From Nostoc linckia FACHB-104 (GTDB taxonomy: Bacteria; Cyanobacteriota; Cyanobacteriia; Cyanobacteriales; Nostocaceae): a stretch of 64,000 nucleotides of DNA. Location of the stretch: positions 62,001-126,000 of the forward strand of contig NZ_JACJQJ010000018.1 of NCBI RefSeq assembly GCF_014696615.1, read 5' to 3'. The notes beneath the pieces are model-generated. The model made no database searches and was not told the origin of the DNA. It saw only the letters and a list, made by a program, of their open reading frames with translations. A program made the translations under genes and the position numbers. Below, in pieces: positions 1 through 64,000 of this stretch; position 1 is the stretch's first letter, and every line of letters begins with the position of its first letter.

Positions 1-888
1 ACAACGCTAACTAGAGGGATTGCTCAGGTACTCGGGCCCGAAAATGTCACGATTATCTGCACAGATGATTATCACCGCTACGATCGCAAACAACGTGCAG
101 AAATTGGGATCACCGCCCTCCACCCAGATTGCAACTATCTAGATATTATGCAGCAGCATTTAACGCTGCTTCGCACGGGACAGTCAATTCTCAAACCAGT
201 TTACAGTCATAAAACTGGTACGTTTGAACCGCCACAGTATATTAAACCGAATAAATTCGTCATTATTGAAGGATTACTCGGTTATTCTACTCGCGCTGCC
301 CGTGATGCTTATGATGTTAAAGTTTATCTTGCTCCCCCAGAATCATTACGCGCCCAGTGGAAAGTTAAACGGGATACTCAAAAACGCGGCTATACTCCAG
401 AACAAGTATTAGCAGAATTAGAAAAGCGCGAACCAGACTCAGAACAATTTATCCGTCCGCAACGACAATGGTCTGATATAGTTGTGAGTTTCTATCCGCC
501 TGAAGATGCCACAGAAGAAACTAATGGACATCTTAATGTGCGGTTAGTATTACGTCCCACAATTCCGCATCCAGATTTTACTTCACTTTTGCACTTAACC
601 GAGAATAGTTCCGACTCAGCAATTCGCTTGGGATTAGACAGGGATATGAGTAAACCTGTAGATGTGCTGGAAGTTGATGGTCACGCAACTTTAGAACAAG
701 TTAATAAATTAGAGCAGATTATCTGCTCGGATTTGCCACATTTAAAAAATATTTGCAATCGCGAAAGTAACCCAGAACTTGGCAAAATTGCTGGTACAAC
801 TGGCGAGGTACTACAAAGTTATCCTCTGGCGTTGACTCAGTTGATTATTACTTACCATATGCTGAAGGCAACGCAAATTCATATTTAA
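1..888 (+). CDS. Phosphoribulokinase-family kinase (5' end outside window)
   Basis: The reading frame is open from base 1, so the start and P-loop lie upstream of the window. The 295 visible residues follow the phosphoribulokinase pattern: CTDDYHRYDRKQR, then GITALHPD, KPVYSHKTG, the Walker-B-like VIIEGL near residue 88, and a WKVKRD segment. Classical cyanobacterial Prk reads VVVEGLHP and continues into a longer C-terminal part; here it is IIEGLLGYS followed by a different C-terminus. I therefore infer a Prk/uridine-kinase paralogue rather than the Calvin-cycle enzyme itself. Family members phosphorylate sugars or nucleosides with ATP; the substrate here cannot be read. The next gene is 346 bp away and separated by repeats, so no operon is evident. 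Family assignment is confident, substrate is not. Confidence 0.85.
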   Translation, partial: TTLTRGIAQVLGPENVTIICTDDYHRYDRKQRAEIGITALHPDCNYLDIMQQHLTLLRTGQSILKPVYSHKTGTFEPPQYIKPNKFVIIEGLLGYSTRAARDAYDVKVYLAPPESLRAQWKVKRDTQKRGYTPEQVLAELEKREPDSEQFIRPQRQWSDIVVSFYPPEDATEETNGHLNVRLVLRPTIPHPDFTSLLHLTENSSDSAIRLGLDRDMSKPVDVLEVDGHATLEQVNKLEQIICSDLPHLKNICNRESNPELGKIAGTTGEVLQSYPLALTQLIITYHMLKATQIHI

Positions 889-1234
889 ATGGGGTAAAAG
901 GGGAAAGGGGAAAGGGGAAATTTAAAACTTTTCTTTTCCCTAAATGCTAATCCCAACCTCGATTTAATTACGAACTAAGAATTATTAATTAATTTGCGAT
1001 CGCATTTTTGAGGTAGGGTGTGTTATGCCGGAGGCTAACGCACCTAAAAGCTTAATGGTGCGTCATTGATGCCGTACTCTCGCTGCTAACGCATCCTACG
1101 TAAACTTATTTAATTATTAAGAAATACAACTTTTATGTAGCGTATGTTGTCGCTGTCTTTGCAACGCAACATTTATCGGAAGGCGATGCGTTACGCTTAT
1201 GCAAATGATTAATATATAATTCCTAATTCAAATA
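889..1234. other. Repeat-rich intergenic region
   Basis: A GGGGAAA short tandem repeat follows the kinase stop codon, then AT-rich DNA with a HIP1 site and a REP-type element (listed separately). No credible ORF is seen, and there is no clear Shine-Dalgarno sequence before the next start. Confidence 0.5.
1013..1099. repeat. REP/MITE-like element with GTAGGGTGTGTTA ends
   Basis: It begins GTAGGGTGTGTTA and ends TAACGCATCCTAC, which are imperfect inverted repeats of each other. The same termini recur in this window at about 5010-5041, 6428-6450, 37729-38065, 42346-42492 and 53850-53880. There is no coding capacity. Confidence 0.65.
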
Positions 1235-3838
1235 ATGAAAATAACTATACCTGAACTTTCTCTAGTTATTCTGATTGGTGCTTCTGGTTCTGGTAAATCA
1301 ACTTTTGCTCATCAGCATTTTCAATCTTTTGAGGTGGTATCTTCAGACTTTTGTCGCGGGTTGGTTTGCAATGATGAAAATAGCCAAGCTGCGACTCAAG
1401 ATGCTTTTGAGTTATTGCACTTTATTACAGCCAAGCGTTTAGCCGCAGGTAAATTAACTGTAATTGATGCAACAAACGTACAGCCAGAAGACCGTAAACC
1501 TTTACTGCAAATGGCACGAGAATATCATTGCTTTGCGATCGCAATTGTTCTCGACTTACCAGAAGAATTATGCCATGCGCGCAACCAACAAAGAAGCGAT
1601 CGCAATTTTGGCCCCCATGTCGTGCGTCGTCATACTCAAATGTTGCGGCGTTCTCTACGAGGTTTAGAAAAAGAAGGTTTCCGCTATGTTTACACTCTCA
1701 GTTCTCTAGAGGAAATAGAATCAGTTGAAATTGAACGTCAACCTCTATGGAACAACCGCAAATACGAACACGGCCCCTTTGATATCATCGGCGACATTCA
1801 CGGCTGTGGCGATGAACTGGAAACTTTGTTGCAAAAATTAGGCTACATCAAGGATGAAGTAGACAAAGAAGAACTTACCCCCTCATCCCCCTTATCTCCA
1901 CTATCGCAATTTTCTACCTACTACCACCCCCAAGGAAGGAAAGCAGTATTCTTGGGTGATTTGGTAGACCGAGGCCCCCGGATTTTAGATACAGTCAAGC
2001 TAGTGCGAAATATGGTGACAGCAGGTACAGGTATTTGTGTTCCAGGTAATCACGAACACAAGCTGTTGCGGAAACTACGCGGGAAGAATGTCAGGGTGAA
2101 TCATGGGTTAGAACAAACTTTGCAGGAGATTGAGGCGTTACCTGATGGAATACGCGAACCTTTTATTCAAGAACTGCGAGAATTTTTAGATTCTTTAGTC
2201 AGTCACTACGTTCTTGATGGTGGGCGATTGGTAGTAGCCCATGCGGGGATGAAGCAACAAATGCAAGGGCGTGGTTCTGGTGCGGTGCGGGAGTTTGCGC
2301 TTTATGGGGAAACTACAGGAGAGATTGATGAGTTTGGTTTACCTGTACGCTTTAATTGGGCGGGTGAGTATCGCGGTGAAGCGCTGGTAGTTTACGGACA
2401 TACCCCAGTACCAGAAGCGGAATGGCTGAATAATACTATTGATATTGATACAGGTTGCGTATTTGGCGGTAAATTAACAGCTTTGCGCTATCCCGAAAAG
2501 GAATTGGTGAGTGTACCTGCGGCGCGTACTTATTGCGAACCGGTCAAACCGTTAATACAAAATTCTTGGACGCGCACATCTCAGCAAGAATTAGATGATG
2601 TGTTGCATATCGAAGATGTCTTGGGTAAGCGGATCATTAATACCCGGCTACAAACTAACATTACCATTCGCGAAGAAAATGCGATCGCAGCTTTAGAGGT
2701 GATGAGTCGGTTTGCAGCTAATCCCAAATGGCTGATTTACTTACCTCCCACAATGTCCCCAGTGGCGACATCTTCATTACTAGGATATTTAGAACATCCC
2801 ACCCAAGCTTTAGATTATTACAAAAGCCAAGATATTACTGAGGTGGTATGCGAAGAAAAACACATGGGTTCGCGGGCAGTGGTGATTGTTTGTCGCGATG
2901 AGGCGGCGGCTAATAAACGTTTTGGGGTAGTAGATGAAGGGATTGGTATTTGCTACACCCGTACCGGGAGAAGATTTTTTGACGATGCAGCATTAGAAAC
3001 AGAACTTTTGACGCGAGTCAACGCCGCCCTATCGCAAAGTGGCTTCTGGGAAACATTTAATACCGAATGGGTATGTTTAGATTGTGAATTAATGCCTTGG
3101 TCAGCTAAAGCCCAGGGATTATTGCGATCGCAGTATGCACCTGTGGGCGTAGCATCACGTCTTGCTGTTAATGATGCCGTATCTTTGTTACAACAAGCAA
3201 GCGATCGCGGTGTGGAAGTTACTAGCCAACTCAATCACTACCAACAACGCGCAGTAATGGCGCAGCAATATGTGAAAGCTTATCGCCAATACTGCTGGTC
3301 AGTTAACGATATTACCGACTTCAAACTTGCTCCTTTCCACATCTTAGCAACCGAAGGCGCTGTACATACTGACAAAAATCATCGCTGGCATATCGAAGAA
3401 ATTGCTAAAATTTGCCAAGCTGACCCTGCTTTACTGCTAGCGACTGCATACAAAATCATCGATTTAACAGATCCTAGCAGCCAAGCCGAAGGTGTTCATT
3501 GGTGGGAAGAACTCACTAAAGCTGGCGGTGAAGGAATGGTAATCAAACCTATGCAATTTATTGTCCAAGGCGATCGCGGCATTGTGCAACCCGCAGTCAA
3601 ATGTCGAGGACAGGAATATCTACGAATCATCTACGGCCCCGAATACTCCAGTCCAGAAAACATACAACGCTTGCGCCAAAGGGGATTATCTCTGAAACGT
3701 TCCCTAGCCATGCGCGAATTTGCCCTTGGTGTAGAAGCATTAGAGCGATTCGTCAACAATGCACCCCTACGCCGTGTCCATGAATGCGTTTTCGGTATTT
3801 TAGCATTAGAAAGCGAACCTATAGATCCGCGACTTTAA
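1235..3838 (+). CDS. pnkp: Polynucleotide kinase-phosphatase-ligase (Pnkp), RNA repair
   Basis: This 867-residue protein has the three-module layout of bacterial Pnkp. The 5' kinase comes first: P-loop GASGSGKST with K21/S22, the same positions as in Clostridium thermocellum Pnkp. Next is a 2',3'-phosphatase of the metallophosphoesterase type (GDIHGCGDE with D187 and H189, then GDLVDRGP and GNHE). Last is an adenylyltransferase/ligase domain with motif I KHMGS, nucleotidyl lysine about K542. Family members heal and seal broken RNAs such as ribotoxin-cut tRNAs, usually with the Hen1 methyltransferase. No Hen1 gene is visible in this window, although the left flank is cut off. Residues about 214-227 are a Ser/Pro-rich insert absent from the family pattern, encoded by STRR-like DNA. 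ATG start with no obvious SD. Confidence 0.93.
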   Translation: MKITIPELSLVILIGASGSGKSTFAHQHFQSFEVVSSDFCRGLVCNDENSQAATQDAFELLHFITAKRLAAGKLTVIDATNVQPEDRKPLLQMAREYHCFAIAIVLDLPEELCHARNQQRSDRNFGPHVVRRHTQMLRRSLRGLEKEGFRYVYTLSSLEEIESVEIERQPLWNNRKYEHGPFDIIGDIHGCGDELETLLQKLGYIKDEVDKEELTPSSPLSPLSQFSTYYHPQGRKAVFLGDLVDRGPRILDTVKLVRNMVTAGTGICVPGNHEHKLLRKLRGKNVRVNHGLEQTLQEIEALPDGIREPFIQELREFLDSLVSHYVLDGGRLVVAHAGMKQQMQGRGSGAVREFALYGETTGEIDEFGLPVRFNWAGEYRGEALVVYGHTPVPEAEWLNNTIDIDTGCVFGGKLTALRYPEKELVSVPAARTYCEPVKPLIQNSWTRTSQQELDDVLHIEDVLGKRIINTRLQTNITIREENAIAALEVMSRFAANPKWLIYLPPTMSPVATSSLLGYLEHPTQALDYYKSQDITEVVCEEKHMGSRAVVIVCRDEAAANKRFGVVDEGIGICYTRTGRRFFDDAALETELLTRVNAALSQSGFWETFNTEWVCLDCELMPWSAKAQGLLRSQYAPVGVASRLAVNDAVSLLQQASDRGVEVTSQLNHYQQRAVMAQQYVKAYRQYCWSVNDITDFKLAPFHILATEGAVHTDKNHRWHIEEIAKICQADPALLLATAYKIIDLTDPSSQAEGVHWWEELTKAGGEGMVIKPMQFIVQGDRGIVQPAVKCRGQEYLRIIYGPEYSSPENIQRLRQRGLSLKRSLAMREFALGVEALERFVNNAPLRRVHECVFGILALESEPIDPRL

Positions 3839-4006
3839 TGCATCGCCCTGCATTGTTAATGCATCGGCTTACATTGTTAATGTATTGTCTTACATTGTTA
3901 ATGTATTGTCTTACATTGTTAATGTATCGGCTTACATTGTTAATGCATCGCCCTACATTGTTAATGCATTGCCTCACATTGTTAATGTATCGCTTTACAT
4001 TGTTAA
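3839..4006. repeat. Eight-copy 21-bp tandem repeat
   Basis: Eight contiguous 21-bp units end in CATTGTTAA and begin TGCATCG or TGTATTG, starting at the base after the pnkp stop codon. A degenerate ninth unit follows to about 4018. Because 21 is a multiple of three, several frames stay open on both strands, producing false ORFs. Variation is confined to unit positions about 3-11, while the CATTGTTAA half is invariant. Confidence 0.95.
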
Positions 4007-4097
4007 TGTATTGAATCACAATGCCATTGTATTGGGTGACATCACAATCAATGGCATCTACAAGAAATCCTCAAATTCCCTAAATAAAAAATTGTAG

Positions 4098-4414
4098 GGT
4101 GCTTTGCGCTATGGGAAAACGCACCATCAAACCAAACAAAATATCACGCCCTAGGAACACAGCACCACCGTGTCCTTATAAATCAATACAGTTCAGTTAA
4201 GAAAATTAATTGACAACAAAACCTAAAAACTAGTTATTCAACAAAAAACTCAACAATAATTTTGGAGGGGGTTTGGGGGACGCAACCGTCACCCAATCGG
4301 GGGTTTGGGGGAGAATCTCCCAATTGAGCTAGCTTTTTACACAACTGACAAATCATCACTAATGAACTTATCTGAACTGTATTGCCTTATAAATGCCTTT
4401 TTATTATTTACAAT
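4098..4414. other. Intergenic, repeat-rich
   Basis: It contains a GTAGGGTGCTTTGCG repeat fragment and a G-rich stretch with two GGGGGTTTGGGGGA copies at 4264-4318. No gene is supported. Confidence 0.45.
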
Positions 4415-4846
4415 TTAAAATTCTAATGCAAAAGATAACACCCGCGTTTTACCCCAATAAGCTTGACCAAGAAAAACCCCAGGTGAAACCTCTCGGATTT
4501 CATCTCTAATTTTTTGAGCGATAAATGAGGTTTGAGAGTAGTCTAAAATAATCGCTTCACCTCTACCAAACCAACTTTCTCCGCGATAAACTTTGGCTTT
4601 TACTAACTTCAAACCTAAAATAGTAATTCGGTTCAGCAAGAAACTTTGATCGCGGTAAAATATCTTTCCTTGCCAAGCAAGTAATCTCACTAACGAAGCC
4701 AAAAAGTTACGACTAGGAAGTCCGGTGACAAAGACAACTGTACCCTGACCTTGACCATTGGGGATTTCTCCCACCGGACTATTTTGATAAAGTTCATCTA
4801 ATTCAGCAGGCGACATTTTCATCATGTCTGCTGTGGTAATCGCCAT
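4415..4846 (-). CDS. Conserved small protein next to dioxygenase/P450-like genes
   Basis: A 143-residue soluble protein without signal peptide or membrane segment. Visible landmarks: an N-terminal MSPAELDELYQNSPVGEIP segment, a WQGKIF segment near residue 79, ESWFGRGEAIILDYSQTS near residues 110-127, and a C-terminal IRDEIREVSPGVFLGQAYWG followed by a hydrophobic end. From memory, proteins with this DYSxTS...RDEIR...PGxxLG pattern occur beside oxidoreductase or lipid-related genes in other bacteria, but I cannot name a function. It lies 222 bp downstream of the P450-like gene on the same strand and may share its role. The ORF is clearly real by length and composition. Confidence 0.75.
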   Translation of the reverse strand: MAITTADMMKMSPAELDELYQNSPVGEIPNGQGQGTVVFVTGLPSRNFLASLVRLLAWQGKIFYRDQSFLLNRITILGLKLVKAKVYRGESWFGRGEAIILDYSQTSFIAQKIRDEIREVSPGVFLGQAYWGKTRVLSFALEF

Positions 4847-4918
4847 TTTTGTTACCTATTATGTACTATGAATTAAAATTTCATCTATTCTTATACCAAT
4901 TTTAAAAAAGAATGCGGC

Positions 4919-4994
4919 AGATTGTAGGAATATGGCACTGCCATGCCCTCTAGAATATATTGATGTGTCGCAAACATGATTTGATTTGGTATTA
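4919..4994. repeat. Dispersed repeat ending TTGATTTGGTATTA
   Basis: The segment containing TTGATGTGTCGCAAACAT and TTGATTTGGTATTA recurs at 47430-47500 (same orientation) and 31479-31512 (opposite orientation). It is non-coding and immediately upstream of the small minus-strand gene. Confidence 0.6.
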
Positions 4995-5068
4995 GCATTA
5001 GAGCCTTGGTTGGTGCGTTACGCTGCGCTAACGCACCCTACGAATATACCCAATTTAAGAAATACGAG

Positions 5069-5965
5069 TTACGAATTAAACTTTAATTCTTGTTGTAAAT
5101 CAGTCATAAATTGCAAGAAAAAATCTTTAAACACGCATTCTCTTTCTGAACTACCAGTACCAAAAGTAAAACCTATATCACGAGTTTTCGCGGCTGCTTT
5201 GGCAATCATAAATAACAATACTGTTTTTCCGGGAGTTGTTGGCGATGACAACAGCCCATCAAATGTTGATGACTTCACCGCAATTCTTGGTACTTGGCGA
5301 GTTGGTGCATAGGTGGTAAATATTTGTTCGATTGGCTGATCGAGGTTATCTTTTAACTGTCTCAAGGATACAGAAGTTGATTGTACAACTTCACCAATAT
5401 TATGCCCGACATCGAGAATATGAACGCCTTGGGGTAAGCTATGTTCGCAGTAATCCATAACTTTTTGCTGCGATTGCTGTCCCTTAATGTATTTCCAAGG
5501 CAATATAGCTTCAGTTAAGTCTTGAACTGTATATTTTGCTGTATGGCTAATTTCCGCAGGAATATCTTGACCAAAAAATCTGCGATTGACGATTTGCACC
5601 ATTGCATCTGCTAGCACTTCATCGCTAGCATTTGTTCTTAACAAGTCAGCAATTTTTTTGACATCTTCTTGCTGATAACTAATAGCAACTTTCTCTTCCA
5701 AATATGCTCTTCTAGGATGATAAGTAGGATTCTTACTTGATTCAAAAGGACAAAACCACAAGTCACGCTGTTTATCGTGAAACTTGGTTGAGGAGAAATA
5801 CAACTTCACCCACCAAGGTAAAGAAGCTGTATCGTATGTATGCAAGCGATCCACATCCCCTGATGTTTCAATTAGTCTAATTTGCTCTGGGTCAGAAACA
5901 ATGATTACATCCAGTAACAATGGGATATTAATCCGCAAAGGTTTGACTGAAGACTGATTTAGCAT
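5069..5965 (-). CDS. Shortened cytochrome P450-like protein
   Basis: 298 residues, against about 400-500 for a full P450. The N-terminal IIVSDPEQIRLIE resembles the early P450 strand (vlvsdPelirev). The C-terminal part resembles the K-helix to heme-loop region: VPRIAVKS, then TPGKTVLLFMIAKAAAKTRD, then FTFGTGSSERECVF. That last segment has the phenylalanine, glycine and cysteine of the FxxGxxxC-type heme-thiolate loop, but with a longer spacing. The usual I-helix AGxxT motif is not seen. I infer a reduced or degenerate P450 fold, possibly heme-binding. It is divergent from the alpha-dioxygenase gene, with 794 bp between them, which recalls DOX-P450 partnerships in fungal oxylipin synthesis. 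P450 ancestry is an inference from spaced motifs. Confidence 0.6.
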   Translation of the reverse strand: MLNQSSVKPLRINIPLLLDVIIVSDPEQIRLIETSGDVDRLHTYDTASLPWWVKLYFSSTKFHDKQRDLWFCPFESSKNPTYHPRRAYLEEKVAISYQQEDVKKIADLLRTNASDEVLADAMVQIVNRRFFGQDIPAEISHTAKYTVQDLTEAILPWKYIKGQQSQQKVMDYCEHSLPQGVHILDVGHNIGEVVQSTSVSLRQLKDNLDQPIEQIFTTYAPTRQVPRIAVKSSTFDGLLSSPTTPGKTVLLFMIAKAAAKTRDIGFTFGTGSSERECVFKDFFLQFMTDLQQELKFNS

Positions 5966-6759
5966 CTGTATAGCCCAAGTAGCTTGGTCAATGAGTTAAT
6001 GCTGCCATATATTAGTGATGGCAAGTGCAAACTAATACCGCAAACTTTATCTATTATCTATTCTCAATTCTCATGAATAATATAACAGTACCCTTGGGGG
6101 TACTATTCTTTGTTAAAGCAGTGACTTACATTTGATAGGTATTATAAATTGTCTGACATAGAGCGATAAGCAACTTATTATTTTTTTACAACTGCTGCAA
6201 TCATTTAATTTTTTTATATGCTGTTTTCGACTATTTTGTGATTTTGTGAATCACATAAAATCTCGCAAACTCTTGCTATTAGTAAGTTTAGGCAAAGATT
6301 AATACGAATGAACTATAAATTTGAGTAGGCGATCGCGCATAAATTTTGTAAGTTAGATTGATAGATAGAAAATGTCTCATTGATTATTGAAAAAATTAGT
6401 ACGGCACTCCAGCCAGTACAAAATAAGATGCGTTAGTAACGCATCCTACTAAATTATCAGCAATTTTTGGTGCGTTAGCTTAGGTTATTACACACCATCA
6501 TTGTGGTTATTTATATTGCTTATATGGAGTATCTATACTCTCAATAAAGCAATATTATTTTTGTGAATGTTGCAGGTTAATTTGATTAGCTGTGAGGTAT
6601 TGGCAACTTTTATTGTCATCAATACCAAAGCCATGCTAACTGACAATCGATATCTAAAAAAATACTTATGCCTTCAGAAAATCCCGAAAATCAGGTGTAA
6701 GTAATATAAGCGGAAAAAACTGAGTCATTGTCTCAAGAAATATTAGAGGAATTGGTCAA
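5966..6759. promoter_or_regulatory. Divergent intergenic region of the oxylipin-like locus
   Basis: This 794-bp AT-rich spacer separates the P450-like and dioxygenase genes and should carry both promoters. It contains a HIP1 site near 6329 and a short palindrome, GATGCGTTAGTAACGCATCCTAC, at about 6428. A GAGGA ribosome-binding site precedes the dioxygenase ATG. No ORF is supported and no specific operator was recognised. Confidence 0.45.
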
Positions 6760-8526
6760 ATGTTTGGAATTCCTTGGCATCGCCTACCTACACCATTAGC
6801 ATTGTTAAAACTAGTTGGTTTTCGCAACAAATTAAGAGAAGAAAACCTCCACGATACTTCTCAATTACCTGATACAAATCAGCTTCCTCATCCTGACCCT
6901 AGTCCTGATGGCCGTCATTTGGTAGCGCGTACCCCAGATGGTAGTTTTAATGACCTAAAAAATCCCGCAATGGGGATGGTGGATACTCGCTTAGGGCGAA
7001 ATGTTCCCCTAACAAAGGCTAATGTAGATCAGAAAAATATTCTCAATCCCAATCCCCGCATTGTTAGCCAGAGATTGATGACGCGAGATAAATTTATCCC
7101 AGCGGAATCTTTGAATATCTTGGCAGCTGCTTGGATTCAGTTCCAAAACCATGACTGGTTTTCTCATGGAGACAATCAACCAGATAGAAAAATAGTCATT
7201 CCCCTTGCAGAGGATGATACCTGGCCGCAAGAACATCGACCAATGGCGATTAAAGAAACCTTAGTAGATAAAAGCCGCCCAGAAGGGAATAAAGCAGAAC
7301 CCCCAACTTTTATTAACAAGGTGACTCATTGGTGGGATGGTTCGCAAATCTACGGGAATAATGCCAAACAGGTGCATGAATTGCGTTCTCATGTTGATGG
7401 CAAACTGATTATTGGCGATGATGGGCTATTACCTGTAGATCCAGCAATTGGAGTTGATCGCACTGGCTTTAATGACAACTGGTGGATCGGCTTAAGTTTA
7501 ATGCATACCCTGTTTGTTAAAGAGCATAACGCCATCTGCGATCGCCTTAAACAACTATACCCAGATTGGCGAGATGACGACCTCTACGACCATGCGCGAT
7601 TGATTAACGCGGCATTGATGGCGAAAATTCATACAGTCGAATGGACTCCCGGTATCCTCGCCCATCCCGCCTTGCAAATTGCTATGAGTGCTAACTGGTG
7701 GGGGTTACTTGGTCAACACGTGAAGAATCTCTGGGGACGTGTTGGCGAAGGTGAGACACTGAGTGGAATTATTGGTTCGCCAACGGATCACCATGCAGCA
7801 CCCTACTACATTACCGAAGAATTTGTGAGCGTATATCGCTTACATCCCCTAATTCCCGACGAATTTGAATTTTATTCCCATAAAAATGGTGAATTGCGAC
7901 GTACAGGCGACTTTTTTGAAGTAGCAGGTAAACGCGCTAGGGGGGTAGTAGAAGAAATTGGCATCCCAGATTTATTTTATTCCTTAGGAATTGCTAACCC
8001 AGGGGCAATTACCTTACATAATTACCCCAAAGCCTTACAGAAATTAATTCGCGACAACGGCGAAACCTTTGATTTAGCTGCTATTGATATTTTGCGCGAT
8101 CGCGAACGTGGCGTACCCCGCTATAACGAATTCCGCGAAATCATTGGTCGCGGTCGAGTCAAATCCTTTGAAGAGATTACCAGCAAGCCTGTCTGGGCGA
8201 AAGAACTACGGGAAGTCTACAACAACGATATCAACAGCGTCGATTTAGTTGTGGGAATGTTTGCCGAAGACTTACCAGCCGGCTTTGGCTTTAGCGACAC
8301 AGCCTTTAGAGTATTTATCTTAATGGCTTCCCGCCGCTTAAAGAGCGATCGCTTCTTCACCAAAGACTACCGCGCCGAAATCTACACCCAATTCGGTCTC
8401 GACTGGATCGACAGCAATGGACTATTATCCGTCCTCCGCCGCCACTATCCCACCCTAGCACCAGCCTTTTTTGGCATTAACAACGGCTTCGCCCCTTGGC
8501 GAAAGGTTGGAATAGCGGGATATTAG
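6760..8526 (+). CDS. Fatty-acid alpha-dioxygenase-like heme peroxidase
   Basis: A 588-residue protein of the animal-type heme peroxidase/cyclooxygenase superfamily, closest by motif to alpha-dioxygenases. The distal heme histidine is in FQNHDWFSHG (H131). The segment EFVSVYRLHPLIPDEF supplies the catalytic tyrosine three residues before the proximal histidine (Y359, H362), matching the YxxH arrangement of alpha-DOX and COX. SLMHTLFVKEHNAI and VPRYNEFREIIG are further family landmarks. Known alpha-DOX enzymes add O2 at the alpha carbon of fatty acids, giving 2-hydroperoxy acids that decay to a shorter aldehyde. Length is slightly below the roughly 640 residues of plant enzymes. An AGAGGA SD lies about 10 nt before the ATG. 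Divergent from the P450-like gene; the exact substrate is inferred. Confidence 0.88.
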   Translation: MFGIPWHRLPTPLALLKLVGFRNKLREENLHDTSQLPDTNQLPHPDPSPDGRHLVARTPDGSFNDLKNPAMGMVDTRLGRNVPLTKANVDQKNILNPNPRIVSQRLMTRDKFIPAESLNILAAAWIQFQNHDWFSHGDNQPDRKIVIPLAEDDTWPQEHRPMAIKETLVDKSRPEGNKAEPPTFINKVTHWWDGSQIYGNNAKQVHELRSHVDGKLIIGDDGLLPVDPAIGVDRTGFNDNWWIGLSLMHTLFVKEHNAICDRLKQLYPDWRDDDLYDHARLINAALMAKIHTVEWTPGILAHPALQIAMSANWWGLLGQHVKNLWGRVGEGETLSGIIGSPTDHHAAPYYITEEFVSVYRLHPLIPDEFEFYSHKNGELRRTGDFFEVAGKRARGVVEEIGIPDLFYSLGIANPGAITLHNYPKALQKLIRDNGETFDLAAIDILRDRERGVPRYNEFREIIGRGRVKSFEEITSKPVWAKELREVYNNDINSVDLVVGMFAEDLPAGFGFSDTAFRVFILMASRRLKSDRFFTKDYRAEIYTQFGLDWIDSNGLLSVLRRHYPTLAPAFFGINNGFAPWRKVGIAGY

Positions 8527-8648
8527 GGAATGGGGCATGGGGCATGGTAATTGCTAATTGCTAATTGGCTTAATTATTCCCCCTTGTCCCCTTTCCCTTT
8601 CCCCTTTCCCCCTCATTTCCCCAATCCCCAATCCCCAATCCCCACCCC

Positions 8649-9515
8649 ATGACTACCTTGAGAACCCTACAACCAGGTGATGAAATGTTGCTAGAGAATT
8701 TTCTGTTGCAACATACTGATACTTCGATGTTTTTGCGTTCTAATTGGCGAGAGGCGGGGTTGGTGGATCGGGGTGAAATGCTTCAGGGAACTTATATTGC
8801 GGCGTTATTAGATAACAATATAGTTGCAGTCGCCGCCCATTATTGGAATGGGATGGTGGTAGTACAAGCGCCAGTGTATTTGCCAGAAGTGGTGCAAACA
8901 GCAGTAGCCCAGTCTCATCGCGCTATTTCTGGAATTGCTGGCCCGGCTGCACAAGTGAAAGTTACCAAACAAGTTTTAGGGCTTGCTAATCACCCCACTA
9001 ATATAGATGAGCGTGAATTATTATTTTCCTTAGCGCTATCAGATTTACAAATTCCTCCAGCCTTAGCATCCGGTGAAGTAAAGTGTCGATTGCCACATCC
9101 AGAGGAATTTGATTTACTCACTGAGTGGCATGTTGCCTATGATTTAGAAACTCTGAAAAAATCTGAAACACCTGATTTATATACAACTTCCCGCCAGGAA
9201 ATAGCAGCGCATCAAGCTAAAGCTACGCATTGGGTTTTAGTAGTAGAAGATACACCAGTTGCATATACTACCTTTAACGCCCGCTTACCTGATATTGTCC
9301 AAATCGGCGGAGTGTGGACACCGCCAGCTTTACGGGGTAAAGGCTATGCGAAAAGCGTGGTTGCTGGCTCATTATTAGAAGCGCGATCGCATAGTGTAGA
9401 ACGGGCTATTTTATTTACACAGCAAACTAACCTAGCAGCACAAGCCGCTTATCGTGGTATTGGTTTTCGGGCGACTGGTGAGGAATTTGGTTTAGTTTTA
9501 TTTGACATGAAATAA
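8649..9515 (+). CDS. GNAT-family N-acetyltransferase
   Basis: 288 residues. The C-terminal half has the acetyl-CoA-binding motif A of GNAT enzymes, GGVWTPPALRGKGYAKSVV, with the RGKGYA loop. It is followed by the typical NLAAQAAYRGIGFRATGE motif-B end. The N-terminal half, beginning with TLRTLQPGDEMLLENFL, looks like a second degenerate GNAT fold, so the protein may be a tandem-domain enzyme. The acceptor substrate is unknown. The start codon directly follows a CCCCAAT heptamer array, with no SD. A second GNAT gene follows after 63 bp that form a long inverted repeat. Confidence 0.85.
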   Translation: MTTLRTLQPGDEMLLENFLLQHTDTSMFLRSNWREAGLVDRGEMLQGTYIAALLDNNIVAVAAHYWNGMVVVQAPVYLPEVVQTAVAQSHRAISGIAGPAAQVKVTKQVLGLANHPTNIDERELLFSLALSDLQIPPALASGEVKCRLPHPEEFDLLTEWHVAYDLETLKKSETPDLYTTSRQEIAAHQAKATHWVLVVEDTPVAYTTFNARLPDIVQIGGVWTPPALRGKGYAKSVVAGSLLEARSHSVERAILFTQQTNLAAQAAYRGIGFRATGEEFGLVLFDMK

Positions 9516-9578
9516 ATCTGGAATCAATTTTGTATTATGTGTAGTATACAAAAGTGAATTGATAGCCAGAATTTATTT
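9510..9578 (+). promoter_or_regulatory. Long inverted repeat filling the GNAT-GNAT intergenic gap
   Basis: AAATAAAT at 9510-9517 pairs perfectly with ATTTATTT at 9571-9578. Inside it CTGG pairs with CCAG, ATCAATT with AATTGAT, and TTGTAT with ATACAA, leaving a loop at 9536-9545. That gives about 25 base pairs with small bulges. The stem starts at the last codon of the upstream gene and ends directly before the ATG at 9579. In an mRNA it would enclose the translation start region of the second gene, or it may be a tiny inserted palindrome. There is no T-run, so a simple terminator is unlikely. Confidence 0.7.
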
Positions 9579-10454
9579 ATGAGATGCGATCGCTTCCAAA
9601 AATCCTTCTCTGCCGATTCTACGTTAAGCAGTAAGCTGTTTGACTTGGTAGAAGACACCTTTCCAGGACTTACTAGCCTAGCCGAACGCGCAAGAGAACT
9701 AGGTGCATCATGGGAAGATGCTTCAACTCCGTTTATTCTGTTTCATGATGATGTCGCCATCACCCATATCGGAGTTTTAGAAATTCCGATGTACATCATG
9801 GGAGAAAAAGTAATTGTTGGCGGAGTTCATGGCGTATGTACCCGTGAGGGATTTCGCAGAAGAGGCTATTACCGTGAAGTCATGAATGAAGTAATGGAAT
9901 ATTGCGACCAACGTTATGAAACTCTAGTATTGACGACGCTGGAACCAGAGTATTATTTACCTTTTGGCTTTCGCGTAGTTCCAGAACACAGCTTCAAACT
10001 CAAGTGTAATTCCACAGGTAGCATCAACGGCTTGAGAACGCTGGATTTTGCAGATGTCAAAGATATCGCATTGTTGCACAGACTTTTAGAAACCCGTGTA
10101 CCAGTCTCTAATATCGTTGGGGTAGTCAACGAAAAAGCTGTATTCTGCGTTGATGAAGGTAGCCGACCTTTACATTATTTCCCAGATTTAGATGCGATCG
10201 CCTGCATGGAGATAGAAGATACCACACTTCATCTTTACGATTTAGTCACAACTCAAATGTATCCCTTGCAAAAAATCTTGGATAGGATACCGCAACTGAT
10301 TGAAGAGGTGGTGATTTACTTTAGCCCTGATCTACTCAATGTAGAGGATGTACAAGCATTTATCTATGAAATTGAAGAAACTAAGTTAATGGTGCGTGGT
10401 AAATTTGCCGCAGAAAAGGAAAAATTTACCCTTCCCCGTTCTGCACGTTGTTGA
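9579..10454 (+). CDS. GNAT acetyltransferase, EIS-like
   Basis: 291 residues. Motif A is GGVHGVCTREGFRRRGYYREVMNEV, with the RxxGxx acetyl-CoA loop RRRGYY. It is followed by ETLVLTTLEPEYYLPFGFRVVPEHSF, the common FYxxxGF end. The position of the GNAT core in the first half with a long C-terminal extension resembles EIS-type acetyltransferases; substrate unknown. The ATG abuts the long inverted repeat and has no visible SD. The HIP1 octamer lies within the first five codons. It could be co-transcribed with the preceding GNAT gene. Confidence 0.8.
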   Translation: MRCDRFQKSFSADSTLSSKLFDLVEDTFPGLTSLAERARELGASWEDASTPFILFHDDVAITHIGVLEIPMYIMGEKVIVGGVHGVCTREGFRRRGYYREVMNEVMEYCDQRYETLVLTTLEPEYYLPFGFRVVPEHSFKLKCNSTGSINGLRTLDFADVKDIALLHRLLETRVPVSNIVGVVNEKAVFCVDEGSRPLHYFPDLDAIACMEIEDTTLHLYDLVTTQMYPLQKILDRIPQLIEEVVIYFSPDLLNVEDVQAFIYEIEETKLMVRGKFAAEKEKFTLPRSARC

Positions 10455-10719
10455 AATTTGGGCATAGGGCATGGGGCATTGGGCATTGGTAATCGGTAAT
10501 GGATATTTCTCCCTCATCCCCCTCATCTCCCTCATCTCCCCAGTCCCCAATCCCTAGTCCCCACTCCCCAGCCCCAACTTCTAGCGCATCATCTCAAAAA
10601 ATAGTGTCCATCAATAGGCCTATATAACAGTGACAGCATATTGACTCTTGAGTATGAGGGATTTCTGTCAGGAAGTTTATAAAGTGTTACCTGTACATTA
10701 TGGCTTACGGAATTTACAG

Positions 10720-11478
10720 ATGGCTTCTCAACAAGAAACTAAGGGCAAACAAGGGGAAAGCGCTAGTAAAAAAGAAAGTGGAACATCTGCAAAAGCTAAT
10801 CCTGTAGAGAATTTAGAACTAGATTCACTGTTTGAAGCTCTTGAGGGTGATCTGACTTCTTTAGATAATGAAGCAGCTCTAGAATTAATCGACCAATGGT
10901 ATAGTTCTTTGCATAAAGCTAAAGAACCAGAAATCAAAGAAATTGCCAATAGTCTGAAAAACCTCAAGCAACTTGTCAAGAGTGGTAAAGCCACAGGTCA
11001 CGAAATTGGCGAAGTCCTAATTGAAATTGGCGATCAAATCAGTGATTTTGCAGGTGAAGCTGATAAGGAAGTCAAGACTCCTTTGCACAGATTAGGTAAG
11101 CAACTCAGCAAAATCGGCGTTTCCTTGGGTAAACAAGAAGACCGCGAGCAAATTGAACAAATAGACTCGCTGTTAGAAACTCTAGAAGGAGACATTACCA
11201 AGATTGAGCCAGAAGCAGCGCAAGGTGTAGTTGATACTTGGTACAGCTTACTGCACAAGTCCGAACCTGAGAATCTGCAAGAAATCGCCAATGGTTTAAA
11301 AGAACTTAAGCAATTGCTGAAGCGTAAAACTGCCAAAGGTGCAGACTTTGCACCAGTGCTGACAAGGCTAGGTGAACAAACCGAACAAGTTGGCGCTGAA
11401 GCTGCAAGAGGATTCAAAGGCCCGTTGAAAAAGTTGGGTAAGTTACTCAGCAAAACTGGCAAATCTTTAGCCGAGTAA
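10720..11478 (+). CDS. Hypothetical protein with two internal repeats
   Basis: About 252 residues from the preferred ATG at 10720. An in-frame TTG at 10648 or ATG at 10654 would add up to 24 residues of unlike composition. After a charged Lys/Ser/Gly-rich N-terminus the protein has two homologous blocks of about 115 residues. Each runs from LFEALEGDLTSLDNEAA or LLETLEGDITKIEPEAA, through a WYSxLHK segment and an EIAN.LK.LK stretch, to an amphipathic GKxLSKxGxSL end. It is strongly helical with no membrane segment. I do not recognise the family. It is flanked by STRR DNA upstream and a MITE-like element downstream, so it probably stands alone. Confidence 0.7.
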   Translation: MASQQETKGKQGESASKKESGTSAKANPVENLELDSLFEALEGDLTSLDNEAALELIDQWYSSLHKAKEPEIKEIANSLKNLKQLVKSGKATGHEIGEVLIEIGDQISDFAGEADKEVKTPLHRLGKQLSKIGVSLGKQEDREQIEQIDSLLETLEGDITKIEPEAAQGVVDTWYSLLHKSEPENLQEIANGLKELKQLLKRKTAKGADFAPVLTRLGEQTEQVGAEAARGFKGPLKKLGKLLSKTGKSLAE

Positions 11479-11516
11479 TTCACCTCTAGCATCAGCTCTC
11501 AATATACAAGGGTGTG

Positions 11517-11645
11517 TCAATACTTGTCGGTTAAGGGCAAAATGGGAAAGGGAAAAGGGGTAAGAAAAAACCTTTAACCCTTACCCTTTCACCTTTTCCC
11601 CAAACTAAATTCCGAGTTGAAAATCCTTAACCGAGCAGTCTTGAA
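11517..11645. mobile_element. MITE-like element, family 1, copy a
   Basis: About 129 bp bounded by TCAATACTTGTCGGTTAAGG on the left and CCTTAACCGAGCAGTCTTGA on the right, which are imperfect terminal inverted repeats. The same sequence is present in reverse orientation at 37598-37725, with roughly 90% identity by eye over its whole length. There is no ORF. It lies between the stop codons of convergent genes. Confidence 0.8.
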
Positions 11646-11709
11646 GGGTGTGTTGTCGCCGAGCGCCGTACCCTCAGCAATCACACACCCTACCTGAAGA
11701 TTTCTTAAC

Positions 11710-12342
11710 TTAGAGCATAATTAAACCTAGCCTGATACCAACGCTTACAGCCTCGGTGCGAGTAGAGACACCCAGCTTTTGAAAAATCGATGAGATATGA
11801 AACTTTACAGTATGCTCAGAAATGTGCAACTGTTTAGCGATCGCTCGATTACCTAAACCGGAACCAAGCATTCCTAATACCTCAATTTCTCTGGGTGTCA
11901 GGGTTTGTACGGGATTAGTGGCAACTTTTTCCCGCAGGGGTAGTAACTCTAAAAAATCCGGATGTAGCACAACTAAATTATCTGCGATCGCAATTGTCGC
12001 CGCGATAATTTCTGATTCTGTACTGGTACTGGGTAATAAACCCCGAACGCCAGCATGGATGGCTGCTTCTAAATCAATGCTTTCTAGTTCCTCTACAATT
12101 ACTAGAAATCCTACGGGGTATTGCTGCTGTTGAATTAAAAGCAATTTTTCCCAAATGGCTGGTTGCAGATTAGCACCTAAATCTAGTAGCACTACATCAG
12201 GTTCTAATTGTTCTACTTCCCTAGTTAACACATCCAAATCGGATGCACTCCCCACAACAGTTAGCTGGGAATTGCTAGTCACAACCGCTGCTAAACCTGC
12301 GCGCACTACAGGGGAAGTTGCAACTACCATCACCCGAATCAT
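11710..12342 (-). CDS. NarL/LuxR-type regulator with degenerate receiver domain
   Basis: 210 residues from the ATG at 12342, which overlaps the TGA of the upstream protease gene (ATGA), indicating translational coupling. The C-terminus is a clear LuxR-type HTH: LTPREIEVLGMLGSGLGNRAIAKQLHISEHTVKFHISSIFQKLGV. The N-terminal receiver keeps the phospho-acceptor region VVLLDLGAN. However, it lacks the acidic pair (MIRVMVVATSP instead of the usual VDDHP), and the conserved lysine is replaced (AGVRGLLPST). It probably works without canonical phosphorylation. As the third gene of an HtrA-like operon it may sense or control envelope or proteolytic stress; this is inference. Confidence 0.88.
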   Translation of the reverse strand: MIRVMVVATSPVVRAGLAAVVTSNSQLTVVGSASDLDVLTREVEQLEPDVVLLDLGANLQPAIWEKLLLIQQQQYPVGFLVIVEELESIDLEAAIHAGVRGLLPSTSTESEIIAATIAIADNLVVLHPDFLELLPLREKVATNPVQTLTPREIEVLGMLGSGLGNRAIAKQLHISEHTVKFHISSIFQKLGVSTRTEAVSVGIRLGLIML

Positions 12343-13181
12343 CTCGACTCCACTGCAGTTTTCCCACTCTGCAATACTACATAAACTACAAATTGTTGAC
12401 CTCCACGCCAAATTTGTAGGGGTAAGGCTTCGCCATCTTTGCTTTGTTGCAGATATTTGCCTAAATCATCATATCGAGAGAGCGATCGCCCCGATACGCC
12501 AATCAGCACATCGCCAACTTGCACGCCAGCTGTGGCGGCTGCACTATCAGGAAGCACAGATAATACTAATAAACCGAGGTTGCGATTACCTATCAGCACA
12601 GGTTGCAAAGTTACTCCCAGTTGCGGACGGCTGGCACCCAGCAAAAAGCGGTTGACTGCTAAACTGGGGACGGCGACAGCTAAACCGTTGACAACCATTG
12701 TATTAATTCCGACAACGCGACCGAGACAATCAGCCAAAGGCCCGCCAGAATTCCCAGGATACAACCGAATATCTGCCATCACCGCTTGTTGATGCTGTCC
12801 GTGGATAATTCCTGTAGTCACAGCGCCACTATCAGCAAAGGGATTACCCACCGCCACCACTAATTCCCCGACTCGCAACGCATCAGAGTCACCAATAGTT
12901 GCAGTCTGTAAGTTAGTGGCGTTAATTTTCAGTGCGGCTAAATCTTGTTGTGGGTCAAATTGGGTACGTACAGCCTCAAATATCCGCCCATCAGCTAATT
13001 CTACCGTAGCTCTGTGACTAGTGGCGACATGGGCATTGGTGATAATTAAGCCATCGGCTTGCCAAATCACACCAGAACCAACTCCTTGAGAACCGCTTCT
13101 GACTTTAACGGTGCTGTGGCGTAACTTTGCAGCTAAGGCCGCCAATTCATCAGCAATATTGGGAAAGCTTGTGTTAGTCAT
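12339..13181 (-). CDS. HtrA/Deg-like serine protease with PDZ domain
   Basis: 280 residues from the ATG at 13181; a TTG at 13235 would overlap the upstream gene. The catalytic triad is intact: H51 in ITNAHVA, D80 in QQDLAALK, S145 in YPGNSGGPL. A C-terminal PDZ domain contains LGVTLQPV, AATAGVQVGDVLIGV and SRYDDLGKYL. No signal peptide or membrane anchor is visible, unlike typical periplasmic HtrA, so it is probably cytoplasmic. It lies 31 bp downstream of a catalytically dead paralogue and overlaps the regulator gene by 4 bp. The order dead HtrA, live HtrA, regulator suggests one functional unit. Confidence 0.92.
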   Translation of the reverse strand: MTNTSFPNIADELAALAAKLRHSTVKVRSGSQGVGSGVIWQADGLIITNAHVATSHRATVELADGRIFEAVRTQFDPQQDLAALKINATNLQTATIGDSDALRVGELVVAVGNPFADSGAVTTGIIHGQHQQAVMADIRLYPGNSGGPLADCLGRVVGINTMVVNGLAVAVPSLAVNRFLLGASRPQLGVTLQPVLIGNRNLGLLVLSVLPDSAAATAGVQVGDVLIGVSGRSLSRYDDLGKYLQQSKDGEALPLQIWRGGQQFVVYVVLQSGKTAVESR

Positions 13182-13212
13182 AGTTTTGCAATCGTGAATG
13201 TTGGATTTTGAA

Positions 13213-14118
13213 TTACTCAGCAGGGCGATCGCCAATTGCGATCACTAACTCGACTAACACCCCACCCCGTACAACTTGCAATGGCACAGTTTTACCCACG
13301 CGATCGCTACTATTAAGTAACGCCATCACATCACCGGTATCACTCACGGTTGTACCATCCAGCTTCACCAACACATCTCCCAGCAGTACCCCGGCTTTGT
13401 CCGCAGGCCCGGCTGGCTCAACATTGACAACAATTACACCAGTAGCAGTAGGTAAATTTAAGGCTGTTGTCAGGTTATTGGGTAAGTGTACAGGTTGCAT
13501 TCCCACGCCTAAATAACCCCGTGCAATGTGTCCTTTGGCTAACAATTGCTCAACTACACGATTAACTGTAGCCACAGGGATAGTTAATGCTGTACCACGC
13601 CTTCCCGATGTATTCATGCCTACTACATTACCAGATGCATCTACCAGTGGCCCGCCAGCAAAGCCTGGATACAGGGTGATATCTGGGCGGATATATTGGT
13701 CGATATTCCCACCGTTCATACTCCGCCACGCACCACTTACGACACTCACTGCACCCAAAGCCGCGCGCAATTCACCTTCGTTACTTCTGGCTATTCCTAA
13801 TACCAAATGGCCTACTTTAAGTGTTGTAGTATCGCCAATTGTCGCCACAGGTATGGCTAAATCGGAAATTTTAAACACAGCTATATCGGTACTAGAATCA
13901 TGCCCTAAATGTGTAGCAGCAACAGTACGACCATCTGCCAAAGTAACAGTAATTTCCTCATAACGCTGCAGCGATTCATCGGAAGTGACAACAATCCCAT
14001 TCCGCCAGTGAATTCCACTTGAAGAAATTCGTCTACCAGCGTTAACTGCGACTACAGAACTCCCGGCTTGTTCTACGGTATCGGCTAAACTGTTGGACAA
14101 AGCTAGTAATGAAGACAT
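13213..14118 (-). CDS. Catalytically inactive HtrA-like protein with PDZ domain
   Basis: 301 residues with the same trypsin-like plus PDZ layout as the next gene, but with two triad residues lost. The His motif reads VVTSDES (E48 where TNAHV has His). The Ser motif reads YPGFAGGPL (A154 for Ser). Only D78 (SSTDIAVF) remains. The glycine framework and the PDZ domain (LGVGMQP, AGPADKAGVLLGDVLVKL) are well preserved, arguing for selection on a non-proteolytic role such as scaffold or inhibitor. No signal peptide is visible. It is the first gene of the three-gene minus-strand operon, so its promoter should lie just above 14118. Confidence 0.9.
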   Translation of the reverse strand: MSSLLALSNSLADTVEQAGSSVVAVNAGRRISSSGIHWRNGIVVTSDESLQRYEEITVTLADGRTVAATHLGHDSSTDIAVFKISDLAIPVATIGDTTTLKVGHLVLGIARSNEGELRAALGAVSVVSGAWRSMNGGNIDQYIRPDITLYPGFAGGPLVDASGNVVGMNTSGRRGTALTIPVATVNRVVEQLLAKGHIARGYLGVGMQPVHLPNNLTTALNLPTATGVIVVNVEPAGPADKAGVLLGDVLVKLDGTTVSDTGDVMALLNSSDRVGKTVPLQVVRGGVLVELVIAIGDRPAE

Positions 14119-15561
14119 CTAATTTCTCCACAAACCTTTGGATATACTCAATATCCTGTACTGTTTTACCTTTGGGCGACATCAGAAAATTAGGGAGAAT
14201 TCACCCTAGACAAATGGCTAGTGTTGTTAGCCGTACTTTAGGTAGCAAAAAGCTTATAGGGTTTTGATGTTGAGTTTTTAATGAGGCAAGATATAGGTTT
14301 GTAGTTGCTATTTAGCGCCGCTAGCTACCACTCAAAGATATTGTTTTATACTCGCTGTTCTCTGTGAGACGTTACCTTGGAAGCAACGAGTAAGTTCATG
14401 CATCAAATAGCCGTAAGAGAACTCATATTTGATTGAGCAAAAAACTTGTCTATACCTTGATTCCTGATTCCCTATTACCTGTTCCCTGTTCCCTTTCTTT
14501 CTAGGCAAATGATTTCTGCAATCAAACCAGATAGTTATATAAAAATTTAATATTTGATTCTAGTCTACCCAGTAAAAATTTATATTCTGAATTGAATGGT
14601 AAACCTAAGACACACAAACTTAAGTAAATATTTTTGTAGCAAACAATACTTGTTAGATTGGCTTGACAGAAATACTGAGAGAATTGTAAAGTTAAAATTT
14701 GACAAAGATATTATTTTTATAAAGTCACTTAAATAACTACAAAATGATCCTCAATACATGGCATAATTAGATACTTACAAGGTTGAAGCCAAAACAATAT
14801 CAATTTAATAAAAATTTGCTTTGCTTCACAGCAATTATGGTAAACGCCGATTTCACCATATATCAGCCTGGTATTAACACTATAATAGTGAAAAGATTTC
14901 ATGGTATTATTGCCATTCTTTGTTATCAGCATAGGTTTTTATTTAGGGAAATTTCTTTACATAAAAACCACTAGGTGCATTACTGAGGCAGAGAAACTTC
15001 ATGTAGCTATTGTACTGAAATTTACAAGGTTTCCAAATTATGAGTTAGAAAATTTTTTACAACATATTCATGATTTGGCGACCCGTACCAATTGTTTGAG
15101 CTTTTACCTGTTCCCTATTAATTACTATGTGTGTACTGATATCAAGCTACTTGCTGGTAAATCAGGAACACAAATAAAAGTTAGCTCTAGGAGTATCCAT
15201 CACCAAGTATCCCGAAAATTGCAATTATGAGATATTAAAACTCAAAATTAAAATCTGGGAATCGCAGATGGAGAAACTAAAGTAGTTACGAAGAGATGGG
15301 TGATAAATATGAGAAAAAATATTTTGTTATCCCAATGGTATCAGGGGATTTTCACCTATCTACTGCTCAATATCAGGGGTTATATCGTATCTACTTTTAC
15401 AGCTATCTTTGCAAGAAGATAAATGAAAATTTATTAATTTCCAGTCACTAGTTTAAAACCTAGCTTGAAGTTCAGTATTAAATATGAAGTATTAATCTGA
15501 CTGGATATTGATACTTGTTGATTTTAGGGTATTTTCATTGACTGACAGGTGAAGATTTTTT
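14119..15561. other. Long AT-rich intergenic region between divergent genes
   Basis: This 1.4-kb stretch should hold the promoters of the HtrA-like operon (leftward) and the chemoreceptor (rightward). Open frames of 62-109 codons at 14729-15230 have poor composition and no SD. A 37-codon frame at 15309-15422 is possible but unsupported. No palindrome or known motif stood out. Confidence 0.4.
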
Positions 15562-18531
15562 ATGAATAATAGGCTTCATGGCAACAATACTTTGACATCA
15601 GAGTATCAGCCATCATCTTTAAACCCACCCGTAAACCTTGAGAAGCAGAATAATTATTCCCTAGAATTAGGAGCACCAATTCCCCAGGATCACCAGGCAC
15701 AGCAGGGATTAATCAAGTCTTTATTTCAGCGTTTTTATAATCTTTCTATTGGACGTAAACAGCTGATTGCTTTAATTGCATCAGAATTAGTATCGATTGT
15801 TGGCATTAGTTTAGTAGGAAGATACTTAATTACAAGTAATTTACAAACTCTTTCACTTGAGCAAGCCAAGTCAGAGTTAGCTGTTACAGATATCAATTAC
15901 AATATCAAAGTTAATCAGATGGGCTTTGGTTTCCGGGGACAATCTGATAATGCAGCCATTATTGAAGCGGCAGTTTTGCATAGTTCAGGTAAACTATTAC
16001 AGCCGGAATTAAGAACTGAAGTCAAACAAATTCTAGAAAACGAAATCAAGGCCAGAAAAATTGAATACGCTACCTTGGTGGGCAAAGATTTAAGGATTAT
16101 TGCTAATGGCAATGCTAATCGGGAAGGTGAAACTTTTAATCCCGATAATTTGGTGAGTGAGGTATTAAATAACCCTCAACAAATTAAAGCCACAAGAACT
16201 ATCAGTTGGGCAGAGATTAGCAAAGAATCGCCTGTCTTACCTGAAGGATTCAGAAACCAAAATGCCTTGATTCGTTACACCGTAACACCTGTAAAAGACT
16301 CCAAAAACCAAGAAGTTGTTGGTGCTTTAATTTCTGGAGATATTGTCAATGGTAAAGATCCCATCGTTAGGGGAACATTACAAGCTACTGGCGGTGGCTA
16401 TAGTGCTGTTTACCTACGTCAAGCAACGGGTGAATTTTCTTTAGCAACAGCTTTGGATCAAGGTTCATCTAAAGATATTAATCAAGCACAAGCAAATGTG
16501 CAATTACCGGAAACCGGGAAAAATTTATTGGCAGCAGCAATATCAGCCAACGGTAGTGCAGTTACCGGCAGAATAAAAGTAGGTAACCAAACTTACACGA
16601 TGGCAGCCAAGGCAGTACCTAATAAAACCATTGAAACAAATGATGGTTCAACTACCGTAGTAGATGAAAACTCAGTAGCGGTTTTAGTGCGAGGAACTCC
16701 AGAAACTGCGCTCAATCAATTGCTAGAAAATAGCTTTTGGGTAGAAGTTCTGACCATAGTTTTAGCATTATTAATCATATCGTTTTGGGCACTCGTATTT
16801 AGACGAGGAATTGTCAAACCAATTCAGCATTTAGAGCAAACAGCCCAAAAATTTGCCACAGGCGATCGCACCGCTCGGGCTGAGATTTTTGCCACTGATG
16901 AAGTCGGGCAATTGGCTAACACTTTTAATCAAATGGCAGATAAGCTGACAGAACAAGCAATTCGCCAAGAAAATGAAGCCAAACTATCACAAATAGTCAA
17001 TGAAATTACAGCTCGCTTCCGGGGTACGCTCAACGCTAAAAAAATCCTCAATGTTGCAGTCAGCAGTACCAGAGAAGCTATCAAAGCAGATCGCGTCATT
17101 GTCTATCGCTTTAATGAAAATTGGGAAGGCACAATTATTGCAGAATCCGTAAGTAATGATTGGCCATCCTGTCTAGGAGAACAAATTGCCGATCCTTGTT
17201 TTGCTAGAGATTATGTTCAAAAATATCAAAAAGGCCGGGTGCAAGGCCTAGCAAATATCTATGCTGCCGGCTTGGGTGATTGTCACCTAGCGCAACTAGA
17301 AAGATTTGCCGTCAAAGCCAATTTAGTCGCACCAATTTTAATTGACAACAAACTCTATGGTTTGTTGATCGCCCATCAATGTTCCGGTTTCCGGGAGTGG
17401 GAAGATTTAGAAATTAATTTGTTGAAGCAGGTAGCAATTCCTGTTGGCTATGCGCTAGAGCAATCATCGCTTTTAGAACAAATAGATACATCTCGTTCTC
17501 GCGCCGAATTAACCGCACTAGAACAACGTCAACAAAACGAAGCTTTACAACAGCAAATCCTCACACTCCTCAGTGATATCGAAGGCGCATTTCAAGGTGA
17601 CCTGACAGTGCGATCGGAAGTGACTTATGGAGAACTAGGAACTGTAGCCGACTTTTTCAACTCGATTGTGGAAAGTCTGCGAGTGATTGTCACCAAAGTG
17701 AAAGCATCTGCTATCCAGGTGAATACAGCCCTTGGTAAAAACGAAGTAGCTATCCGTCAACTTGCTGATAAAGCCCTTAAACAAGCAGACGATATTAGTC
17801 TCGGCTTAAATAGCATTCACCAAATGAAAGTTTCGATTGAAGCTGTAGCCGAAAATGCCCGACAAGCTGCGCTAGTGGCTCACAGAGCATCTTCCACGGC
17901 TCAACAAAATGGCGAGGCAATGGATCAAGCTGTACAAAACACCATGAAATTGCGTTCCACAATTGGTGATACGGCTAAAAAAGTCAAGCGTTTAGGAGAA
18001 TCTTCGCAGCAAATTTCTCATGTAGTCGCCTTGATTAACCAAATAGCTATGCAAACTAACTTTTTAGCCATCAATGCTGGTTTGGAAGCCACCAGATCCG
18101 GTACAGAAGGCGAAGGTTTTGCAATTATTGCTGAAGAAGTTGCTTCCCTAGCAGCCCGTTGCGCTGATGCTACCCAAGAAATTGAGCAGATAGTCAAGAA
18201 AATTCAACGGGAAACAACTGAAGTAGTCAAAGCTATGGAACAGGGAACTCAGCAGGTAGTAGAAGGTACTCACATTGTAGAAAATGCCAAAACCTCCCTG
18301 AATCAAATTCTCAATGTCTCTGCACAAATTGATGATTTAGTCCAGTCAATTTCTGCAGCCACAGCATCTCAAGTACAAACATCGCAAGCAGTCAGCAAGT
18401 TAATGCAAGACATCTCCAAAGTCTCAGTACTGACTAGCGACGACTCACGCAAAGTTTGCCAATCTCTACAACAAACTGTGGAAATTTCGCAAGAATTGCA
18501 AGCAACTGTAGAGATGTTCAAAGTCAATTAA
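15562..18531 (+). CDS. PixJ-like photoreceptor methyl-accepting chemotaxis protein
   Basis: 989 residues. Layout: cytoplasmic N-terminus, TM1 about 68-90, an extracytoplasmic cache-like sensor region about 95-390, TM2 about 392-415, a HAMP domain, a GAF domain about 480-650, and an MCP signalling domain. The GAF domain carries both cyanobacteriochrome cysteines: the DPCF motif (DXCF type, C546) and the chromophore-attaching Cys-His pair (C574-H575 in GLGDCHLAQLERF). DXCF cyanobacteriochromes such as PixJ typically sense blue/green light. The signalling tip reads TNFLAINAGLEATRSG and GEGFAIIAEEVASLA. I infer a phototaxis transducer. No che/pil genes lie next to it, and a strong terminator follows 27 bp after the stop. 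Confidence 0.92.
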   Translation: MNNRLHGNNTLTSEYQPSSLNPPVNLEKQNNYSLELGAPIPQDHQAQQGLIKSLFQRFYNLSIGRKQLIALIASELVSIVGISLVGRYLITSNLQTLSLEQAKSELAVTDINYNIKVNQMGFGFRGQSDNAAIIEAAVLHSSGKLLQPELRTEVKQILENEIKARKIEYATLVGKDLRIIANGNANREGETFNPDNLVSEVLNNPQQIKATRTISWAEISKESPVLPEGFRNQNALIRYTVTPVKDSKNQEVVGALISGDIVNGKDPIVRGTLQATGGGYSAVYLRQATGEFSLATALDQGSSKDINQAQANVQLPETGKNLLAAAISANGSAVTGRIKVGNQTYTMAAKAVPNKTIETNDGSTTVVDENSVAVLVRGTPETALNQLLENSFWVEVLTIVLALLIISFWALVFRRGIVKPIQHLEQTAQKFATGDRTARAEIFATDEVGQLANTFNQMADKLTEQAIRQENEAKLSQIVNEITARFRGTLNAKKILNVAVSSTREAIKADRVIVYRFNENWEGTIIAESVSNDWPSCLGEQIADPCFARDYVQKYQKGRVQGLANIYAAGLGDCHLAQLERFAVKANLVAPILIDNKLYGLLIAHQCSGFREWEDLEINLLKQVAIPVGYALEQSSLLEQIDTSRSRAELTALEQRQQNEALQQQILTLLSDIEGAFQGDLTVRSEVTYGELGTVADFFNSIVESLRVIVTKVKASAIQVNTALGKNEVAIRQLADKALKQADDISLGLNSIHQMKVSIEAVAENARQAALVAHRASSTAQQNGEAMDQAVQNTMKLRSTIGDTAKKVKRLGESSQQISHVVALINQIAMQTNFLAINAGLEATRSGTEGEGFAIIAEEVASLAARCADATQEIEQIVKKIQRETTEVVKAMEQGTQQVVEGTHIVENAKTSLNQILNVSAQIDDLVQSISAATASQVQTSQAVSKLMQDISKVSVLTSDDSRKVCQSLQQTVEISQELQATVEMFKVN

Positions 18532-18558
18532 CTGCTTTCACACTTGCTGGCTAGTAAT

Positions 18559-18588
18559 AAGGTCATCCTTATTAAGGGATGACCTTTT
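18559..18588 (+). terminator. Rho-independent terminator of the chemoreceptor gene
   Basis: A perfect 10-bp stem (AAGGTCATCC with GGATGACCTT), an 8-nt loop, and a following TT run sit 27 bp after the stop codon. Confidence 0.85.
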
Positions 18589-18918
18589 ACTATTTTGGGA
18601 TAAAAAAATTCTCCCAAATAAAGCTACACATAAACAGCAGGGGGAGAATTATCTGTAGCCAGAATTTAGAGCAATGGTATTACCCAATGCAAACATTTCC
18701 CTACATCAAGCAAGAAACACTGAGATAGCGGTACTATCATCATGAAATTACCGTGCTGAGACAGTAGCGGATTATAAAGAATTGGTATTAGCTAATCATT
18801 GATATATAGTCATAATTGCTACACAATGGTAAAATAACCCTACAATATCAATTAAGCAAGTAAAAAGTTATTCTATTTCCCTATTTTCATGGCTTAGCTT
18901 AAATATCCGCTCTTTTTT

Positions 18919-21879
18919 ATGAAGCCCCTTGGTAAAGTTTTACAACAGGCTGACCTCATCTCATCAGAACAGATAGAGATCGCTCTTCAAGAGCAGAAGC
19001 AGTATGCTGGCGTGAGGCTGGGTGAAATTCTCGTCTCGCATGGATGGCTCAAACAAGAAACAGCTGATTTTTTCTCTGAGCAATGGCCTGCTGTGGTGCA
19101 ACAGCAAGCAAAAATGCCCTTGGGAATGTATTTAAAAGATGCTGGGTTGTTAGATGAGCAGCAAATCGTAACTATTCTTGCAGAACAAGCATATAAAGGA
19201 TTGCGCTTTGGCGAATTAGCTATAGTTAAGGGTTGGCTGAAACCAAATACAATCAAATTTTTTCTGGAGCATCTGGTTTTGGAAACACAACATCAGGGAG
19301 AAGAATTCACTAATGGCTCTCTAGAGCAAATAGAGCGATCGCAGGCCAACAGGGAACCGCAAAATAACCTGAACGCCTCGAGTCAGATTTCTCAATCAGG
19401 TGTTGCTCCGCATTCGGCAGAGTCGGAATCTACTAATTTAAGACTATTTAATCGCAGCACAATTAAATTATTCAAATTAGAAACAAAAGCTAGTTCGCCA
19501 GAAACTGTGCTGACAGAAGTGCTTTACTGGACTGATGGCCAGCCAATTCTCACCCAGAAGCTTTGTCGATTAATTTCCGAGTCAGCAGATTTTATTGCTA
19601 GAGGTACAGAAGCCGAAAAAGTGCAACAGCTAGTAGAAACCCGCTTGATTAACAATTGGGAAACACAAGTAGCAGCTGAGCATTTACATACAATTAGCAA
19701 CAGTCTCCTGAAAAATCAGCAATGCAAACCTTTATCGTTGTTGCAACTGTATCAACAAGTCTGGCAGCAGGGAGAAGTAGAAGCCAATAGTTCTCCAGAA
19801 CAAACTGAGCTTTTACACTTGCGATTATTAGTCAAGCAAAATAACAAGCTGAGAGTGGCTAATCGCATTTATCAATTGGTTTTTGATGATAATTGGATCA
19901 AGCAGGAATTAGCCAAATTAAAATTATTTAGCCACAGCACAATCAAATTATTCAAATTAGAAGAAAGAGCTAGTTGCCCAGATATTGTCTTGGCAGAAGT
20001 ACTATCTTGGACAGAAGGACAGCCATTACTAACACAAAAAGTTTGCCAATTGCTGTCTGATTCCAAAGCTTTTATTCCTCAAGGGGCAGAAGCCGAAAAA
20101 GTGCAAAAGCTAGTACAAACACGCTTAATTAATAATTGGGAAACACAAGTAGCTGCTGAACATTTACAGAAAATTCGTGATAGCATCATCAAAAATCAGC
20201 AATCCAACCCTTTAGCATTGTTGGAATGTTACTTACAAATTTGGCAGCAGGAAGAAGTCGTAACTAATAATAGCCCAGAACAAATAGAACTCTTAAATTT
20301 GGGATTGATAGTGAAACAGCATGGCAAGCTGAAAGTTGCCAACCGCATTTATAAATCGGTGTTTGATACTTATTGGATCAAGCAAGAATCAGCTAAATTA
20401 AGACTGTATAGCCTGAATACCATCAAATTATTTAATTTAGATTCTAAGGCCAGTTCACCTACAGATTTACTCTCAGAAGTACTTTATTGGACAGATGCTC
20501 AACCGATTTTGACGGAAAAGCTTTGTCGATTACTATCAGAGATAGATGGTTTTATTCCCGCAGGTGCAGAAGCCGCAAAAGTACAACAATTAGTACAAAC
20601 CCACTTGATTAACAATTGGGAAAATCAGATAGCATCTGAGCATTTACAAACAATTCGTGACGGTATTATCTCCAATCAGGAATCCGATGCCTTATCTTTA
20701 CTAGAACTATACCAACAAATTTGGCAGCAAGGAGAAATTGTTGCTAATCAAAGCCCAGAACAAGCAGAACTCCTAGATTTGGGGTTGATAGTGCAACAGC
20801 ACGACAAATTGAGAGTGGCGAATCGGATTTATCAATTAGTGTTCGATCGCCAGTGGATAGAACGAGAATTAGAAGCCATTCTCCATCCAGCAATGGCAAA
20901 AACAGCAATAAATAATTCCACTCCCTCAGTTACGGCTTTTAGTGGTGCTAAGACTGCTATTGCTTATGCAGAAAATCGGGGCGAGAAAAAATTGTGGGCT
21001 TTACTAGGAATAGCTGCCTTGATGGTATGTGGTTCTGGCTTAATGCTCATTGGGTTAAATATCTTTAAGTGGCTAGAAGTCGAAACGATTTTTAAACGCG
21101 GTAATGATTTATTGCACCAAGGAGAGTATCAACAAGCGATCACTAAATACAACAAACTGTTAAAAATTGATAGCAACTACTATCAATCTTGGACTAACCG
21201 TGGCTATGCTTTAGCGGGAATGAAGGACTACAAGCAAATGCTAGAATCCTGCACCACAGCCACAATTATTCAACCAAGTGCAGTTTACGCTTGGAATTGC
21301 CGTGGTGAAGCCCTATATAATCTCAAGCAATACGAACAAGCGATCGCAGCTTTTGATAAAGCCATTGCCCTTAACCCCAAAGATCCTGTTTTCTGGGTGA
21401 ATAAAACCGACTCACTACTAGCGCTCAAGCAACCAGATGCAGCAATTGCCGCAATTAGTCAAGCAATTGAAATGTTGAAAAAGCTGCAAGAAGCCGAGGG
21501 GCAAGAATCCCATGCTAAAGAGTTATCAGTTGCCTTTAGTTATCAAGCCAAGGCATTTTCTCAAAAACAAGACCACCAAGCAGCACTGAACGCCTATGAC
21601 CAAGCATTAAAGTATAATCCCCAATACTTTACAGCTTTGCGGGGTAAAGGAATCGCACTACAAGGATTAAAACGAGACGATCAAGCGATCGGCCAATTTT
21701 ATCTAATGCTAGAGCATCCGCAACTGAGCAATTCCCAAAAAGCCGAAACTTGGTATTACTTAGGCTTGAGCCTTTGTGAATTCAAACAACATACAAAAGC
21801 GATCGCAGCTTTTGATGAAGCTTTAAAGCTGCAACCCAATTACGAAGCCGCAGAGCAAGGAAAGAGAAATTGCCGATAG
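18919..21879 (+). CDS. Membrane TPR protein with three STAND-lid-like repeats
   Basis: 986 residues. The N-terminus has two copies of an LGxxLxxxGLxxxxQIxxxLxxQ unit (about 3-55 and 66-118) resembling the GspE/PilB N-terminal domain. Three tandem 160-residue repeats follow, starting near residues 174, 334 and 494; each contains WTxxQPxLTxKLCxL, NNWExQxxxEHL and ANRIYxxVFD. These match the helical lid/winged region after the NTPase core of cyanobacterial AAA_35-type STAND proteins, but no Walker A or B motif is present. A membrane segment at about 692-713 precedes C-terminal TPRs (714-986), so the two halves should lie on opposite sides of a membrane. Function unknown; the layout suggests an adaptor. 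Confidence 0.8.
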   Translation: MKPLGKVLQQADLISSEQIEIALQEQKQYAGVRLGEILVSHGWLKQETADFFSEQWPAVVQQQAKMPLGMYLKDAGLLDEQQIVTILAEQAYKGLRFGELAIVKGWLKPNTIKFFLEHLVLETQHQGEEFTNGSLEQIERSQANREPQNNLNASSQISQSGVAPHSAESESTNLRLFNRSTIKLFKLETKASSPETVLTEVLYWTDGQPILTQKLCRLISESADFIARGTEAEKVQQLVETRLINNWETQVAAEHLHTISNSLLKNQQCKPLSLLQLYQQVWQQGEVEANSSPEQTELLHLRLLVKQNNKLRVANRIYQLVFDDNWIKQELAKLKLFSHSTIKLFKLEERASCPDIVLAEVLSWTEGQPLLTQKVCQLLSDSKAFIPQGAEAEKVQKLVQTRLINNWETQVAAEHLQKIRDSIIKNQQSNPLALLECYLQIWQQEEVVTNNSPEQIELLNLGLIVKQHGKLKVANRIYKSVFDTYWIKQESAKLRLYSLNTIKLFNLDSKASSPTDLLSEVLYWTDAQPILTEKLCRLLSEIDGFIPAGAEAAKVQQLVQTHLINNWENQIASEHLQTIRDGIISNQESDALSLLELYQQIWQQGEIVANQSPEQAELLDLGLIVQQHDKLRVANRIYQLVFDRQWIERELEAILHPAMAKTAINNSTPSVTAFSGAKTAIAYAENRGEKKLWALLGIAALMVCGSGLMLIGLNIFKWLEVETIFKRGNDLLHQGEYQQAITKYNKLLKIDSNYYQSWTNRGYALAGMKDYKQMLESCTTATIIQPSAVYAWNCRGEALYNLKQYEQAIAAFDKAIALNPKDPVFWVNKTDSLLALKQPDAAIAAISQAIEMLKKLQEAEGQESHAKELSVAFSYQAKAFSQKQDHQAALNAYDQALKYNPQYFTALRGKGIALQGLKRDDQAIGQFYLMLEHPQLSNSQKAETWYYLGLSLCEFKQHTKAIAAFDEALKLQPNYEAAEQGKRNCR

Positions 21880-21986
21880 CTTGGTGGTTTGACAAGCTGA
21901 AGGCAGGAGGCAGAAGGGAACAAGGGTTTACACCTCTTTGTTCATACAGTGTTTGCAATTGGGAGAAGTTTGAATCTTCTCCCAAT

Positions 21987-22133
21987 GGGGAATTCCAGAA
22001 ATTAAATTATCCAGTGTTCAGAGCGAAGGCTATATATAGTATTCTTCCCCCTCTGCTCCCTCTGCTTCCTCTGCTTCCCCTACTCCCTCTGCTCAAGGGA
22101 GCGATTGATTATTTTTTTATTTGGGAGTTCCCT
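21987..22133. mobile_element. MITE-like element, family 2, copy a
   Basis: It begins GGGGAATTCCAGAAATTAAA and ends TTGGGAGTTCCCT, with a core of pyrimidine-rich CCCTCTGCT repeats. It matches copies at 36007-36228 and 52854-52977, whose ends are AGGGACTTCCAG and TGGAAGTCCCT. Non-coding. Confidence 0.7.
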
Positions 22134-22211
22134 GTAGTGATGGTTGTGCAAACATGTAAAAACAAAAGCTAGTATTATTTATTACTTGACGTTCTTCAAG
22201 CCAAAGATAGA

Positions 22212-22736
22212 TTATCTAAATGGCCACCAAGAAGGTTTGGTATCCGTATAAATCCGGCTAATAGTTCGCACATCAGGAGCTTGTGCTTGCTTAAAATCAC
22301 TACCCAAAATTGCATATAGAGCCTGAGAGGGGTTATCTGTAGACTGAAAAGTAAATAAAAGCTGGGCAGTGTAATGATCGCAACCAACACCTCTACGGGC
22401 TACAGCACAGACGGTAGATTGACCATTGAGCTTGTCAGTTGTCAAATATTGAGAAGTGCCTTTGTCATAAACGGCCTGTAAATTTGTAGCTGCATTTTGA
22501 CAGGTTTTTAGAGCATCTTCGTCAGAGAAATATTGGGGCAGAAATTTAAAGAGTGTGTGTTCTTTGGCAGTGTTTTCTTGAAGTAAAGTAACAACTACCG
22601 TAGGAGTATTAGCATCATTCCGACAGCTAACTTCTACTGTGCTAGTAGCTGTACTGGGTACAGAGAGCGCCGCTACTGCACCTAAAGCCCAAAGGGGAAC
22701 TGTTCCCATTGTCAACCAAGAGTGGTTTCTACTCAT
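22212..22736 (-). CDS. COP23-domain exported protein
   Basis: 174 residues from the ATG at 22736, chosen because GAAAGGAAG lies about 10 nt upstream and the N-terminus then reads as a signal peptide (WLTMGTVPLWALGAVAALSVPSTA region). The mature part has the four-cysteine pattern of the COP23 family (circadian oscillating polypeptide of cyanobacteria): VSCRND, LKTCQNAA, STVCAV and GVGCDHY, with the LLFTFQ stretch. Family function is unknown; members are membrane-associated or secreted. It is divergent from the TpsA-like gene, so the 153-bp spacer at 22737-22889 should hold both promoters. Confidence 0.8.
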   Translation of the reverse strand: MSRNHSWLTMGTVPLWALGAVAALSVPSTATSTVEVSCRNDANTPTVVVTLLQENTAKEHTLFKFLPQYFSDEDALKTCQNAATNLQAVYDKGTSQYLTTDKLNGQSTVCAVARRGVGCDHYTAQLLFTFQSTDNPSQALYAILGSDFKQAQAPDVRTISRIYTDTKPSWWPFR

Positions 22737-22889
22737 TTTTACTGACTTCCTTTCTTGACCGAAAATTACAGTTGCATATAGACTCAATATTATTATTTTT
22801 TTAGTTGAATTTACTGAAATTCACACTAAAAAAAGCTTTAAGTAAATTTTAAGTAAAGTTTACGTGGGGTTTATTTTCCCCTGTAGAAA

Positions 22890-25800
22890 ATGAAACAAGT
22901 CCCTCGCCAAATTCTGATTACCTGTAGTATTTATCTCTGCTGTTTATTTGCTGGTTACTCTGCATCTGCACAAATTTCTTCAGATAGCAGCGTTGGTACT
23001 CAGGTGAATATTTCTGGCTCCTCTAGCAACATCTATGAAATTACTGGGGGTTCGCAAGTAGGTAGCAACCTTTTCCATAGCTTTCGAGAATTTTCTGTAC
23101 CCACTGGCGGCGAGGCTTTTTTCAATAACAACACAAATTTAAATAACATTACTAATATCATCAACCGCGTCACAGGCGGCTCTATTTCTAATATTGATGG
23201 TTTAATCAGAGAAAATTATGGCGCAAATTTTATTCTGATTAATCCTAGCGGCATTAATTTTGGTAGCACAGCACGATTGGATATTGGTGGTTCTTTTTTG
23301 GCCAGTACAGCGGAAATTGTCAAATTTGCTGATGGGGCAGAATTTAGTGCTACTAATATAGCAACTCCCCCGTTACTAACAGTTAGTGTGCCAGTGGGTT
23401 TGCAATTTGGGCAAAATCCGGCAGCCATTCGGATTCAAGGTCAGGGACACAATGTCACCTTACCCAATCGTATCTTCTCACCAGTAAGTCGAGGGATTAG
23501 CAACGGCTTGGCAGTCCAACCTGGTAAGACTTTGGCTTTGGTAGGAGGCGGAATTATTTCCGAGGGTGGTACTTTGACAGCCGAGGGCGGACGTGTTGAT
23601 TTAGGTAGCGTTGCAGGTGGTTTAGTCAGTCTCAATCCTAATTCCCAAGGTTGGAGTTTGGGATATGAAGGAGTAAGTAATTTTAGGGATATTAACCTTG
23701 CTCAAAAATCCTTAGCTGATACCAGTGGCGCAGGTAGTGGCTCGATTCAGTTACAGGGGCGAAACATTGGTATCCGCGATGGTTCATTGGCATTAATTCA
23801 AACCCAAGGTACAGAATCAGCAGGTAACATTGATGCGAAAGCTACTGATGCAGTGACAGTGGTTGGCACTACCGCTGATGGGCTACTTTCTAGCTACTTA
23901 TTGGCAGAAACTTTAGGTGCTGGAAAAAGTGGAGATATCAATGTTGTAGCCCCCCGCGTACTTGTTCAAGATGGAGCTGCGATCGCTACGTTTACATATA
24001 CGGGGGCTGTTGGTGGCAATGTGAATATCAATGCTGCACAATCAGTGCAGGTAATTGGCTCATCACCTGTTAACCCTAACTCTTTCACGAATATTACGGC
24101 AGCAACTTTTGGTGCGGGGAATGCGGGTACTCTCAATATATCCACAGCACAGTTGAGCGCATTTTCTGGTGGCACGATCGCATCCCTCACAGCTGGTAGT
24201 ACTGGTGCTGGTGGTAATGTCAATATCAATGCCACTAACTTAGTGGAATTAGTTGGTGTTGCACCAGCCGTTTTTACCCCTAGCGCCATCTCATCTGCCA
24301 CTAGTGGTAAGGGAAAAGCTGGTAGCGTTGCTATTAATACTCAGCGTGTAGTGATTAAAGATGGTGGTAGAGTAGATGCTTCCACCCTGGAAAGCGGCCC
24401 TGCTGGCAGCATTACTATTAATGCCACAGAGTCAGTAGATGTGAGTGGTACAGTTCCCGGTTCGGTCAATCCCAGTTTGATTATCTCCGCTGCGAATATC
24501 ATCGATCCAGCTTTGCAACAGTTATTACAGGTACCGCCTGTACCCAGTGGGGCATCGGGGGACGTAACCATTAACACAGGAAGATTCACAGTGACAAATG
24601 GGGCGCAAGCAACTGTGAGGAATGATGGCCCGGGGGATGCAGGCACACTACGAGTAAATGCTGACTCGATTTTGTTGAGTAATCAAGGTGGCATTACCGC
24701 AGTAACTACCGGAGGTAAAGGTGGCACCATTGATTTAAAAGTCAAAGATACCTTAGAGATGTCTGGTAGCAGCCAGATATCTAGCGATAATTTGGGCGGA
24801 GGAGCCGCGGGAAACTTAACAATTGATACAGGTAAATTAAAAATGAGCGATCGCTCGTTTTTCTCTGCACTTACCTATGGTGAAGGTAAAGGCGGAGACC
24901 TTAACATCCGTGCTGCTGACTCCATCGAAATAGTAGGGACTGGATTTGCCGAGTTCCAAGGAATCTTTCAGGTGGGAGCTATATTAGGAACTCTCAAACC
25001 CACTGATAGAGGCACTGGCATGTTTATTGGCTCTGTTGGTGCAGGTACTTCCGGTAACCTCAATCTGGAGACTCGTTCCCTCAAGATGCAGAATGGCGGC
25101 ATTATCTTCAGTCCCACATTTACCTCAGGGGTAGGAGGAACTGTCAATATCCGCGCCAGCGATTTTATAGATGTGAATGGTTCTGCCATTCAAACTGGAA
25201 ATGTCCGCGGCAGTACTGGTACAGCTAGTGACATCAGCATTGAGACCAGGCAGTTAAGATTGCAAGATGGCGGTACAATTATCAGTCCTACTTTAGGTAA
25301 TGGTGCAGGTGGGGATGTATTGATTAAAGCCAGCGATTCTGTGCAAATAGAAAGAACGCCACTCGGAGCTGCATTGTTAACAGGTATCTACACTAACACT
25401 ACCTTTGGTACAGGCCAGGGCGGCGACCTGCGAATTGATACAGGCAAACTATTTGTCCAAGATGGGGTAATTGGTAGTAATACAGGCAGTTCCCTGCCAT
25501 TTGGTGTGATTCCCTTTGGTGGCACTGGGGGCAATGTCATAGTTAATGCCACTGAGTCTGTAGAAATTGCTGGTATTCTCCCTGATGCGAGATTTCCTAG
25601 CGGTTTGGGTACTACAGGGTTTAGCGCATCTCGCTCTGGAGACTTAACGATTTCTACCAAAAAACTCATTTTGCGTGATGGGGCAGATGCATCAACTGCT
25701 ACCTTGGGTGCAGGAAAGGGGGGAACTTTAACTGTCAACGCCTCAGAGTCAATTGAACTCAGCGGTACTAAAGTCGGTGATTTGGTTCTTGGGGGTATAT

Positions 25801-26654
25801 CAGCGGCGGCGGGACGGGCTAACTTGCCTGAACTGCCAGCGACAGGTGCGTCTGGTGATGTCAGGATATCTACTGGCAAACTAATTGTCAGAGATGGTGC
25901 CAAAATTGACGTACAAAGTTTAGGCCCGGGAAATGCAGGTAATATGCAAGTTGTAGCTAACTCCATTTTTTTAGATAATCAAGGCACCATATCTGCAACC
26001 ACTACATCTGGTGAAGGTGGCAACATCAACCTGCAAGCCAGAACTTTGCTGATGCGCCATAACAGCCAGATATCTGCTACCGCAGGTGGCAGCGGTAACG
26101 GGGGTAACATTACCATTACTGGCTTTAGTCCGGCTAACTTCGTGGCGCTACTAGAAGGTAGTAAAATTACCGCCGATGCTTTCCAGGGTAGGGGAGGAAA
26201 CATCAGCATTAACACCAGAGGGTTATTTGCCTGTCCAGAATGCCAGATTAGTGCCAGTTCTGCACTGGGGATAGCTGGTGAAATCAAAATTATTACACCA
26301 GAAGCAGAAAGTAACTTTGAAATTGTGGATATCCCCCAAGAAGTAGCGCAACCAGAACAGGTGGTAGCACAAGCTTGTCGAGCCACAGCCAGACAAGCAC
26401 GGAGTGAATTTACCATCACCGGACGTGGTGGATTACCGCCCCGTCCCAGTGAAGCCCTCAGTAGTGGAGCTTTAGTCAGTTTTGAACCTGCTGTTCCTAG
26501 CGCCGCTACAGAGGTAAATCGTATTGCCCATCTGCCAGAGCCAGCGCGCGGTTGGTATGTAAATAGCCAAGGAGTATTAGTTCTCGCCAGTCAAGCACCA
26601 TCTGCTAGTCCCTATAGTTCTGGATTACCTTCATCTAACTGCCATGCAAATTAA
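22890..26654 (+). CDS. Two-partner secretion exoprotein (filamentous haemagglutinin-like TpsA)
   Basis: 1254 residues with an N-terminal signal peptide (about 1-28, ending SASAQ). A TPS/haemagglutinin secretion domain follows: IYEITGGSQVGSNLFHSFREF, GANFILINPSGINFG, and GGSFLASTAE. The rest is a repetitive beta-helix-like region with many GxGGxVNINAxxxVEL-type turns. The C-terminus (FACPECQISASSALG, then CRATARQARSEF) has paired cysteines, seen in many cyanobacterial TpsA proteins. It is predicted to be exported by Sec and then across the outer membrane by the TpsB encoded next, whose ATG overlaps this gene by 11 bp. The ligand is unknown. Confidence 0.9.
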   Translation: MKQVPRQILITCSIYLCCLFAGYSASAQISSDSSVGTQVNISGSSSNIYEITGGSQVGSNLFHSFREFSVPTGGEAFFNNNTNLNNITNIINRVTGGSISNIDGLIRENYGANFILINPSGINFGSTARLDIGGSFLASTAEIVKFADGAEFSATNIATPPLLTVSVPVGLQFGQNPAAIRIQGQGHNVTLPNRIFSPVSRGISNGLAVQPGKTLALVGGGIISEGGTLTAEGGRVDLGSVAGGLVSLNPNSQGWSLGYEGVSNFRDINLAQKSLADTSGAGSGSIQLQGRNIGIRDGSLALIQTQGTESAGNIDAKATDAVTVVGTTADGLLSSYLLAETLGAGKSGDINVVAPRVLVQDGAAIATFTYTGAVGGNVNINAAQSVQVIGSSPVNPNSFTNITAATFGAGNAGTLNISTAQLSAFSGGTIASLTAGSTGAGGNVNINATNLVELVGVAPAVFTPSAISSATSGKGKAGSVAINTQRVVIKDGGRVDASTLESGPAGSITINATESVDVSGTVPGSVNPSLIISAANIIDPALQQLLQVPPVPSGASGDVTINTGRFTVTNGAQATVRNDGPGDAGTLRVNADSILLSNQGGITAVTTGGKGGTIDLKVKDTLEMSGSSQISSDNLGGGAAGNLTIDTGKLKMSDRSFFSALTYGEGKGGDLNIRAADSIEIVGTGFAEFQGIFQVGAILGTLKPTDRGTGMFIGSVGAGTSGNLNLETRSLKMQNGGIIFSPTFTSGVGGTVNIRASDFIDVNGSAIQTGNVRGSTGTASDISIETRQLRLQDGGTIISPTLGNGAGGDVLIKASDSVQIERTPLGAALLTGIYTNTTFGTGQGGDLRIDTGKLFVQDGVIGSNTGSSLPFGVIPFGGTGGNVIVNATESVEIAGILPDARFPSGLGTTGFSASRSGDLTISTKKLILRDGADASTATLGAGKGGTLTVNASESIELSGTKVGDLVLGGISAAAGRANLPELPATGASGDVRISTGKLIVRDGAKIDVQSLGPGNAGNMQVVANSIFLDNQGTISATTTSGEGGNINLQARTLLMRHNSQISATAGGSGNGGNITITGFSPANFVALLEGSKITADAFQGRGGNISINTRGLFACPECQISASSALGIAGEIKIITPEAESNFEIVDIPQEVAQPEQVVAQACRATARQARSEFTITGRGGLPPRPSEALSSGALVSFEPAVPSAATEVNRIAHLPEPARGWYVNSQGVLVLASQAPSASPYSSGLPSSNCHAN

Positions 26655-28524
26655 ACAGAATTGGGGAGAAATAAGGGGAAAAGAGAAAAGGAGAAAGGGG
26701 AAAGGGATTGAATTACCGATGTTGTTTCCATTGATCTCAGGTGGTGCGCCATCTGTTAACCGTTGTCAAAAAGTGCCGCTATTAAGTCCAAGTGTGAGGA
26801 AACCGAAATTTTCTTTATCTCCGTATCTTTCCCTAATGGTTTTGGTGACTTTACTGCATCAGACAACCTCTGTTAAGGGACAAACAATTAATCCTGTCAC
26901 TCCACAACCACCAGAACTACCGCCACCTCAACCTCTACCGCCAACACCTGCACCGATTCAGATACCACCTACAGCACCGCCATCACCCGATGAAGTGCGC
27001 GATATTCCCGGGAATATCACGGTGAAACAGTTTGAGTTTGTGGGTAATACGGTATTTAGCCAAGCAGAATTAAGTCAGGCGATCGCAGATTTTACCAATA
27101 AACCCATCGCCTTTGCCCAACTCCTACAAGCGGCGAATCAAATCACCCAATTCTATGTGCAAAAGGGTTACATTACCTCTGGTGCTTACATCCCGAGTCA
27201 AGAATTCCGTTCTGGAATCATTAAAATTCAGGTAGTGGAAGGCAGTTTAGAAGATATTCAAGTCAACGTCACAAAAGGACGGTTGAACCCAAATTATATT
27301 CGCAGTCGAATTGCTTTAGGAACAAAAAAACCTCTGAATATCAATCAGTTACAGGAAGCTTTGCAAATATTGCAACTCAACCCTTTAATTGAGAGTTTGG
27401 ATGCTGAGTTAACCGCGGGTACTAGGCCGGGTGTGAATTCTTTGGCAGTAAATGTCAAGGGTGCCAGAACTTTTAATGCCCAAGTCAACCTAAATAATAA
27501 TCGTAACCCCAGCGTCGGCAGTTTTGAGCGCGGTATCACCTTATCAGAAGCTAACCTGCTGGGAATAGGAGATAAGTTGAGTGTTTCCTATAGCAATACA
27601 GATGGTAGCAATCAATATGAAGGTGGCTATACTGTACCTATAAATGCTCGCAATGGCACGATTGGCTTCAACTACCGCATCACAGACAACCGCATCGTTG
27701 AACCGCCATTCAATGATTTGGATATTGAGGTCAATTCGCGGGAATTTGAACTAACTTATCGTCAACCCATCATCCAAAGGGCGACACCAGAATTTAGCCA
27801 AGAATTGACACTTAGCCTCTCAGCCGCCAGACGGGAAAGTTTTTCTTCAATTCAAGGTGTAAAATTTCCCCTATTCCCTGGCGCGGACGATCAAGGCGCA
27901 ACGCGAATCAGCGAATTGAGTTTTGCTCAAGAATGGTTACAACGCAGCCGTAAAGAAGTATTAGCCGCGCGTTCCGAGTTTAACGTCGGGATTGGGGCTT
28001 TTGATGCCACGATTAATAACAACGAACCAGATAGTAGATATTTTCTCTGGCGAGGACAGCTGATATATTTACGCCTCCTTGGGACTCCCACAGCGCCAAG
28101 TGCGATCGCTCCTACATTGTTGTTGCGTTCTAATATGCAATTAGCCAGTGAATCTCTGCTTTCTATTGAACAATTTAGTTTAGGTGGACAAGGAACAGTA
28201 CGCGGTTATCGCCAAGATACCTTACTCAGCGATAACGGCATTTTCGCATCCGCCGAATTGCGTTTACCCGTCGCCCGGTTCCCAGAAGTGCAAGGAACTT
28301 TACAAGTAGCTCCATTTATCGATGTCGGTACAGTTTGGAATACAGGCAGAGAAAACCCCAGCCCCAACACACTCGCAGGCTTAGGATTAGGTTTGCTATG
28401 GCAAATGGGCGATCAATTTACAGCCCGCCTCGATTGGGGCATTCCTTTAGTGAGTATTGATACCGACAAGCGCACATGGCAAGACAATGGGTTGTATTTT
28501 CAGTTGGAGTATAAAGCGTTTTAA
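26644..28524 (+). CDS. TpsB outer-membrane transporter (ShlB/FhaC family)
   Basis: 626 residues. The N-terminus includes a hydrophobic export segment (about 62-80, LSLMVLVTLLHQTTSV) preceded by an unusual basic stretch, so an internal start is possible. A proline-rich linker (about 85-115) follows. Then come a POTRA_2 domain (ITVKQFEFVGNTVFSQAEL and IKIQVVEGSLEDI) and a FhaC/ShlB 16-strand barrel, ending in the hydrophobic aromatic QLEYKAF. The barrel contains the conserved FSLGGQGTVRGY (VRGY) loop motif. It should secrete the adjacent TpsA protein. Overlap of 11 bp with tpsA implies translational coupling; the CHAT gene follows after 67 bp. Confidence 0.93.
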   Translation: MQIKQNWGEIRGKEKRRKGKGIELPMLFPLISGGAPSVNRCQKVPLLSPSVRKPKFSLSPYLSLMVLVTLLHQTTSVKGQTINPVTPQPPELPPPQPLPPTPAPIQIPPTAPPSPDEVRDIPGNITVKQFEFVGNTVFSQAELSQAIADFTNKPIAFAQLLQAANQITQFYVQKGYITSGAYIPSQEFRSGIIKIQVVEGSLEDIQVNVTKGRLNPNYIRSRIALGTKKPLNINQLQEALQILQLNPLIESLDAELTAGTRPGVNSLAVNVKGARTFNAQVNLNNNRNPSVGSFERGITLSEANLLGIGDKLSVSYSNTDGSNQYEGGYTVPINARNGTIGFNYRITDNRIVEPPFNDLDIEVNSREFELTYRQPIIQRATPEFSQELTLSLSAARRESFSSIQGVKFPLFPGADDQGATRISELSFAQEWLQRSRKEVLAARSEFNVGIGAFDATINNNEPDSRYFLWRGQLIYLRLLGTPTAPSAIAPTLLLRSNMQLASESLLSIEQFSLGGQGTVRGYRQDTLLSDNGIFASAELRLPVARFPEVQGTLQVAPFIDVGTVWNTGRENPSPNTLAGLGLGLLWQMGDQFTARLDWGIPLVSIDTDKRTWQDNGLYFQLEYKAF

Positions 28525-28591
28525 AGGGTGAAGGGGGAAAGGGGAAAGGGGAACGGGAAAATAACCAATAATAAACACCAAATAAAAAACT

Positions 28592-31366
28592 ATGTTTTAT
28601 AAAAAATATCGCCGTTTATTAGTTTTTATACTTTCTGCTTTATTGGGACTTTTATCTAGTTTCAGTATTCCCGCTTGGTCAAATTCTGGTAGTCAGCAAG
28701 TTAGAAACTCACAAGAACTAGAAAAATTACCTATTACCCAATCCCCAATCCCCAATCCCCAATCCCCAATCCCCAATCCCCAATCCCCAGCCCTAAATCT
28801 CGCTCGAGAAGGTCAACAACGCTACAATGCGGGACAATTAGAAGCAGCAGCGAAGTTATGGCAAGCGGCGGCTGAAGCTTATCAAAAAGCGGGCGATCGC
28901 GAGGGGATGAGTAAGAGTCTGATCAACAAATCTCAGGCTTTGCAAGATTTGGGGCTTTATCCCACTGCTTGTAAGACTGTATTGCAAGCTTTAGCTATTA
29001 AAAACCCAGATTGTAGTCCCAATCAAATTAACCAAGTTCAAAAAACCTTTGCTCAACAACAAGATTCCCTGTCTCTCACCCAAGGAATTGGCTTACATAG
29101 CCTGGGTGATATTCTCCGCAAGCAGGGATTATTACAACAGTCGCAAGAAATTTTGCTGTTGAGTCTGTCAGCAAAGGGGGAATCACCTACAAAAAGCGGA
29201 GTGCTTCTGAGTTTAGGAAATACTCAACGTCTGTTAGGAAACCAAAGCCGCGATCGCTGGGATTATGACGCAGTGACGGAAATTGTTGATCGCAAATCTC
29301 TGGCGGATGCACTAGCACCTTACCAGCAAGCTTTTAACTACTATAGCCAAGGAGCAAAATTAGCATCAGCACCAGCAATTCCTAAAATTCAGGCTCAACT
29401 GAATCACTTTCAACTATTACTAGATATTCAAAAATGGTGGGGTGAACAGACACAACGCCGCATCGCTTCTTGGACGAGATTTGGTGAAGCTAATTTGATT
29501 CAACGGGCGCAAGATTTTCTCTCGCAGTTGCAGTTACAGTTAAACCAAGATGCACTAGCTTTGCAAGGTGAAATTACATCAAATTTGGCTAATCTTCCTC
29601 CCAGCCGCGCTGCAATTTATGCTCAAATTAACTTTGTAGAATCTTTGATGCAAAGCGAACAACTAGAAAAAGTTGAACCAGTATTAAATACTGCACTGCA
29701 ACAGGCACGTCAGATACAGGATCGACAAGCTGAAAGTTACGCTTTAGGCTACTTGGGTAAACTTTATCAAAAGCAGGGACAATTAAGCCAAGCTACGACA
29801 CTTACGCAGCAAGCGCTAATGTTAGCCCAAGAACAAAATATTAACGGTGATGCGCGGGAAGTTACCTATCTTTGGCAATCTCAGTTAGGGAGATTATTAC
29901 GCAGCCAAGGAGATCCCAAAGGTGCGATCGCAGCTTACACCGCCGCTTATAATACTTTGCAATCTCTGCGTAGCGATTTAAATGCTAACAACCAAGATGT
30001 GCAGTTTGACTTTATCCAAGAAGTAAAACCTGTCTATGTAGAATTAGTAGATTTGCTTTTGCAATCTAATCTTAGTGCTGAAGAATTAAATTCCCTCATC
30101 GTCTCAAATCTGGGTACTAAGGAGCAAAAAACAACCACTAAAAAACCGCAAGAACGTTTAGAATTAGCCCGCAGAGTAATAGAGTCTTTGCAACTAGCAG
30201 AACTCGATAACTTCTTTCAAGACCCCTGTTCCGAAACTACAAATGTTGCGGTACAAATTGATAATATTGACCCCCGCGCAGCTGTTATCTATCCCATCGT
30301 TTTGCCAGACCGCTTAGAAGTTATCCTTTCCATGTCTGGTAAACCGTTGCAGTCAGTAAAAATTCCCATCAGCGAACAGAAAGTCAATGAAACTCTCGAT
30401 AGGCTTTACGACAACTTAGATAACGCTACTATTAACAATTCTGCACGAAATATTGTCTTTACTTCTAACCCCAACCCCAAGGAATTAAAAGACAATCTTC
30501 AAACATTATTACCAATTTTTGGCGAAGTTTATAACTGGTTAATTAAACCTTTTGAGTCAGAATTAGACAGTAACCAAATCCAAACTTTATTATTTGTCTT
30601 AAATGGTAGATTGCAGCGAGTACCAATAGCTGCACTTTATAACGGACAAAATTATCTCATTGAGAAATATAGTGTAGCCCTGGTTCCCAGTTTGCAATTA
30701 ATTAATCCGAAAAAATTGCAAAGAAAACCACTGAAAGTATTAGCAGCAGGAGTGAGCGAGCAACTGAAAGTCCAAGGAGAATATTTTGCCGCATTGGTTA
30801 ACGTTCCCAAGGAATTAGAGCAAATTAAACAAACCTTTCCTAGTTCTAAAAAACTGCTAAATCAAGAATTCACCGCCAAAACTATTCAAAAACAATTGCA
30901 ATCAAATTTTCCTGTAGTTCATCTCGCAACTCATGGCTTATTTAGTTCTAATCCCCAACGGAACTTTATTATTACAGGGGATGCAAAAAGTATCAGTATT
31001 AATGAGTTAAGTACTTTGTTGCGGGAACAAGATAGATCTGTGGAATTACTAGTACTGAGCGCTTGTGAAACTGCAACTGGCGATGAGCGAGCAGTCTTAG
31101 GCTTAGCGGGAATGGCTGTGCGTTCTGGGGCCCGTAGTACACTAGCGACTCTGTGGCCTGTAGGCGATGCTTCCACTACTAAACTCATGGGTCAATTTTA
31201 CCAAGACCTCAAACAACCAGGAGTAAAACAAGCAGACGCACTCAGAAACGCCCAGCGATCGCTGTTAGAATCTTTGAAGCAGAATCCTCCTTTACCTGAG
31301 TTAAAAAATTTACCACCTCATCCTTATTATTGGGCACCTTACGTTTTGGTGGGGAATTGGCAATAG
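28592..31366 (+). CDS. Exported TPR-CHAT protease-like protein
   Basis: 924 residues with a signal peptide (LLVFILSALLGLLSSFSIPAW), TPR-like helical repeats in about residues 70-480, and a C-terminal CHAT domain (about 640-924). The caspase-like dyad is visible: H781 in LATHGLFSS and C825 in VLSACETATGD, followed by GMAVRSGARSTLATLWPVGD. Residues about 50-66 are a repetitive SPIPNPQ stretch encoded by a CCCCAAT heptamer array. CHAT proteins next to TpsA/TpsB genes recur in cyanobacteria and may process or control the secreted partner; that role is inferred. It is the third gene of the tpsA-tpsB-CHAT operon. Confidence 0.9.
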   Translation: MFYKKYRRLLVFILSALLGLLSSFSIPAWSNSGSQQVRNSQELEKLPITQSPIPNPQSPIPNPQSPALNLAREGQQRYNAGQLEAAAKLWQAAAEAYQKAGDREGMSKSLINKSQALQDLGLYPTACKTVLQALAIKNPDCSPNQINQVQKTFAQQQDSLSLTQGIGLHSLGDILRKQGLLQQSQEILLLSLSAKGESPTKSGVLLSLGNTQRLLGNQSRDRWDYDAVTEIVDRKSLADALAPYQQAFNYYSQGAKLASAPAIPKIQAQLNHFQLLLDIQKWWGEQTQRRIASWTRFGEANLIQRAQDFLSQLQLQLNQDALALQGEITSNLANLPPSRAAIYAQINFVESLMQSEQLEKVEPVLNTALQQARQIQDRQAESYALGYLGKLYQKQGQLSQATTLTQQALMLAQEQNINGDAREVTYLWQSQLGRLLRSQGDPKGAIAAYTAAYNTLQSLRSDLNANNQDVQFDFIQEVKPVYVELVDLLLQSNLSAEELNSLIVSNLGTKEQKTTTKKPQERLELARRVIESLQLAELDNFFQDPCSETTNVAVQIDNIDPRAAVIYPIVLPDRLEVILSMSGKPLQSVKIPISEQKVNETLDRLYDNLDNATINNSARNIVFTSNPNPKELKDNLQTLLPIFGEVYNWLIKPFESELDSNQIQTLLFVLNGRLQRVPIAALYNGQNYLIEKYSVALVPSLQLINPKKLQRKPLKVLAAGVSEQLKVQGEYFAALVNVPKELEQIKQTFPSSKKLLNQEFTAKTIQKQLQSNFPVVHLATHGLFSSNPQRNFIITGDAKSISINELSTLLREQDRSVELLVLSACETATGDERAVLGLAGMAVRSGARSTLATLWPVGDASTTKLMGQFYQDLKQPGVKQADALRNAQRSLLESLKQNPPLPELKNLPPHPYYWAPYVLVGNWQ
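28739..28789 (+). repeat. CCCCAAT heptamer array inside a CDS
   Basis: About seven copies of CCCCAAT occur in frame, giving repeated SPIPNPQ. The same heptamer occurs outside genes at 8617-8645 and 10540-10570. Confidence 0.9.
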
Positions 31367-31426
31367 GGAATGGGGAACTCGGGGCCCCCTCTGGGGATAA
31401 GGGGTAATGGGGAATGGGTAAAGGGG

Positions 31427-31461
31427 GATGAGGGAGATGAGGGAGATGAGGGAGATGAGGG
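31427..31461. repeat. GGGAGATGA 9-bp tandem array
   Basis: Four near-identical copies of GGGAGATGA lie between the CHAT gene and the next dispersed repeat. The complementary CTCCCTCAT unit occurs in frame in two genes of this window. Confidence 0.85.
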
Positions 31462-32108
31462 AGAAAAAACAATTTACTTATACCAAATCAAATAATATTT
31501 GCGACACATCAATAATAAGTAAGTAGCTGGTGGGAATTAAATATAAGATGGACGTAGGTTGGGTTGAGGAACGAAACCCAACACCCGCATGGGTTACGCT
31601 ATCGCTAACCCATCCTACAAATAATTATGCCTCCCTACTGAGTTAAACAAAATTAATTACACAATGTCATTGCGAATGGAGCGGAGCGGAATGTAGGCGA
31701 AGCCTTCCCGAAGGGTAGCAATCGCAAGGGTTGGGATTGCTTCTCTTTGCTACGCAACGCTACCGCGAACGAGACGCTGCGCTCGCAATGACTGTAATTA
31801 ATTTTGCGTGGTTACTTATTTTAGAGGGCATAGCAGTACCCATTGATGTCAACTTCAGTCGCAGTTGGCTTATTTGCTGGCTTTCATACTCACCTTGGAA
31901 TGAATGATGCTGTTGATCAATTAATTGAGGGGTATGACCCCCATGACCAAAACCTTCGCTTTGCGTTGTTCTCCTGCCCTGCAATTAATTGCGGGCTAAT
32001 AGTGAACGTGCGTTCAAACGCACTAAAAATATGGAAAATATTTAATTGATTAAGTCAACCCCCACCTGATTCACAAACAGCATCATGAATTCCAAGGGAC
32101 AAAGTTCA

Positions 32109-32195
32109 AGCCTACTGAAGTAGACTAGGGATTTGTGAAAATTTTTAGTCATCTTGAGATGACTTTTGCTATGAGGCTAGGAATTCATTCCTAGC
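32109..32195. repeat. Triple stem-loop dispersed-type repeat
   Basis: Three consecutive palindromes: AGCCTACT/AGTAGACT (32109-32126), AGTCATCT/AGATGACT (32147-32164) and GCTAGGAAT/ATTCCTAGC (32176-32195). The second is followed by TTTT and could terminate transcription. From memory, similar hairpin cassettes are common between Nostoc genes; the role is unknown. Confidence 0.6.
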
Positions 32196-32454
32196 TGGGT
32201 TATGGGTTTCGCATTAAGTTTACACTAATGAATTTGTGTTTGGTGTTGGTGAGTAAACCGGAGGGGGGACACCTAGAAAAATTGTTTATGTTAGATTAAT
32301 TTATCGCTGTTTTAACTACTTATCTACCAACCCCAAAATTCTGGGTAAGGACTGGTGCTTTCACCCAATGACGGCAGTTGCTACAACGCGGGAAACCCGC
32401 GCAACGCACTGCCTCCCCAATACCCAATACCCCATGCCCCATAGGATATTGTAA

Positions 32455-33261
32455 ATGATTGCTCAAACTCGAGAATTAGATGCCCAAGACTGGGTAAAAA
32501 CACGTTCTTCCCTCGATGCTAGCGAATCTACTTTCTTAGTCTGGAAAGGTAAAATTTACGCTTTTATCCCTGGTGAGAAGCGGAAACTCTTATTTAAAAT
32601 ATTAGGGATGAGTGTTAGTAGATGTATTGCCCTAGAACCAGGAGTTTGGGATTTTACTTCTCGGGAACTGAATTACTACCTTGACCCGGAGACGGAAGAA
32701 AAATTAAATAAATGGGAGAATCCTTGGACGGGGGAAACTGTGCCGGTGATGCACGTGGCAAATAATCCCGTACAGGGTACATTTAAAGGTAAATTCCCCG
32801 CGCAAGTTGAAGGTGAAAGCACCACTTTTGTGTTTGATATCTTTCCCACTTACCCCAACCCTTTAGCGGGTGACTCAAAATTTGCAGAGTACAGTCCCCA
32901 AGAAGTTTATCAAGCGGCGGAATTATTTAAACTCACTGTACCTACTCAAGATTTATCCAACTCAGCGCTGAATTCAGTTTCGGAAGTGAAACTCAGTTGG
33001 GATAGGATTGGTCAATGGCTACCTTGGATGAAAATGAGCGATCGCCCCGGTCAGCTGATATATAGTGCTATTGGTGGTAAAGTCAACGGTTTCTCTGAGT
33101 TACCGCAGTTATTTCAAGATGAAATTAACAATCGCGTTCCTTTATATAAGGAAGCACCACAATCAGCGCTGGATGTGGAAGATATGACTTCTTGGCTTTA
33201 CTTTCAAGAACATTTTGATGCTTACTTAGCGGGAGAAGTCTTTCCGATACCAGCAGCATAA
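32455..33261 (+). CDS. DUF1838-family protein
   Basis: 268 residues, soluble, with no signal peptide in this version. Family features include FLVWKGKIYAFIPGEKRKLLFKILGMSVSRC near the N-terminus, a LNYYLDPETEEKLNKWENPWTG region, and a C-terminal YSAIGGKVNGFSELP and WLYFQEHFDAYLAGEVFPIP. The family has no established function; it occurs as single proteins in cyanobacteria and proteobacteria. STRR-rich DNA precedes the ATG and no SD is visible. It converges with the SDR gene across a TTGACTG heptamer array. Confidence 0.8.
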   Translation: MIAQTRELDAQDWVKTRSSLDASESTFLVWKGKIYAFIPGEKRKLLFKILGMSVSRCIALEPGVWDFTSRELNYYLDPETEEKLNKWENPWTGETVPVMHVANNPVQGTFKGKFPAQVEGESTTFVFDIFPTYPNPLAGDSKFAEYSPQEVYQAAELFKLTVPTQDLSNSALNSVSEVKLSWDRIGQWLPWMKMSDRPGQLIYSAIGGKVNGFSELPQLFQDEINNRVPLYKEAPQSALDVEDMTSWLYFQEHFDAYLAGEVFPIPAA

Positions 33262-33302
33262 AACGTAGGATGCGTTATTAACGCATCCCCCAGCATTTTT
33301 AT

Positions 33303-33342
33303 TTGACTGTTGACTGTTGACTGTTGACTTTTGACTTTTGAC
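33303..33342. repeat. TTGACTG/TTGACTT heptamer array
   Basis: Five to six 7-bp units lie between convergent genes, ending six bases before the SDR stop codon. Confidence 0.9.
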
Positions 33343-33347
33343 TTCTT

Positions 33348-34136
33348 TTAAAATGTTCCTGGGTTGCTTCCACCATCAACTTGTAGCATCACGCCATTGA
33401 CAAATGAAGCGGCTGGAGAACAGAGAAATACGGCGACATTGGCAAATTCTTCTGGTGTTCCCAAGCGACCTAAAGGGATATTGTTGGTAATAGCGGTAAT
33501 TTCTGCTTCTTTGGTATTACCACTTTTCGCAATGCGGGCGTTGACTAGTTCTTCTACTCGTTCTGTATATGTCCAGCCTGGTAAAATGCTGTTAACCCGA
33601 ATGCGATCGCTTCCTAATTCTTGGCTGAGTGTTTTGGTTAAGCCAATTACCGCTAGGCGAATGGAATTAGATAACACCAGATTTTGCACTGGATGTTTTG
33701 TGGAAGTGGAAGTAATAGTGAGAATCGCGCCGGCGTTAGATTGGCGGAGGTAAGGTAAGGCGTATTTTACTAAATGAACTGCACTTAGCAAGTTCAAATT
33801 AATCGCAGCTTCCCATTTGGGGATATCAATATCATCAAATGTACCCGCAGGTGGCCCACCAGCATTGGTAACGAGAATATCTAAGCCGCCAAATTTATCT
33901 ACTGTCGCATTAATTACCCGTTCAATATCTGCTTGTTGGCTAACATCTGCACGGATAGCTAATACTTCGTTTCCGGTTTCGCTTTCTATGTTTGCAGCAG
34001 TTTTCTCAACTAATTCACTACGGGAACAAATCACAACTTTTGCACCTTCGCGGGCAAATTGTCTGGCTGTGGCTTTACCTAAACCTTTGCTAGCAGCCGT
34101 CACTAAAGCTACTTTGCCATTTAGTTGTAAATCCAT
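33348..34136 (-). CDS. Divergent short-chain dehydrogenase/reductase
   Basis: 262 residues with the SDR fold: nucleotide loop TAASKGLGKA (first glycine of TGxxxGxG is Ala), NAGG at about 91-94, and a C-terminal GGTPEEFANVAVFLCSPAASFVNG variant (LGTPEEFANVAVFL) ending VDGGSNPGTF. The catalytic YxxxK is absent: after the active-site serine region ITSTSTKHP the sequence reads LVLSNSIRLAV. This SN-R variant is a recognisable SDR subgroup with unclear chemistry. An FabG-type annotation would be misleading. Probably cytosolic. It is on the same strand as the aldolase-like gene but 200 bp downstream. Confidence 0.85.
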   Translation of the reverse strand: MDLQLNGKVALVTAASKGLGKATARQFAREGAKVVICSRSELVEKTAANIESETGNEVLAIRADVSQQADIERVINATVDKFGGLDILVTNAGGPPAGTFDDIDIPKWEAAINLNLLSAVHLVKYALPYLRQSNAGAILTITSTSTKHPVQNLVLSNSIRLAVIGLTKTLSQELGSDRIRVNSILPGWTYTERVEELVNARIAKSGNTKEAEITAITNNIPLGRLGTPEEFANVAVFLCSPAASFVNGVMLQVDGGSNPGTF

Positions 34137-34339
34137 AATCTACAATTTTTAAGTTTATTAATACCAAACTAAATCAAAAGCAAAAAGAAGCTATTCTTTG
34201 ACCTTTTCCTCTTGTACAGACGCGATTAATCGCGTCTTTCGCGTCTTTCGCGTCTTTCCAACTATTGAAACACTGAATCCTTACCAACAATTTAAATAGG
34301 TAATTTTATCTTATTTAATATCACTATTGGCATAAGAGG

Positions 34340-35101
34340 TTAATCCAGAAAATCTGGTTGTTCGCGCACAATTCTTTTATAAAGTGCTTGAAAGCTGAAC
34401 CAGCCATTTAAGTGTGTGCCAACGTGGGTTTTGGTTAACCGCGCCGTATCATGTTCAATAATATGGGGTCTTCCTGCAGCCTCAGCTAAAAGTTGCGCTT
34501 GACTGGAATTTTCAAGATTAATGAACCACCAAGCAGCTTCATCTACTGAGTGACCTACAGTAAGCATACCGTGGTTACGTAAAATTATGGCTTTATTATT
34601 CCCCAAAGTTTCCACAATGCGTTGATATTCGGAAGCATTAAACAAGACTTCTGTGCAGTCATGAAATACGCTATGGTCTTCGTAGAAAGCACAAGCATTT
34701 TCATTCAGGGGGTCAAGCAGACGACCCAGGCTAGACCAAGCTTTACCATAAATGGAATGAGCATATACAGTTGCGATCGCATCCGGTCTAGCACTATGAA
34801 TATGAGAATGGATGGCGACAGCTTCACAATTGACAGGCTGATCTCCTTTGACAACATCCCCATTTTGGTTAACTAATATTAGGTTAGAAACTCGAATATC
34901 ACGGAACTCTACTCCCAAGGGATTTACCCAAAAATGATCGGTAAACTCTGGATCTCGAGCTGTAATATGACCATCTGAACCTTCATTAAATCCTAACCGC
35001 GCAAACAAACGAAATGCTGCTGCTAGGCGTTGTTTGCGGTGTAACCGTTCATCTTCTACTCGCTCAAATACAGGGGGGTTGGGTCTTTCTAATTTAGGCA
35101 T
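34340..35101 (-). CDS. Class II aldolase/adducin-family protein
   Basis: 253 residues. Landmarks: RLFARLGFNEGSDGHITARDPEF, AIHSHIHSARPD, TVYAHSIYGKAWSSLG, ACAFYEDHSVF and ILRNHGMLTVG. In the usual HxH metal motif (VVHxHS) the first histidine appears as Tyr (VYAHS), while the later RNHG histidine is kept. Family members are zinc aldolases/epimerases of sugar phosphates or adducin-like proteins; the altered ligand makes the reaction uncertain. A 28-bp perfect palindrome lies 122 bp upstream of the start and may be its operator. Confidence 0.85.
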   Translation of the reverse strand: MPKLERPNPPVFERVEDERLHRKQRLAAAFRLFARLGFNEGSDGHITARDPEFTDHFWVNPLGVEFRDIRVSNLILVNQNGDVVKGDQPVNCEAVAIHSHIHSARPDAIATVYAHSIYGKAWSSLGRLLDPLNENACAFYEDHSVFHDCTEVLFNASEYQRIVETLGNNKAIILRNHGMLTVGHSVDEAAWWFINLENSSQAQLLAEAAGRPHIIEHDTARLTKTHVGTHLNGWFSFQALYKRIVREQPDFLD

Positions 35102-35222
35102 TTTCTTTTTCCTGACTATTAATTAACCATTAGTTTTTTGGGAATGGTTTAAATTTGTTGTACTTTGACATATATATTCTTTGGTTCACCAAGCAATCGG
35201 CATGAATAAGCTAGCACTCGTC

Positions 35223-35250
35223 TAAATTGCACAATCTATTGTGCAATTTA
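35223..35250. promoter_or_regulatory. 28-bp perfect palindrome, candidate operator
   Basis: TAAATTGCACAAT at 35223-35235 and ATTGTGCAATTTA at 35238-35250 are exact reverse complements separated by CT. Each half holds a TTGNNCAA block (TTGCACAA and TTGTGCAA), the form of a dimeric HTH-protein site. No T-run follows on either strand, so a terminator is less likely. It is 122 bp upstream of the aldolase-like gene. Confidence 0.65.
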
Positions 35251-35266
35251 AAAGTAGAATAGCTTA

Positions 35267-35374
35267 ACAGATACTCTTGCCTTTGGTGATGATAGCCTTA
35301 GTCAGGCTCTAGGTCTGCAAAATGTTGATTTTAATACAGTAAACAAAAATCAAACTCAGCTATTACATAATTAA
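35267..35374 (+). pseudogene. Possible C-terminal coding remnant
   Basis: An open frame without start codon encodes TDTLAFGDDSLSQALGLQNV and then DFNTVNKNQ to a TAA. It reads like the C-terminal tail of a larger cyanobacterial protein and may be a leftover gene end. Weak evidence. Confidence 0.25.
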
Positions 35375-35744
35375 ATTTGCATAATTTAACGAGTATAATT
35401 TGCCAAAGCAACTAGCTCAAAGTCGCTTCGCTGCAATAGGATAAAGTTGCACAAGCAATTGATCAAATTAGGATGAATTTGACCAATGATTGGTACGTAG
35501 GCACTAATAGAACCTAAGACGCACAAGGCGATTCTCAATCCAAAATATAAATTTATATCACATATACAAATTAGAGTTGTTTTAGCTTACCATAAACTGT
35601 CTTTAGCCTTACTCTATCCTTTCGATTTACCTCAGGATTAAAAGTTTTGCTAAGTATTAGAGCTACTACTCACTACTATATAGCGACAAGATAGCTACAA
35701 TCCTAGTACCGCAAGGCGGAATTCAAAATTCAAAATTCGTCTTC

Positions 35745-35900
35745 TCCCAAAGGGAGAGGCTACGCCAAGAAAAGTCTGCTCAACGGGGGGAACCCCCGCA
35801 CGCAACTTTTGTCTTCTCTACGAGAGGCTGCGCCCGACGCGAAGCGATGCCGCAGGCTTTACGACACGCTACGCGTAGCTTGCTTCTCCGCAGGAGTACG
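35745..35900. repeat. REP-type palindrome cluster
   Basis: GC-rich palindromic blocks occur here, for example GGGAGAGGCTACGCC, CGAGAGGCTGCGCCCGACGC, GACACGCTACGCGTAGC and CTTCTCCGCAGGAGTACG. This style recurs at 31673-31795 and 53054-53090. Confidence 0.65.
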
Positions 35901-36006
35901 CAAAACTCAAAATGAATACAGCGTGAGCGTTTTGTGAGTTTAGAATGGTCTGCTTATTTACGCCGAGGTCTACTAGTTAACAAAATTTTTTAATTTGCAA
36001 CATGTA

Positions 36007-36228
36007 AGGGACTTCCAGAAATTAAATTATCCATTTTTCAGAGGGAAGACCATAATTGTATTCTTCTTCCTCCTCTGACTTGAAAGTGCTGAGTGCTGAG
36101 TGCTGAGTGCTGAGTGCTGAGTAAAAATCCCCCCTCGACTTTCATACTTGGCTATGAAAATTGTTTCATCGGGACTGCCTCCTCTGCTTGCCAAAGCTAT
36201 TGATTGTTTTTTTTATTTGGAAGTCCCT
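36007..36228. mobile_element. MITE-like element, family 2, copy b
   Basis: Ends AGGGACTTCCAG and TGGAAGTCCCT form inverted repeats; the left 40 bp matches the copies at 21987 and 52854. This copy is longer because of a GAGTGCT heptamer array (36086-36122) and a further 40-50 bp insert. Confidence 0.75.
36086..36122. repeat. GAGTGCT heptamer array
   Basis: About five copies of GTGCTGA occur inside MITE family 2 copy b. Confidence 0.9.
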
Positions 36229-36358
36229 AAACTTGGCACAGCATTACTAGTACAAAAAGGCAAAAGTTAAAAGTCAAAGTTAAAAGGAAAAAAGCTTATT
36301 TTGTAAAGCTTTGAGCTTGTTTAAGTATGGAGATTGATGTACGTTGTCATGTACTAAT

Positions 36359-36553
36359 TTAATTTACATCAGGGTCAATCTTAAAACCAAGTTGTTCTAA
36401 CCTAGACTGTGTCAGAACCTCCTTTAAAATAATAGTAAATGGATATCGCCGGAATACTTTTGCATCTCCTTGAGACAATAGCTTTCTGGCGTGGCTGATG
36501 TGTATGGGATACAAGGGTTGTTTGTTGGCATCCAGAATATAAACTTTAGTCAT
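36359..36553 (-). pseudogene. IscB/IsrB-type N-terminal fragment (RRXRR/PLMP domain)
   Basis: A 64-residue remnant from ATG 36553 (36577 if read from the upstream in-frame start). It has the N-terminal signature of IscB-like RNA-guided nucleases: KVYILDANKQPLYPIHISHA, then ARKLLSQGDAKVFRRYPFTI and IILKE. The PLMP motif appears as PLYP. The frame stops right after FKIDPDVN, where intact IscB continues from IDPG into the RuvC-I motif. RuvC, bridge-helix and HNH parts are therefore missing and no downstream continuation was found. It may be an expressed stand-alone PLMP domain, but a decayed IS200/IS605-type passenger is more likely. Confidence 0.72.
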
Positions 36554-36577
36554 TATGAGTCCAATTAGCCTAGGCAA

Positions 36578-37207
36578 TAGTTATCAGGTGTTGGATTTAA
36601 CTAAGCAATCTATAGATGCTCCTGTGGCTGTTTGATTTGTCCTTGTATTAAAAAAAATACAACACAGAGCGTAGGCGATCGCATATTCTAGAGAAAAAAT
36701 TTTCTCTATGAATATATCCTTGACCGCATTCTTAAAATTAAGATATCTGTAATCAACGATGGCCAATATTCTATTTGCCATCGAGGACATATCAATGACT
36801 TTCTCTAGTTAGTCCTCATGTACTGCATATTTAGAATAACGAATAAAGATTTTTTATTGTTTTTAGTTTGTAATTTGTAATTTTTCATTCGTTATTTCTG
36901 CTTTTTCCCCGTCCCTGATCTCTCCTGCTCCCTGCTGCCTACCGCGCTACTTTTCTAAGTCAGCTTGGTAAGCTTAAAGTGTAAAAAATTTTGAATTTTA
37001 ATTCTTGCGGTTCGGGGTTGATGCACCTAAAGGAGCATCCACTAATCTACATACTGCTTTAGCTGGTGCTATGTGTGCAGCAATGTAGTTAAGAGTATAT
37101 TGTTTTGGGTAATCATACTATACTTCTGTATCATACACAAGCATCATGCTACTGTTACGCTTGAGCATACAATTCCCTTTGATGATTAAAACCCAAGACT
37201 TGCATAG
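36578..37207. other. Intergenic between IscB remnant and speD-like gene
   Basis: The part just right of the remnant (about 36578-36800) is where an omega-RNA of an IscB locus would be encoded (minus strand), but I cannot confirm its fold. The rest is AT-rich with a pyrimidine-rich stretch (36900-36950). No other gene is supported. Confidence 0.35.
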
Positions 37208-37567
37208 GTGATTCAGTCCCATCATTTTTACGCAATTTTGCCAGCTTCACAGACTGTTTTCAGTTGGGAAACCGCAGATTTTATCAAAGTTATGAAAAAT
37301 GCGGCCCATATCGCTCAACTAACTATTGTTGGTGAACTGGCTTATGCATTCCAACCCCAGGGAGTTTCCGCAGTTATTTTACTAGCAGAATCTCATGTAG
37401 CATTGCACTTTTGGCCAGAAGAGGCAAAAGTTACCATAGATATTCATATATGTGACTACCAAAAAGATAATCAGCAAAAGGCTAAGCTATTAGCGCAGAT
37501 TCTCACCAAGCATATTACTGAGTGTGAAAGCATGGCTGAATGGAATTATTTATATATCACTGGTTAA
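37208..37567 (+). CDS. speD: AdoMet decarboxylase (SpeD)-family pyruvoyl enzyme
   Basis: 119 residues, typical length for prokaryotic class 1B AdoMetDC. The autocleavage site is LLAESHVALHFWPE, with E61/S62 where the serine becomes the pyruvoyl group. H67 and C82 (IDIHICDY) match the processing histidine and catalytic cysteine spacing of Thermotoga SpeD (S63, H68, C83). The usual HTWPE reads HFWPE. The start is a GTG without clear SD. Some SpeD homologues are known to decarboxylate other substrates such as arginine or ornithine, so the substrate is not certain. It converges on the operon of DUF350, FemAB-like, spermidine-synthase-like and DUF4178 genes at 38078-42151. I infer it supplies aminopropyl donor or amine for that pathway. 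Confidence 0.85.
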   Translation: MIQSHHFYAILPASQTVFSWETADFIKVMKNAAHIAQLTIVGELAYAFQPQGVSAVILLAESHVALHFWPEEAKVTIDIHICDYQKDNQQKAKLLAQILTKHITECESMAEWNYLYITG

Positions 37568-37597
37568 TCAACTTTCTCATATAGCAATTCATGTAGG

Positions 37598-37725
37598 GCA
37601 ATACTGCTCGGTTAAGGATTTTCAACTCTTAATTTAGTTTTGGGAAAAGGTGAAAGGGTAAGGGTTAAAGGTTTTTTCTTACCCCTTTTCCCCTTCCCCT
37701 TTTACCCTTAACCGACAGGTATTGC
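37598..37725. mobile_element. MITE-like element, family 1, copy b
   Basis: 128 bp bounded by GCAATACTGCTCGGTTAAGG and, inverted, CCTTAACCGACAGGTATTGC (18 of 20 matching). It is the reverse-orientation copy of 11517-11645. ATGTAGG occurs on both sides (37591-37597 and 37727-37733) and may be a target duplication. Confidence 0.82.
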
Positions 37726-37728
37726 AAT

Positions 37729-38065
37729 GTAGGATGTGTTACGGCTGTGAGAGAATTTGATAATTAGAGACAATTCAATTTAGCCGTAACCCACCGCCGC
37801 GTATATAGTGCGTTAGTGTGAAGATAATTATTTCGTAACCAATTCTATTAAAGGAATTATTTAAATATTAATAACATACTAAGCTGATACGCACCTAAAT
37901 CAAATATTCTGGCGTTAGGACTGTCAAGGGTCAAGAGTCCAGAGTCAAAGGCTAGCTTGGACTTTGGACTCTTGACTTTTGACAACCTGAGTGCGAAATA
38001 TACAATTTAAATGCGTAACAGCTTATGTATGCGGCGGTGCGTTACGCTGACGCTAACGCACCCTA
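37729..38065. repeat. GTAGGATGTGTTA...TAACGCACCCTAC repeat region
   Basis: The first about 75 bp match 42346-42420 in the same orientation (GTGTTACGGCT ... AGCCGTAAC, then CACCGCCGC). The right end is TAACGCACCCTAC. The interior has an AGTCAAAAG-type short repeat. It separates speD from the convergent operon. Confidence 0.6.
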
Positions 38066-38077
38066 CAATTCAAATTC

Positions 38078-38947
38078 TTAAAGACACCAAGCAATTAAAA
38101 AGGAAGCTGCAATATAAGCAAATGCTTCTATTAAACCTGCGCCAACATTGGGAACTTCTTGATTGACAATTTCATCCGAAATTTTTACGCCAGGGACTAA
38201 AATTAAATCGGCTAACCAGCGAATCATTACCAGCGAAATTAAGCAAAATATTAGCAGTAATCCATACTGCGTAAAACTCACTATCCAGTTTTCAAATTCG
38301 GCTGCAAAGGAGACTCTTACAATGTTACCTGTAGCAATTAGTAACCCTGCTAAAGCTACACCAGCCGCCGGGTTATTGCGCTTTTCAATTTCTGCAAACA
38401 CATTATATTTAGTAATTTTGGGATAGACGAAACTGACTAACACAAGTAATCCTAACCCAATTAACCAACAAACTATTCCTACTAACCAACCACCACTTTC
38501 TCCTGCTAAAGCTGCATTTAAAATTAAACCGTTGGCGATGTGGATTGCAGCTTCTACATTCGCCGCACCCATGTTACGGTCTTGGATAATTTCGCGTTCA
38601 CAATTAAAATGACGCAGAATTAATTTATCCCCTACCCATGCACCAGCTAACATTAATAAAATTACTGTGGCACCATAACTAATTAGATTCAGCGCTTTAT
38701 CTTGCCAATTATCGACACTTTGACCAAGAACGCCGCCTAAAGCAATAACTATACCAAAATAGTAACCTACTAATGCCACAGCAACCGCAGGGTTATCATT
38801 AACAAATAATTCTAAATTTAATTCCATGCGGCGGCGAAACAGCTTTTGATAAGCCAACTGTCCTAGCCAAAATAAACCAAACCCTACAAATAATTCTAGT
38901 AAAATCACGCCAAATTGCGTAACTATCGCCATCAATCTTTCGTTCAT
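38078..38947 (-). CDS. DUF350 integral membrane protein (duplicated)
   Basis: 289 residues, about eight membrane segments. It has two DUF350 domains in tandem, each with two related helical units: NDNPAVAVALVGYYFGIVIA, RNMGAANVEAAIHIANGLIL, KRNNPAAGVALAGLLIATG, and EVPNVGAGLIEAFAYIAASF. Function is not established; this family is often encoded beside SpeD, spermidine-synthase-like and DUF4178 genes. Its ATG overlaps the FemAB-like stop codon (38944-38947), so it is translationally coupled and last in the operon. It likely forms the membrane partner of the pathway. Confidence 0.87.
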   Translation of the reverse strand: MNERLMAIVTQFGVILLELFVGFGLFWLGQLAYQKLFRRRMELNLELFVNDNPAVAVALVGYYFGIVIALGGVLGQSVDNWQDKALNLISYGATVILLMLAGAWVGDKLILRHFNCEREIIQDRNMGAANVEAAIHIANGLILNAALAGESGGWLVGIVCWLIGLGLLVLVSFVYPKITKYNVFAEIEKRNNPAAGVALAGLLIATGNIVRVSFAAEFENWIVSFTQYGLLLIFCLISLVMIRWLADLILVPGVKISDEIVNQEVPNVGAGLIEAFAYIAASFLIAWCL

Positions 38948-39987
38948 CTGCTACCACCTGCCAGGTTTTGAAATAAGCTAATGAGGGTATCAGCTAATTG
39001 GTCATAAAAAAAGTAATCATGAGCGCCTATAGTTTTCATAGGCTGTCCACCAAACTGACTTTTAAATTGGGAAAACTTGGCATAGCTATGATTTGGATCT
39101 TGGGTAAATCCATAAAAATCATAAAATTGGCAACCACGTAATTTAGCTCTTTGTATAGCTTCCCAATGTAAGCTGTAATTAGCCATGACTTGTGGATGTG
39201 CTAAACTCCGTCCGCCATATAGATAAGTAGCAACTTGACCGCAATATACTACTAAAATTGCTGCTAATATCTCACCTTGCCAATAGGCTAAACCAATTTC
39301 TGCCATGTCTGATTTAAATAATGTTTGGCAAAGATTGATAAAAAAGCCGTAGGGTTCACCAAAGAACTTTTGACGCTGTACTGTTTCCCAAAATAACTCA
39401 TACAAGACAGGAATCTTTTGGGAATCACTACTAAATCCTGTTGTCACACCATAGCGTTGACTGAGGCGGATATTGTAGCGTCCTTTCGGCTTCATCGCTG
39501 CTAAAATTTGGCTGGGTTCTGGAGTTAAATCTACAAGTAAAGTTTCCGATGGTAGTAAATCCGCAGGTGCGCGCACAAATTTTTTCAAGTACGCTGGTTT
39601 CTCTGTCCATAGTGGTTCAATCCGCAGTGCGATCGCTCCTAATTCTTGCGCTAATTTCTCGGCTTGATGTAACAATAGCTGTAGCGCTTCTTCTGCATAT
39701 TCTGTTGGTAATATCGGCCCGCCAGGCGCAATCAATAAATTAGCTTTATTGCTTTGAGGATATAAATAATAAATACATCCTCCTGTTAATTGATTATTTA
39801 AAAATAAACCGTAGCGAAAGCTTTTATATCCTTCGATTTCTTTAAAATCTGCCCAACTGGAAGTTTGCATAAAGCATCCATGAGGATGGTTTTTAATGAG
39901 TGAATCCCAATCCTGTTGTTCGGCTGTATTTAATTCTCTAATATTTAAAGCTAAATCTTGCTGCACCGATTTATCTGCATAAATCAT
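38944..39987 (-). CDS. FemAB/GNAT-type aminoacyl (peptidyl) transferase
   Basis: 347 residues with the double-GNAT layout of FemABX proteins. The first half contains WDSLIKNHPHGCFMQTSSWADF (the typical HPxGxxxQSxxW opening) and LLIAPGGPIL. The second half has MKPKGRYNIRLSQRYGV (KxRxNIRxAxRxGV) and later ATYLYGGRS and YDFYGFTQDP. FemABX enzymes move amino acids from aminoacyl-tRNA onto peptidoglycan precursors; relatives act on other acceptors. In this operon it could couple an amino acid or polyamine-like group to a peptide, lipid or wall component. No membrane anchor. It follows the spermidine-synthase-like gene by 42 bp. Confidence 0.87.
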   Translation of the reverse strand: MIYADKSVQQDLALNIRELNTAEQQDWDSLIKNHPHGCFMQTSSWADFKEIEGYKSFRYGLFLNNQLTGGCIYYLYPQSNKANLLIAPGGPILPTEYAEEALQLLLHQAEKLAQELGAIALRIEPLWTEKPAYLKKFVRAPADLLPSETLLVDLTPEPSQILAAMKPKGRYNIRLSQRYGVTTGFSSDSQKIPVLYELFWETVQRQKFFGEPYGFFINLCQTLFKSDMAEIGLAYWQGEILAAILVVYCGQVATYLYGGRSLAHPQVMANYSLHWEAIQRAKLRGCQFYDFYGFTQDPNHSYAKFSQFKSQFGGQPMKTIGAHDYFFYDQLADTLISLFQNLAGGSR

Positions 39988-40029
39988 ATTATTTGCCTAT
40001 GATGTAATTACGAATTACGCAAATTATCT

Positions 40030-41514
40030 TCATTCATCCCTTTGTTGCGGGAAGAAGATGTTATATAGCCAAACTCCACCTACTCCAGTGAGGCACATAC
40101 CTATAAATTTATTCATAAATGTATCACCATCACCGCCATAGCTAGTACTACTGCTACTACTGCTACTTCTACTACCACTACTAGAAGAGAAACCTTTAGC
40201 AAATACTGAATCGGGTGCAACTAAATTTGCCATTAATAACGTTACCGATAGCATGGCGATTAACTCCACAGTTTGCGGATGTAGAGTTGCTAATGCTTGA
40301 TTATTACTAAATTTATCAGCTAATTTTTTCAAATCTTGAGCAATTTGTGGTGGTAAATCTTGCGCTCTGGCTAACAAACTCTGCAATAATTGCTTAATAT
40401 CTATTTCTGCGAGTAATTCTTTGAGATGTGCTAGCCATGCTGATGTCATATTTTGGCTATGGTAGCGATGACGCACAGGTAAATACCGATTCATATCTGC
40501 TAACTTATCCTGTGTTTCTGGCAAAGCATAGATATTTTCTATCCAAAATTTGGCTACTGATTCTAAATTTAGTAAATCACCTTCGCCAATTTGAGCATTT
40601 CCTATCTCTTCAATATCTAAAAAATCAATACTAGCGTTAGATTCTAAGTTTAAATTGTCTACCTGCGTTGGAGCATTCAGCAGATAATAAAACAGTTGCG
40701 GACTCTCTAAAGTATGAATCATAACCCCATGCCGAGACTCTGCGATCGCACTCTCAAAAATAAAGGCTAGGAGTAGTTGACTAGGCGTTAAGGAATGTAA
40801 CTCTTCGGGAAAATTGAGGACTTCAATTTCATAGCGCGTAATTACCTGCGGTGATGCTAAAAAGAAGCCCCAATTACCGTAACCATGATGAGAAAATGAA
40901 GGAATAGCTATCTGTAAAGGTTTGACTGTGAAATCTGCGGCTAACAACGTTTGATATAAACACCAAAAACCTGTTGTTCTATTTTGGGGAGAAACGCCGT
41001 TGGTGCAAATTACGCCATTGGGAATGAGTACGCGATTCAGCTTTTGGAACCATTCCCGACTATATATATTTGTGTCGTCTGAAGAATGGGGATAGGTAAA
41101 GTCACAAATGATGACATGATAATAATCATTTGGCATTTCTGAAACAAATGCAAATGCATCTTGGGTATAAACGGTGACTTTTTCTGAGTCTAAGCTTCCC
41201 AAGTTATAAGGTTTAAAGACAGTGCGTGCTAGTTGTAAAACTTCTGGATTGTAATCAACTAAATCAATTTCGCTAACTTGGGGAAAGCGTAAGATATCTC
41301 TCGCCGCTAAACCATCGCCACCACCACAAACCAATACACGCAAGTGTGTTTGCGGAAATCTTTTAATGGCTAAAGCGATTGCAGGAATTACTAAATACTC
41401 ATGATATATTGCCTCATCAGCAGTATCAAACTGCAAATCTCCGTTGATATAGAAAGCAATACCATCATCATGCTGTTCAATAAATAAAGAATTAGGCATT
41501 TCCCACTTATCCAA
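40030..41514 (-). CDS. Membrane-anchored spermidine-synthase-like aminopropyltransferase
   Basis: 494 residues. The N-terminal about 250 form a polyamine aminopropyltransferase fold: RVLVCGGGDGLAARDILRF (nucleotide-binding GGGDG), DLVDYNPEVLQLAR, and a catalytic-loop region IICDFTYPHSSDDTNIYSREWF. The usual DxxDP loop is DFTYP, so the first aspartate is kept and the second is Tyr, suggesting an altered amine acceptor. A helical extension (about 250-420) follows, then a hydrophobic helix (IAMLSVTLLMANLV), a Ser-rich linker and a second membrane helix near the C-terminus (MCLTGVGGVWLYNIFF). It overlaps the DUF4178 gene by 8 bp. Likely transfers an aminopropyl-type group near the membrane. Confidence 0.88.
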   Translation of the reverse strand: MDKWEMPNSLFIEQHDDGIAFYINGDLQFDTADEAIYHEYLVIPAIALAIKRFPQTHLRVLVCGGGDGLAARDILRFPQVSEIDLVDYNPEVLQLARTVFKPYNLGSLDSEKVTVYTQDAFAFVSEMPNDYYHVIICDFTYPHSSDDTNIYSREWFQKLNRVLIPNGVICTNGVSPQNRTTGFWCLYQTLLAADFTVKPLQIAIPSFSHHGYGNWGFFLASPQVITRYEIEVLNFPEELHSLTPSQLLLAFIFESAIAESRHGVMIHTLESPQLFYYLLNAPTQVDNLNLESNASIDFLDIEEIGNAQIGEGDLLNLESVAKFWIENIYALPETQDKLADMNRYLPVRHRYHSQNMTSAWLAHLKELLAEIDIKQLLQSLLARAQDLPPQIAQDLKKLADKFSNNQALATLHPQTVELIAMLSVTLLMANLVAPDSVFAKGFSSSSGSRSSSSSSSTSYGGDGDTFMNKFIGMCLTGVGGVWLYNIFFPQQRDE

Positions 41515-42151
41515 ATATCATCATACAAATTCCTATTAGCAATAGCACAGAAGCAAATAAAACTTGCACACCTTTAATAATCATCTCTCCCACATCAATC
41601 TGATTTGCATCTGCTAATTTTTGGATTGAAGAAAATTCCTCAGGACGGACTACTTTGGTGGAATAAATATCTAATTGATGATAGGGAAAAGCCTCAATAG
41701 CTAAATTCATTTGATGTTCTTCATCCCAATAATCCCAGGTAATGCGAGATTTTATCTCACCGTCTGTCTGATAGTCTCCCTCTGTGCGTGACTCAAAATA
41801 ATAACGCTTATAAAAGAGTTGCAATTCTGGATATGGTTCCGCTTGAGATTGCATATCCTCCCACAACCTGGGTACAATATTTTCTTCGGAATCTGGTAGT
41901 AACAGGCGCGGATTTTGTAATGGGTTAGCCAGATACCAAGTTATAGAATGTGACTTATTGGCTGGATCGAATTCTCTTAATAAGTAATATTCTGAACCCT
42001 TATTAGAAGTTAGCAACCACTCATCCGTTAAATACCCCTGGGGATCTTGATATACGCTGTAGTCTTCTACCTTCCAATCGACACCATGATATTTAACGCG
42101 ATCGCCTGGGCGCAAGTTATGCAATTGTGTTTGAGTAACAATAGCCACCAT
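41507..42151 (-). CDS. DUF4178 protein with C-terminal membrane helix
   Basis: 214 residues. DUF4178 features: LRPGDRVKYHGVDWKVEDYSVY at the N-terminus, then EWLLTSNKGSEYYLLREFD, and a YYFESRTEGDY region. The protein ends in one membrane helix (IIKGVQVLFASVLLLIGICMMIF), so the DUF4178 part should face the cytoplasm. Function unknown; association with SpeD, spermidine-synthase-like and DUF350 genes is a recurring pattern recalled from comparative genomics. First gene of the four-gene operon (42151 to 38078); overlaps the next by 8 bp. Confidence 0.87.
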   Translation of the reverse strand: MVAIVTQTQLHNLRPGDRVKYHGVDWKVEDYSVYQDPQGYLTDEWLLTSNKGSEYYLLREFDPANKSHSITWYLANPLQNPRLLLPDSEENIVPRLWEDMQSQAEPYPELQLFYKRYYFESRTEGDYQTDGEIKSRITWDYWDEEHQMNLAIEAFPYHQLDIYSTKVVRPEEFSSIQKLADANQIDVGEMIIKGVQVLFASVLLLIGICMMIFG

Positions 42152-42345
42152 ACAATCTAAAATATTAAGTAAATTTAAGCGCTTTAGGCAAGTAAATTGG
42201 TAAAAGATGCTTACTCACCTATACGCTTTTATACTATTGCATCTTTGTATGGCTTTCACAACAGATGTTATATGATGTCCGTTTCAGGACTTATCATATC
42301 TGTGAAGGTCGGTAATGGGTAATGGGAAAGAAAAATGCAGATAAA

Positions 42346-42492
42346 GTAGGGTGTGTTACGGCTATGAAAGGATTTGAGACTTAGCGACAATTAAAATTAG
42401 CCGTAACGCACCGCCGCATTGATGGTGCGTTAGGCGCTAGGAAAGTTCTTTCGTGACAAATCATATTGGAAGCTAGCGCCTAACACACCCTA
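42346..42492. mobile_element. MITE-like element with perfect 13-bp terminal inverted repeats
   Basis: It begins GTAGGGTGTGTTA and ends TAACACACCCTAC, exact reverse complements. An inner inverted pair is GTGTTACGGCT / AGCCGTAAC. The left half matches 37729-37805 in direct orientation, so related sequences bracket the polyamine-like operon. Non-coding. Confidence 0.75.
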
Positions 42493-42542
42493 CTTTATGA
42501 ATAATCTCTAAGCGCGATGCAATTGCAGTACAAAAAATCAGG

Positions 42543-43088
42543 TTAATTCATTACGTAAAAGCAGAGAATTTCGACAACTTTGCCATTCTTAAAAGTAAAA
42601 TTTAAACCAGCAGGGCTAGGGTTTTCGATGCCGTAATTTACTCTAGAAAGATTATCCTCTTGATAAATCTCAGCTTTACCGTAGGTTCTCGTAACTTTTG
42701 ATTGCCTATCGCCAACTTTTACACCATCGATAGTGGCATATTTATTACTGGTAACTTTAATTTGATAAACGCTAAATTTACCTGGCGTAGAACCCTCATC
42801 TAAATCAACTGTGATACCGGGGTATTTGAGAGTCCGAATTCTCCCAATCGCAGGACTATCACTATTTTCTACTTTTACAGGTTTACCTAATATCTTCCTA
42901 ACTTGTATTTCACGCATAGAAAGTTTAATACCACCGATTCCCAACCGCTCCTCTGTTAATGTTGTGGATTGCTGAGAATTTTGAGCAATTTGATACCCAG
43001 TAGTGGTGGTAGCAATTACTTGACTATGGTTGTAGTTAATTAAAGATATAAAAGAAAGAGCGATCGCTAACGAAATAGCTTTTAACAT
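42543..43088 (-). CDS. Exported hypothetical protein
   Basis: 181 residues with an N-terminal signal-like hydrophobic segment (LKAISLAIALSFISLINY). The mature part has two similar units, LSMREIQVRKILGKPVKVEN and VKVGDRQSKVTRTYGKAEIY, each a (V/I)xxxxGKPxxV-type repeat. This resembles the duplicated SmpA/BLIP-like alpha/beta fold of small envelope proteins. No catalytic motif is seen. Transcribed away from the phosphatase gene. Function unknown. Confidence 0.7.
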   Translation of the reverse strand: MLKAISLAIALSFISLINYNHSQVIATTTTGYQIAQNSQQSTTLTEERLGIGGIKLSMREIQVRKILGKPVKVENSDSPAIGRIRTLKYPGITVDLDEGSTPGKFSVYQIKVTSNKYATIDGVKVGDRQSKVTRTYGKAEIYQEDNLSRVNYGIENPSPAGLNFTFKNGKVVEILCFYVMN

Positions 43089-43281
43089 AGTGCCTTAACT
43101 AACTGGAAATGGGCATGGGGCATGGGGCATGGGACATTGGGCATTGAAGAAGTTTTTCTCCCCTACCCCCTGCTCCCTGCCCCCTTGCCTCATCCCCCTA
43201 TCTTTCTTGGTAAAAATTAAGTTACAGTGATTAACCCAGTTTGCAGTAAAATTGTTCCTTTAGAGAGAGGAGGGCAAGATA

Positions 43282-44634
43282 GTGACCCGTGTCATCATTG
43301 TACGCCACGGCCAAAGTATGTATAACACTGAGCGGCGTATCCAAGGGCGCACTGATGCGTCCCAATTGACAGAAAAAGGTCAAACCGATGCCGGCAAATT
43401 AGGCAAAGCCCTCAGTAATATTTTATTCAACGCAATTTATAGCAGCCCGTTACAGAGAGCAAAGCAAACAGCAGAAATTATTCAACGTGAGTTGACAGAG
43501 CAGACTGGCAAGTCTGCTGTCTGCCAAACTTCTGATAAACTGCTGGAAATTGACCTGCCTTTATGGGAGAGAATGCTCACATCTGAGGTGAAGCAACAGT
43601 TTGCTGAAGACTACCAAACTTGGCACGAACGTCCCGATGAATTGCGGATGTTAGTGGAAAGCCCAGAAGGAACTAAAGAGCATTTTCCGGTTCTGTCTTT
43701 ATACGAACAAGCACGGCAGTTTTGGCAAGAAACTTTACCCCATCATCAAGGTGAAACTATCTTGATTGTGGGACATAACGGCATTAATCGCGCTTTAATT
43801 AGCACTGCCCTAGGGATTCCCGCTAGACGCTACCATTCCATACAGCAATCTAACTGTGGCATTACAGTATTAAATTTTGCTGGTGGTTTGGGCGACTCCG
43901 TACAGTTAGAATCTTTAAATCAGACACAACATACAGGCGAAACTCTGCCTTCATTGCGTCCCGGACATCAAGGTGTCAGATTACTACTAATACGTCATGG
44001 AGAAACCGAGTGGAATCGTCAAACTAGATTCCAAGGACAAATAGACGTTCCCCTCAACGACAACGGTAGAAGCCAGGCGCGCAAAGCTGGCGAATTTCTC
44101 AAAGATGTGGAACTAGATTTTGCTGTCAGCAGTCCAATGGCGCGTCCCAAAGAAACAGCAGAACTGATATTGCAGCACCATCCTAGTGTGAAGCTGGAAT
44201 TCCAAGATGGTTTAAGGGAAATCAGCCACGGACTCTGGGAAGGTAAATTAGAAGTAGAAATAGAACAAGAGTTCCCCGGAGAATTAGAACGCTGGCGCAC
44301 AGAACCAGCACAAGTACAAATGCCAGAAGGAGAAAATTTACAGCAGGTTTGGGAACGTAGTGTTGCAGCTTGGCGCTTAATTGTGCAAGCAGCATCACAA
44401 AGTGATCTGAAAACTGGCATCGTCGTGGCTCACGATGCTACTAATAAAACTTTACTATGTCATATTCTGGGTTTACCATCAGATAACTTCTGGAATTTCC
44501 GCCAGGGTAACGGCGCAGTTAGCGTCATCGATTACCCAGCTGGGCCAGATGGTTTACCAGTGCTGCAAGCCATGAATATCACCACTCACTTAGGTGGCGG
44601 TGTATTTGATAAAACAGCAGCTGGAGCATTGTAG
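43282..44634 (+). CDS. Double-domain histidine phosphatase (phosphoglycerate-mutase family)
   Basis: 450 residues with two complete histidine-phosphatase domains. Domain 1 has the RHGQSMYN motif near residue 8 and VGHNGINRAL; domain 2 has RHGETEWN with H about 239 and VAHDATNKTL. Both phospho-histidine motifs are intact. The start is GTG, supported by a strong SD (AGGAGGG at 43269-43275). Family members dephosphorylate small phosphometabolites such as phosphoserine or alpha-ribazole phosphate, or act as mutases; the substrate cannot be read. Double-domain forms are known in cyanobacteria. The next gene is 389 bp downstream. Confidence 0.9.
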   Translation: MTRVIIVRHGQSMYNTERRIQGRTDASQLTEKGQTDAGKLGKALSNILFNAIYSSPLQRAKQTAEIIQRELTEQTGKSAVCQTSDKLLEIDLPLWERMLTSEVKQQFAEDYQTWHERPDELRMLVESPEGTKEHFPVLSLYEQARQFWQETLPHHQGETILIVGHNGINRALISTALGIPARRYHSIQQSNCGITVLNFAGGLGDSVQLESLNQTQHTGETLPSLRPGHQGVRLLLIRHGETEWNRQTRFQGQIDVPLNDNGRSQARKAGEFLKDVELDFAVSSPMARPKETAELILQHHPSVKLEFQDGLREISHGLWEGKLEVEIEQEFPGELERWRTEPAQVQMPEGENLQQVWERSVAAWRLIVQAASQSDLKTGIVVAHDATNKTLLCHILGLPSDNFWNFRQGNGAVSVIDYPAGPDGLPVLQAMNITTHLGGGVFDKTAAGAL

Positions 44635-45023
44635 AGGTCAGTGTTAAGCTGTCGGTCACAAGAGGCAAGGGAGCAGGGAGCAGGGAGCAAGGGGGAGAAA
44701 TTGAGACAGAGCTTATACTCCGCCCCAAACAAGCGTCCTGGAAGGACGGGGCTACCCATGTTCCGCTCCGCACTCGCGTTAGGGGAAACGGCTTGCTCCC
44801 TGCTAAAAGCTCCTTTTCCCCCTGCCTCTTTCGGTCAACTGAAGGCTGAAGTATAAAGTATGAAGTATGAAGTATGAAATTATCCAACTTATCGAGGGAT
44901 GGAGTTTGAACTGATCTCCATTCTCATTCGACTTATCTTTATCCTTCATCCTTTGTTCGGTCAACAGATAGATCACAATAGACACACAGTTAAAACACTG
45001 ATAAGTAATCGCTAAAAGCACAC
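44635..45023. other. Intergenic, STRR-containing
   Basis: It contains GGGAGCA repeats (44668-44692), a REP-like CTGGAAGGACGGGGC segment, and an AAGTATG heptamer array (44849-44875). No gene is supported; the dihydroorotase-like promoter should lie at its right end. Confidence 0.5.
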
Positions 45024-46325
45024 ATGACAACTGAATTGCTACAACAAGTACGGGTAATTGACCCGGTTTCTGGAACAGATCAACTAGCTGATGTGCTAAT
45101 TGCTGATGGTGACATCCAAGCCATTGCCGCACACATTACCGATGTCAGTTCCGATACTCAAATCAAAGATTGTCGGGGATTAGTTCTAGGGCCGGGGTTA
45201 GTGGATTTGTACAGCCACTCTGGAGAACCGGGATTTGAAGAAAGGGAAACCATCTCATCCCTGCTGCAAGCAGCTGCATCTGGTGGTTTTACCAGAGTCA
45301 GCATCTTACCCAACACCTCCCCCACCATTGATAACCCGGCTGTTGTGGCACAGTTGCAAAAGATGAGCAAACAAAGAGAAATTTCCTCTCCCTCATCCCC
45401 CTCATCTCCCTCATCCCCCCCTCTCCCCCAGCTGCAAGTATGGGGTGCGATTACCTTAGACTTAGCAGGGAAGCAATTAACAGAATTAGCAGATTTAGCC
45501 GCAGCGGGGGTTGTTGGCTTTACCGATGCTGTCCCCAGGGAAAATTTAGGACTAGTGCGGCGGGTGTTAGAATATCTGCTGCCTATAGGTAAACCGATAG
45601 CTTTTTGGCCTTGTGACCAACAATTAACAGCCAATGGGGTGATGCGAGAAGGGCCAGACGCAATTCGCCTGGGTTTACCACCCATACCCGCCAGTGCAGA
45701 AACCAGTGCGATCGCAGCTTTATTAGAATTAGTCGCCGCCACAGGCAATTCCCACGTGCATATTATGCGTGTTTCTACGGCACGTAGTGTAGATTTAATT
45801 GCATCAGCCAAGGCATCTGGTTTACCCATCACCGCCAGCACTACTTGGATGCATTTGTTACTAGATACCAAGTCAGTCAAAAGCTATCACACCAGCTTAC
45901 ATTTAGATCCGCCCTTGGGTAATCCCAGCGATGTCAAAGCATTACGGGAAGGAGTACGTACCGGAGTCATCGATGCGATCGCCATTGAACACGCACCCTT
46001 CACCTACGAAGAAAAAGTCCAAGCCTTTGCCGAAGCACCTCCAGGCGCAATTGGTTACGAGTTAGCATTGCCTTTGTTATGGCAACATCTCGTAGACACT
46101 GGCGAATTTACCGCCTTAGAATTATGGCGTGCTTTGAGTAAGCGATCAGCCGAATGTTTGCGAGACAAAGTAAATGCGATCGCACCTCATCAAAAAGCCG
46201 AATTAACCTTATTTGACCCTCAGCAAAACTGGAAAGTTGAGAGTAAAAATCTACATACCCTATCTAGTAACACACCTTGGCTAGGGCAACAATTGCAAGG
46301 CCGTGTTGTGCAGATTTGGTGTTAA
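45024..46325 (+). CDS. Dihydroorotase-like amidohydrolase, metal site largely lost
   Basis: 433 residues aligning by eye with class I dihydroorotase (PyrC) along its length: GLVDLYSHSGEPGFEERET, SILPNTSPTIDNP, then HLDPPLGNPSDVKAL and AIGYELALPLL. Key residues differ from active enzymes. The HxH motif is Y63-x-H65, the substrate arginine is G67, the VAHCED histidine region reads IAFWPCDQ, the CHVST histidine is R249, and the TDHAPH aspartate is E322 (IEHAPF). This fits a non-catalytic PyrC-prime type protein, which in other bacteria supports aspartate transcarbamoylase. A Ser/Pro insert (about 121-135) is encoded by CTCCCTCAT repeats. No pyr genes are adjacent. Confidence 0.88.
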   Translation: MTTELLQQVRVIDPVSGTDQLADVLIADGDIQAIAAHITDVSSDTQIKDCRGLVLGPGLVDLYSHSGEPGFEERETISSLLQAAASGGFTRVSILPNTSPTIDNPAVVAQLQKMSKQREISSPSSPSSPSSPPLPQLQVWGAITLDLAGKQLTELADLAAAGVVGFTDAVPRENLGLVRRVLEYLLPIGKPIAFWPCDQQLTANGVMREGPDAIRLGLPPIPASAETSAIAALLELVAATGNSHVHIMRVSTARSVDLIASAKASGLPITASTTWMHLLLDTKSVKSYHTSLHLDPPLGNPSDVKALREGVRTGVIDAIAIEHAPFTYEEKVQAFAEAPPGAIGYELALPLLWQHLVDTGEFTALELWRALSKRSAECLRDKVNAIAPHQKAELTLFDPQQNWKVESKNLHTLSSNTPWLGQQLQGRVVQIWC

Positions 46326-46440
46326 TAGCAGCTGGAAAAGCTGCTCTTTACCAAACAAGTTTACCAGCAGTGCGATCGCGATCGCTGCTAATTCCTTAGA
46401 TGAATTTGTCCAAAGCCTTGGATAGCAACAATTCAACAAT

Positions 46441-46516
46441 TCAACAGTCAACAGTCAACAGTCAACAGTCAACAGTCAACAGTCAACAGTCAACCATCAA
46501 CAGTCAACCATCAACA
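46441..46516. repeat. CAACAGT heptamer array
   Basis: About ten copies of TCAACAG/TCAACCA. The right end contains the stop codon of the adjacent minus-strand gene (46504). Confidence 0.92.
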
Positions 46517-46887
46517 TTGACCTTTTCTGCAAAACTTTTTAACCTGTTGATAGTGCTTTTGTGAATGCGATCGCTCTTAAGCATACCACCAGCCATGACA
46601 TATTCAGCACTCTCTTTTCCGTATCTACCCGCAACCGACAACAACATATTTTCACACACAACGTTTAAGCGTTTTTCTAGCTGCTCAATATCAATTCTGG
46701 AAGCCTGAACCACAGCCAAAGCAGTGTGATAAGTATTAAGTTGAGTACGTAATTCCTCAATTTGTTGCCGCAGATTTTGCAAGCTGTTAGAATTGCCAAA
46801 ATCCAGATTTGGATCGATAGCTTGCAGTCCAGAAGCTCGTTGTTGAGCCTTTTCTAGAATACGAGATAAACGTTTTGGGCGAGGCAT
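46504..46887 (-). CDS. Hypothetical coiled-coil protein
   Basis: 127 residues from the ATG at 46887 (MPRPKRLSRILEKAQQRASGL); an upstream in-frame start would add 14 residues of poor composition. A coiled coil spans about 35-75 (NLRQQIEELRTQLNTYHTAL), followed by VVCENMLLSVAGRYGKESAEY and MAGGMLKSDRIHK. It is basic at the N-terminus. The last codons (VNVDG) and stop lie within the CAACAGT repeat array, so the C-terminus has been shaped by repeat DNA. No recognised family. Confidence 0.65.
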   Translation of the reverse strand: MPRPKRLSRILEKAQQRASGLQAIDPNLDFGNSNSLQNLRQQIEELRTQLNTYHTALAVVQASRIDIEQLEKRLNVVCENMLLSVAGRYGKESAEYVMAGGMLKSDRIHKSTINRLKSFAEKVNVDG

Positions 46888-47087
46888 AGATGTACTCTGA
46901 ATGAATGTTGTACTGTCATCTTGTCTCAAAAAAGCTGTATTTTGGTTCAGGGAATATCACAAATATTGAGCTTTTTTTAACCAAATGTTGGGATATAAAT
47001 CTGTAATTATCCTTAACTTATCGCAATCTGCCCTCGCTGTTCCTCAACCGATAGCCAGCAAAGTGCTATTTTTAATCACCCATAAAC

Positions 47088-47300
47088 AACCTTAACTCCT
47101 TGGTTAGCAAACAGTTAAGGTTCTCTATGGATGAGGTAGCGTTCATAAGCAACCTTAACCCTTTGGTCATCAAATAGTTAAGGTTATCTATGGATGAGGT
47201 AGCGTTGATAGACAACCTTAACCCCTTGGTCATCAAATAGTTAAGGTTATCTATGGATGAGGTAGCGTTCATAACCAACCTTAACTCCTTGGTCACCAAT
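47088..47300. repeat. 63-bp tandem repeat with internal hairpin
   Basis: Three full units start at 47088, 47151 and 47214, with a partial fourth from 47277. Each contains AACCTTAAC and GTTAAGGTT as a 9-bp inverted repeat, then CTATGGATGAGGTAGCGTT. The unit length is divisible by three, so a 75-codon minus-strand frame stays open. Confidence 0.92.
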
Positions 47301-47429
47301 GAGTTAACAGCAGCATCCAGGCAATTAAACCACCTATCCTCAAGGGTTTAGCAGTGCTAAACCCCTACAATAGGCGTGTTTTTATATACATATTTAGTAT
47401 TTATAGGAATTTGGAAACAGAATACAACA

Positions 47430-47500
47430 AATTGTAGGGGCAAGGCATTGCCTTGCCCTCTAGAATTGATGTGTCGCCAACATTATTTGAATTAGTATTA
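47430..47500. repeat. Dispersed repeat, second copy
   Basis: It matches 4919-4994 (GCCCTCTAGAAT, TTGATGTGTCGC, TTAGTATTA). An opposite copy is at 31479-31512. Confidence 0.6.
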
Positions 47501-47818
47501 AATGCGTATACGTTGTGGAGGAAATTTGCACAGGAAGGTTTCCCCGAATCACTGATTGCGCGCTCCCCTGCAGAACGACTCCCCCTACATTCCCCTACAC
47601 CCCATTCGCAATTACCAATCACCAATTACCCAAACTGCATAACCCCTCAAACCTCAGAGATATATGTAATTGCAACGCTCAAGAACTCAGCACCAAAAGC
47701 GTCAGCAGATTCTTATGCTCAAACAACTTTCATTAAAACTTCAAATAATACCCGCAAAACTACAGATAAACCCTGCCATACTAACTAAAACAGCCAAAAA
47801 ACAACTTTCCCGCTTAAA

Positions 47819-47851
47819 AATTACGAATTACGAATTACGAACTACGAATTA
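47819..47851. repeat. ACGAATT heptamer array
   Basis: About four units, ending five bases before the CHAT gene ATG. The same heptamer recurs at 53886-53912. Confidence 0.85.
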
Positions 47852-47855
47852 CCCC

Positions 47856-50800
47856 ATGAAATTGCTAACTTGGTCAATCGCTACAGCAATGACATTAGGA
47901 CTACTGGTGAGTATACCCAGGGAAGTTGCAGGACAAACCCAACCACCACTATCAGCCCAACAGTCCGCAGAGTTAGCCGAAGCCGAGCGACTGAATGAAC
48001 AAGTGATGCAGTTGTATCAGCAAGGTAGATATAGTGAAGCTATCCCCTTGGCACAAAGAGTCTTAGCGATTCAGGAGAAAGTACTGGGTACAGAACATCC
48101 CGATGTCGCACAAAGCCTGAACAATTTAGCTCTACTTTACAAGTCACAGGGCAGTTATGCCAAAGCCGAACCCCTTTATCTGCGCTCTCTGGCGATTCGG
48201 GAGAAAGTACTGGGTAGAGAACATCCCGATGTCGCACAAAGCCTGAACAATTTAGCTCTACTTTACAAGTCCCAGGGGAATTATGCCAAAGCCGAACCCC
48301 TTTACCTCCGCTCTCTGGCGATTTGGGAGAAAGTACTGGGTAAAGAACATCAACTTGTGGCAGGTAGCCTGAACAATTTAGCAGCACTTTACCAATCCCA
48401 GGGGAATTATGCCAAAGCCGAACCCCTTTACCTCCGCTCTCTGGCGATTTGGGAGAAGGTTCTGGGTAAAGAACATCCTAATGTCGCACAAAGCCTGAAC
48501 AATTTAGCGGAAATTTACCGAGAACAGGGAAATTATGCCAAAGCCGAACCCCTTTACCTCCGCTCTTTGGCGATTCGGGAGAAGGTTCTAGGTAAAGAAC
48601 ATCCCAATGTCGCACAAAGCCTAAACAATTTGGCAGTACTTTACCGACAGCAGGGGAATTATGCCAAAGCCGAACCCCTTTTTCTCCGCTCTCTGGCGAT
48701 TTGGGAGAAGGTTCTGGGTAAAGAACATCCCAATGTCGCACAAAGCCTGAACAATTTAGCTTTACTTTACGAGTCACAGGGGAATTATGCCAAAGCCGAA
48801 CCCCTTTTTCTCCGCTCTCTGGCAATTTGGGAGAAAGTACTGGGTAAAGAACATCGCGATGTGACACAAAGCCTGAATAATTTAGCTCTACTTTACTCAG
48901 AACAGGGGAATTATGCCAAAGCCGAACCCCTTTTCCTCCGCTCTCTGGCAATTCGAGAGAAAGTACTGGGTAAAGAACATCGCGATGTCGCACAAAGCCT
49001 GGACAATTTAGCAGCACTTTACTCAGAACAGGGAAGTTATACCAAAGCCGAACCCCTTTTCCTCCGCTCTCTGGCGATTCGGGAAAAGGTTCTGGGTAAA
49101 GAACATCGCGATGTCGCACAAAGCCTGAACAATTTAGCAGCACTTTACTCAGAACAGGGAAATTATGCCAAAGCCGAACCCCTTTTCCTCCACTCTCTGG
49201 CAATTCGGGAGAAGGTGCTGGGTAAAGAACATCGCGATGTCGCACAAAGCCTGAACAATTTAGCAGCACTTTACTCAGAACAGGGAAGTTATACCAAAGC
49301 CGAACCCCTTTTCCTCCGCTCTCTGGCGATTCGGGAGAAAGTACTAGGTAAAGAACATCCCAATGTGGCAGGTAGCCTGAACAATTTAGCAGTACTTTAT
49401 TGGGCACAGGGTAATATCAATCGCACCACTGATTTCCTCACCCGTGGACTCGCAGTTGAAGAACAAAATTTGCAACTTATCTATGCTGTAGGTTCAGAAC
49501 AAAGAAAACAAAACTATGCTCAAACCTTTAGTGGTAGTACAGACATTTCTGTTTCCATCGCGCTACAACAATCTACCAAAAACCCCACATTAGCCAAACT
49601 CGCTCTGACTACCATACTCCGGCGTAAAGGACGGGTGTTAGATGCCATGACTGACACTGTGCAGACATTACGCACTCAGTTAGCAAACAACCCAGAAACC
49701 AAAAAGCTGTTTGATGATTGGTTGAACGTACAGCAACAGTTAGCCACCTTAGTATATCGCGGTCAAGGGCAAGTAAAATTTGAAGTTTATCAAGGGCAAA
49801 TTCAACAACTAGAAGCAGAAAAGGAACGCTTAGAAGAACAAGTAAGTACTAAAAGTGCCGAGTTCCGCCAAGCCATTCAACCTGTGGAATTAGCTGCTAT
49901 CCAAGCTCAAATTCCCCAGGATGCTGCACTGGTGGAAATTGTGCAATATCAGCCATTTAATCCCAAAGCTAAAAAATCTAGCGAAAAATGGGGTAAACCG
50001 CGTTATGCAGCAGTAGTGCTACGTGCTTCTGGAGAACCGAAGTGGGTTGATTTGGGTGATGCTGCAACTATTGATAAATCTGTTGCTAGTTTCCGTCAGG
50101 TTTTGGTGTATGCTCCAGCACCTAGCCCAGAAAATAACACTAATTCTAAACAACGAGGTGGAATTATACCCAAACCTGCTGATGGAAAAACCGCTGTATC
50201 TCGCCTCCAGAAAGCCGCCCGTGACTTAGATGAGCAAATCATGGCTCCCATCCGTCCCCTGTTAGGCGATGCGAGTCACCTGTTGCTTTCACCAGATGGA
50301 CAGTTAAACTTGATACCCTTTGAAGCCCTCAAAGATGAGCAAAATCAATATCTAGTCCAACGTTATGCCTTCTCTTACCTCACCACTGGGCGAGACTTAC
50401 TCAGCTTCCAAACCACAGCCAAAGCCGCCTCAAATCCTGTAGTTTTTGCAGATATTGACTACGAACAACAAGACACCACAGTTGCAGCTAAATCTCGTGG
50501 TTTAAATCAGCGTTCCATTGACTTTGCTAATTTAAAATTTGACCCATTAATAGCAACTTTAGCAGAAGGGCAAGAAATCCAAAAGATTCTCCCCCAGACA
50601 AATATCATATTAGGGAAACAAGCCACAGAAGCTGCTATTAAACAATTAAACGCACCCAGAATTTTACATTTAGCGACGCATGGCTTCTTTTTACCAGATA
50701 AAGAAGTCCAACCCCAAAGCAATAATTTAAATCAGCAATTAGAAAAAGCCCCAGCTTTAAATATAGAAAATCCCTTATTACGTTCTGGTTTAGCTTTAGC

Positions 50801-51200
50801 TGGGTTTAATAACCGTCAAAACAAACAAAACACCGATACAGATGATGGAGTTCTCACTGCTTTAGAAGTCGCAGGTTTAAATTTACGAGGCACAGAATTA
50901 GTAGTTTTATCTGCTTGTGAAACTGGACTGGGCGACGTGAAAATTGGTGGCGGTTTGTACGGCTTGCGGCGTGCTTTAGTAATCGCAGGTTCTCAAACTC
51001 AACTGTTAAGTTTATGGCAAGTAGCTGATGATGGCACTAAAGATTTAATGGTGAAATATTATGAGAAATTGCAAGCCGGAAAGGGTAGACATGAAGCGTT
51101 GCGAGAGGTGCAGTTAGAGTTACTCAATAATCCGCAATATAAGCATCCTTATTATTGGGCGAGTTTTATTCCTTCCGGCAATTGGCGGGCGATGAAGTAA
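47856..51200 (+). CDS. Exported kinesin-light-chain-type TPR protein with CHAT domain
   Basis: 1114 residues from the ATG at 47856, chosen because the protein then starts with a signal peptide (MKLLTWSIATAMTLGLLVSI, cleavage near VAGQ). The upstream extension is encoded by STRR DNA. Eleven 42-residue TPRs follow, nearly identical to one another (SLNNLALLYxxQGNYAKAEP, LAIxEKVLGKEHP). A long linker leads to the CHAT domain with H942 in LATHGFFLPD and C1021 in VLSACETGLGD. The 126-bp repeats are so alike that copy-number change by recombination is likely. Probably a periplasmic or surface protease-like protein; the partner is unknown. Confidence 0.92.
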   Translation: MKLLTWSIATAMTLGLLVSIPREVAGQTQPPLSAQQSAELAEAERLNEQVMQLYQQGRYSEAIPLAQRVLAIQEKVLGTEHPDVAQSLNNLALLYKSQGSYAKAEPLYLRSLAIREKVLGREHPDVAQSLNNLALLYKSQGNYAKAEPLYLRSLAIWEKVLGKEHQLVAGSLNNLAALYQSQGNYAKAEPLYLRSLAIWEKVLGKEHPNVAQSLNNLAEIYREQGNYAKAEPLYLRSLAIREKVLGKEHPNVAQSLNNLAVLYRQQGNYAKAEPLFLRSLAIWEKVLGKEHPNVAQSLNNLALLYESQGNYAKAEPLFLRSLAIWEKVLGKEHRDVTQSLNNLALLYSEQGNYAKAEPLFLRSLAIREKVLGKEHRDVAQSLDNLAALYSEQGSYTKAEPLFLRSLAIREKVLGKEHRDVAQSLNNLAALYSEQGNYAKAEPLFLHSLAIREKVLGKEHRDVAQSLNNLAALYSEQGSYTKAEPLFLRSLAIREKVLGKEHPNVAGSLNNLAVLYWAQGNINRTTDFLTRGLAVEEQNLQLIYAVGSEQRKQNYAQTFSGSTDISVSIALQQSTKNPTLAKLALTTILRRKGRVLDAMTDTVQTLRTQLANNPETKKLFDDWLNVQQQLATLVYRGQGQVKFEVYQGQIQQLEAEKERLEEQVSTKSAEFRQAIQPVELAAIQAQIPQDAALVEIVQYQPFNPKAKKSSEKWGKPRYAAVVLRASGEPKWVDLGDAATIDKSVASFRQVLVYAPAPSPENNTNSKQRGGIIPKPADGKTAVSRLQKAARDLDEQIMAPIRPLLGDASHLLLSPDGQLNLIPFEALKDEQNQYLVQRYAFSYLTTGRDLLSFQTTAKAASNPVVFADIDYEQQDTTVAAKSRGLNQRSIDFANLKFDPLIATLAEGQEIQKILPQTNIILGKQATEAAIKQLNAPRILHLATHGFFLPDKEVQPQSNNLNQQLEKAPALNIENPLLRSGLALAGFNNRQNKQNTDTDDGVLTALEVAGLNLRGTELVVLSACETGLGDVKIGGGLYGLRRALVIAGSQTQLLSLWQVADDGTKDLMVKYYEKLQAGKGRHEALREVQLELLNNPQYKHPYYWASFIPSGNWRAMK

Positions 51201-51851
51201 TAATCAGTAGGGCTTTTTAATTACAAATAACTGGTAAGGATTGTCATTTGTCGTTTGTCATTGGTCATATCATATCCGCTAAATGATACCAATTTTAAGT
51301 GAAGTTGCATATATCTTGATCCCCCTAAATCCCCCTTAAAAAGCAGGGCCGATTCATTCCCTTTGAAACAGGATTTGTCAAGATGGTTAGCGATAAAAAT
51401 CATAAGTATGAGTAACGACGAAACAGACTTTTAAGCACATAAACAACAGTGCGATTGTCTATTTTCTCGATACGCACGTAGCAAAATCATCAATTTTATT
51501 TTGCTAGAACCCTTGATTTTTCAAGCTTATTAGGGAATGAATCAGCCCTGCCCTTAAAAAGGGGGACTTTGATTCTTTTACCCCCTTTTTTAAGGGGGGT
51601 TAGGGGGGATCTAATTCTGTGCAGCCTCATGAACAATGGTATTACGATATGTCATCACACTCTCTACGAGACGCTACGTAAACACAATGACAAAATATAT
51701 TTTTACACATTTGTGATGTTTCCCAAAGCTTTGGAGTGTTGGGTTTCGCAAAGCCTCAACCCAACCTACATTTGTAACGTTAATTCTTCAAATTGGTATA
51801 ACAAATTGTGGTAAAACAATTAGAGCCCTCAAACGCAATAACAAAGCAGAA
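51201..51851. other. Intergenic with an inverted-repeat element
   Basis: The main content is the element at 51318-51611. To its right are a REP-like CTACGAGACGCTACG and a GTTGGGTTTCGC/CAACCCAACCTAC palindrome (51738-51770). No gene is supported. Confidence 0.5.
51318..51611. mobile_element. MITE-like element with long inverted ends
   Basis: The left end (GATCCCCCTAAATCCCCCTT, then AAAAAGCAGGGCCGATTCATTCCC) is mirrored on the right by GGGAATGAATCAGCCCTGCC, AAAAAGGGGG and AAGGGGGGTTAGGGGGGATC. The inner about 170 bp is AT-rich and non-coding. The right arm has an extra segment relative to the left. Confidence 0.7.
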
Positions 51852-52844
51852 ATGACAATAATGTCGCAATTTTATCAAACACATTTAAAGCAGAAACTAG
51901 ATAGATTTTTGCGTCAACCATTGCAAAAAACTTTCTGGGGAATTGTTTGTTTAATACTTTTATTTAGTATTGGTTTTGTATCTGTTAATGCAGCACAGCC
52001 ATTACGCCAACCTCCCCTCTGGCAAATTTATCAGCAGTCACTCAAAAACGCAAAATATGTTGACTTGACTCATACAATTGCTCCGACAATTCCTGTATGG
52101 TCTGGTTTTAGTTCATCAAAGTTTGCACCCGCAATCAATCCAAAAACTGGTGAACCATACACCTTCCAAAAAGATGGGTTTGAAGCAACTCATTACGATT
52201 TATCTACCGATCAGCTCGGAACCCAATTAGATCCACCTGCTCACTGGAACCCTGACTATCCAGCTATCGATGAGTTACCAGCAACTTTTGCTGTTCGTCC
52301 TCTAGTAATAATTCCCATCCAAGATAAAGTTGCTCTAGACCCTAATTACCATCTGAGTGTCAAAGATATTCAGGATTGGGAACGCAAACATGGCAAGATT
52401 CCCCAAGGCTCAGTTGTGTTTGTACGCTCAGATTGGTCTAAAGCATGGCCAAACCCCGAACTAGCCACAAGAACTAAGTTTCCTGGGGTGAAGCTAGAAG
52501 CTTTAAAGTTTCTGCACCAACAGCGCCAAATTCTTTTCCACGGACACGAACCCCTTGATACAGATAGCACCCCAACGCTGGAAGGAGAAGCTTGGCTGTT
52601 GCAAAATGGATATGCTCAAGCAGAAGGTGTTGCAAATCTAGACCAAGTACCAGAAACAGGGGCGTTGATTTCTATTGGCTATCCTAAATTTAAAGGTGGT
52701 TTAGGAGGTTATGCACGTTATATTGCTATCTGTCCGCCAAACTGGAAATATGGCGTTCGGGTAGGCCAAATACCAGAATCTCCCCTGCCAAAAGCAGATA
52801 AACCCCTCCACTGGGATACAAAATTGGGTGTACGGGTACGGTGA
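51852..52844 (+). CDS. Exported cyclase-family protein (kynurenine-formamidase-like fold)
   Basis: 330 residues with an N-terminal membrane or signal segment (about 27-50, FWGIVCLILLFSIGFVSVNA). The rest follows the cyclase family (PF04199 type): YVDLTHTIAPTIPVW, a metal-site region DQLGTQLDPPAHWNP, IPQGSVVFVRSDW, and GHEPLDTD. The usual HxGTHxDxPxH motif reads with Gln in place of the GTH histidine, but keeps the D-P-P-A-H end, so metal binding may be altered. Family members hydrolyse cyclic amides or esters such as N-formylkynurenine or isatin; substrate unknown. It stands alone. Confidence 0.8.
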   Translation: MTIMSQFYQTHLKQKLDRFLRQPLQKTFWGIVCLILLFSIGFVSVNAAQPLRQPPLWQIYQQSLKNAKYVDLTHTIAPTIPVWSGFSSSKFAPAINPKTGEPYTFQKDGFEATHYDLSTDQLGTQLDPPAHWNPDYPAIDELPATFAVRPLVIIPIQDKVALDPNYHLSVKDIQDWERKHGKIPQGSVVFVRSDWSKAWPNPELATRTKFPGVKLEALKFLHQQRQILFHGHEPLDTDSTPTLEGEAWLLQNGYAQAEGVANLDQVPETGALISIGYPKFKGGLGGYARYIAICPPNWKYGVRVGQIPESPLPKADKPLHWDTKLGVRVR

Positions 52845-52853
52845 GAAGAAGTA

Positions 52854-52977
52854 AGGGACTTCCAGAAAATAAATTATCCCATTTCCGAGAGAAGATATTT
52901 TTATTTTTCCCCCTGCTCCCTGCCCCCTGCCCCTCTGCCTACACAGTGATAGTACATTTTTTAAGTTGGAAGTCCCT
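52854..52977. mobile_element. MITE-like element, family 2, copy c
   Basis: 124 bp with ends AGGGACTTCCAG and TTGGAAGTCCCT, the left 25 bp shared with copies a and b, and a CCCCTGC-rich middle. It starts 9 bp after the cyclase-family stop codon. Confidence 0.8.
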
Positions 52978-53053
52978 AATTGGTTACGCAACTGGTACGC
53001 CCATCTTCTCGGATTTATCCGTGAGCACTTTAATTTTGAATTTTGAATTTTGA

Positions 53054-53092
53054 ATTCGGAGCGTTCGCGCAGCGTCTCCGTAGGAGAAGCGA
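53054..53092. repeat. REP palindrome that supplies the SD of the Uma2 gene
   Basis: CGGAGCGTTCGCGCAGCGTCTCCG is a REP-type palindrome. It runs into TAGGAGAAGCGAC, whose AGGAGA is well placed before the ATG at 53094. Confidence 0.6.
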
Positions 53093-53093
53093 C

Positions 53094-53720
53094 ATGACTC
53101 AAGCCTTACGCAAACTAGTTACATTCGATGAATTCGTTACCAAATACCCAGACAACTCAGGAAAACGTTATGAACTGCATGATGGAGTAGTTGTAGAGAT
53201 GTCCCAGCCTACAGGTGAACATGAAGAAGTTGTAGGTTTTTTGGCGCTAAATATATCTATGGAAATTGGGCGGTTAAAGCTTCCTTACTTCATTCCCAAA
53301 ACAGCTTTAGTTAAACCATTAAATAGTGATTCAGCTTACTCGCCAGATGTGCTGTTATTAAATCGCCCCAATTTAGTCAATGAACCACTCTGGAAAAAAG
53401 ACTCTACTGTCAGCTTAGCTGAATCTATACCTTTGGTGATTGAAGTAGTAAGTACAAATTGGCGTGATGATTATCTAACAAAAGTAGCTGCTTACGAAAC
53501 AGTAGGCATTCTCGAATATTGGATTGTCGATTATGCTGCTTTAGGTGGTAGGCGGTTTATTGGCAATCCTAAACAACCCACGATTTCAGTTTACTCGTTA
53601 GTTGATGGGGAATACCAAATCCGGCAGTTCCAAAGCAGTAGCTGCATCTTTTCACCCACGTTCCCAGAATTGAATTTAACCGCCGAACAGGTTTTTCAAG
53701 CTGGAAGTGTGCCAAGCTAA
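53094..53720 (+). CDS. Uma2-family (DUF820) putative endonuclease
   Basis: 208 residues from the ATG at 53094, which has AGGAGA upstream; an in-frame start at 53043 would translate STRR/REP DNA. Family features: RKLVTFDEFVTKYPDN, RYELHDGVVVEMSQPTGEHE, a PD-(D/E)XK-like core with SAYSPDVLLLNRP and PLVIEVVSTNWRDDYLTKVA, and YWIVDYAALGGRRFI. Such proteins are greatly expanded in filamentous cyanobacteria. A nuclease role is inferred from the fold; biological function is unknown. It stands alone and converges with the transketolase-like gene. Confidence 0.88.
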   Translation: MTQALRKLVTFDEFVTKYPDNSGKRYELHDGVVVEMSQPTGEHEEVVGFLALNISMEIGRLKLPYFIPKTALVKPLNSDSAYSPDVLLLNRPNLVNEPLWKKDSTVSLAESIPLVIEVVSTNWRDDYLTKVAAYETVGILEYWIVDYAALGGRRFIGNPKQPTISVYSLVDGEYQIRQFQSSSCIFSPTFPELNLTAEQVFQAGSVPS

Positions 53721-53913
53721 TCATAACCATACCAATTCGTAATTCGTAGTTACTAATTCGTAATTACGTTGAGCCCTCGGTTTAATTAAGAATTAGCAAT
53801 TAGGTTGATATCGGCTATCAGCTTATGCGATCGCATAGTAAAAAAAAATGGTGCGTTGCGCTACGCGACAACACACCCTACTCAATTACGAATTACAAAT
53901 TACGAATTACGAA

Positions 53914-55824
53914 TTATAACAATTCTTTCACCTTCTTAATAATGCCCACTGGATCGATACCTTGATGGGGGTACTGTTCCCACAAGCCACCGGAACCTTC
54001 TCTATAAGTCCCCAGGTGAGCATATTTAGGAGTTAAGCCGCGTTCTAACAGCCAGGAACCGAAACGGCTACCTAAGCCAGTGCGACGGTTAAAGGCTTCC
54101 ACTACTAAGACAAAGGGGGCTTTGCCAATTTTAGCGATCGCTTCTTCATCAACTACGTTTAAAGTCGGCTTGTTAATTAAACCTACGTCTAAGCCTTCTT
54201 GCTTTAGCCGTTCTACAGCATCCAGTGAACGGTATAAAGCATCACCGTAGCTGACAATATAGCCTTGTGTGCCTTCGCGGATGACTTCATCTTTATCAGG
54301 GACGAATTTGTAACCACTGCCAAAGAATTCATTGCCGTTAGTATCCAAAATAGCAGGTACTTTGGAACGGGTGGAGAAGATAAACCGCAGTCCGGGGTCA
54401 GAAAATACAGCTTCGACACAGGCTGTCATTTGATTCACATCGGCGGGGAAGTAGAGTCTTGTGTCATGGCGGTCATCTAAGCCATTATCGGCAAACATAT
54501 TATTTAAGCCGAAGTGACAGGTATTATCCGCCATGTCATCGATACCTGCATGGGAAAAATGACACAGAACGTTAGATTGGTTCAACCGCGCCATTGTGAT
54601 TTCAGAAATGCACATTTCTAAAAAGGCGCTGAAGGTGGCGAAAATGCCTTGTTTGCCTTTTACCATCCCAAACCCTGACGCAGCGGAGAAATTACCCCGT
54701 TCCATGATGCCAGAGGGGATAAATACTTCGGGATAGGTATCGTGTATTTTCTTCAATCCACAGGAGCCTTCTAAGTCGCTATCAATGACTAAGACTTTTT
54801 CTTTGCGTTCGGCTTCACTCATGCGACTGAGGACACCCACAACAGCTTCCCCAAAGACGTTGCGATTTGCGCCCCATTTATCGCTAGAACCAATAAATGT
54901 ATAGGTTTGCTTGGGTTTCTCAATGTTTTTCAGGTATTCCACCGCCGCAGTCTGTCCGCGAGATTCGAGATATTTAATCGCCAAATCGACGGAAATCACA
55001 TCATGGCCGTGGGTTGAGCCTTCTAAGCCTTCAATACCGGGACACATGGGGCGTTTGTTGATGACTGCGATCGCGCCGGGCGTATTTACGGCTTCGCATA
55101 GGCGGCTGTACAAATCGTCTAAATCTTCCCCATCTCCTTGAAGTACCTTTAATCCATGCCCTTCTAAGGTTTTGGCGACGGTGAAACCAGGTAAATATTT
55201 AGAAGGATGTCCGGCGATGGTGACATCATTATCATCAATAATTAGCTTGACGTTTAGATGTTGAGCAACAGCCAACCGCGCGGCTTCTGCGTCGTTACCT
55301 TCCTGCTGGGAACCATCGGAACCAAGACAGAAAACTACTTTGCCAGGATTCGCGATTGCGACACCGTTGACGTAAGGCCAGACGTGCCCCAGTCTTCCAG
55401 AGCTAAATTTTACCCCAGGAGTAAACCCTAATTCCGGGTGTCCGGGTAAATGGGAATGGGCTGTGCGATATTGTAGCAGGTGCTCTGCAGGTAAATCCCC
55501 GTGCAGCGTTGACATCAGATACTGAGTAGCGACACGATGTCCAGCTTCATCAAAGAAAATCGGCACAAATTGCTCGGATACTCCCCGAAAGAAAGCATCG
55601 AGAATCATCACTTCTGGAACTGTATCGTATGGCCCGCCAGTGTGACCACCCACGCCTCTAGCTGCACCTGTAGCGGTAAAAAACACGATCGCATCTCGAC
55701 AAAGTTGAATGTTGGCTTTGAGTGCGCCTCTTTGTTCCGCCGTCAGGGTAGGATTCGCAGGATTAAGTGATAAATATTTGTAAGCACCGAGATCGATGGG
55801 AAATTTGGTCTTAGCAATAGTCAT
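53914..55824 (-). CDS. Transketolase-like thiamine-diphosphate enzyme
   Basis: 636 residues, the length of a full transketolase. The ThDP/Mg motif is visible as CLGSDGSQQEGNDAEAARLA then IIDDNDVTIAG (GDG-x-N type), with SSGRLGHVWPYVNGVAIA before it. The pyrimidine-domain part is VLVIDSDLEGSCG and FATFSAFLEM, and the C-terminal domain ends LGTYREGSGGLWEQ. The sequence lacks the usual GHxGxPMG opening (GGHTGGPYD here), so it is a divergent transketolase family member rather than the Calvin-cycle enzyme. It is divergent from a DeoR-type regulator, which probably controls it. Substrates are sugar phosphates by family; not specified here. Confidence 0.87.
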   Translation of the reverse strand: MTIAKTKFPIDLGAYKYLSLNPANPTLTAEQRGALKANIQLCRDAIVFFTATGAARGVGGHTGGPYDTVPEVMILDAFFRGVSEQFVPIFFDEAGHRVATQYLMSTLHGDLPAEHLLQYRTAHSHLPGHPELGFTPGVKFSSGRLGHVWPYVNGVAIANPGKVVFCLGSDGSQQEGNDAEAARLAVAQHLNVKLIIDDNDVTIAGHPSKYLPGFTVAKTLEGHGLKVLQGDGEDLDDLYSRLCEAVNTPGAIAVINKRPMCPGIEGLEGSTHGHDVISVDLAIKYLESRGQTAAVEYLKNIEKPKQTYTFIGSSDKWGANRNVFGEAVVGVLSRMSEAERKEKVLVIDSDLEGSCGLKKIHDTYPEVFIPSGIMERGNFSAASGFGMVKGKQGIFATFSAFLEMCISEITMARLNQSNVLCHFSHAGIDDMADNTCHFGLNNMFADNGLDDRHDTRLYFPADVNQMTACVEAVFSDPGLRFIFSTRSKVPAILDTNGNEFFGSGYKFVPDKDEVIREGTQGYIVSYGDALYRSLDAVERLKQEGLDVGLINKPTLNVVDEEAIAKIGKAPFVLVVEAFNRRTGLGSRFGSWLLERGLTPKYAHLGTYREGSGGLWEQYPHQGIDPVGIIKKVKELL

Positions 55825-56231
55825 GGCTATTTTCCAGAGTAAGGACTAATTTGAACAGACCTACTGATGAGCAAATAACAAAAGATATCCAACTGTTTCC
55901 CAAGCAAAAGTAGCCCACTAAGAACCATTATTGAACCTTGGGGCGGGAGTTGGCAGATGCTCAATTGACAAAATCAATACATTCAACTATGCATGAATAT
56001 GCTTGAATGCAAGTGAAGATAAGGTTAAATGTGCAGTTTACCGCACATTATGGCTATTGTTAATTGAATAGGCTACATAGCTAGATTTATCCAAACCCTT
56101 ACCTCATAAGGAATGAGCTTGGAAGCTGAATCTAGTTTTTGTTGTCTGTTGAAATGCAACTGGATGTAATAAGTATAAACTCACAAACGTGCAGTTTCAA
56201 GATTAAAAACGCAACTTCCGGAAAAATAATT
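55825..56231. promoter_or_regulatory. Divergent control region of transketolase-like and DeoR genes
   Basis: This 407-bp spacer holds both promoters. It contains the inverted repeat at 56028-56049 and a direct repeat TGCATGAATA / TGCTTGAATGC near 55990-56010. No ORF. Confidence 0.55.
56028..56049. promoter_or_regulatory. Candidate DeoR-family operator
   Basis: AATGTGC and GCACATT are perfect 7-bp inverted arms separated by 8 bp (AGTTTACC). It lies midway between the divergent transketolase-like and DeoR-type genes. Autoregulation is inferred. Confidence 0.5.
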
Positions 56232-56990
56232 ATGCTCACTGCTGAACGCCGACAATTCATCCTCGAAATTCTGCGTCGTGATAAAAAGGTGCTGTCAACG
56301 GAACTGAGTGCAGTTCTCAAGGTTTCGGAAGACACGATTCGCCGGGACTTGCGGGAATTAGCCGAAGCCGGATTATTACAGCGCGTACATGGCGGTGCAT
56401 TACTAACTTCCCCAGCCACCGCTAGTTACGCCGATCGCCAAAAACAAGCGCCCAAAGAAAAAGAAGCGATCGCCCGTGCTGCGGCTAAATTAGTTTGTCC
56501 AGGACAGGTGGTAATTTTAGATGGGGGGACAACTACGCTGCAAGTTACCAGCCATTTACCAAAAGATTTGCAAGCTACAGTCGTGACAAATAGCCCACCA
56601 ATTGCGATCGCTTTAGCAGAACATCCCCATATAGAAGTTGTAATGTTGGGTGGTAAGCTCTACAAAAAAGCCTTAGTGAACGTGGGCAATGTCACCATTG
56701 AGTCCCTAAGGATGATTCGTGCAGATTTGTGCATGTTAGGAGTGTGCAGTTTGCATCCGGAAGTTGGGATCAGTGTCCCGAATTTAGATGAAGCCCATGT
56801 CAAACGAGCCATGATAGCTGGTTCAGCTGAAGTAGTGGGATTAGTCACCGCAGAAAAATTAGACACAGCCGCCCCTTATGTTGTGGAGTCGATTCATGCA
56901 CTGACTTACCTTGTAACTGCACCGACAGTATCTAATCAAATGCTAGCTGCTTACAAATCTTTAGGTTTGACAATTATTCGTGATGAGTAA
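56232..56990 (+). CDS. DeoR/GlpR-family transcriptional regulator
   Basis: 252 residues from the ATG at 56232, the usual length; an upstream TTG frame would add 31 unlikely residues. The N-terminal DeoR HTH is complete: MLTAERRQFILEILRRDKKV, then SEDTIRRDLRELAEAGLLQRVHGG. The C-terminal sensor domain has VVILDGGTTTLQVTSHLP and VVMLGGKLYKKALVNVG, typical of sugar-phosphate-responsive DeoR proteins. It is divergent from the transketolase-like gene, so a sugar phosphate linked to that enzyme is the likely effector (inference). Confidence 0.92.
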   Translation: MLTAERRQFILEILRRDKKVLSTELSAVLKVSEDTIRRDLRELAEAGLLQRVHGGALLTSPATASYADRQKQAPKEKEAIARAAAKLVCPGQVVILDGGTTTLQVTSHLPKDLQATVVTNSPPIAIALAEHPHIEVVMLGGKLYKKALVNVGNVTIESLRMIRADLCMLGVCSLHPEVGISVPNLDEAHVKRAMIAGSAEVVGLVTAEKLDTAAPYVVESIHALTYLVTAPTVSNQMLAAYKSLGLTIIRDE

Positions 56991-57389
56991 AGCTCAATAC
57001 TTTGCTGAAGCACTATCGGGGTTAATAGCTTGAGAGTTAGCATTGCGTTTACTGCCGCAATCTCTTATGGAAACTAGAGAATTGACAGCTTCAGACAGTT
57101 GATAATATGTGGATAGAATGCTGCAAAATAGCAAACAAATATGTTATGTTATGTCCGCAAAAGATAAATTGCTGTTGCTGAATTATGGAATAAAACTTGA
57201 TGCATTGAAAATTAAAACTCTTATCTTCTCTGCGGCTTTGCGCCTCAGGGTGATCTAAATCATGCCAATTGATGCAACATCGATAAATTTTATATTTAAC
57301 CATCCCTTCCGATACTTATGAGACTTTTTCCAACATCTTTTTAATGGAATAATTCTCATAATTATTTTAAAATATCTAACCTTAATAAT
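56991..57389. other. Intergenic, no gene seen
   Basis: AT-rich sequence with a TCTTCTCTGCGGCTTTGCGCC stretch near 57220. No repeat family or operator recognised; it should contain the promoter of the metal-binding lipoprotein gene. Confidence 0.4.
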
Positions 57390-58382
57390 ATGTCGAAATT
57401 AGTATTAAAAGATAATTCTATCCGTGCCACACTCATCGCTTTGACAATAGGATTTGTTGGCTGTGGCAACCAGGCAACAAGTACTTCCTTAACTCAAACC
57501 ACTACGCGAGTAAATACTAATCTGCCGCGAGTAGTTGCCACCACAAGTATAATATGTGATTTTGCTAGGCAAATTGCCAAAACTACAATTAACCTTACCT
57601 GCTTAATTCCACCAGGTACAGACCCGCACGTTTACCAGCCAAAACCAGAAGACCGAGAAGCTTTGCAACAAGCTAATTTAATTCTCTATAATGGCTATAA
57701 TTTGGAACCAAGGCTGATCAGACAAATTAAAACAATTAAGAGTGCTGCGCCTAAAATTGCTGTTGCCCCACTAGCTGTTCCCAAGCCACAAAAATTTAGG
57801 GAAAATGGCAATATAGTTACTGATCCTCATATTTGGCACAATGCCAAGTATGCCATCAGAATGGTTGAGGTAATTAGCAGTAACTTAGGCAAATTAGAAC
57901 CCAGTAATGCTAAAACCTATAATAGTAATCAAAGAAAAATTACTCGAGAACTCTCTCAATTAGACCGCTGGATTAAAGCGAGAATTGCCAGTATTCCTAA
58001 TAATAAACGTACAGTAGTTACAAGCCATAATGCACTTGGTTATTACACCCAAGCTTACGGTCTTTCATTAATAGGCACTTTAGAAGGTATTAGCACCAAT
58101 GACAGGCCAACAAACACACAAGTGAAAAATTTGGCTAAAAATATTGAACGGGCTAAAGTGCCAACAATTTTTGCAGAGGCAGATATTAATTCTAATGTGA
58201 TTCAGTCTGTATCTAAAGCAGCTACAGTCAAACTTTCCGAAAGACTACTTTACGCTGATGGGTTGGGAAGTCCGGGAACTGAGGGAGAAACCTATCAAAG
58301 TATGATGGTTGCTAATACGCGCACACTAGTAGAAGGGTTAGGAGGCACATACTTAATATTTGAACCAAAAGCTTCACAGTAG
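57390..58382 (+). CDS. Mn/Zn ABC-transporter substrate-binding lipoprotein
   Basis: 330 residues of the cluster A-I metal-binding family (MntC/ZnuA). A lipobox-like GFVGCGNQ places the lipid cysteine at C25. The four metal ligands are recognisable: His in PPGTDPHVYQP, His in VTDPHIWHN, Glu in IFAEADINS, and Asp in LYADGLG. The Glu-Asp set favours MntC-like manganese over ZnuA, and there is no His-rich loop; metal identity is inferred. No permease or ATPase gene is adjacent, so it would serve a transporter encoded elsewhere. It is an orphan gene on the plus strand. Confidence 0.88.
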   Translation: MSKLVLKDNSIRATLIALTIGFVGCGNQATSTSLTQTTTRVNTNLPRVVATTSIICDFARQIAKTTINLTCLIPPGTDPHVYQPKPEDREALQQANLILYNGYNLEPRLIRQIKTIKSAAPKIAVAPLAVPKPQKFRENGNIVTDPHIWHNAKYAIRMVEVISSNLGKLEPSNAKTYNSNQRKITRELSQLDRWIKARIASIPNNKRTVVTSHNALGYYTQAYGLSLIGTLEGISTNDRPTNTQVKNLAKNIERAKVPTIFAEADINSNVIQSVSKAATVKLSERLLYADGLGSPGTEGETYQSMMVANTRTLVEGLGGTYLIFEPKASQ

Positions 58383-58469
58383 CACCAAATATAACAGCCT
58401 CAATAGCGCTTTTAGGCGCAAGCAGCAAATAAAAAAACCTCTTCACCCTATACTGTTGCTAATAGTGAA

Positions 58470-58994
58470 CTAAATTTGTTGCGATCGCTTCCATTCTAGG
58501 GCTTTTCTTTCCATCTCCTTCACGAATCCATCTTTCCCATCTACATATCCTTGAATATCTTGTGGGAATTGGTTGGCTAATTGACGTTTCAAGTCACTGT
58601 ATTTAAGCGCATCATCAGGATGTGCAATCATATAATCGCGAAATGCCAAATGTCTTTGGACTTCGCAAACGTCAAACTCAAAAATATGAACGTGATGTGT
58701 CCTTGTACCAGCTTCATTATCTTTGCGAAAGAAGCGACGACCTGGTAAGCCAAACTCACCCATAGCTTGATAACCTAATGCAATCATCACTGAACATTGC
58801 TGATCTAACTTAGCAAGGTCTTTCACTTGAACCAACAGGTCAATAATCGGTTTGGCATAGATATTGGGAATTGAGGTGCTACCAATATGGTGAATTGCTA
58901 CTACATTTTCACCAAGTGCTAGCGCTACTAGCTTGGCTTCCTCCTCAAATTTGACACTCCATGTTGGGTCATGCGGTACCACTTCTACTTTCAT
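58470..58994 (-). CDS. GrpB/UPF0157-family nucleotidyltransferase-like protein
   Basis: 174 residues from the ATG at 58994 (MKVEVVPHDPTW); an upstream TTG adds 10 residues. Family motifs: VEVVPHDPTWSVKFEEEA, IHHIGSTSIPNIYAKPIIDLLVQV (nucleotidyltransferase-like GST...D-x-D-type pocket), and HHVHIFEF near residue 115. Members are small soluble proteins related to nucleotidyltransferases, with unclear substrate; the name GrpB does not imply a chaperone role here. It stands alone. Confidence 0.88.
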   Translation of the reverse strand: MKVEVVPHDPTWSVKFEEEAKLVALALGENVVAIHHIGSTSIPNIYAKPIIDLLVQVKDLAKLDQQCSVMIALGYQAMGEFGLPGRRFFRKDNEAGTRTHHVHIFEFDVCEVQRHLAFRDYMIAHPDDALKYSDLKRQLANQFPQDIQGYVDGKDGFVKEMERKALEWKRSQQI

Positions 58995-59240
58995 GAGGAA
59001 CTTATTATTTAAACTAACTAGCAATTATACGGAAGTCTATGTTATCTGTGTTTTTTCACAAATATGACATTTATTTGAATGATTTATTCAGGCTATGGCA
59101 ATGGATACAGTAGCTGCGATCGCTACTTTAACCCAGGTAAGAGTTTAGAGAGCCTATATTATCAGAGTTACAGCTGAGTTTTCAATTGGTCGTACCCTCC
59201 AGAGTACTACCCCAATTTTATAGTTAATATTGCAAAATAA

Positions 59241-59936
59241 ATGTTTAAATCTGATTTTTGGAGATATTTAAAGTTTTTTCTGGCTTTTTTGTGGGATATG
59301 ATTGTTAAGCGACGTGCATCGCTCTTACTCTTGTTAATTGGAGTATTTCTACCTCTACAAATTTTTGGGGAATTAGCAGAGGAAGTTTGGGAGAAAGAAG
59401 GCGGCTTTGCTTGGGATGTACCGATTCTGTTAGCAATTCGCTCAACAGCCCAACCACAGCTAGATATTTTTGCTACCACACTGACCAAATTAGGAGTATT
59501 CTGGGGCGTTTTTCCGGTTGCTAGTGCGATCGCATTGGCTTTGTTTATCCGCAGACGATGGCGTAAGCTTGCTTACCTCCTGACTACCCTGCTGGGAAGC
59601 ATCATTATTAATCGTACAGCCAAAGTACTGTTACATCGAGTACGCCCCCACTTGTGGGAATCACCAGCCCCAGAGTTTGACTACGGATTTCCTAGCGGTC
59701 ATGCTATGTCTAGCATGACTTTGGTGGTAGTCTTAGTGATTCTCACTTGGGGTACTCGCTGGAGTCTGCTAATTCTAATTGCTGGGGGTATATTTGTGTT
59801 AGCAATTGGCTGGACACGCCTATACTTGGGAGTCCACTATCCCAGCGATATTTTAGCAGGCTGGACAGCTTCAATCGCCTGGGCAACTGGAGTTAGTCTC
59901 CTCATCAGACCATATCGCACCAAGCGGCAACAATAA
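59241..59936 (+). CDS. PAP2-family membrane phosphatase
   Basis: 231 residues with about five membrane segments. The three phosphatase signature motifs are intact: KVLLHRVRP (KxxxxxxRP), FPSGHAMSS (PSGH) and TRLYLGVHYPSD (SRxxxxxHxxxD, first Ser is Thr). Family members dephosphorylate lipid phosphates such as phosphatidic acid, phosphatidylglycerophosphate or undecaprenyl diphosphate. The N-terminus is basic and precedes the first helix. It stands alone. The substrate is not determined by the sequence. Confidence 0.92.
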   Translation: MFKSDFWRYLKFFLAFLWDMIVKRRASLLLLLIGVFLPLQIFGELAEEVWEKEGGFAWDVPILLAIRSTAQPQLDIFATTLTKLGVFWGVFPVASAIALALFIRRRWRKLAYLLTTLLGSIIINRTAKVLLHRVRPHLWESPAPEFDYGFPSGHAMSSMTLVVVLVILTWGTRWSLLILIAGGIFVLAIGWTRLYLGVHYPSDILAGWTASIAWATGVSLLIRPYRTKRQQ

Positions 59937-60009
59937 CCACCAAGATCATCTATCAATTGCTTTTAGATAAAATTTTATCTCCCCTGCCCCCTGCCAATTC
60001 GCAAGTCCC

Positions 60010-60507
60010 TTACCATCCCCAACTACCAGGAATACCTTTAAAAGGCCCAACAATATCATTGGTAATCCAACCACCATAAAAGTTACCTGGTTGCGGTTGT
60101 ACCTTTTCGCCATCGACATAGCAAGCATCCATGATATGAGCATAAAAAGCTACATAATCTTTAATAGATGCAAAAGCTGGTGTGGGATTAGAGTAGAACC
60201 AACCAGCATTTTGAACTTCTTTATCCCCAACACGCAGAGTGTAATAACCTGCACGTCCTTTCCATTCACAAAAGCTAGATTGTGGTGTTAGCAACAGGTA
60301 TTCCATTTTGATATCCGCAGGCGGAATATAGTAAACAGGGGGATGGCTAGTTTCTAACACACGCTTGGCTGAGTGGGTGTCTACAATTGTTACGCCATTA
60401 AAAATAATTTGAATATGTTTGCTTGTATCCTCAAGGCGTGGTGGACGGGGATAATCCCACACTGATTCTTGTCCAGGTAAGGGTTCTATGCGTTGGGGAT
60501 AAGCCAT
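60010..60507 (-). CDS. DUF427-family protein
   Basis: 165 residues from the ATG at 60507; a longer frame from 60642 would translate REP-like DNA and the terminator of the upstream gene. DUF427 features: IQIIFNGVTIVDTHSAKRVLETSHPPVYYIPPADI, then TPQSSFCEWKGRAGYYTLRV and ASIKDYVAFYAHIMDACYVDGEKV, ending FYGGWIT. It is soluble. The family has no firmly known function in bacteria. Transcribed in the same direction as the RRM gene but beyond its terminator. Confidence 0.87.
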   Translation of the reverse strand: MAYPQRIEPLPGQESVWDYPRPPRLEDTSKHIQIIFNGVTIVDTHSAKRVLETSHPPVYYIPPADIKMEYLLLTPQSSFCEWKGRAGYYTLRVGDKEVQNAGWFYSNPTPAFASIKDYVAFYAHIMDACYVDGEKVQPQPGNFYGGWITNDIVGPFKGIPGSWGW

Positions 60508-60605
60508 AATAACCTGATCTGCTAGATAAGTAGATTGGGATTGCTTCTTTACACTACGTTCGGTCGCAATGACAACTTTTGCTTGCGTAAGTCCTGTGAC
60601 TTCAG

Positions 60606-60635
60606 CAAAAAGGCTCAAGCATTTAGCCTGAGCCT
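60606..60635 (-). terminator. Rho-independent terminator of the RRM gene
   Basis: Reading the minus strand: a 7-bp stem AGGCTCA / TGAGCCT with an 11-nt interior that can pair further (GGCT/AGCC), then TTTTT. About 67 bp beyond the stop codon of the RNA-binding protein. Confidence 0.8.
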
Positions 60636-60701
60636 GGTTCATATATTAATAGGTTAATTGAAATACAAATAACCTGTATCTTATTATGTCACCACAGTAG
60701 C

Positions 60702-61019
60702 TTAGTAGCGATTACGAGAACCACCACCGTAGCCACCACGATTACCACCACCACCACCACCAAAGGAACCTCTATCTTCCTTAGGCTTAGCTTTATTAAC
60801 TTTTAGGTCACGTCCCATCCACTCAGCACCATCAAGTGCTTCAATGGCAGCTGCTTCTTCAGCTTCGGAACTCATCTCTACAAAACCAAAGCCGCGTAAA
60901 CGACCTGTTTCACGATCAGTAGGCAGCTGAACGCGCTTTACAGAACCATATTCTGCAAATACAGCATTCAAGCTTTCTTCTGTAACTTCGTAGGAAAGAT
61001 TGCCTACATAAACTGACAT
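60702..61019 (-). CDS. Glycine-rich RRM RNA-binding protein
   Basis: 105 residues. One RRM domain with RNP2 (VYVGNLSYEV) and RNP1 (RGFGFVEM), then a Lys-rich segment (LKVNKAKPKED) and a glycine-rich tail (GGGGGNRGGYGGG). This is the Rbp type of filamentous cyanobacteria, commonly induced by cold and acting as an RNA chaperone. It has a clear terminator downstream. The about 400-bp upstream region has no gene and is likely to include a long 5' UTR (inference from known rbp genes). Confidence 0.93.
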   Translation of the reverse strand: MSVYVGNLSYEVTEESLNAVFAEYGSVKRVQLPTDRETGRLRGFGFVEMSSEAEEAAAIEALDGAEWMGRDLKVNKAKPKEDRGSFGGGGGGNRGGYGGGSRNRY

Positions 61020-61436
61020 AAGTCGTCTCCAAAATCAAAACGGTGTAGAGATTTAGATTTCGGAGAAAAGTTTGTGAATACCAAAAGGAAAAAGCCTGTA
61101 AATAATAAAAACAAACGCGGTCGCCGAATTAACTCTCCACTCCCAGTGTGACACAGTCGCCCACGCTCGGGGGGTGAGCATAAAAAAGCGTTACAAAAAG
61201 TCACGAAAACAAGGTTACTTAAATACAAGCGATCGCTCTTTAGCCTTGCTTGAGACTACGCTGCGTTAATTGCTGAGCAAAAATTGCTTAAGTTGCTAAA
61301 AAATACTCCTTTGGGGGGTTACGCTCAAATAATATTTTATGTATCGAAGACGGAGAAGTAAAAAACTGGCAGGAAGAAAACTCCTGTCGAGTGCAGAAAT
61401 TGGGATAATTTATTTTTTGGAGTTCTTGTACAAAAA
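61020..61436. promoter_or_regulatory. Upstream region of the RRM gene and of a membrane microprotein
   Basis: Divergent spacer. GC-rich CACTCCCAGTGTGACACAG and a CCCACGCTCGGGGGGTGAG stretch lie at 61139-61180, plus a HIP1 site near 61229. No ORF is supported. A 5' leader for the RRM gene is expected here. Confidence 0.4.
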
Positions 61437-61544
61437 ATGAATAACGATATTGTTCTATTTTTGATTACTGCTGGTCTATTGATCGTATATTTACTTTTCT
61501 CAGCATTAACTGAGATGGGTACAAAGCTACCTTGGAAAAAGTAG
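61437..61544 (+). CDS. 35-residue single-pass membrane microprotein
   Basis: The ORF encodes a short polar N-terminus (MNNDI), a hydrophobic helix (VLFLITAGLLIVYLLFSAL) and a polar basic tail (TEMGTKLPWKK). A GGAG motif lies about 14 nt upstream and a strong terminator begins 12 bp after the stop codon, so it looks like a discrete transcription unit. The size and layout resemble small subunits of photosynthetic or transport complexes, but it does not match PetN, PsaM, Psb30 or KdpF as I remember them. Function unknown. Confidence 0.6.
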   Translation: MNNDIVLFLITAGLLIVYLLFSALTEMGTKLPWKK

Positions 61545-61555
61545 GTTATTTTGGT

Positions 61556-61577
61556 AATGCCAAAGTTTTGGCATTTT
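61556..61577 (+). terminator. Rho-independent terminator after the microprotein gene
   Basis: A perfect 9-bp stem AATGCCAAA / TTTGGCATT with a 2-nt spacer (larger effective loop), then TT. Being AT-flanked it might work on both strands, also serving the tRNA gene. Confidence 0.8.
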
Positions 61578-61586
61578 AATTAAAAA

Positions 61587-61659
61587 CGAGCGCGGCAGGG
61601 TTCGAACCTGCGACCAACGGATTAGAAATCCGTGGCTCTATCCACTGAGCTACGCGCCC
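61587..61659 (-). tRNA. trnR-UCU: tRNA-Arg (anticodon UCU)
   Basis: Minus-strand cloverleaf of 73 nt. Acceptor GGGCGCG pairs with CGCGCTC (one G-U). D arm GCTCAGTGGATAGAGC. Anticodon stem ACGGA/TCCGT with loop TTTCTAA, so the anticodon is TCT. T arm GCAGGTTCGAACCCTGC. CCA is not encoded. Confidence 0.97.
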
Positions 61660-62015
61660 AATACAATACTGTGGCTCTTTAAAGAGTCATCTTTTTAATT
61701 ATATCGTTTTCTCTAGCAAGAAGCAATCGAAAATTGCAGATTTGCTAGTAGCAAGGCTAAGATGCTAGTCGCTAGTTAGTCAATGTACACTGAAAACGAA
61801 GTAAATGGACTATTTGTTAAATATATTGTGTGGTCAATGGGTTATTTAGGTATTGGCGTAAATCACCGTTGGGCAAATTACTGTAGAGCAACCTCTGGCG
61901 ATCGCGAGGCTGACCCCTACTTTACGCTAGGTAATCGCACTCTTGGCGATGCTTTGAAATCAGATTATAGATCGCATATTGAGAACGCCCCTGAGAGGAG
62001 TTATTTGCTAGTGCC
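61660..62015. other. Intergenic upstream of a conserved gene
   Basis: AT-rich with one HIP1-containing segment. An 86-codon frame at 61783-62043 overlaps the next gene and has no SD; I consider it unlikely. No other feature. Confidence 0.4.
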
Positions 62016-62675
62016 ATGTTTATTCTCAAACGGCAGGATGTAGAAATATCAAGCATTCCGCACCCTAAGCGAGATCAGCCAATGCCAGTCCTCCACTATC
62101 AGGGGCAAACTTTCCGCTTGATTAATGTTTTTAAAGCTAGTCAAGAGGAAGAAGCCAGAGCCTTGTGGAGAGAATTAACAGACGGGCGAGGTAAAGCCTG
62201 TGTCTTGTTGGAAGAACCAGACCGCTATAGCATTTGGGGAAAAATCCGTTTAGACCAGTTAGGTTCTGACACAGATGTCCATAGCAAGACAGGAGTATTT
62301 ATCCAAGCTAGTATTTTGCTGCTACAAGCAGTTTATCTAGAAATAGAAGATTTTTTAGGTTCTAAACAAGCAGCTTTATTTGAAAAAGATATTACGGAAA
62401 TATTGCGGCAGAAGCAATTGCCACAAGCATCTTCGCCAGAAGCCGTAAAATATTTGCTCAATGAAGATCCGCTGGATGCAACCAGTCTGCCTTCTTGGCA
62501 AGAAAATCATGTAATTACTCTGTTACAAGAACTCCATAAACTAGGGAAAACTTATTTTGGTAATGCTAATTTCGCCCATCCAGTGGTTGATCGCTTACAA
62601 GATCTACCAGAAGGAGAGCGATCGCTGTTTATCAGTTGGCTAAATCAATCTCCAATGAGTAAACTGTGGCAATAG
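62016..62675 (+). CDS. Conserved cyanobacterial protein (Npun_F0813-like)
   Basis: 219 residues, soluble. Opening MFILKRQDVEISSIPHPKRD, then YQGQTFRLINVFKASQEEEA and a RALWRELTDGRGKACVLLEE segment resemble what I recall as the Npun_F0813 family, present widely in cyanobacteria. The C-terminal half is helical (KDITEILRQKQLP; LLQELHKLGKTYF). No catalytic motif is seen and the function is unknown. It is the only strong ORF between the tRNA and the membrane protein gene. Family name is from memory. Confidence 0.75.
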   Translation: MFILKRQDVEISSIPHPKRDQPMPVLHYQGQTFRLINVFKASQEEEARALWRELTDGRGKACVLLEEPDRYSIWGKIRLDQLGSDTDVHSKTGVFIQASILLLQAVYLEIEDFLGSKQAALFEKDITEILRQKQLPQASSPEAVKYLLNEDPLDATSLPSWQENHVITLLQELHKLGKTYFGNANFAHPVVDRLQDLPEGERSLFISWLNQSPMSKLWQ

Positions 62676-62995
62676 CATTCACAAATTGGGAAAAATACTG
62701 CCAGGGATAGTTGCTCTTGGCATTTAATTATGCATTGTTTGGTAGAGCAATTGACTAGTACATCTGTGCGGAAGTCAAAAGCAGCCAGTGGGTGGCACGG
62801 TGATTCGTGTTGCCGCCATTGGCGTTCAAAAGCCTATATTTTGAGCTTTTTGGCTGTTTTGTAAATGCTAGGCAGCTACTCTGACGAATTCTATTTCCAA
62901 CGGGCTGTACTAGTTGATTTTCATCTCAAAAGCTTCTCACACAACCTCATAAGTCGAAATCCTGCCAAAGTGTGTTTACATAGTCAAGTCATATT
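62676..62995. other. Intergenic, nothing recognised
   Basis: 320 bp with no ORF, palindrome or repeat that I could relate to others in the window. Confidence 0.4.
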
Positions 62996-63847
62996 ATGAG
63001 TAGTTCTTACGAAAACTCCTACCGTTCTAAATCTATCTTCAGTACAGGAAACATAGTCTTAATTAGCATTGGCTGGGCTGTACTGGCACTGTTATACTTT
63101 TTATTGTTTAGTGCTAAAGTCCCAGGTGCAGATGGCATAGAAAGTCGTGCTGAGTGGTATGTAATTGGTACAAATATTTTTGAAGCGTTAGCTTACCTGG
63201 GTGCCGGTATCTTATGCTTGAGGAATTGGCGTAGCCAACAAATTGTCAGTGGTCGAAATGTTTGGCTCGCTATTGGCATAGGTATGCTGTCTTATTTCCT
63301 GGGGGGGATATTTTTCGGTTATACGGAAATAATCTTAAAAGAAGAACCGGATGTTTCTATTGGTGATGTGTTTTTTGTAGTAACGTATCTGTGTCTTGGT
63401 ACAGGAATGATTTTAGCAGCGGCTCACAGGCGAATCAATCTCGAAAAATGGCAATGGTTAGTTGTCTTAGCTATTGGCGTGTTTGGTAGTTTGCTAGCTT
63501 GGTGGATTTCTCTGCAACAGCCAAAACCTCTGGATTTGCTAGGCACTGTATTAAATTGGTTTTACATCGTTAGCGATGTAGCTATTCTCATTATTGCTAC
63601 GACTTTGCTCTTAGCCTTTTGGGGAGGAAAAGTTGCCCAGTCTTGGAGAATGATTGCAGCCGCAGCGTTTTCGCTATACATTGCAGATATGTGGTTTAAA
63701 TACGCCCAAGGTCCCAATTATCAAAGTGGAGAAATATTAGAAGTGTTTTGGGTTTTTAGTGGAGTTTTATTTGGTATGGGCGCTGCTCTAGAATATGAGG
63801 CATCATTGAGCCGCTCGCGGCGGGAACGCGGACGCAAACGAGCTTAA
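62996..63847 (+). CDS. Integral membrane protein of unknown function
   Basis: 283 residues with about eight hydrophobic segments, for example IVLISIGWAVLALLYFLLF (about 20-38), GTNIFEALAYLGAGILCL, VWLAIGIGMLSYFLGGIFFG, and DVAILIIATTLLLAFWGG. A PDVSIGDVFFVVTYLCLG segment between helices 3 and 4 is conserved-looking and recalls membrane sensor modules that precede GGDEF domains, but no signalling domain is attached here. Arg-rich C-terminus (SRSRRERGRKRA). Function unknown. The next gene starts 22 bp downstream and may be co-transcribed. Confidence 0.75.
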   Translation: MSSSYENSYRSKSIFSTGNIVLISIGWAVLALLYFLLFSAKVPGADGIESRAEWYVIGTNIFEALAYLGAGILCLRNWRSQQIVSGRNVWLAIGIGMLSYFLGGIFFGYTEIILKEEPDVSIGDVFFVVTYLCLGTGMILAAAHRRINLEKWQWLVVLAIGVFGSLLAWWISLQQPKPLDLLGTVLNWFYIVSDVAILIIATTLLLAFWGGKVAQSWRMIAAAAFSLYIADMWFKYAQGPNYQSGEILEVFWVFSGVLFGMGAALEYEASLSRSRRERGRKRA

Positions 63848-63868
63848 AAAAGATTTTTGGTGTCTACC

Positions 63869-64000
63869 GTGAGAAAATTAACAGATTCTGACAAACAAGA
63901 AATTCTTAAATTATATCGAGAGACTGCCGAAACCACCTCAACTTTGGCAGAGCGCTATGACGTTAGTAACTCGACAATTAGCCGCCTGCTCAAAAGTACG
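63869..64000 (+). CDS. HTH protein, 3' end outside window
   Basis: GTG start at 63869; 44 codons are visible. The sequence MRKLTDSDKQEILKLYRETA followed by TLAERYDVSNSTISRLLKST is a transposase-type (helix-turn-helix_23-like) DNA-binding domain. Such N-termini occur both in transposases and in a conserved chromosomal cyanobacterial regulator-like protein; the truncated end prevents a choice. It lies 22 bp after the membrane protein stop codon. Confidence 0.7.
   Translation, partial: MRKLTDSDKQEILKLYRETAETTSTLAERYDVSNSTISRLLKST

What the first reader, a model, noticed from the sequence alone, without database searches (positions are those of the whole stretch)
37208..42151. Polyamine-like conjugation system: SpeD, membrane aminopropyltransferase, FemAB, DUF350, DUF4178
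The sequence shows a pyruvoyl SpeD-family enzyme facing a tightly coupled operon (8-bp, 42-bp and 4-bp junctions). The operon encodes DUF4178 with a membrane tail, a membrane-anchored spermidine-synthase-like enzyme, a FemAB-type aminoacyltransferase and an eight-helix DUF350 protein. SpeD plus an aminopropyltransferase normally make free spermidine in the cytosol. Here the transferase is tethered, its DxxDP loop is DFTYP, and a peptide-bond-forming FemAB enzyme is included. I infer synthesis of an unusual amine that is attached to a lipid, peptide or wall component, with DUF350 as membrane partner. The family association is known from comparative genomics, but to my knowledge the product is not.
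Basis: partly seen in the sequence, partly recalled or inferred. Interest (0 to 1): 0.85.

Follow-up and report, generated by a model that had tools for sequence, protein, structure and literature searches.

The report
Cyanobacterial membrane aminopropyl-transfer operon with FemAB
A set of four to five genes, kept together in scattered cyanobacteria, looks like a small assembly line on the inner face of a membrane that puts an amine-bearing group, and probably an amino acid, onto a still unknown cell component instead of making free spermidine.

Summary
In detail: SpeD, DUF350, FemAB, a spermidine-synthase-like enzyme and DUF4178 lie where stated. SpeD is convergent with the operon, and the transferase more likely starts at 41499 (7-bp gap, not 8-bp overlap).

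It is a conserved module. Among 145 sampled class genomes, this transferase form ('type A'), its FemAB and a tandem 8-TM DUF350 occur in the same 13. In 38 named cyanobacterial loci FemAB adjoins in 37 and DUF4178 in 38.

A related 7TM-fused DUF350/DUF4178 system is published (PMC11237479). Type A lacks the 7TM part, adds FemAB, has DFT[YFCS]P for DxxDP in 50 of 50 rows, and Glu at FemX Arg211 in 49 of 49.

These 13 genomes have no other spermidine-synthase-family gene over cut-off. I favour membrane-surface aminopropyl transfer plus tRNA-dependent aminoacylation of a non-polyamine acceptor, perhaps in the envelope. The acceptor is unknown.

Main weakness: in 6 of the 13 no SpeD was found, so the donor there is unexplained. 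New variant of a known, functionally unsolved kind.

The parts
37208..37567 (+). SpeD-like pyruvoyl decarboxylase of a short subfamily shared by type A and cyanobacterial type B clusters; GTG start
   Evidence: PF02675 E 3.5e-20; Ser54, Glu61-Ser62, His67, Cys82 invariant in 8 rows; grouping of 17 of 18 type A and 4 of 5 type B rows at 100/98; just below the NCBIfam TIGR03330 cut-off, 71.3 against 75.65 bits
38078..38947 (-). tandem DUF350, eight TM helices (YjfL-like, 8TM form)
   Evidence: PF03994 in two stretches; model mean pLDDT 84.9 with eight helices of 20 residues or more; no PDB fold match at E <= 0.001
38944..39987 (-). FemAB-type aminoacyl-tRNA-dependent transferase; Phe308-Lys309 kept, Glu211 at the position of FemX Arg211, Phe at that of Tyr215
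   Evidence: PF02388 E 2.8e-33; best solved relative 6snr, lipid II:glycine glycyltransferase, E 4.3e-26 with the family profile; residues
40030..41499 (-). type A spermidine-synthase-like transferase; frame open from TTG 41514, more likely start ATG 41499; catalytic domain to about residue 225, family-specific region, hydrophobic segment, Ser/Gly-rich stretch, hydrophobic end
   Evidence: PF01564 E 4.5e-25; alignment A2; start check; hydropathy
41507..42151 (-). DUF4178 beta-rich domain with C-terminal membrane helix
   Evidence: PF13785 E 2.5e-15; model mean pLDDT 89.1, helix 187-213; no PDB fold match at E <= 0.001

Best explanation
A membrane-surface conjugation line that does not serve the free polyamine pool. 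Step 1 (inferred from residues): SpeD decarboxylates AdoMet. Step 2 (inferred): the type A transferase, held on the cytosolic face by its C-terminal hydrophobic segments, moves the aminopropyl group to an amine that lacks the distal ammonium of putrescine. Step 3 (inferred): FemAB adds an amino acid from an aminoacyl-tRNA to the amine so made or to a neighbouring amine; its acceptor pocket has Glu where peptidoglycan-precursor enzymes have Arg, which would suit a cationic acceptor. Step 4 (guess): DUF350 and DUF4178 form the membrane platform or the path to the other side. Shown here: gene content, linkage, co-inheritance, residue changes, hydrophobic segments. Not shown: any reaction, substrate or product.
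For: Transferase, FemAB and a frame with two DUF350 copies are in the same 13 of 145 genomes, spread over 4 families, including G088, where the three lie far apart on one contig. FemAB adjoins in 37 of 38 named loci, DUF4178 in 38, DUF350 in 30, SpeD is within the fetched stretch in 22. Asp67 of GGGDG and Asp138, the donor-side residues, are invariant in 13 of 13, while the second Asp of DxxDP is Y/F/C/S in 50 of 50 cyanobacterial type A rows against Asp in 12 of 12 type B or B-like rows. No other PF01564 protein over cut-off in 13 of 13 type A genomes; four have a second match below it. A deoxyhypusine-synthase-family gene is present in 13 of 13, though it is also in 100 of all 145. SpeDs in the low Pfam score band (E 1e-20 to 1e-13) occur in 16 genomes, 15 of them with a type A or B transferase by my sorting, and most A and B SpeDs form one group. 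FemAB keeps Phe308-Lys309 in 12 of 12 but has Glu at the FemX Arg211 position in 49 of 49 rows; K36, R211 and Y215 bind the acceptor and F304/K305 are essential in FemX (PMC4964394, passages).
Against: SpeD was not found in 6 of 13 type A genomes, so SpeD is dispensable there or another donor source exists. The order of the FemAB and transferase steps is a guess. 8 of 21 type A SpeDs lack the Pro of the WPE motif (the window's own has it); a Pro is said to separate AdoMet from arginine decarboxylases (PMC10407285, passages), but I could not see which Pro. DUF350 and DUF4178 gave no fold match, so their part is unknown.
Confidence: 0.42

Rival explanations
1. The transferase does not use dcAdoMet. 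It binds AdoMet itself and moves another group, or senses AdoMet or MTA at the membrane; SpeD is an optional neighbour.
For: Six of 13 type A genomes have no SpeD by Pfam or by a family-specific profile at E <= 10, yet keep transferase, FemAB and tandem DUF350.
Against: Asp67 and Asp138 are invariant also in the SpeD-less rows; SpeDs of the low score band go with type A or B transferases in 15 of 16 genomes.
Confidence: 0.2
2. The pair simply makes a free polyamine such as spermidine or aminopropylagmatine, and FemAB, DUF4178 and DUF350 act on something else.
For: PF01564 and PF02675 enzymes normally do this; the donor-side residues are kept.
Against: Second Asp of DxxDP absent in 50 of 50; below the NCBIfam speE cut-off, 93.9 against 249.55 bits; co-inheritance with FemAB and tandem DUF350 in 13 of 13.
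Confidence: 0.14
3. FemAB is an ordinary peptidoglycan bridge enzyme and the other genes tune envelope stress, as proposed for PspA-linked DUF350/DUF4178 operons.
For: FemAB is closest among solved proteins to lipid II:glycine glycyltransferase; DUF350/DUF4178/spermidine-synthase operons are linked to PspA elsewhere (PMC11237479, passages).
Against: Glu at the Arg211 position in 49 of 49 rows and Phe at the Tyr215 position in 48 of 49; beyond the five genes no gene family recurs in more than 8 of 38 loci, and that one is a CHASE2-kinase. No PspA profile was run.
Confidence: 0.12
4. A polyamine-decorated cell wall, as in Negativicutes, read by SLH proteins: the line modifies a peptidoglycan precursor with an aminopropyl-derived group.
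For: A gene related to an SLH-domain protein lies directly upstream of SpeD in 4 of 38 loci (L060, L062, L064, L066); an LD-carboxypeptidase follows FemAB in 3 of the 12 relatives of the 13-genome set (L038, L040, L042); SLH domains bind polyaminated peptidoglycan in Negativicutes (PMC10628300, passages).
Against: These neighbours are few, and three of the four SLH cases are much alike; the same passages say that SLH proteins of Cyanobacteria bind pyruvylated polymers.
Confidence: 0.12

Closest known systems
AdoMetDC / 7TM-fused spermidine-synthase-like / DUF350 / DUF4178 clusters (PspA-CesT group 2 of PMC11237479, passages read; Li et al. 2019, doi 10.1042/BCJ20190561, not held: seen only as a citation, its abstract recalled)
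   Same: DUF350, DUF4178, a spermidine-synthase-like membrane protein and SpeD; cyanobacterial members mostly share the SpeD subfamily
   Different: Type A has no N-terminal membrane part but a hydrophobic C-terminal end, a tandem DUF350 of about 290 aa instead of short ones, DFT[YFCS]P instead of DFPDP, and FemAB; beyond the five genes nothing recurs in more than 8 of 38 loci, no PspA profile was run
Canonical spermidine synthase SpeE
   Same: Catalytic domain, GGGDG, first Asp of DxxDP, YHE
   Different: Second Asp of DxxDP replaced, about 270 further C-terminal residues with a membrane segment
FemABX aminoacyl-tRNA transferases
   Same: Pfam FemAB over cut-off, Phe-Lys pair, Lys or Arg at the K36 position
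   Different: Glu at the Arg211 position (49 of 49) and Phe at the Tyr215 position (48 of 49; Tyr in L092), which bind the peptidoglycan precursor in FemX
DUF350 operons with a glutathionylspermidine-synthetase-like ATP-grasp ligase (PMC11237479 group 3; the E. coli yjf genes by recall)
   Same: DUF350 beside an enzyme expected to form an amide with an amine
   Different: The expected amide-former here is FemAB (tRNA-dependent), not ATP-grasp

Membership tests
7TM-fused SpdSyn/DUF350/DUF4178/SpeD system (type B) | Spermidine-synthase domain fused to an N-terminal 7TM domain | tested here: not met
   Type A starts directly with the catalytic domain; type B proteins have over 200 further N-terminal residues
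7TM-fused SpdSyn/DUF350/DUF4178/SpeD system (type B) | DUF350 and DUF4178 partners | tested here: met
7TM-fused SpdSyn/DUF350/DUF4178/SpeD system (type B) | PspA-CesT/Tir dyad in the operon | tested here: inconclusive
   No sixth gene family recurs in more than 8 of 38 loci and that one is a CHASE2-kinase, but no PspA or CesT profile was run
Canonical spermidine synthase | D-x-x-D-P with second Asp | tested here: not met
   Y/F/C/S in 50 of 50 rows
Canonical spermidine synthase | Donor-site residues (Asp of GGGDG, first Asp of DxxDP) | tested here: met
   Invariant in 13 of 13; the roles are recalled
Canonical spermidine synthase | Curated speE score cut-off | tested here: not met
   93.9 against 249.55 bits
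Class 1b AdoMet decarboxylase | Ser63, His68, Cys83 of T. maritima | tested here: met
   Ser62, His67, Cys82 invariant in 8 rows (roles)
Class 1b AdoMet decarboxylase | Curated TIGR03330 score cut-off | tested here: not met
   71.3 against 75.65 bits; the Pfam cut-off is met
Class 1b AdoMet decarboxylase | Decarboxylates AdoMet rather than arginine or ornithine | not testable with these tools
   Needs an assay; 8 of 21 type A SpeDs lack the WPE proline
FemABX | FemAB family and catalytic Phe-Lys | tested here: met
   equivalence of F308-K309 with F304-K305 is by position, aligned directly only to 6snr and 1lrz
FemABX | Arg211 and Tyr215 of the peptidoglycan-precursor site | tested here: not met
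   Glu in 49 of 49 rows; Phe in 48 of 49, Tyr in L092
FemABX | Uses aminoacyl-tRNA | not testable with these tools
   Needs an assay

The most novel reading that the evidence does not exclude
Cyanobacteria carry a new kind of envelope modification: a membrane-bound enzyme aminopropylates a lipid-, peptide- or wall-linked amine from decarboxylated AdoMet and a FemAB enzyme then caps it with an amino acid from tRNA, giving a cationic conjugate moved or held by DUF350.
Probability: 0.28. Interest if true: 0.85.

Novelty: new variant of a known kind. Interest (0 to 1): 0.56.

Why it matters
A SpeD-linked membrane system with DUF350 and DUF4178 is in print without a known product (PMC11237479). The cyanobacterial form adds an enzyme whose chemistry is well understood (FemAB) and two clean active-site changes, so it narrows the product to an amide on an acceptor unlike putrescine, and makes the question testable by mass spectrometry on one deletion set in a culturable cyanobacterium.

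Tried and rejected
Chance clustering was rejected by the identical 13-of-145 profile and the 37-of-38 linkage. The sampled genomes are related (the 13 fall in four families), so the combinatorial figure printed is not a probability.

A non-orthologous SpeD replacement in Pseudanabaena: an NspC-like PLP decarboxylase lies beside the operon in L080, L082, L088 and L090, but close relatives of it are in only 2 of 145 genomes, which are 2 of the 6 SpeD-less type A genomes, so it is not a general substitute. A class 2 AdoMet decarboxylase (PF01536) was found in 0 of 13 type A genomes, but the control search rang nowhere either, so this is inconclusive.

A mobile cassette bounded by repeats: the 91-bp repeat on both sides of the operon matches 41 places in the genome, so it is a dispersed repeat. 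In plasmids 25 records matched the transferase, none over 80% of the query. The best FemAB hit there, in Methylobacterium, stands beside a peptidase-ABC exporter and hypothetical genes, not polyamine genes.

Anti-phage system: of the five proteins only the transferase matched a PADLOC model (mad2, E 3.4e-17, residues 50-222, the spermidine-synthase domain). Folds of DUF350 and DUF4178 gave no PDB match at E <= 0.001, and their profiles no solved relative by sequence below E 0.7. Promoter-like and terminator-like sites were no more than in shuffles.
Full report
What is there. The operon runs on the minus strand: DUF4178, spermidine-synthase-like transferase, FemAB, DUF350. The ORF caller reads the transferase from a TTG at 41514, but Met6 is invariant among 13 relatives and is an ATG at 41499, so the junction after DUF4178 is more likely a 7-bp gap. 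SpeD lies 510 bp away on the plus strand, convergent. The own genome (G000, 9.39 Mb in 181 contigs) has one SpeD, one PF01564 protein (this one) and one deoxyhypusine-synthase-family gene. The nearest named relative of the transferase is in Calothrix membranacea FACHB-236, 97% identity.

How common it is. A search of 145 genomes of the class with the transferase gave 79 with some match. Thirteen are full-length close relatives with E <= 1e-120 ('type A'); each of these 13 genomes has that one match only. Fifteen genomes have a weaker match in a frame over 500 aa that I sorted as the 7TM-fused form ('type B'); two other long frames (G119, G111) and the remaining weaker matches were not sorted further. 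The FemAB profile matched 14 genomes, 13 of them at E <= 1e-170, and these are exactly the 13 type A genomes. Frames of 285 aa or more with two DUF350 copies occur in the same 13. The 13 lie in four families; in the window's own family 2 of 8 sampled genomes have it, so it is patchy. In G088 the three genes lie far apart on one contig, so the link is not only proximity. A pattern-based scan of a collection of 84,980 species genomes returned 42 loci: 38 cyanobacterial type A and 4 from other phyla that read like type B. In the 38: DUF4178 38, FemAB 37 (L091, whose transferase frame is broken, has none), DUF350 30, SpeD 22. Some contigs end close by (for example L087, L058, L076), so these are lower bounds. 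Order: 12 loci have SpeD convergent downstream, 9 have SpeD as first of the five genes, 1 (L083) has a divergent SpeD-like gene at the end, 16 have none in the stretch; in G142, whose contig length is that of L075, SpeD is on another contig.

Type A against type B. In 8 cyanobacterial type B loci (L044-L051, fetched) the transferase has over 200 further N-terminal residues; DUF4178 of family F6 is beside it in 7 of 8 and a short DUF350 of family F14 in 3 of 8. A type B cluster on a Novosphingobium plasmid shows SPFH, two DUF4178, a hypothetical protein, DUF350, 'polyamine aminopropyltransferase', an FAD oxidoreductase and speD in a row. Trees on chosen rows (22 type A transferases, 18 type A SpeDs): type A transferases form one group (100/99) on a long branch. 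Of the SpeDs, 17 of 18 type A rows and 4 of 5 cyanobacterial type B rows form one group (100/98), the type B ones among the type A ones; L083 and L051 fall outside. The program warns that long branches meet in both trees, so deep order is unsure.

Active sites. Over 50 cyanobacterial type A rows (13 plus 37; six contigs occur in both sets by their lengths; L091 left out as broken) the loop reads DFTYP 33, DFTFP 9, DFTCP 6, DFTSP 2; the 8 cyanobacterial type B rows and the 4 rows from other phyla read DFPDP. Asp67 of GGGDG and Asp138 are invariant. From established knowledge of spermidine synthases (recalled), the first Asp acts on the attacking amine and the second holds the far ammonium of putrescine. 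Loss of the second Asp in every row suggests an acceptor without that far ammonium. SpeD keeps the residues equivalent to Ser63, His68 and Cys83 (roles from PMC10407285, passages). FemAB aligns with lipid II:glycine glycyltransferase 6snr and with FemX. Where FemX has Arg211 and Tyr215, which bind the peptidoglycan precursor (PMC4964394, passages), and 6snr also has Arg and Tyr, all 49 type A rows (12 plus 37, again with contigs in both sets) have Glu, and 48 have Phe, L092 having Tyr (47 rows by pattern, L076 and L092 read in the same output). The alignment to FemA (1lrz) shows Arg there too but scores only 0.6 bits. The Lys36 position is Lys or Arg.

Against the reading. Pfam found no SpeD in 6 of the 13 type A genomes, all in one family (f28), and a family-specific profile at E <= 10 also found none. 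Two of the six match named Pseudanabaena contigs by length (L081, L088). Transferase, FemAB and tandem DUF350 are kept there. Either another source of dcAdoMet exists or the donor differs. 8 of 21 type A SpeDs of the named loci (L083 left out) lack the Pro of WPE. A deoxyhypusine-synthase-family gene is in 13 of 13 type A genomes but also in 100 of all 145, so it says little by itself; that such genes make homospermidine in related cyanobacteria is recalled and was seen here only in search listings. DUF350 and DUF4178 models have fair confidence (84.9 and 89.1) but no fold match.

Hints at the target, all weak. An SLH-domain protein gene (Pfam shown for L060 only, the rest by similarity) lies directly upstream of SpeD in L060, L064, L066, which are much alike, and in L062, where SpeD is about 2.2 kb from the operon. 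A DUF1611 gene directly precedes SpeD in 6 of 38 loci, overlapping its first possible start in 4. An LD-carboxypeptidase gene follows FemAB in L038, L040 and L042, and in L081, which is the contig of L042. These point to the wall more than to lipids; cyanobacteria are poor in amine lipids (recalled).

Known and new. PMC11237479 (passages read) describes the 7TM-fused spermidine-synthase / DUF350 / DUF4178 operon with PspA and another with an ATP-grasp ligase, and suggests that polyamine level or aminopropylation of other substrates is monitored. It cites Li et al. 2019, whose text is not held; by recall, its abstract says that such fusions do not replace spermidine synthase. The FemAB-containing cyanobacterial form did not appear in the listings; the library lacks most subscription journals. 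I therefore rate it a new variant of a known kind whose function is open.

Noticed in passing
window 37726-37816 and 42343-42433: A 91-bp repeat, 84% alike, flanks the operon; it is a dispersed repeat with 41 matching places in the genome.
   Followed up: yes
L080 6050-7147, L082 921-2018, L088 6145-7242, L090 6156-7250: An NspC-like PLP decarboxylase gene (TIGR01047, 43 bits, far below its cut-off) stands divergently beside the operon in Pseudanabaena loci without SpeD nearby.
   Followed up: partly
L060 11925-13454, L064 11924-13441, L066 11259-12755, L062 14015-15886: SLH-domain protein gene, or a relative of it, directly upstream of and in line with SpeD.
   Followed up: partly
L068 5673-6713, L070 4630-5706, L071 1825-2871, L073 5471-6520, L074 1162-2226, L078 5643-6683: DUF1611 gene directly upstream of SpeD, overlapping its first possible start in 4 of these 6.
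   Followed up: partly
L083 7009-11041: Calothrix brevissima carries an outlying type A form (43% identity) with a longer DUF4178 frame, a different SpeD-like gene at the end and no DUF350 in the stretch.
   Followed up: no
window 36359-36577: Short frame whose sequence resembles the start of an RRXRR/IscB-type protein (recalled likeness, no search run), in a 2.1-kb stretch without frames of 80 aa or more before SpeD.
   Followed up: no
L061 10507-10947, L063 10525-11098, L066 10536-10853, L080 10783-10962: DUF350 frames are short or split in these loci, perhaps decay or sequencing errors.
   Followed up: no
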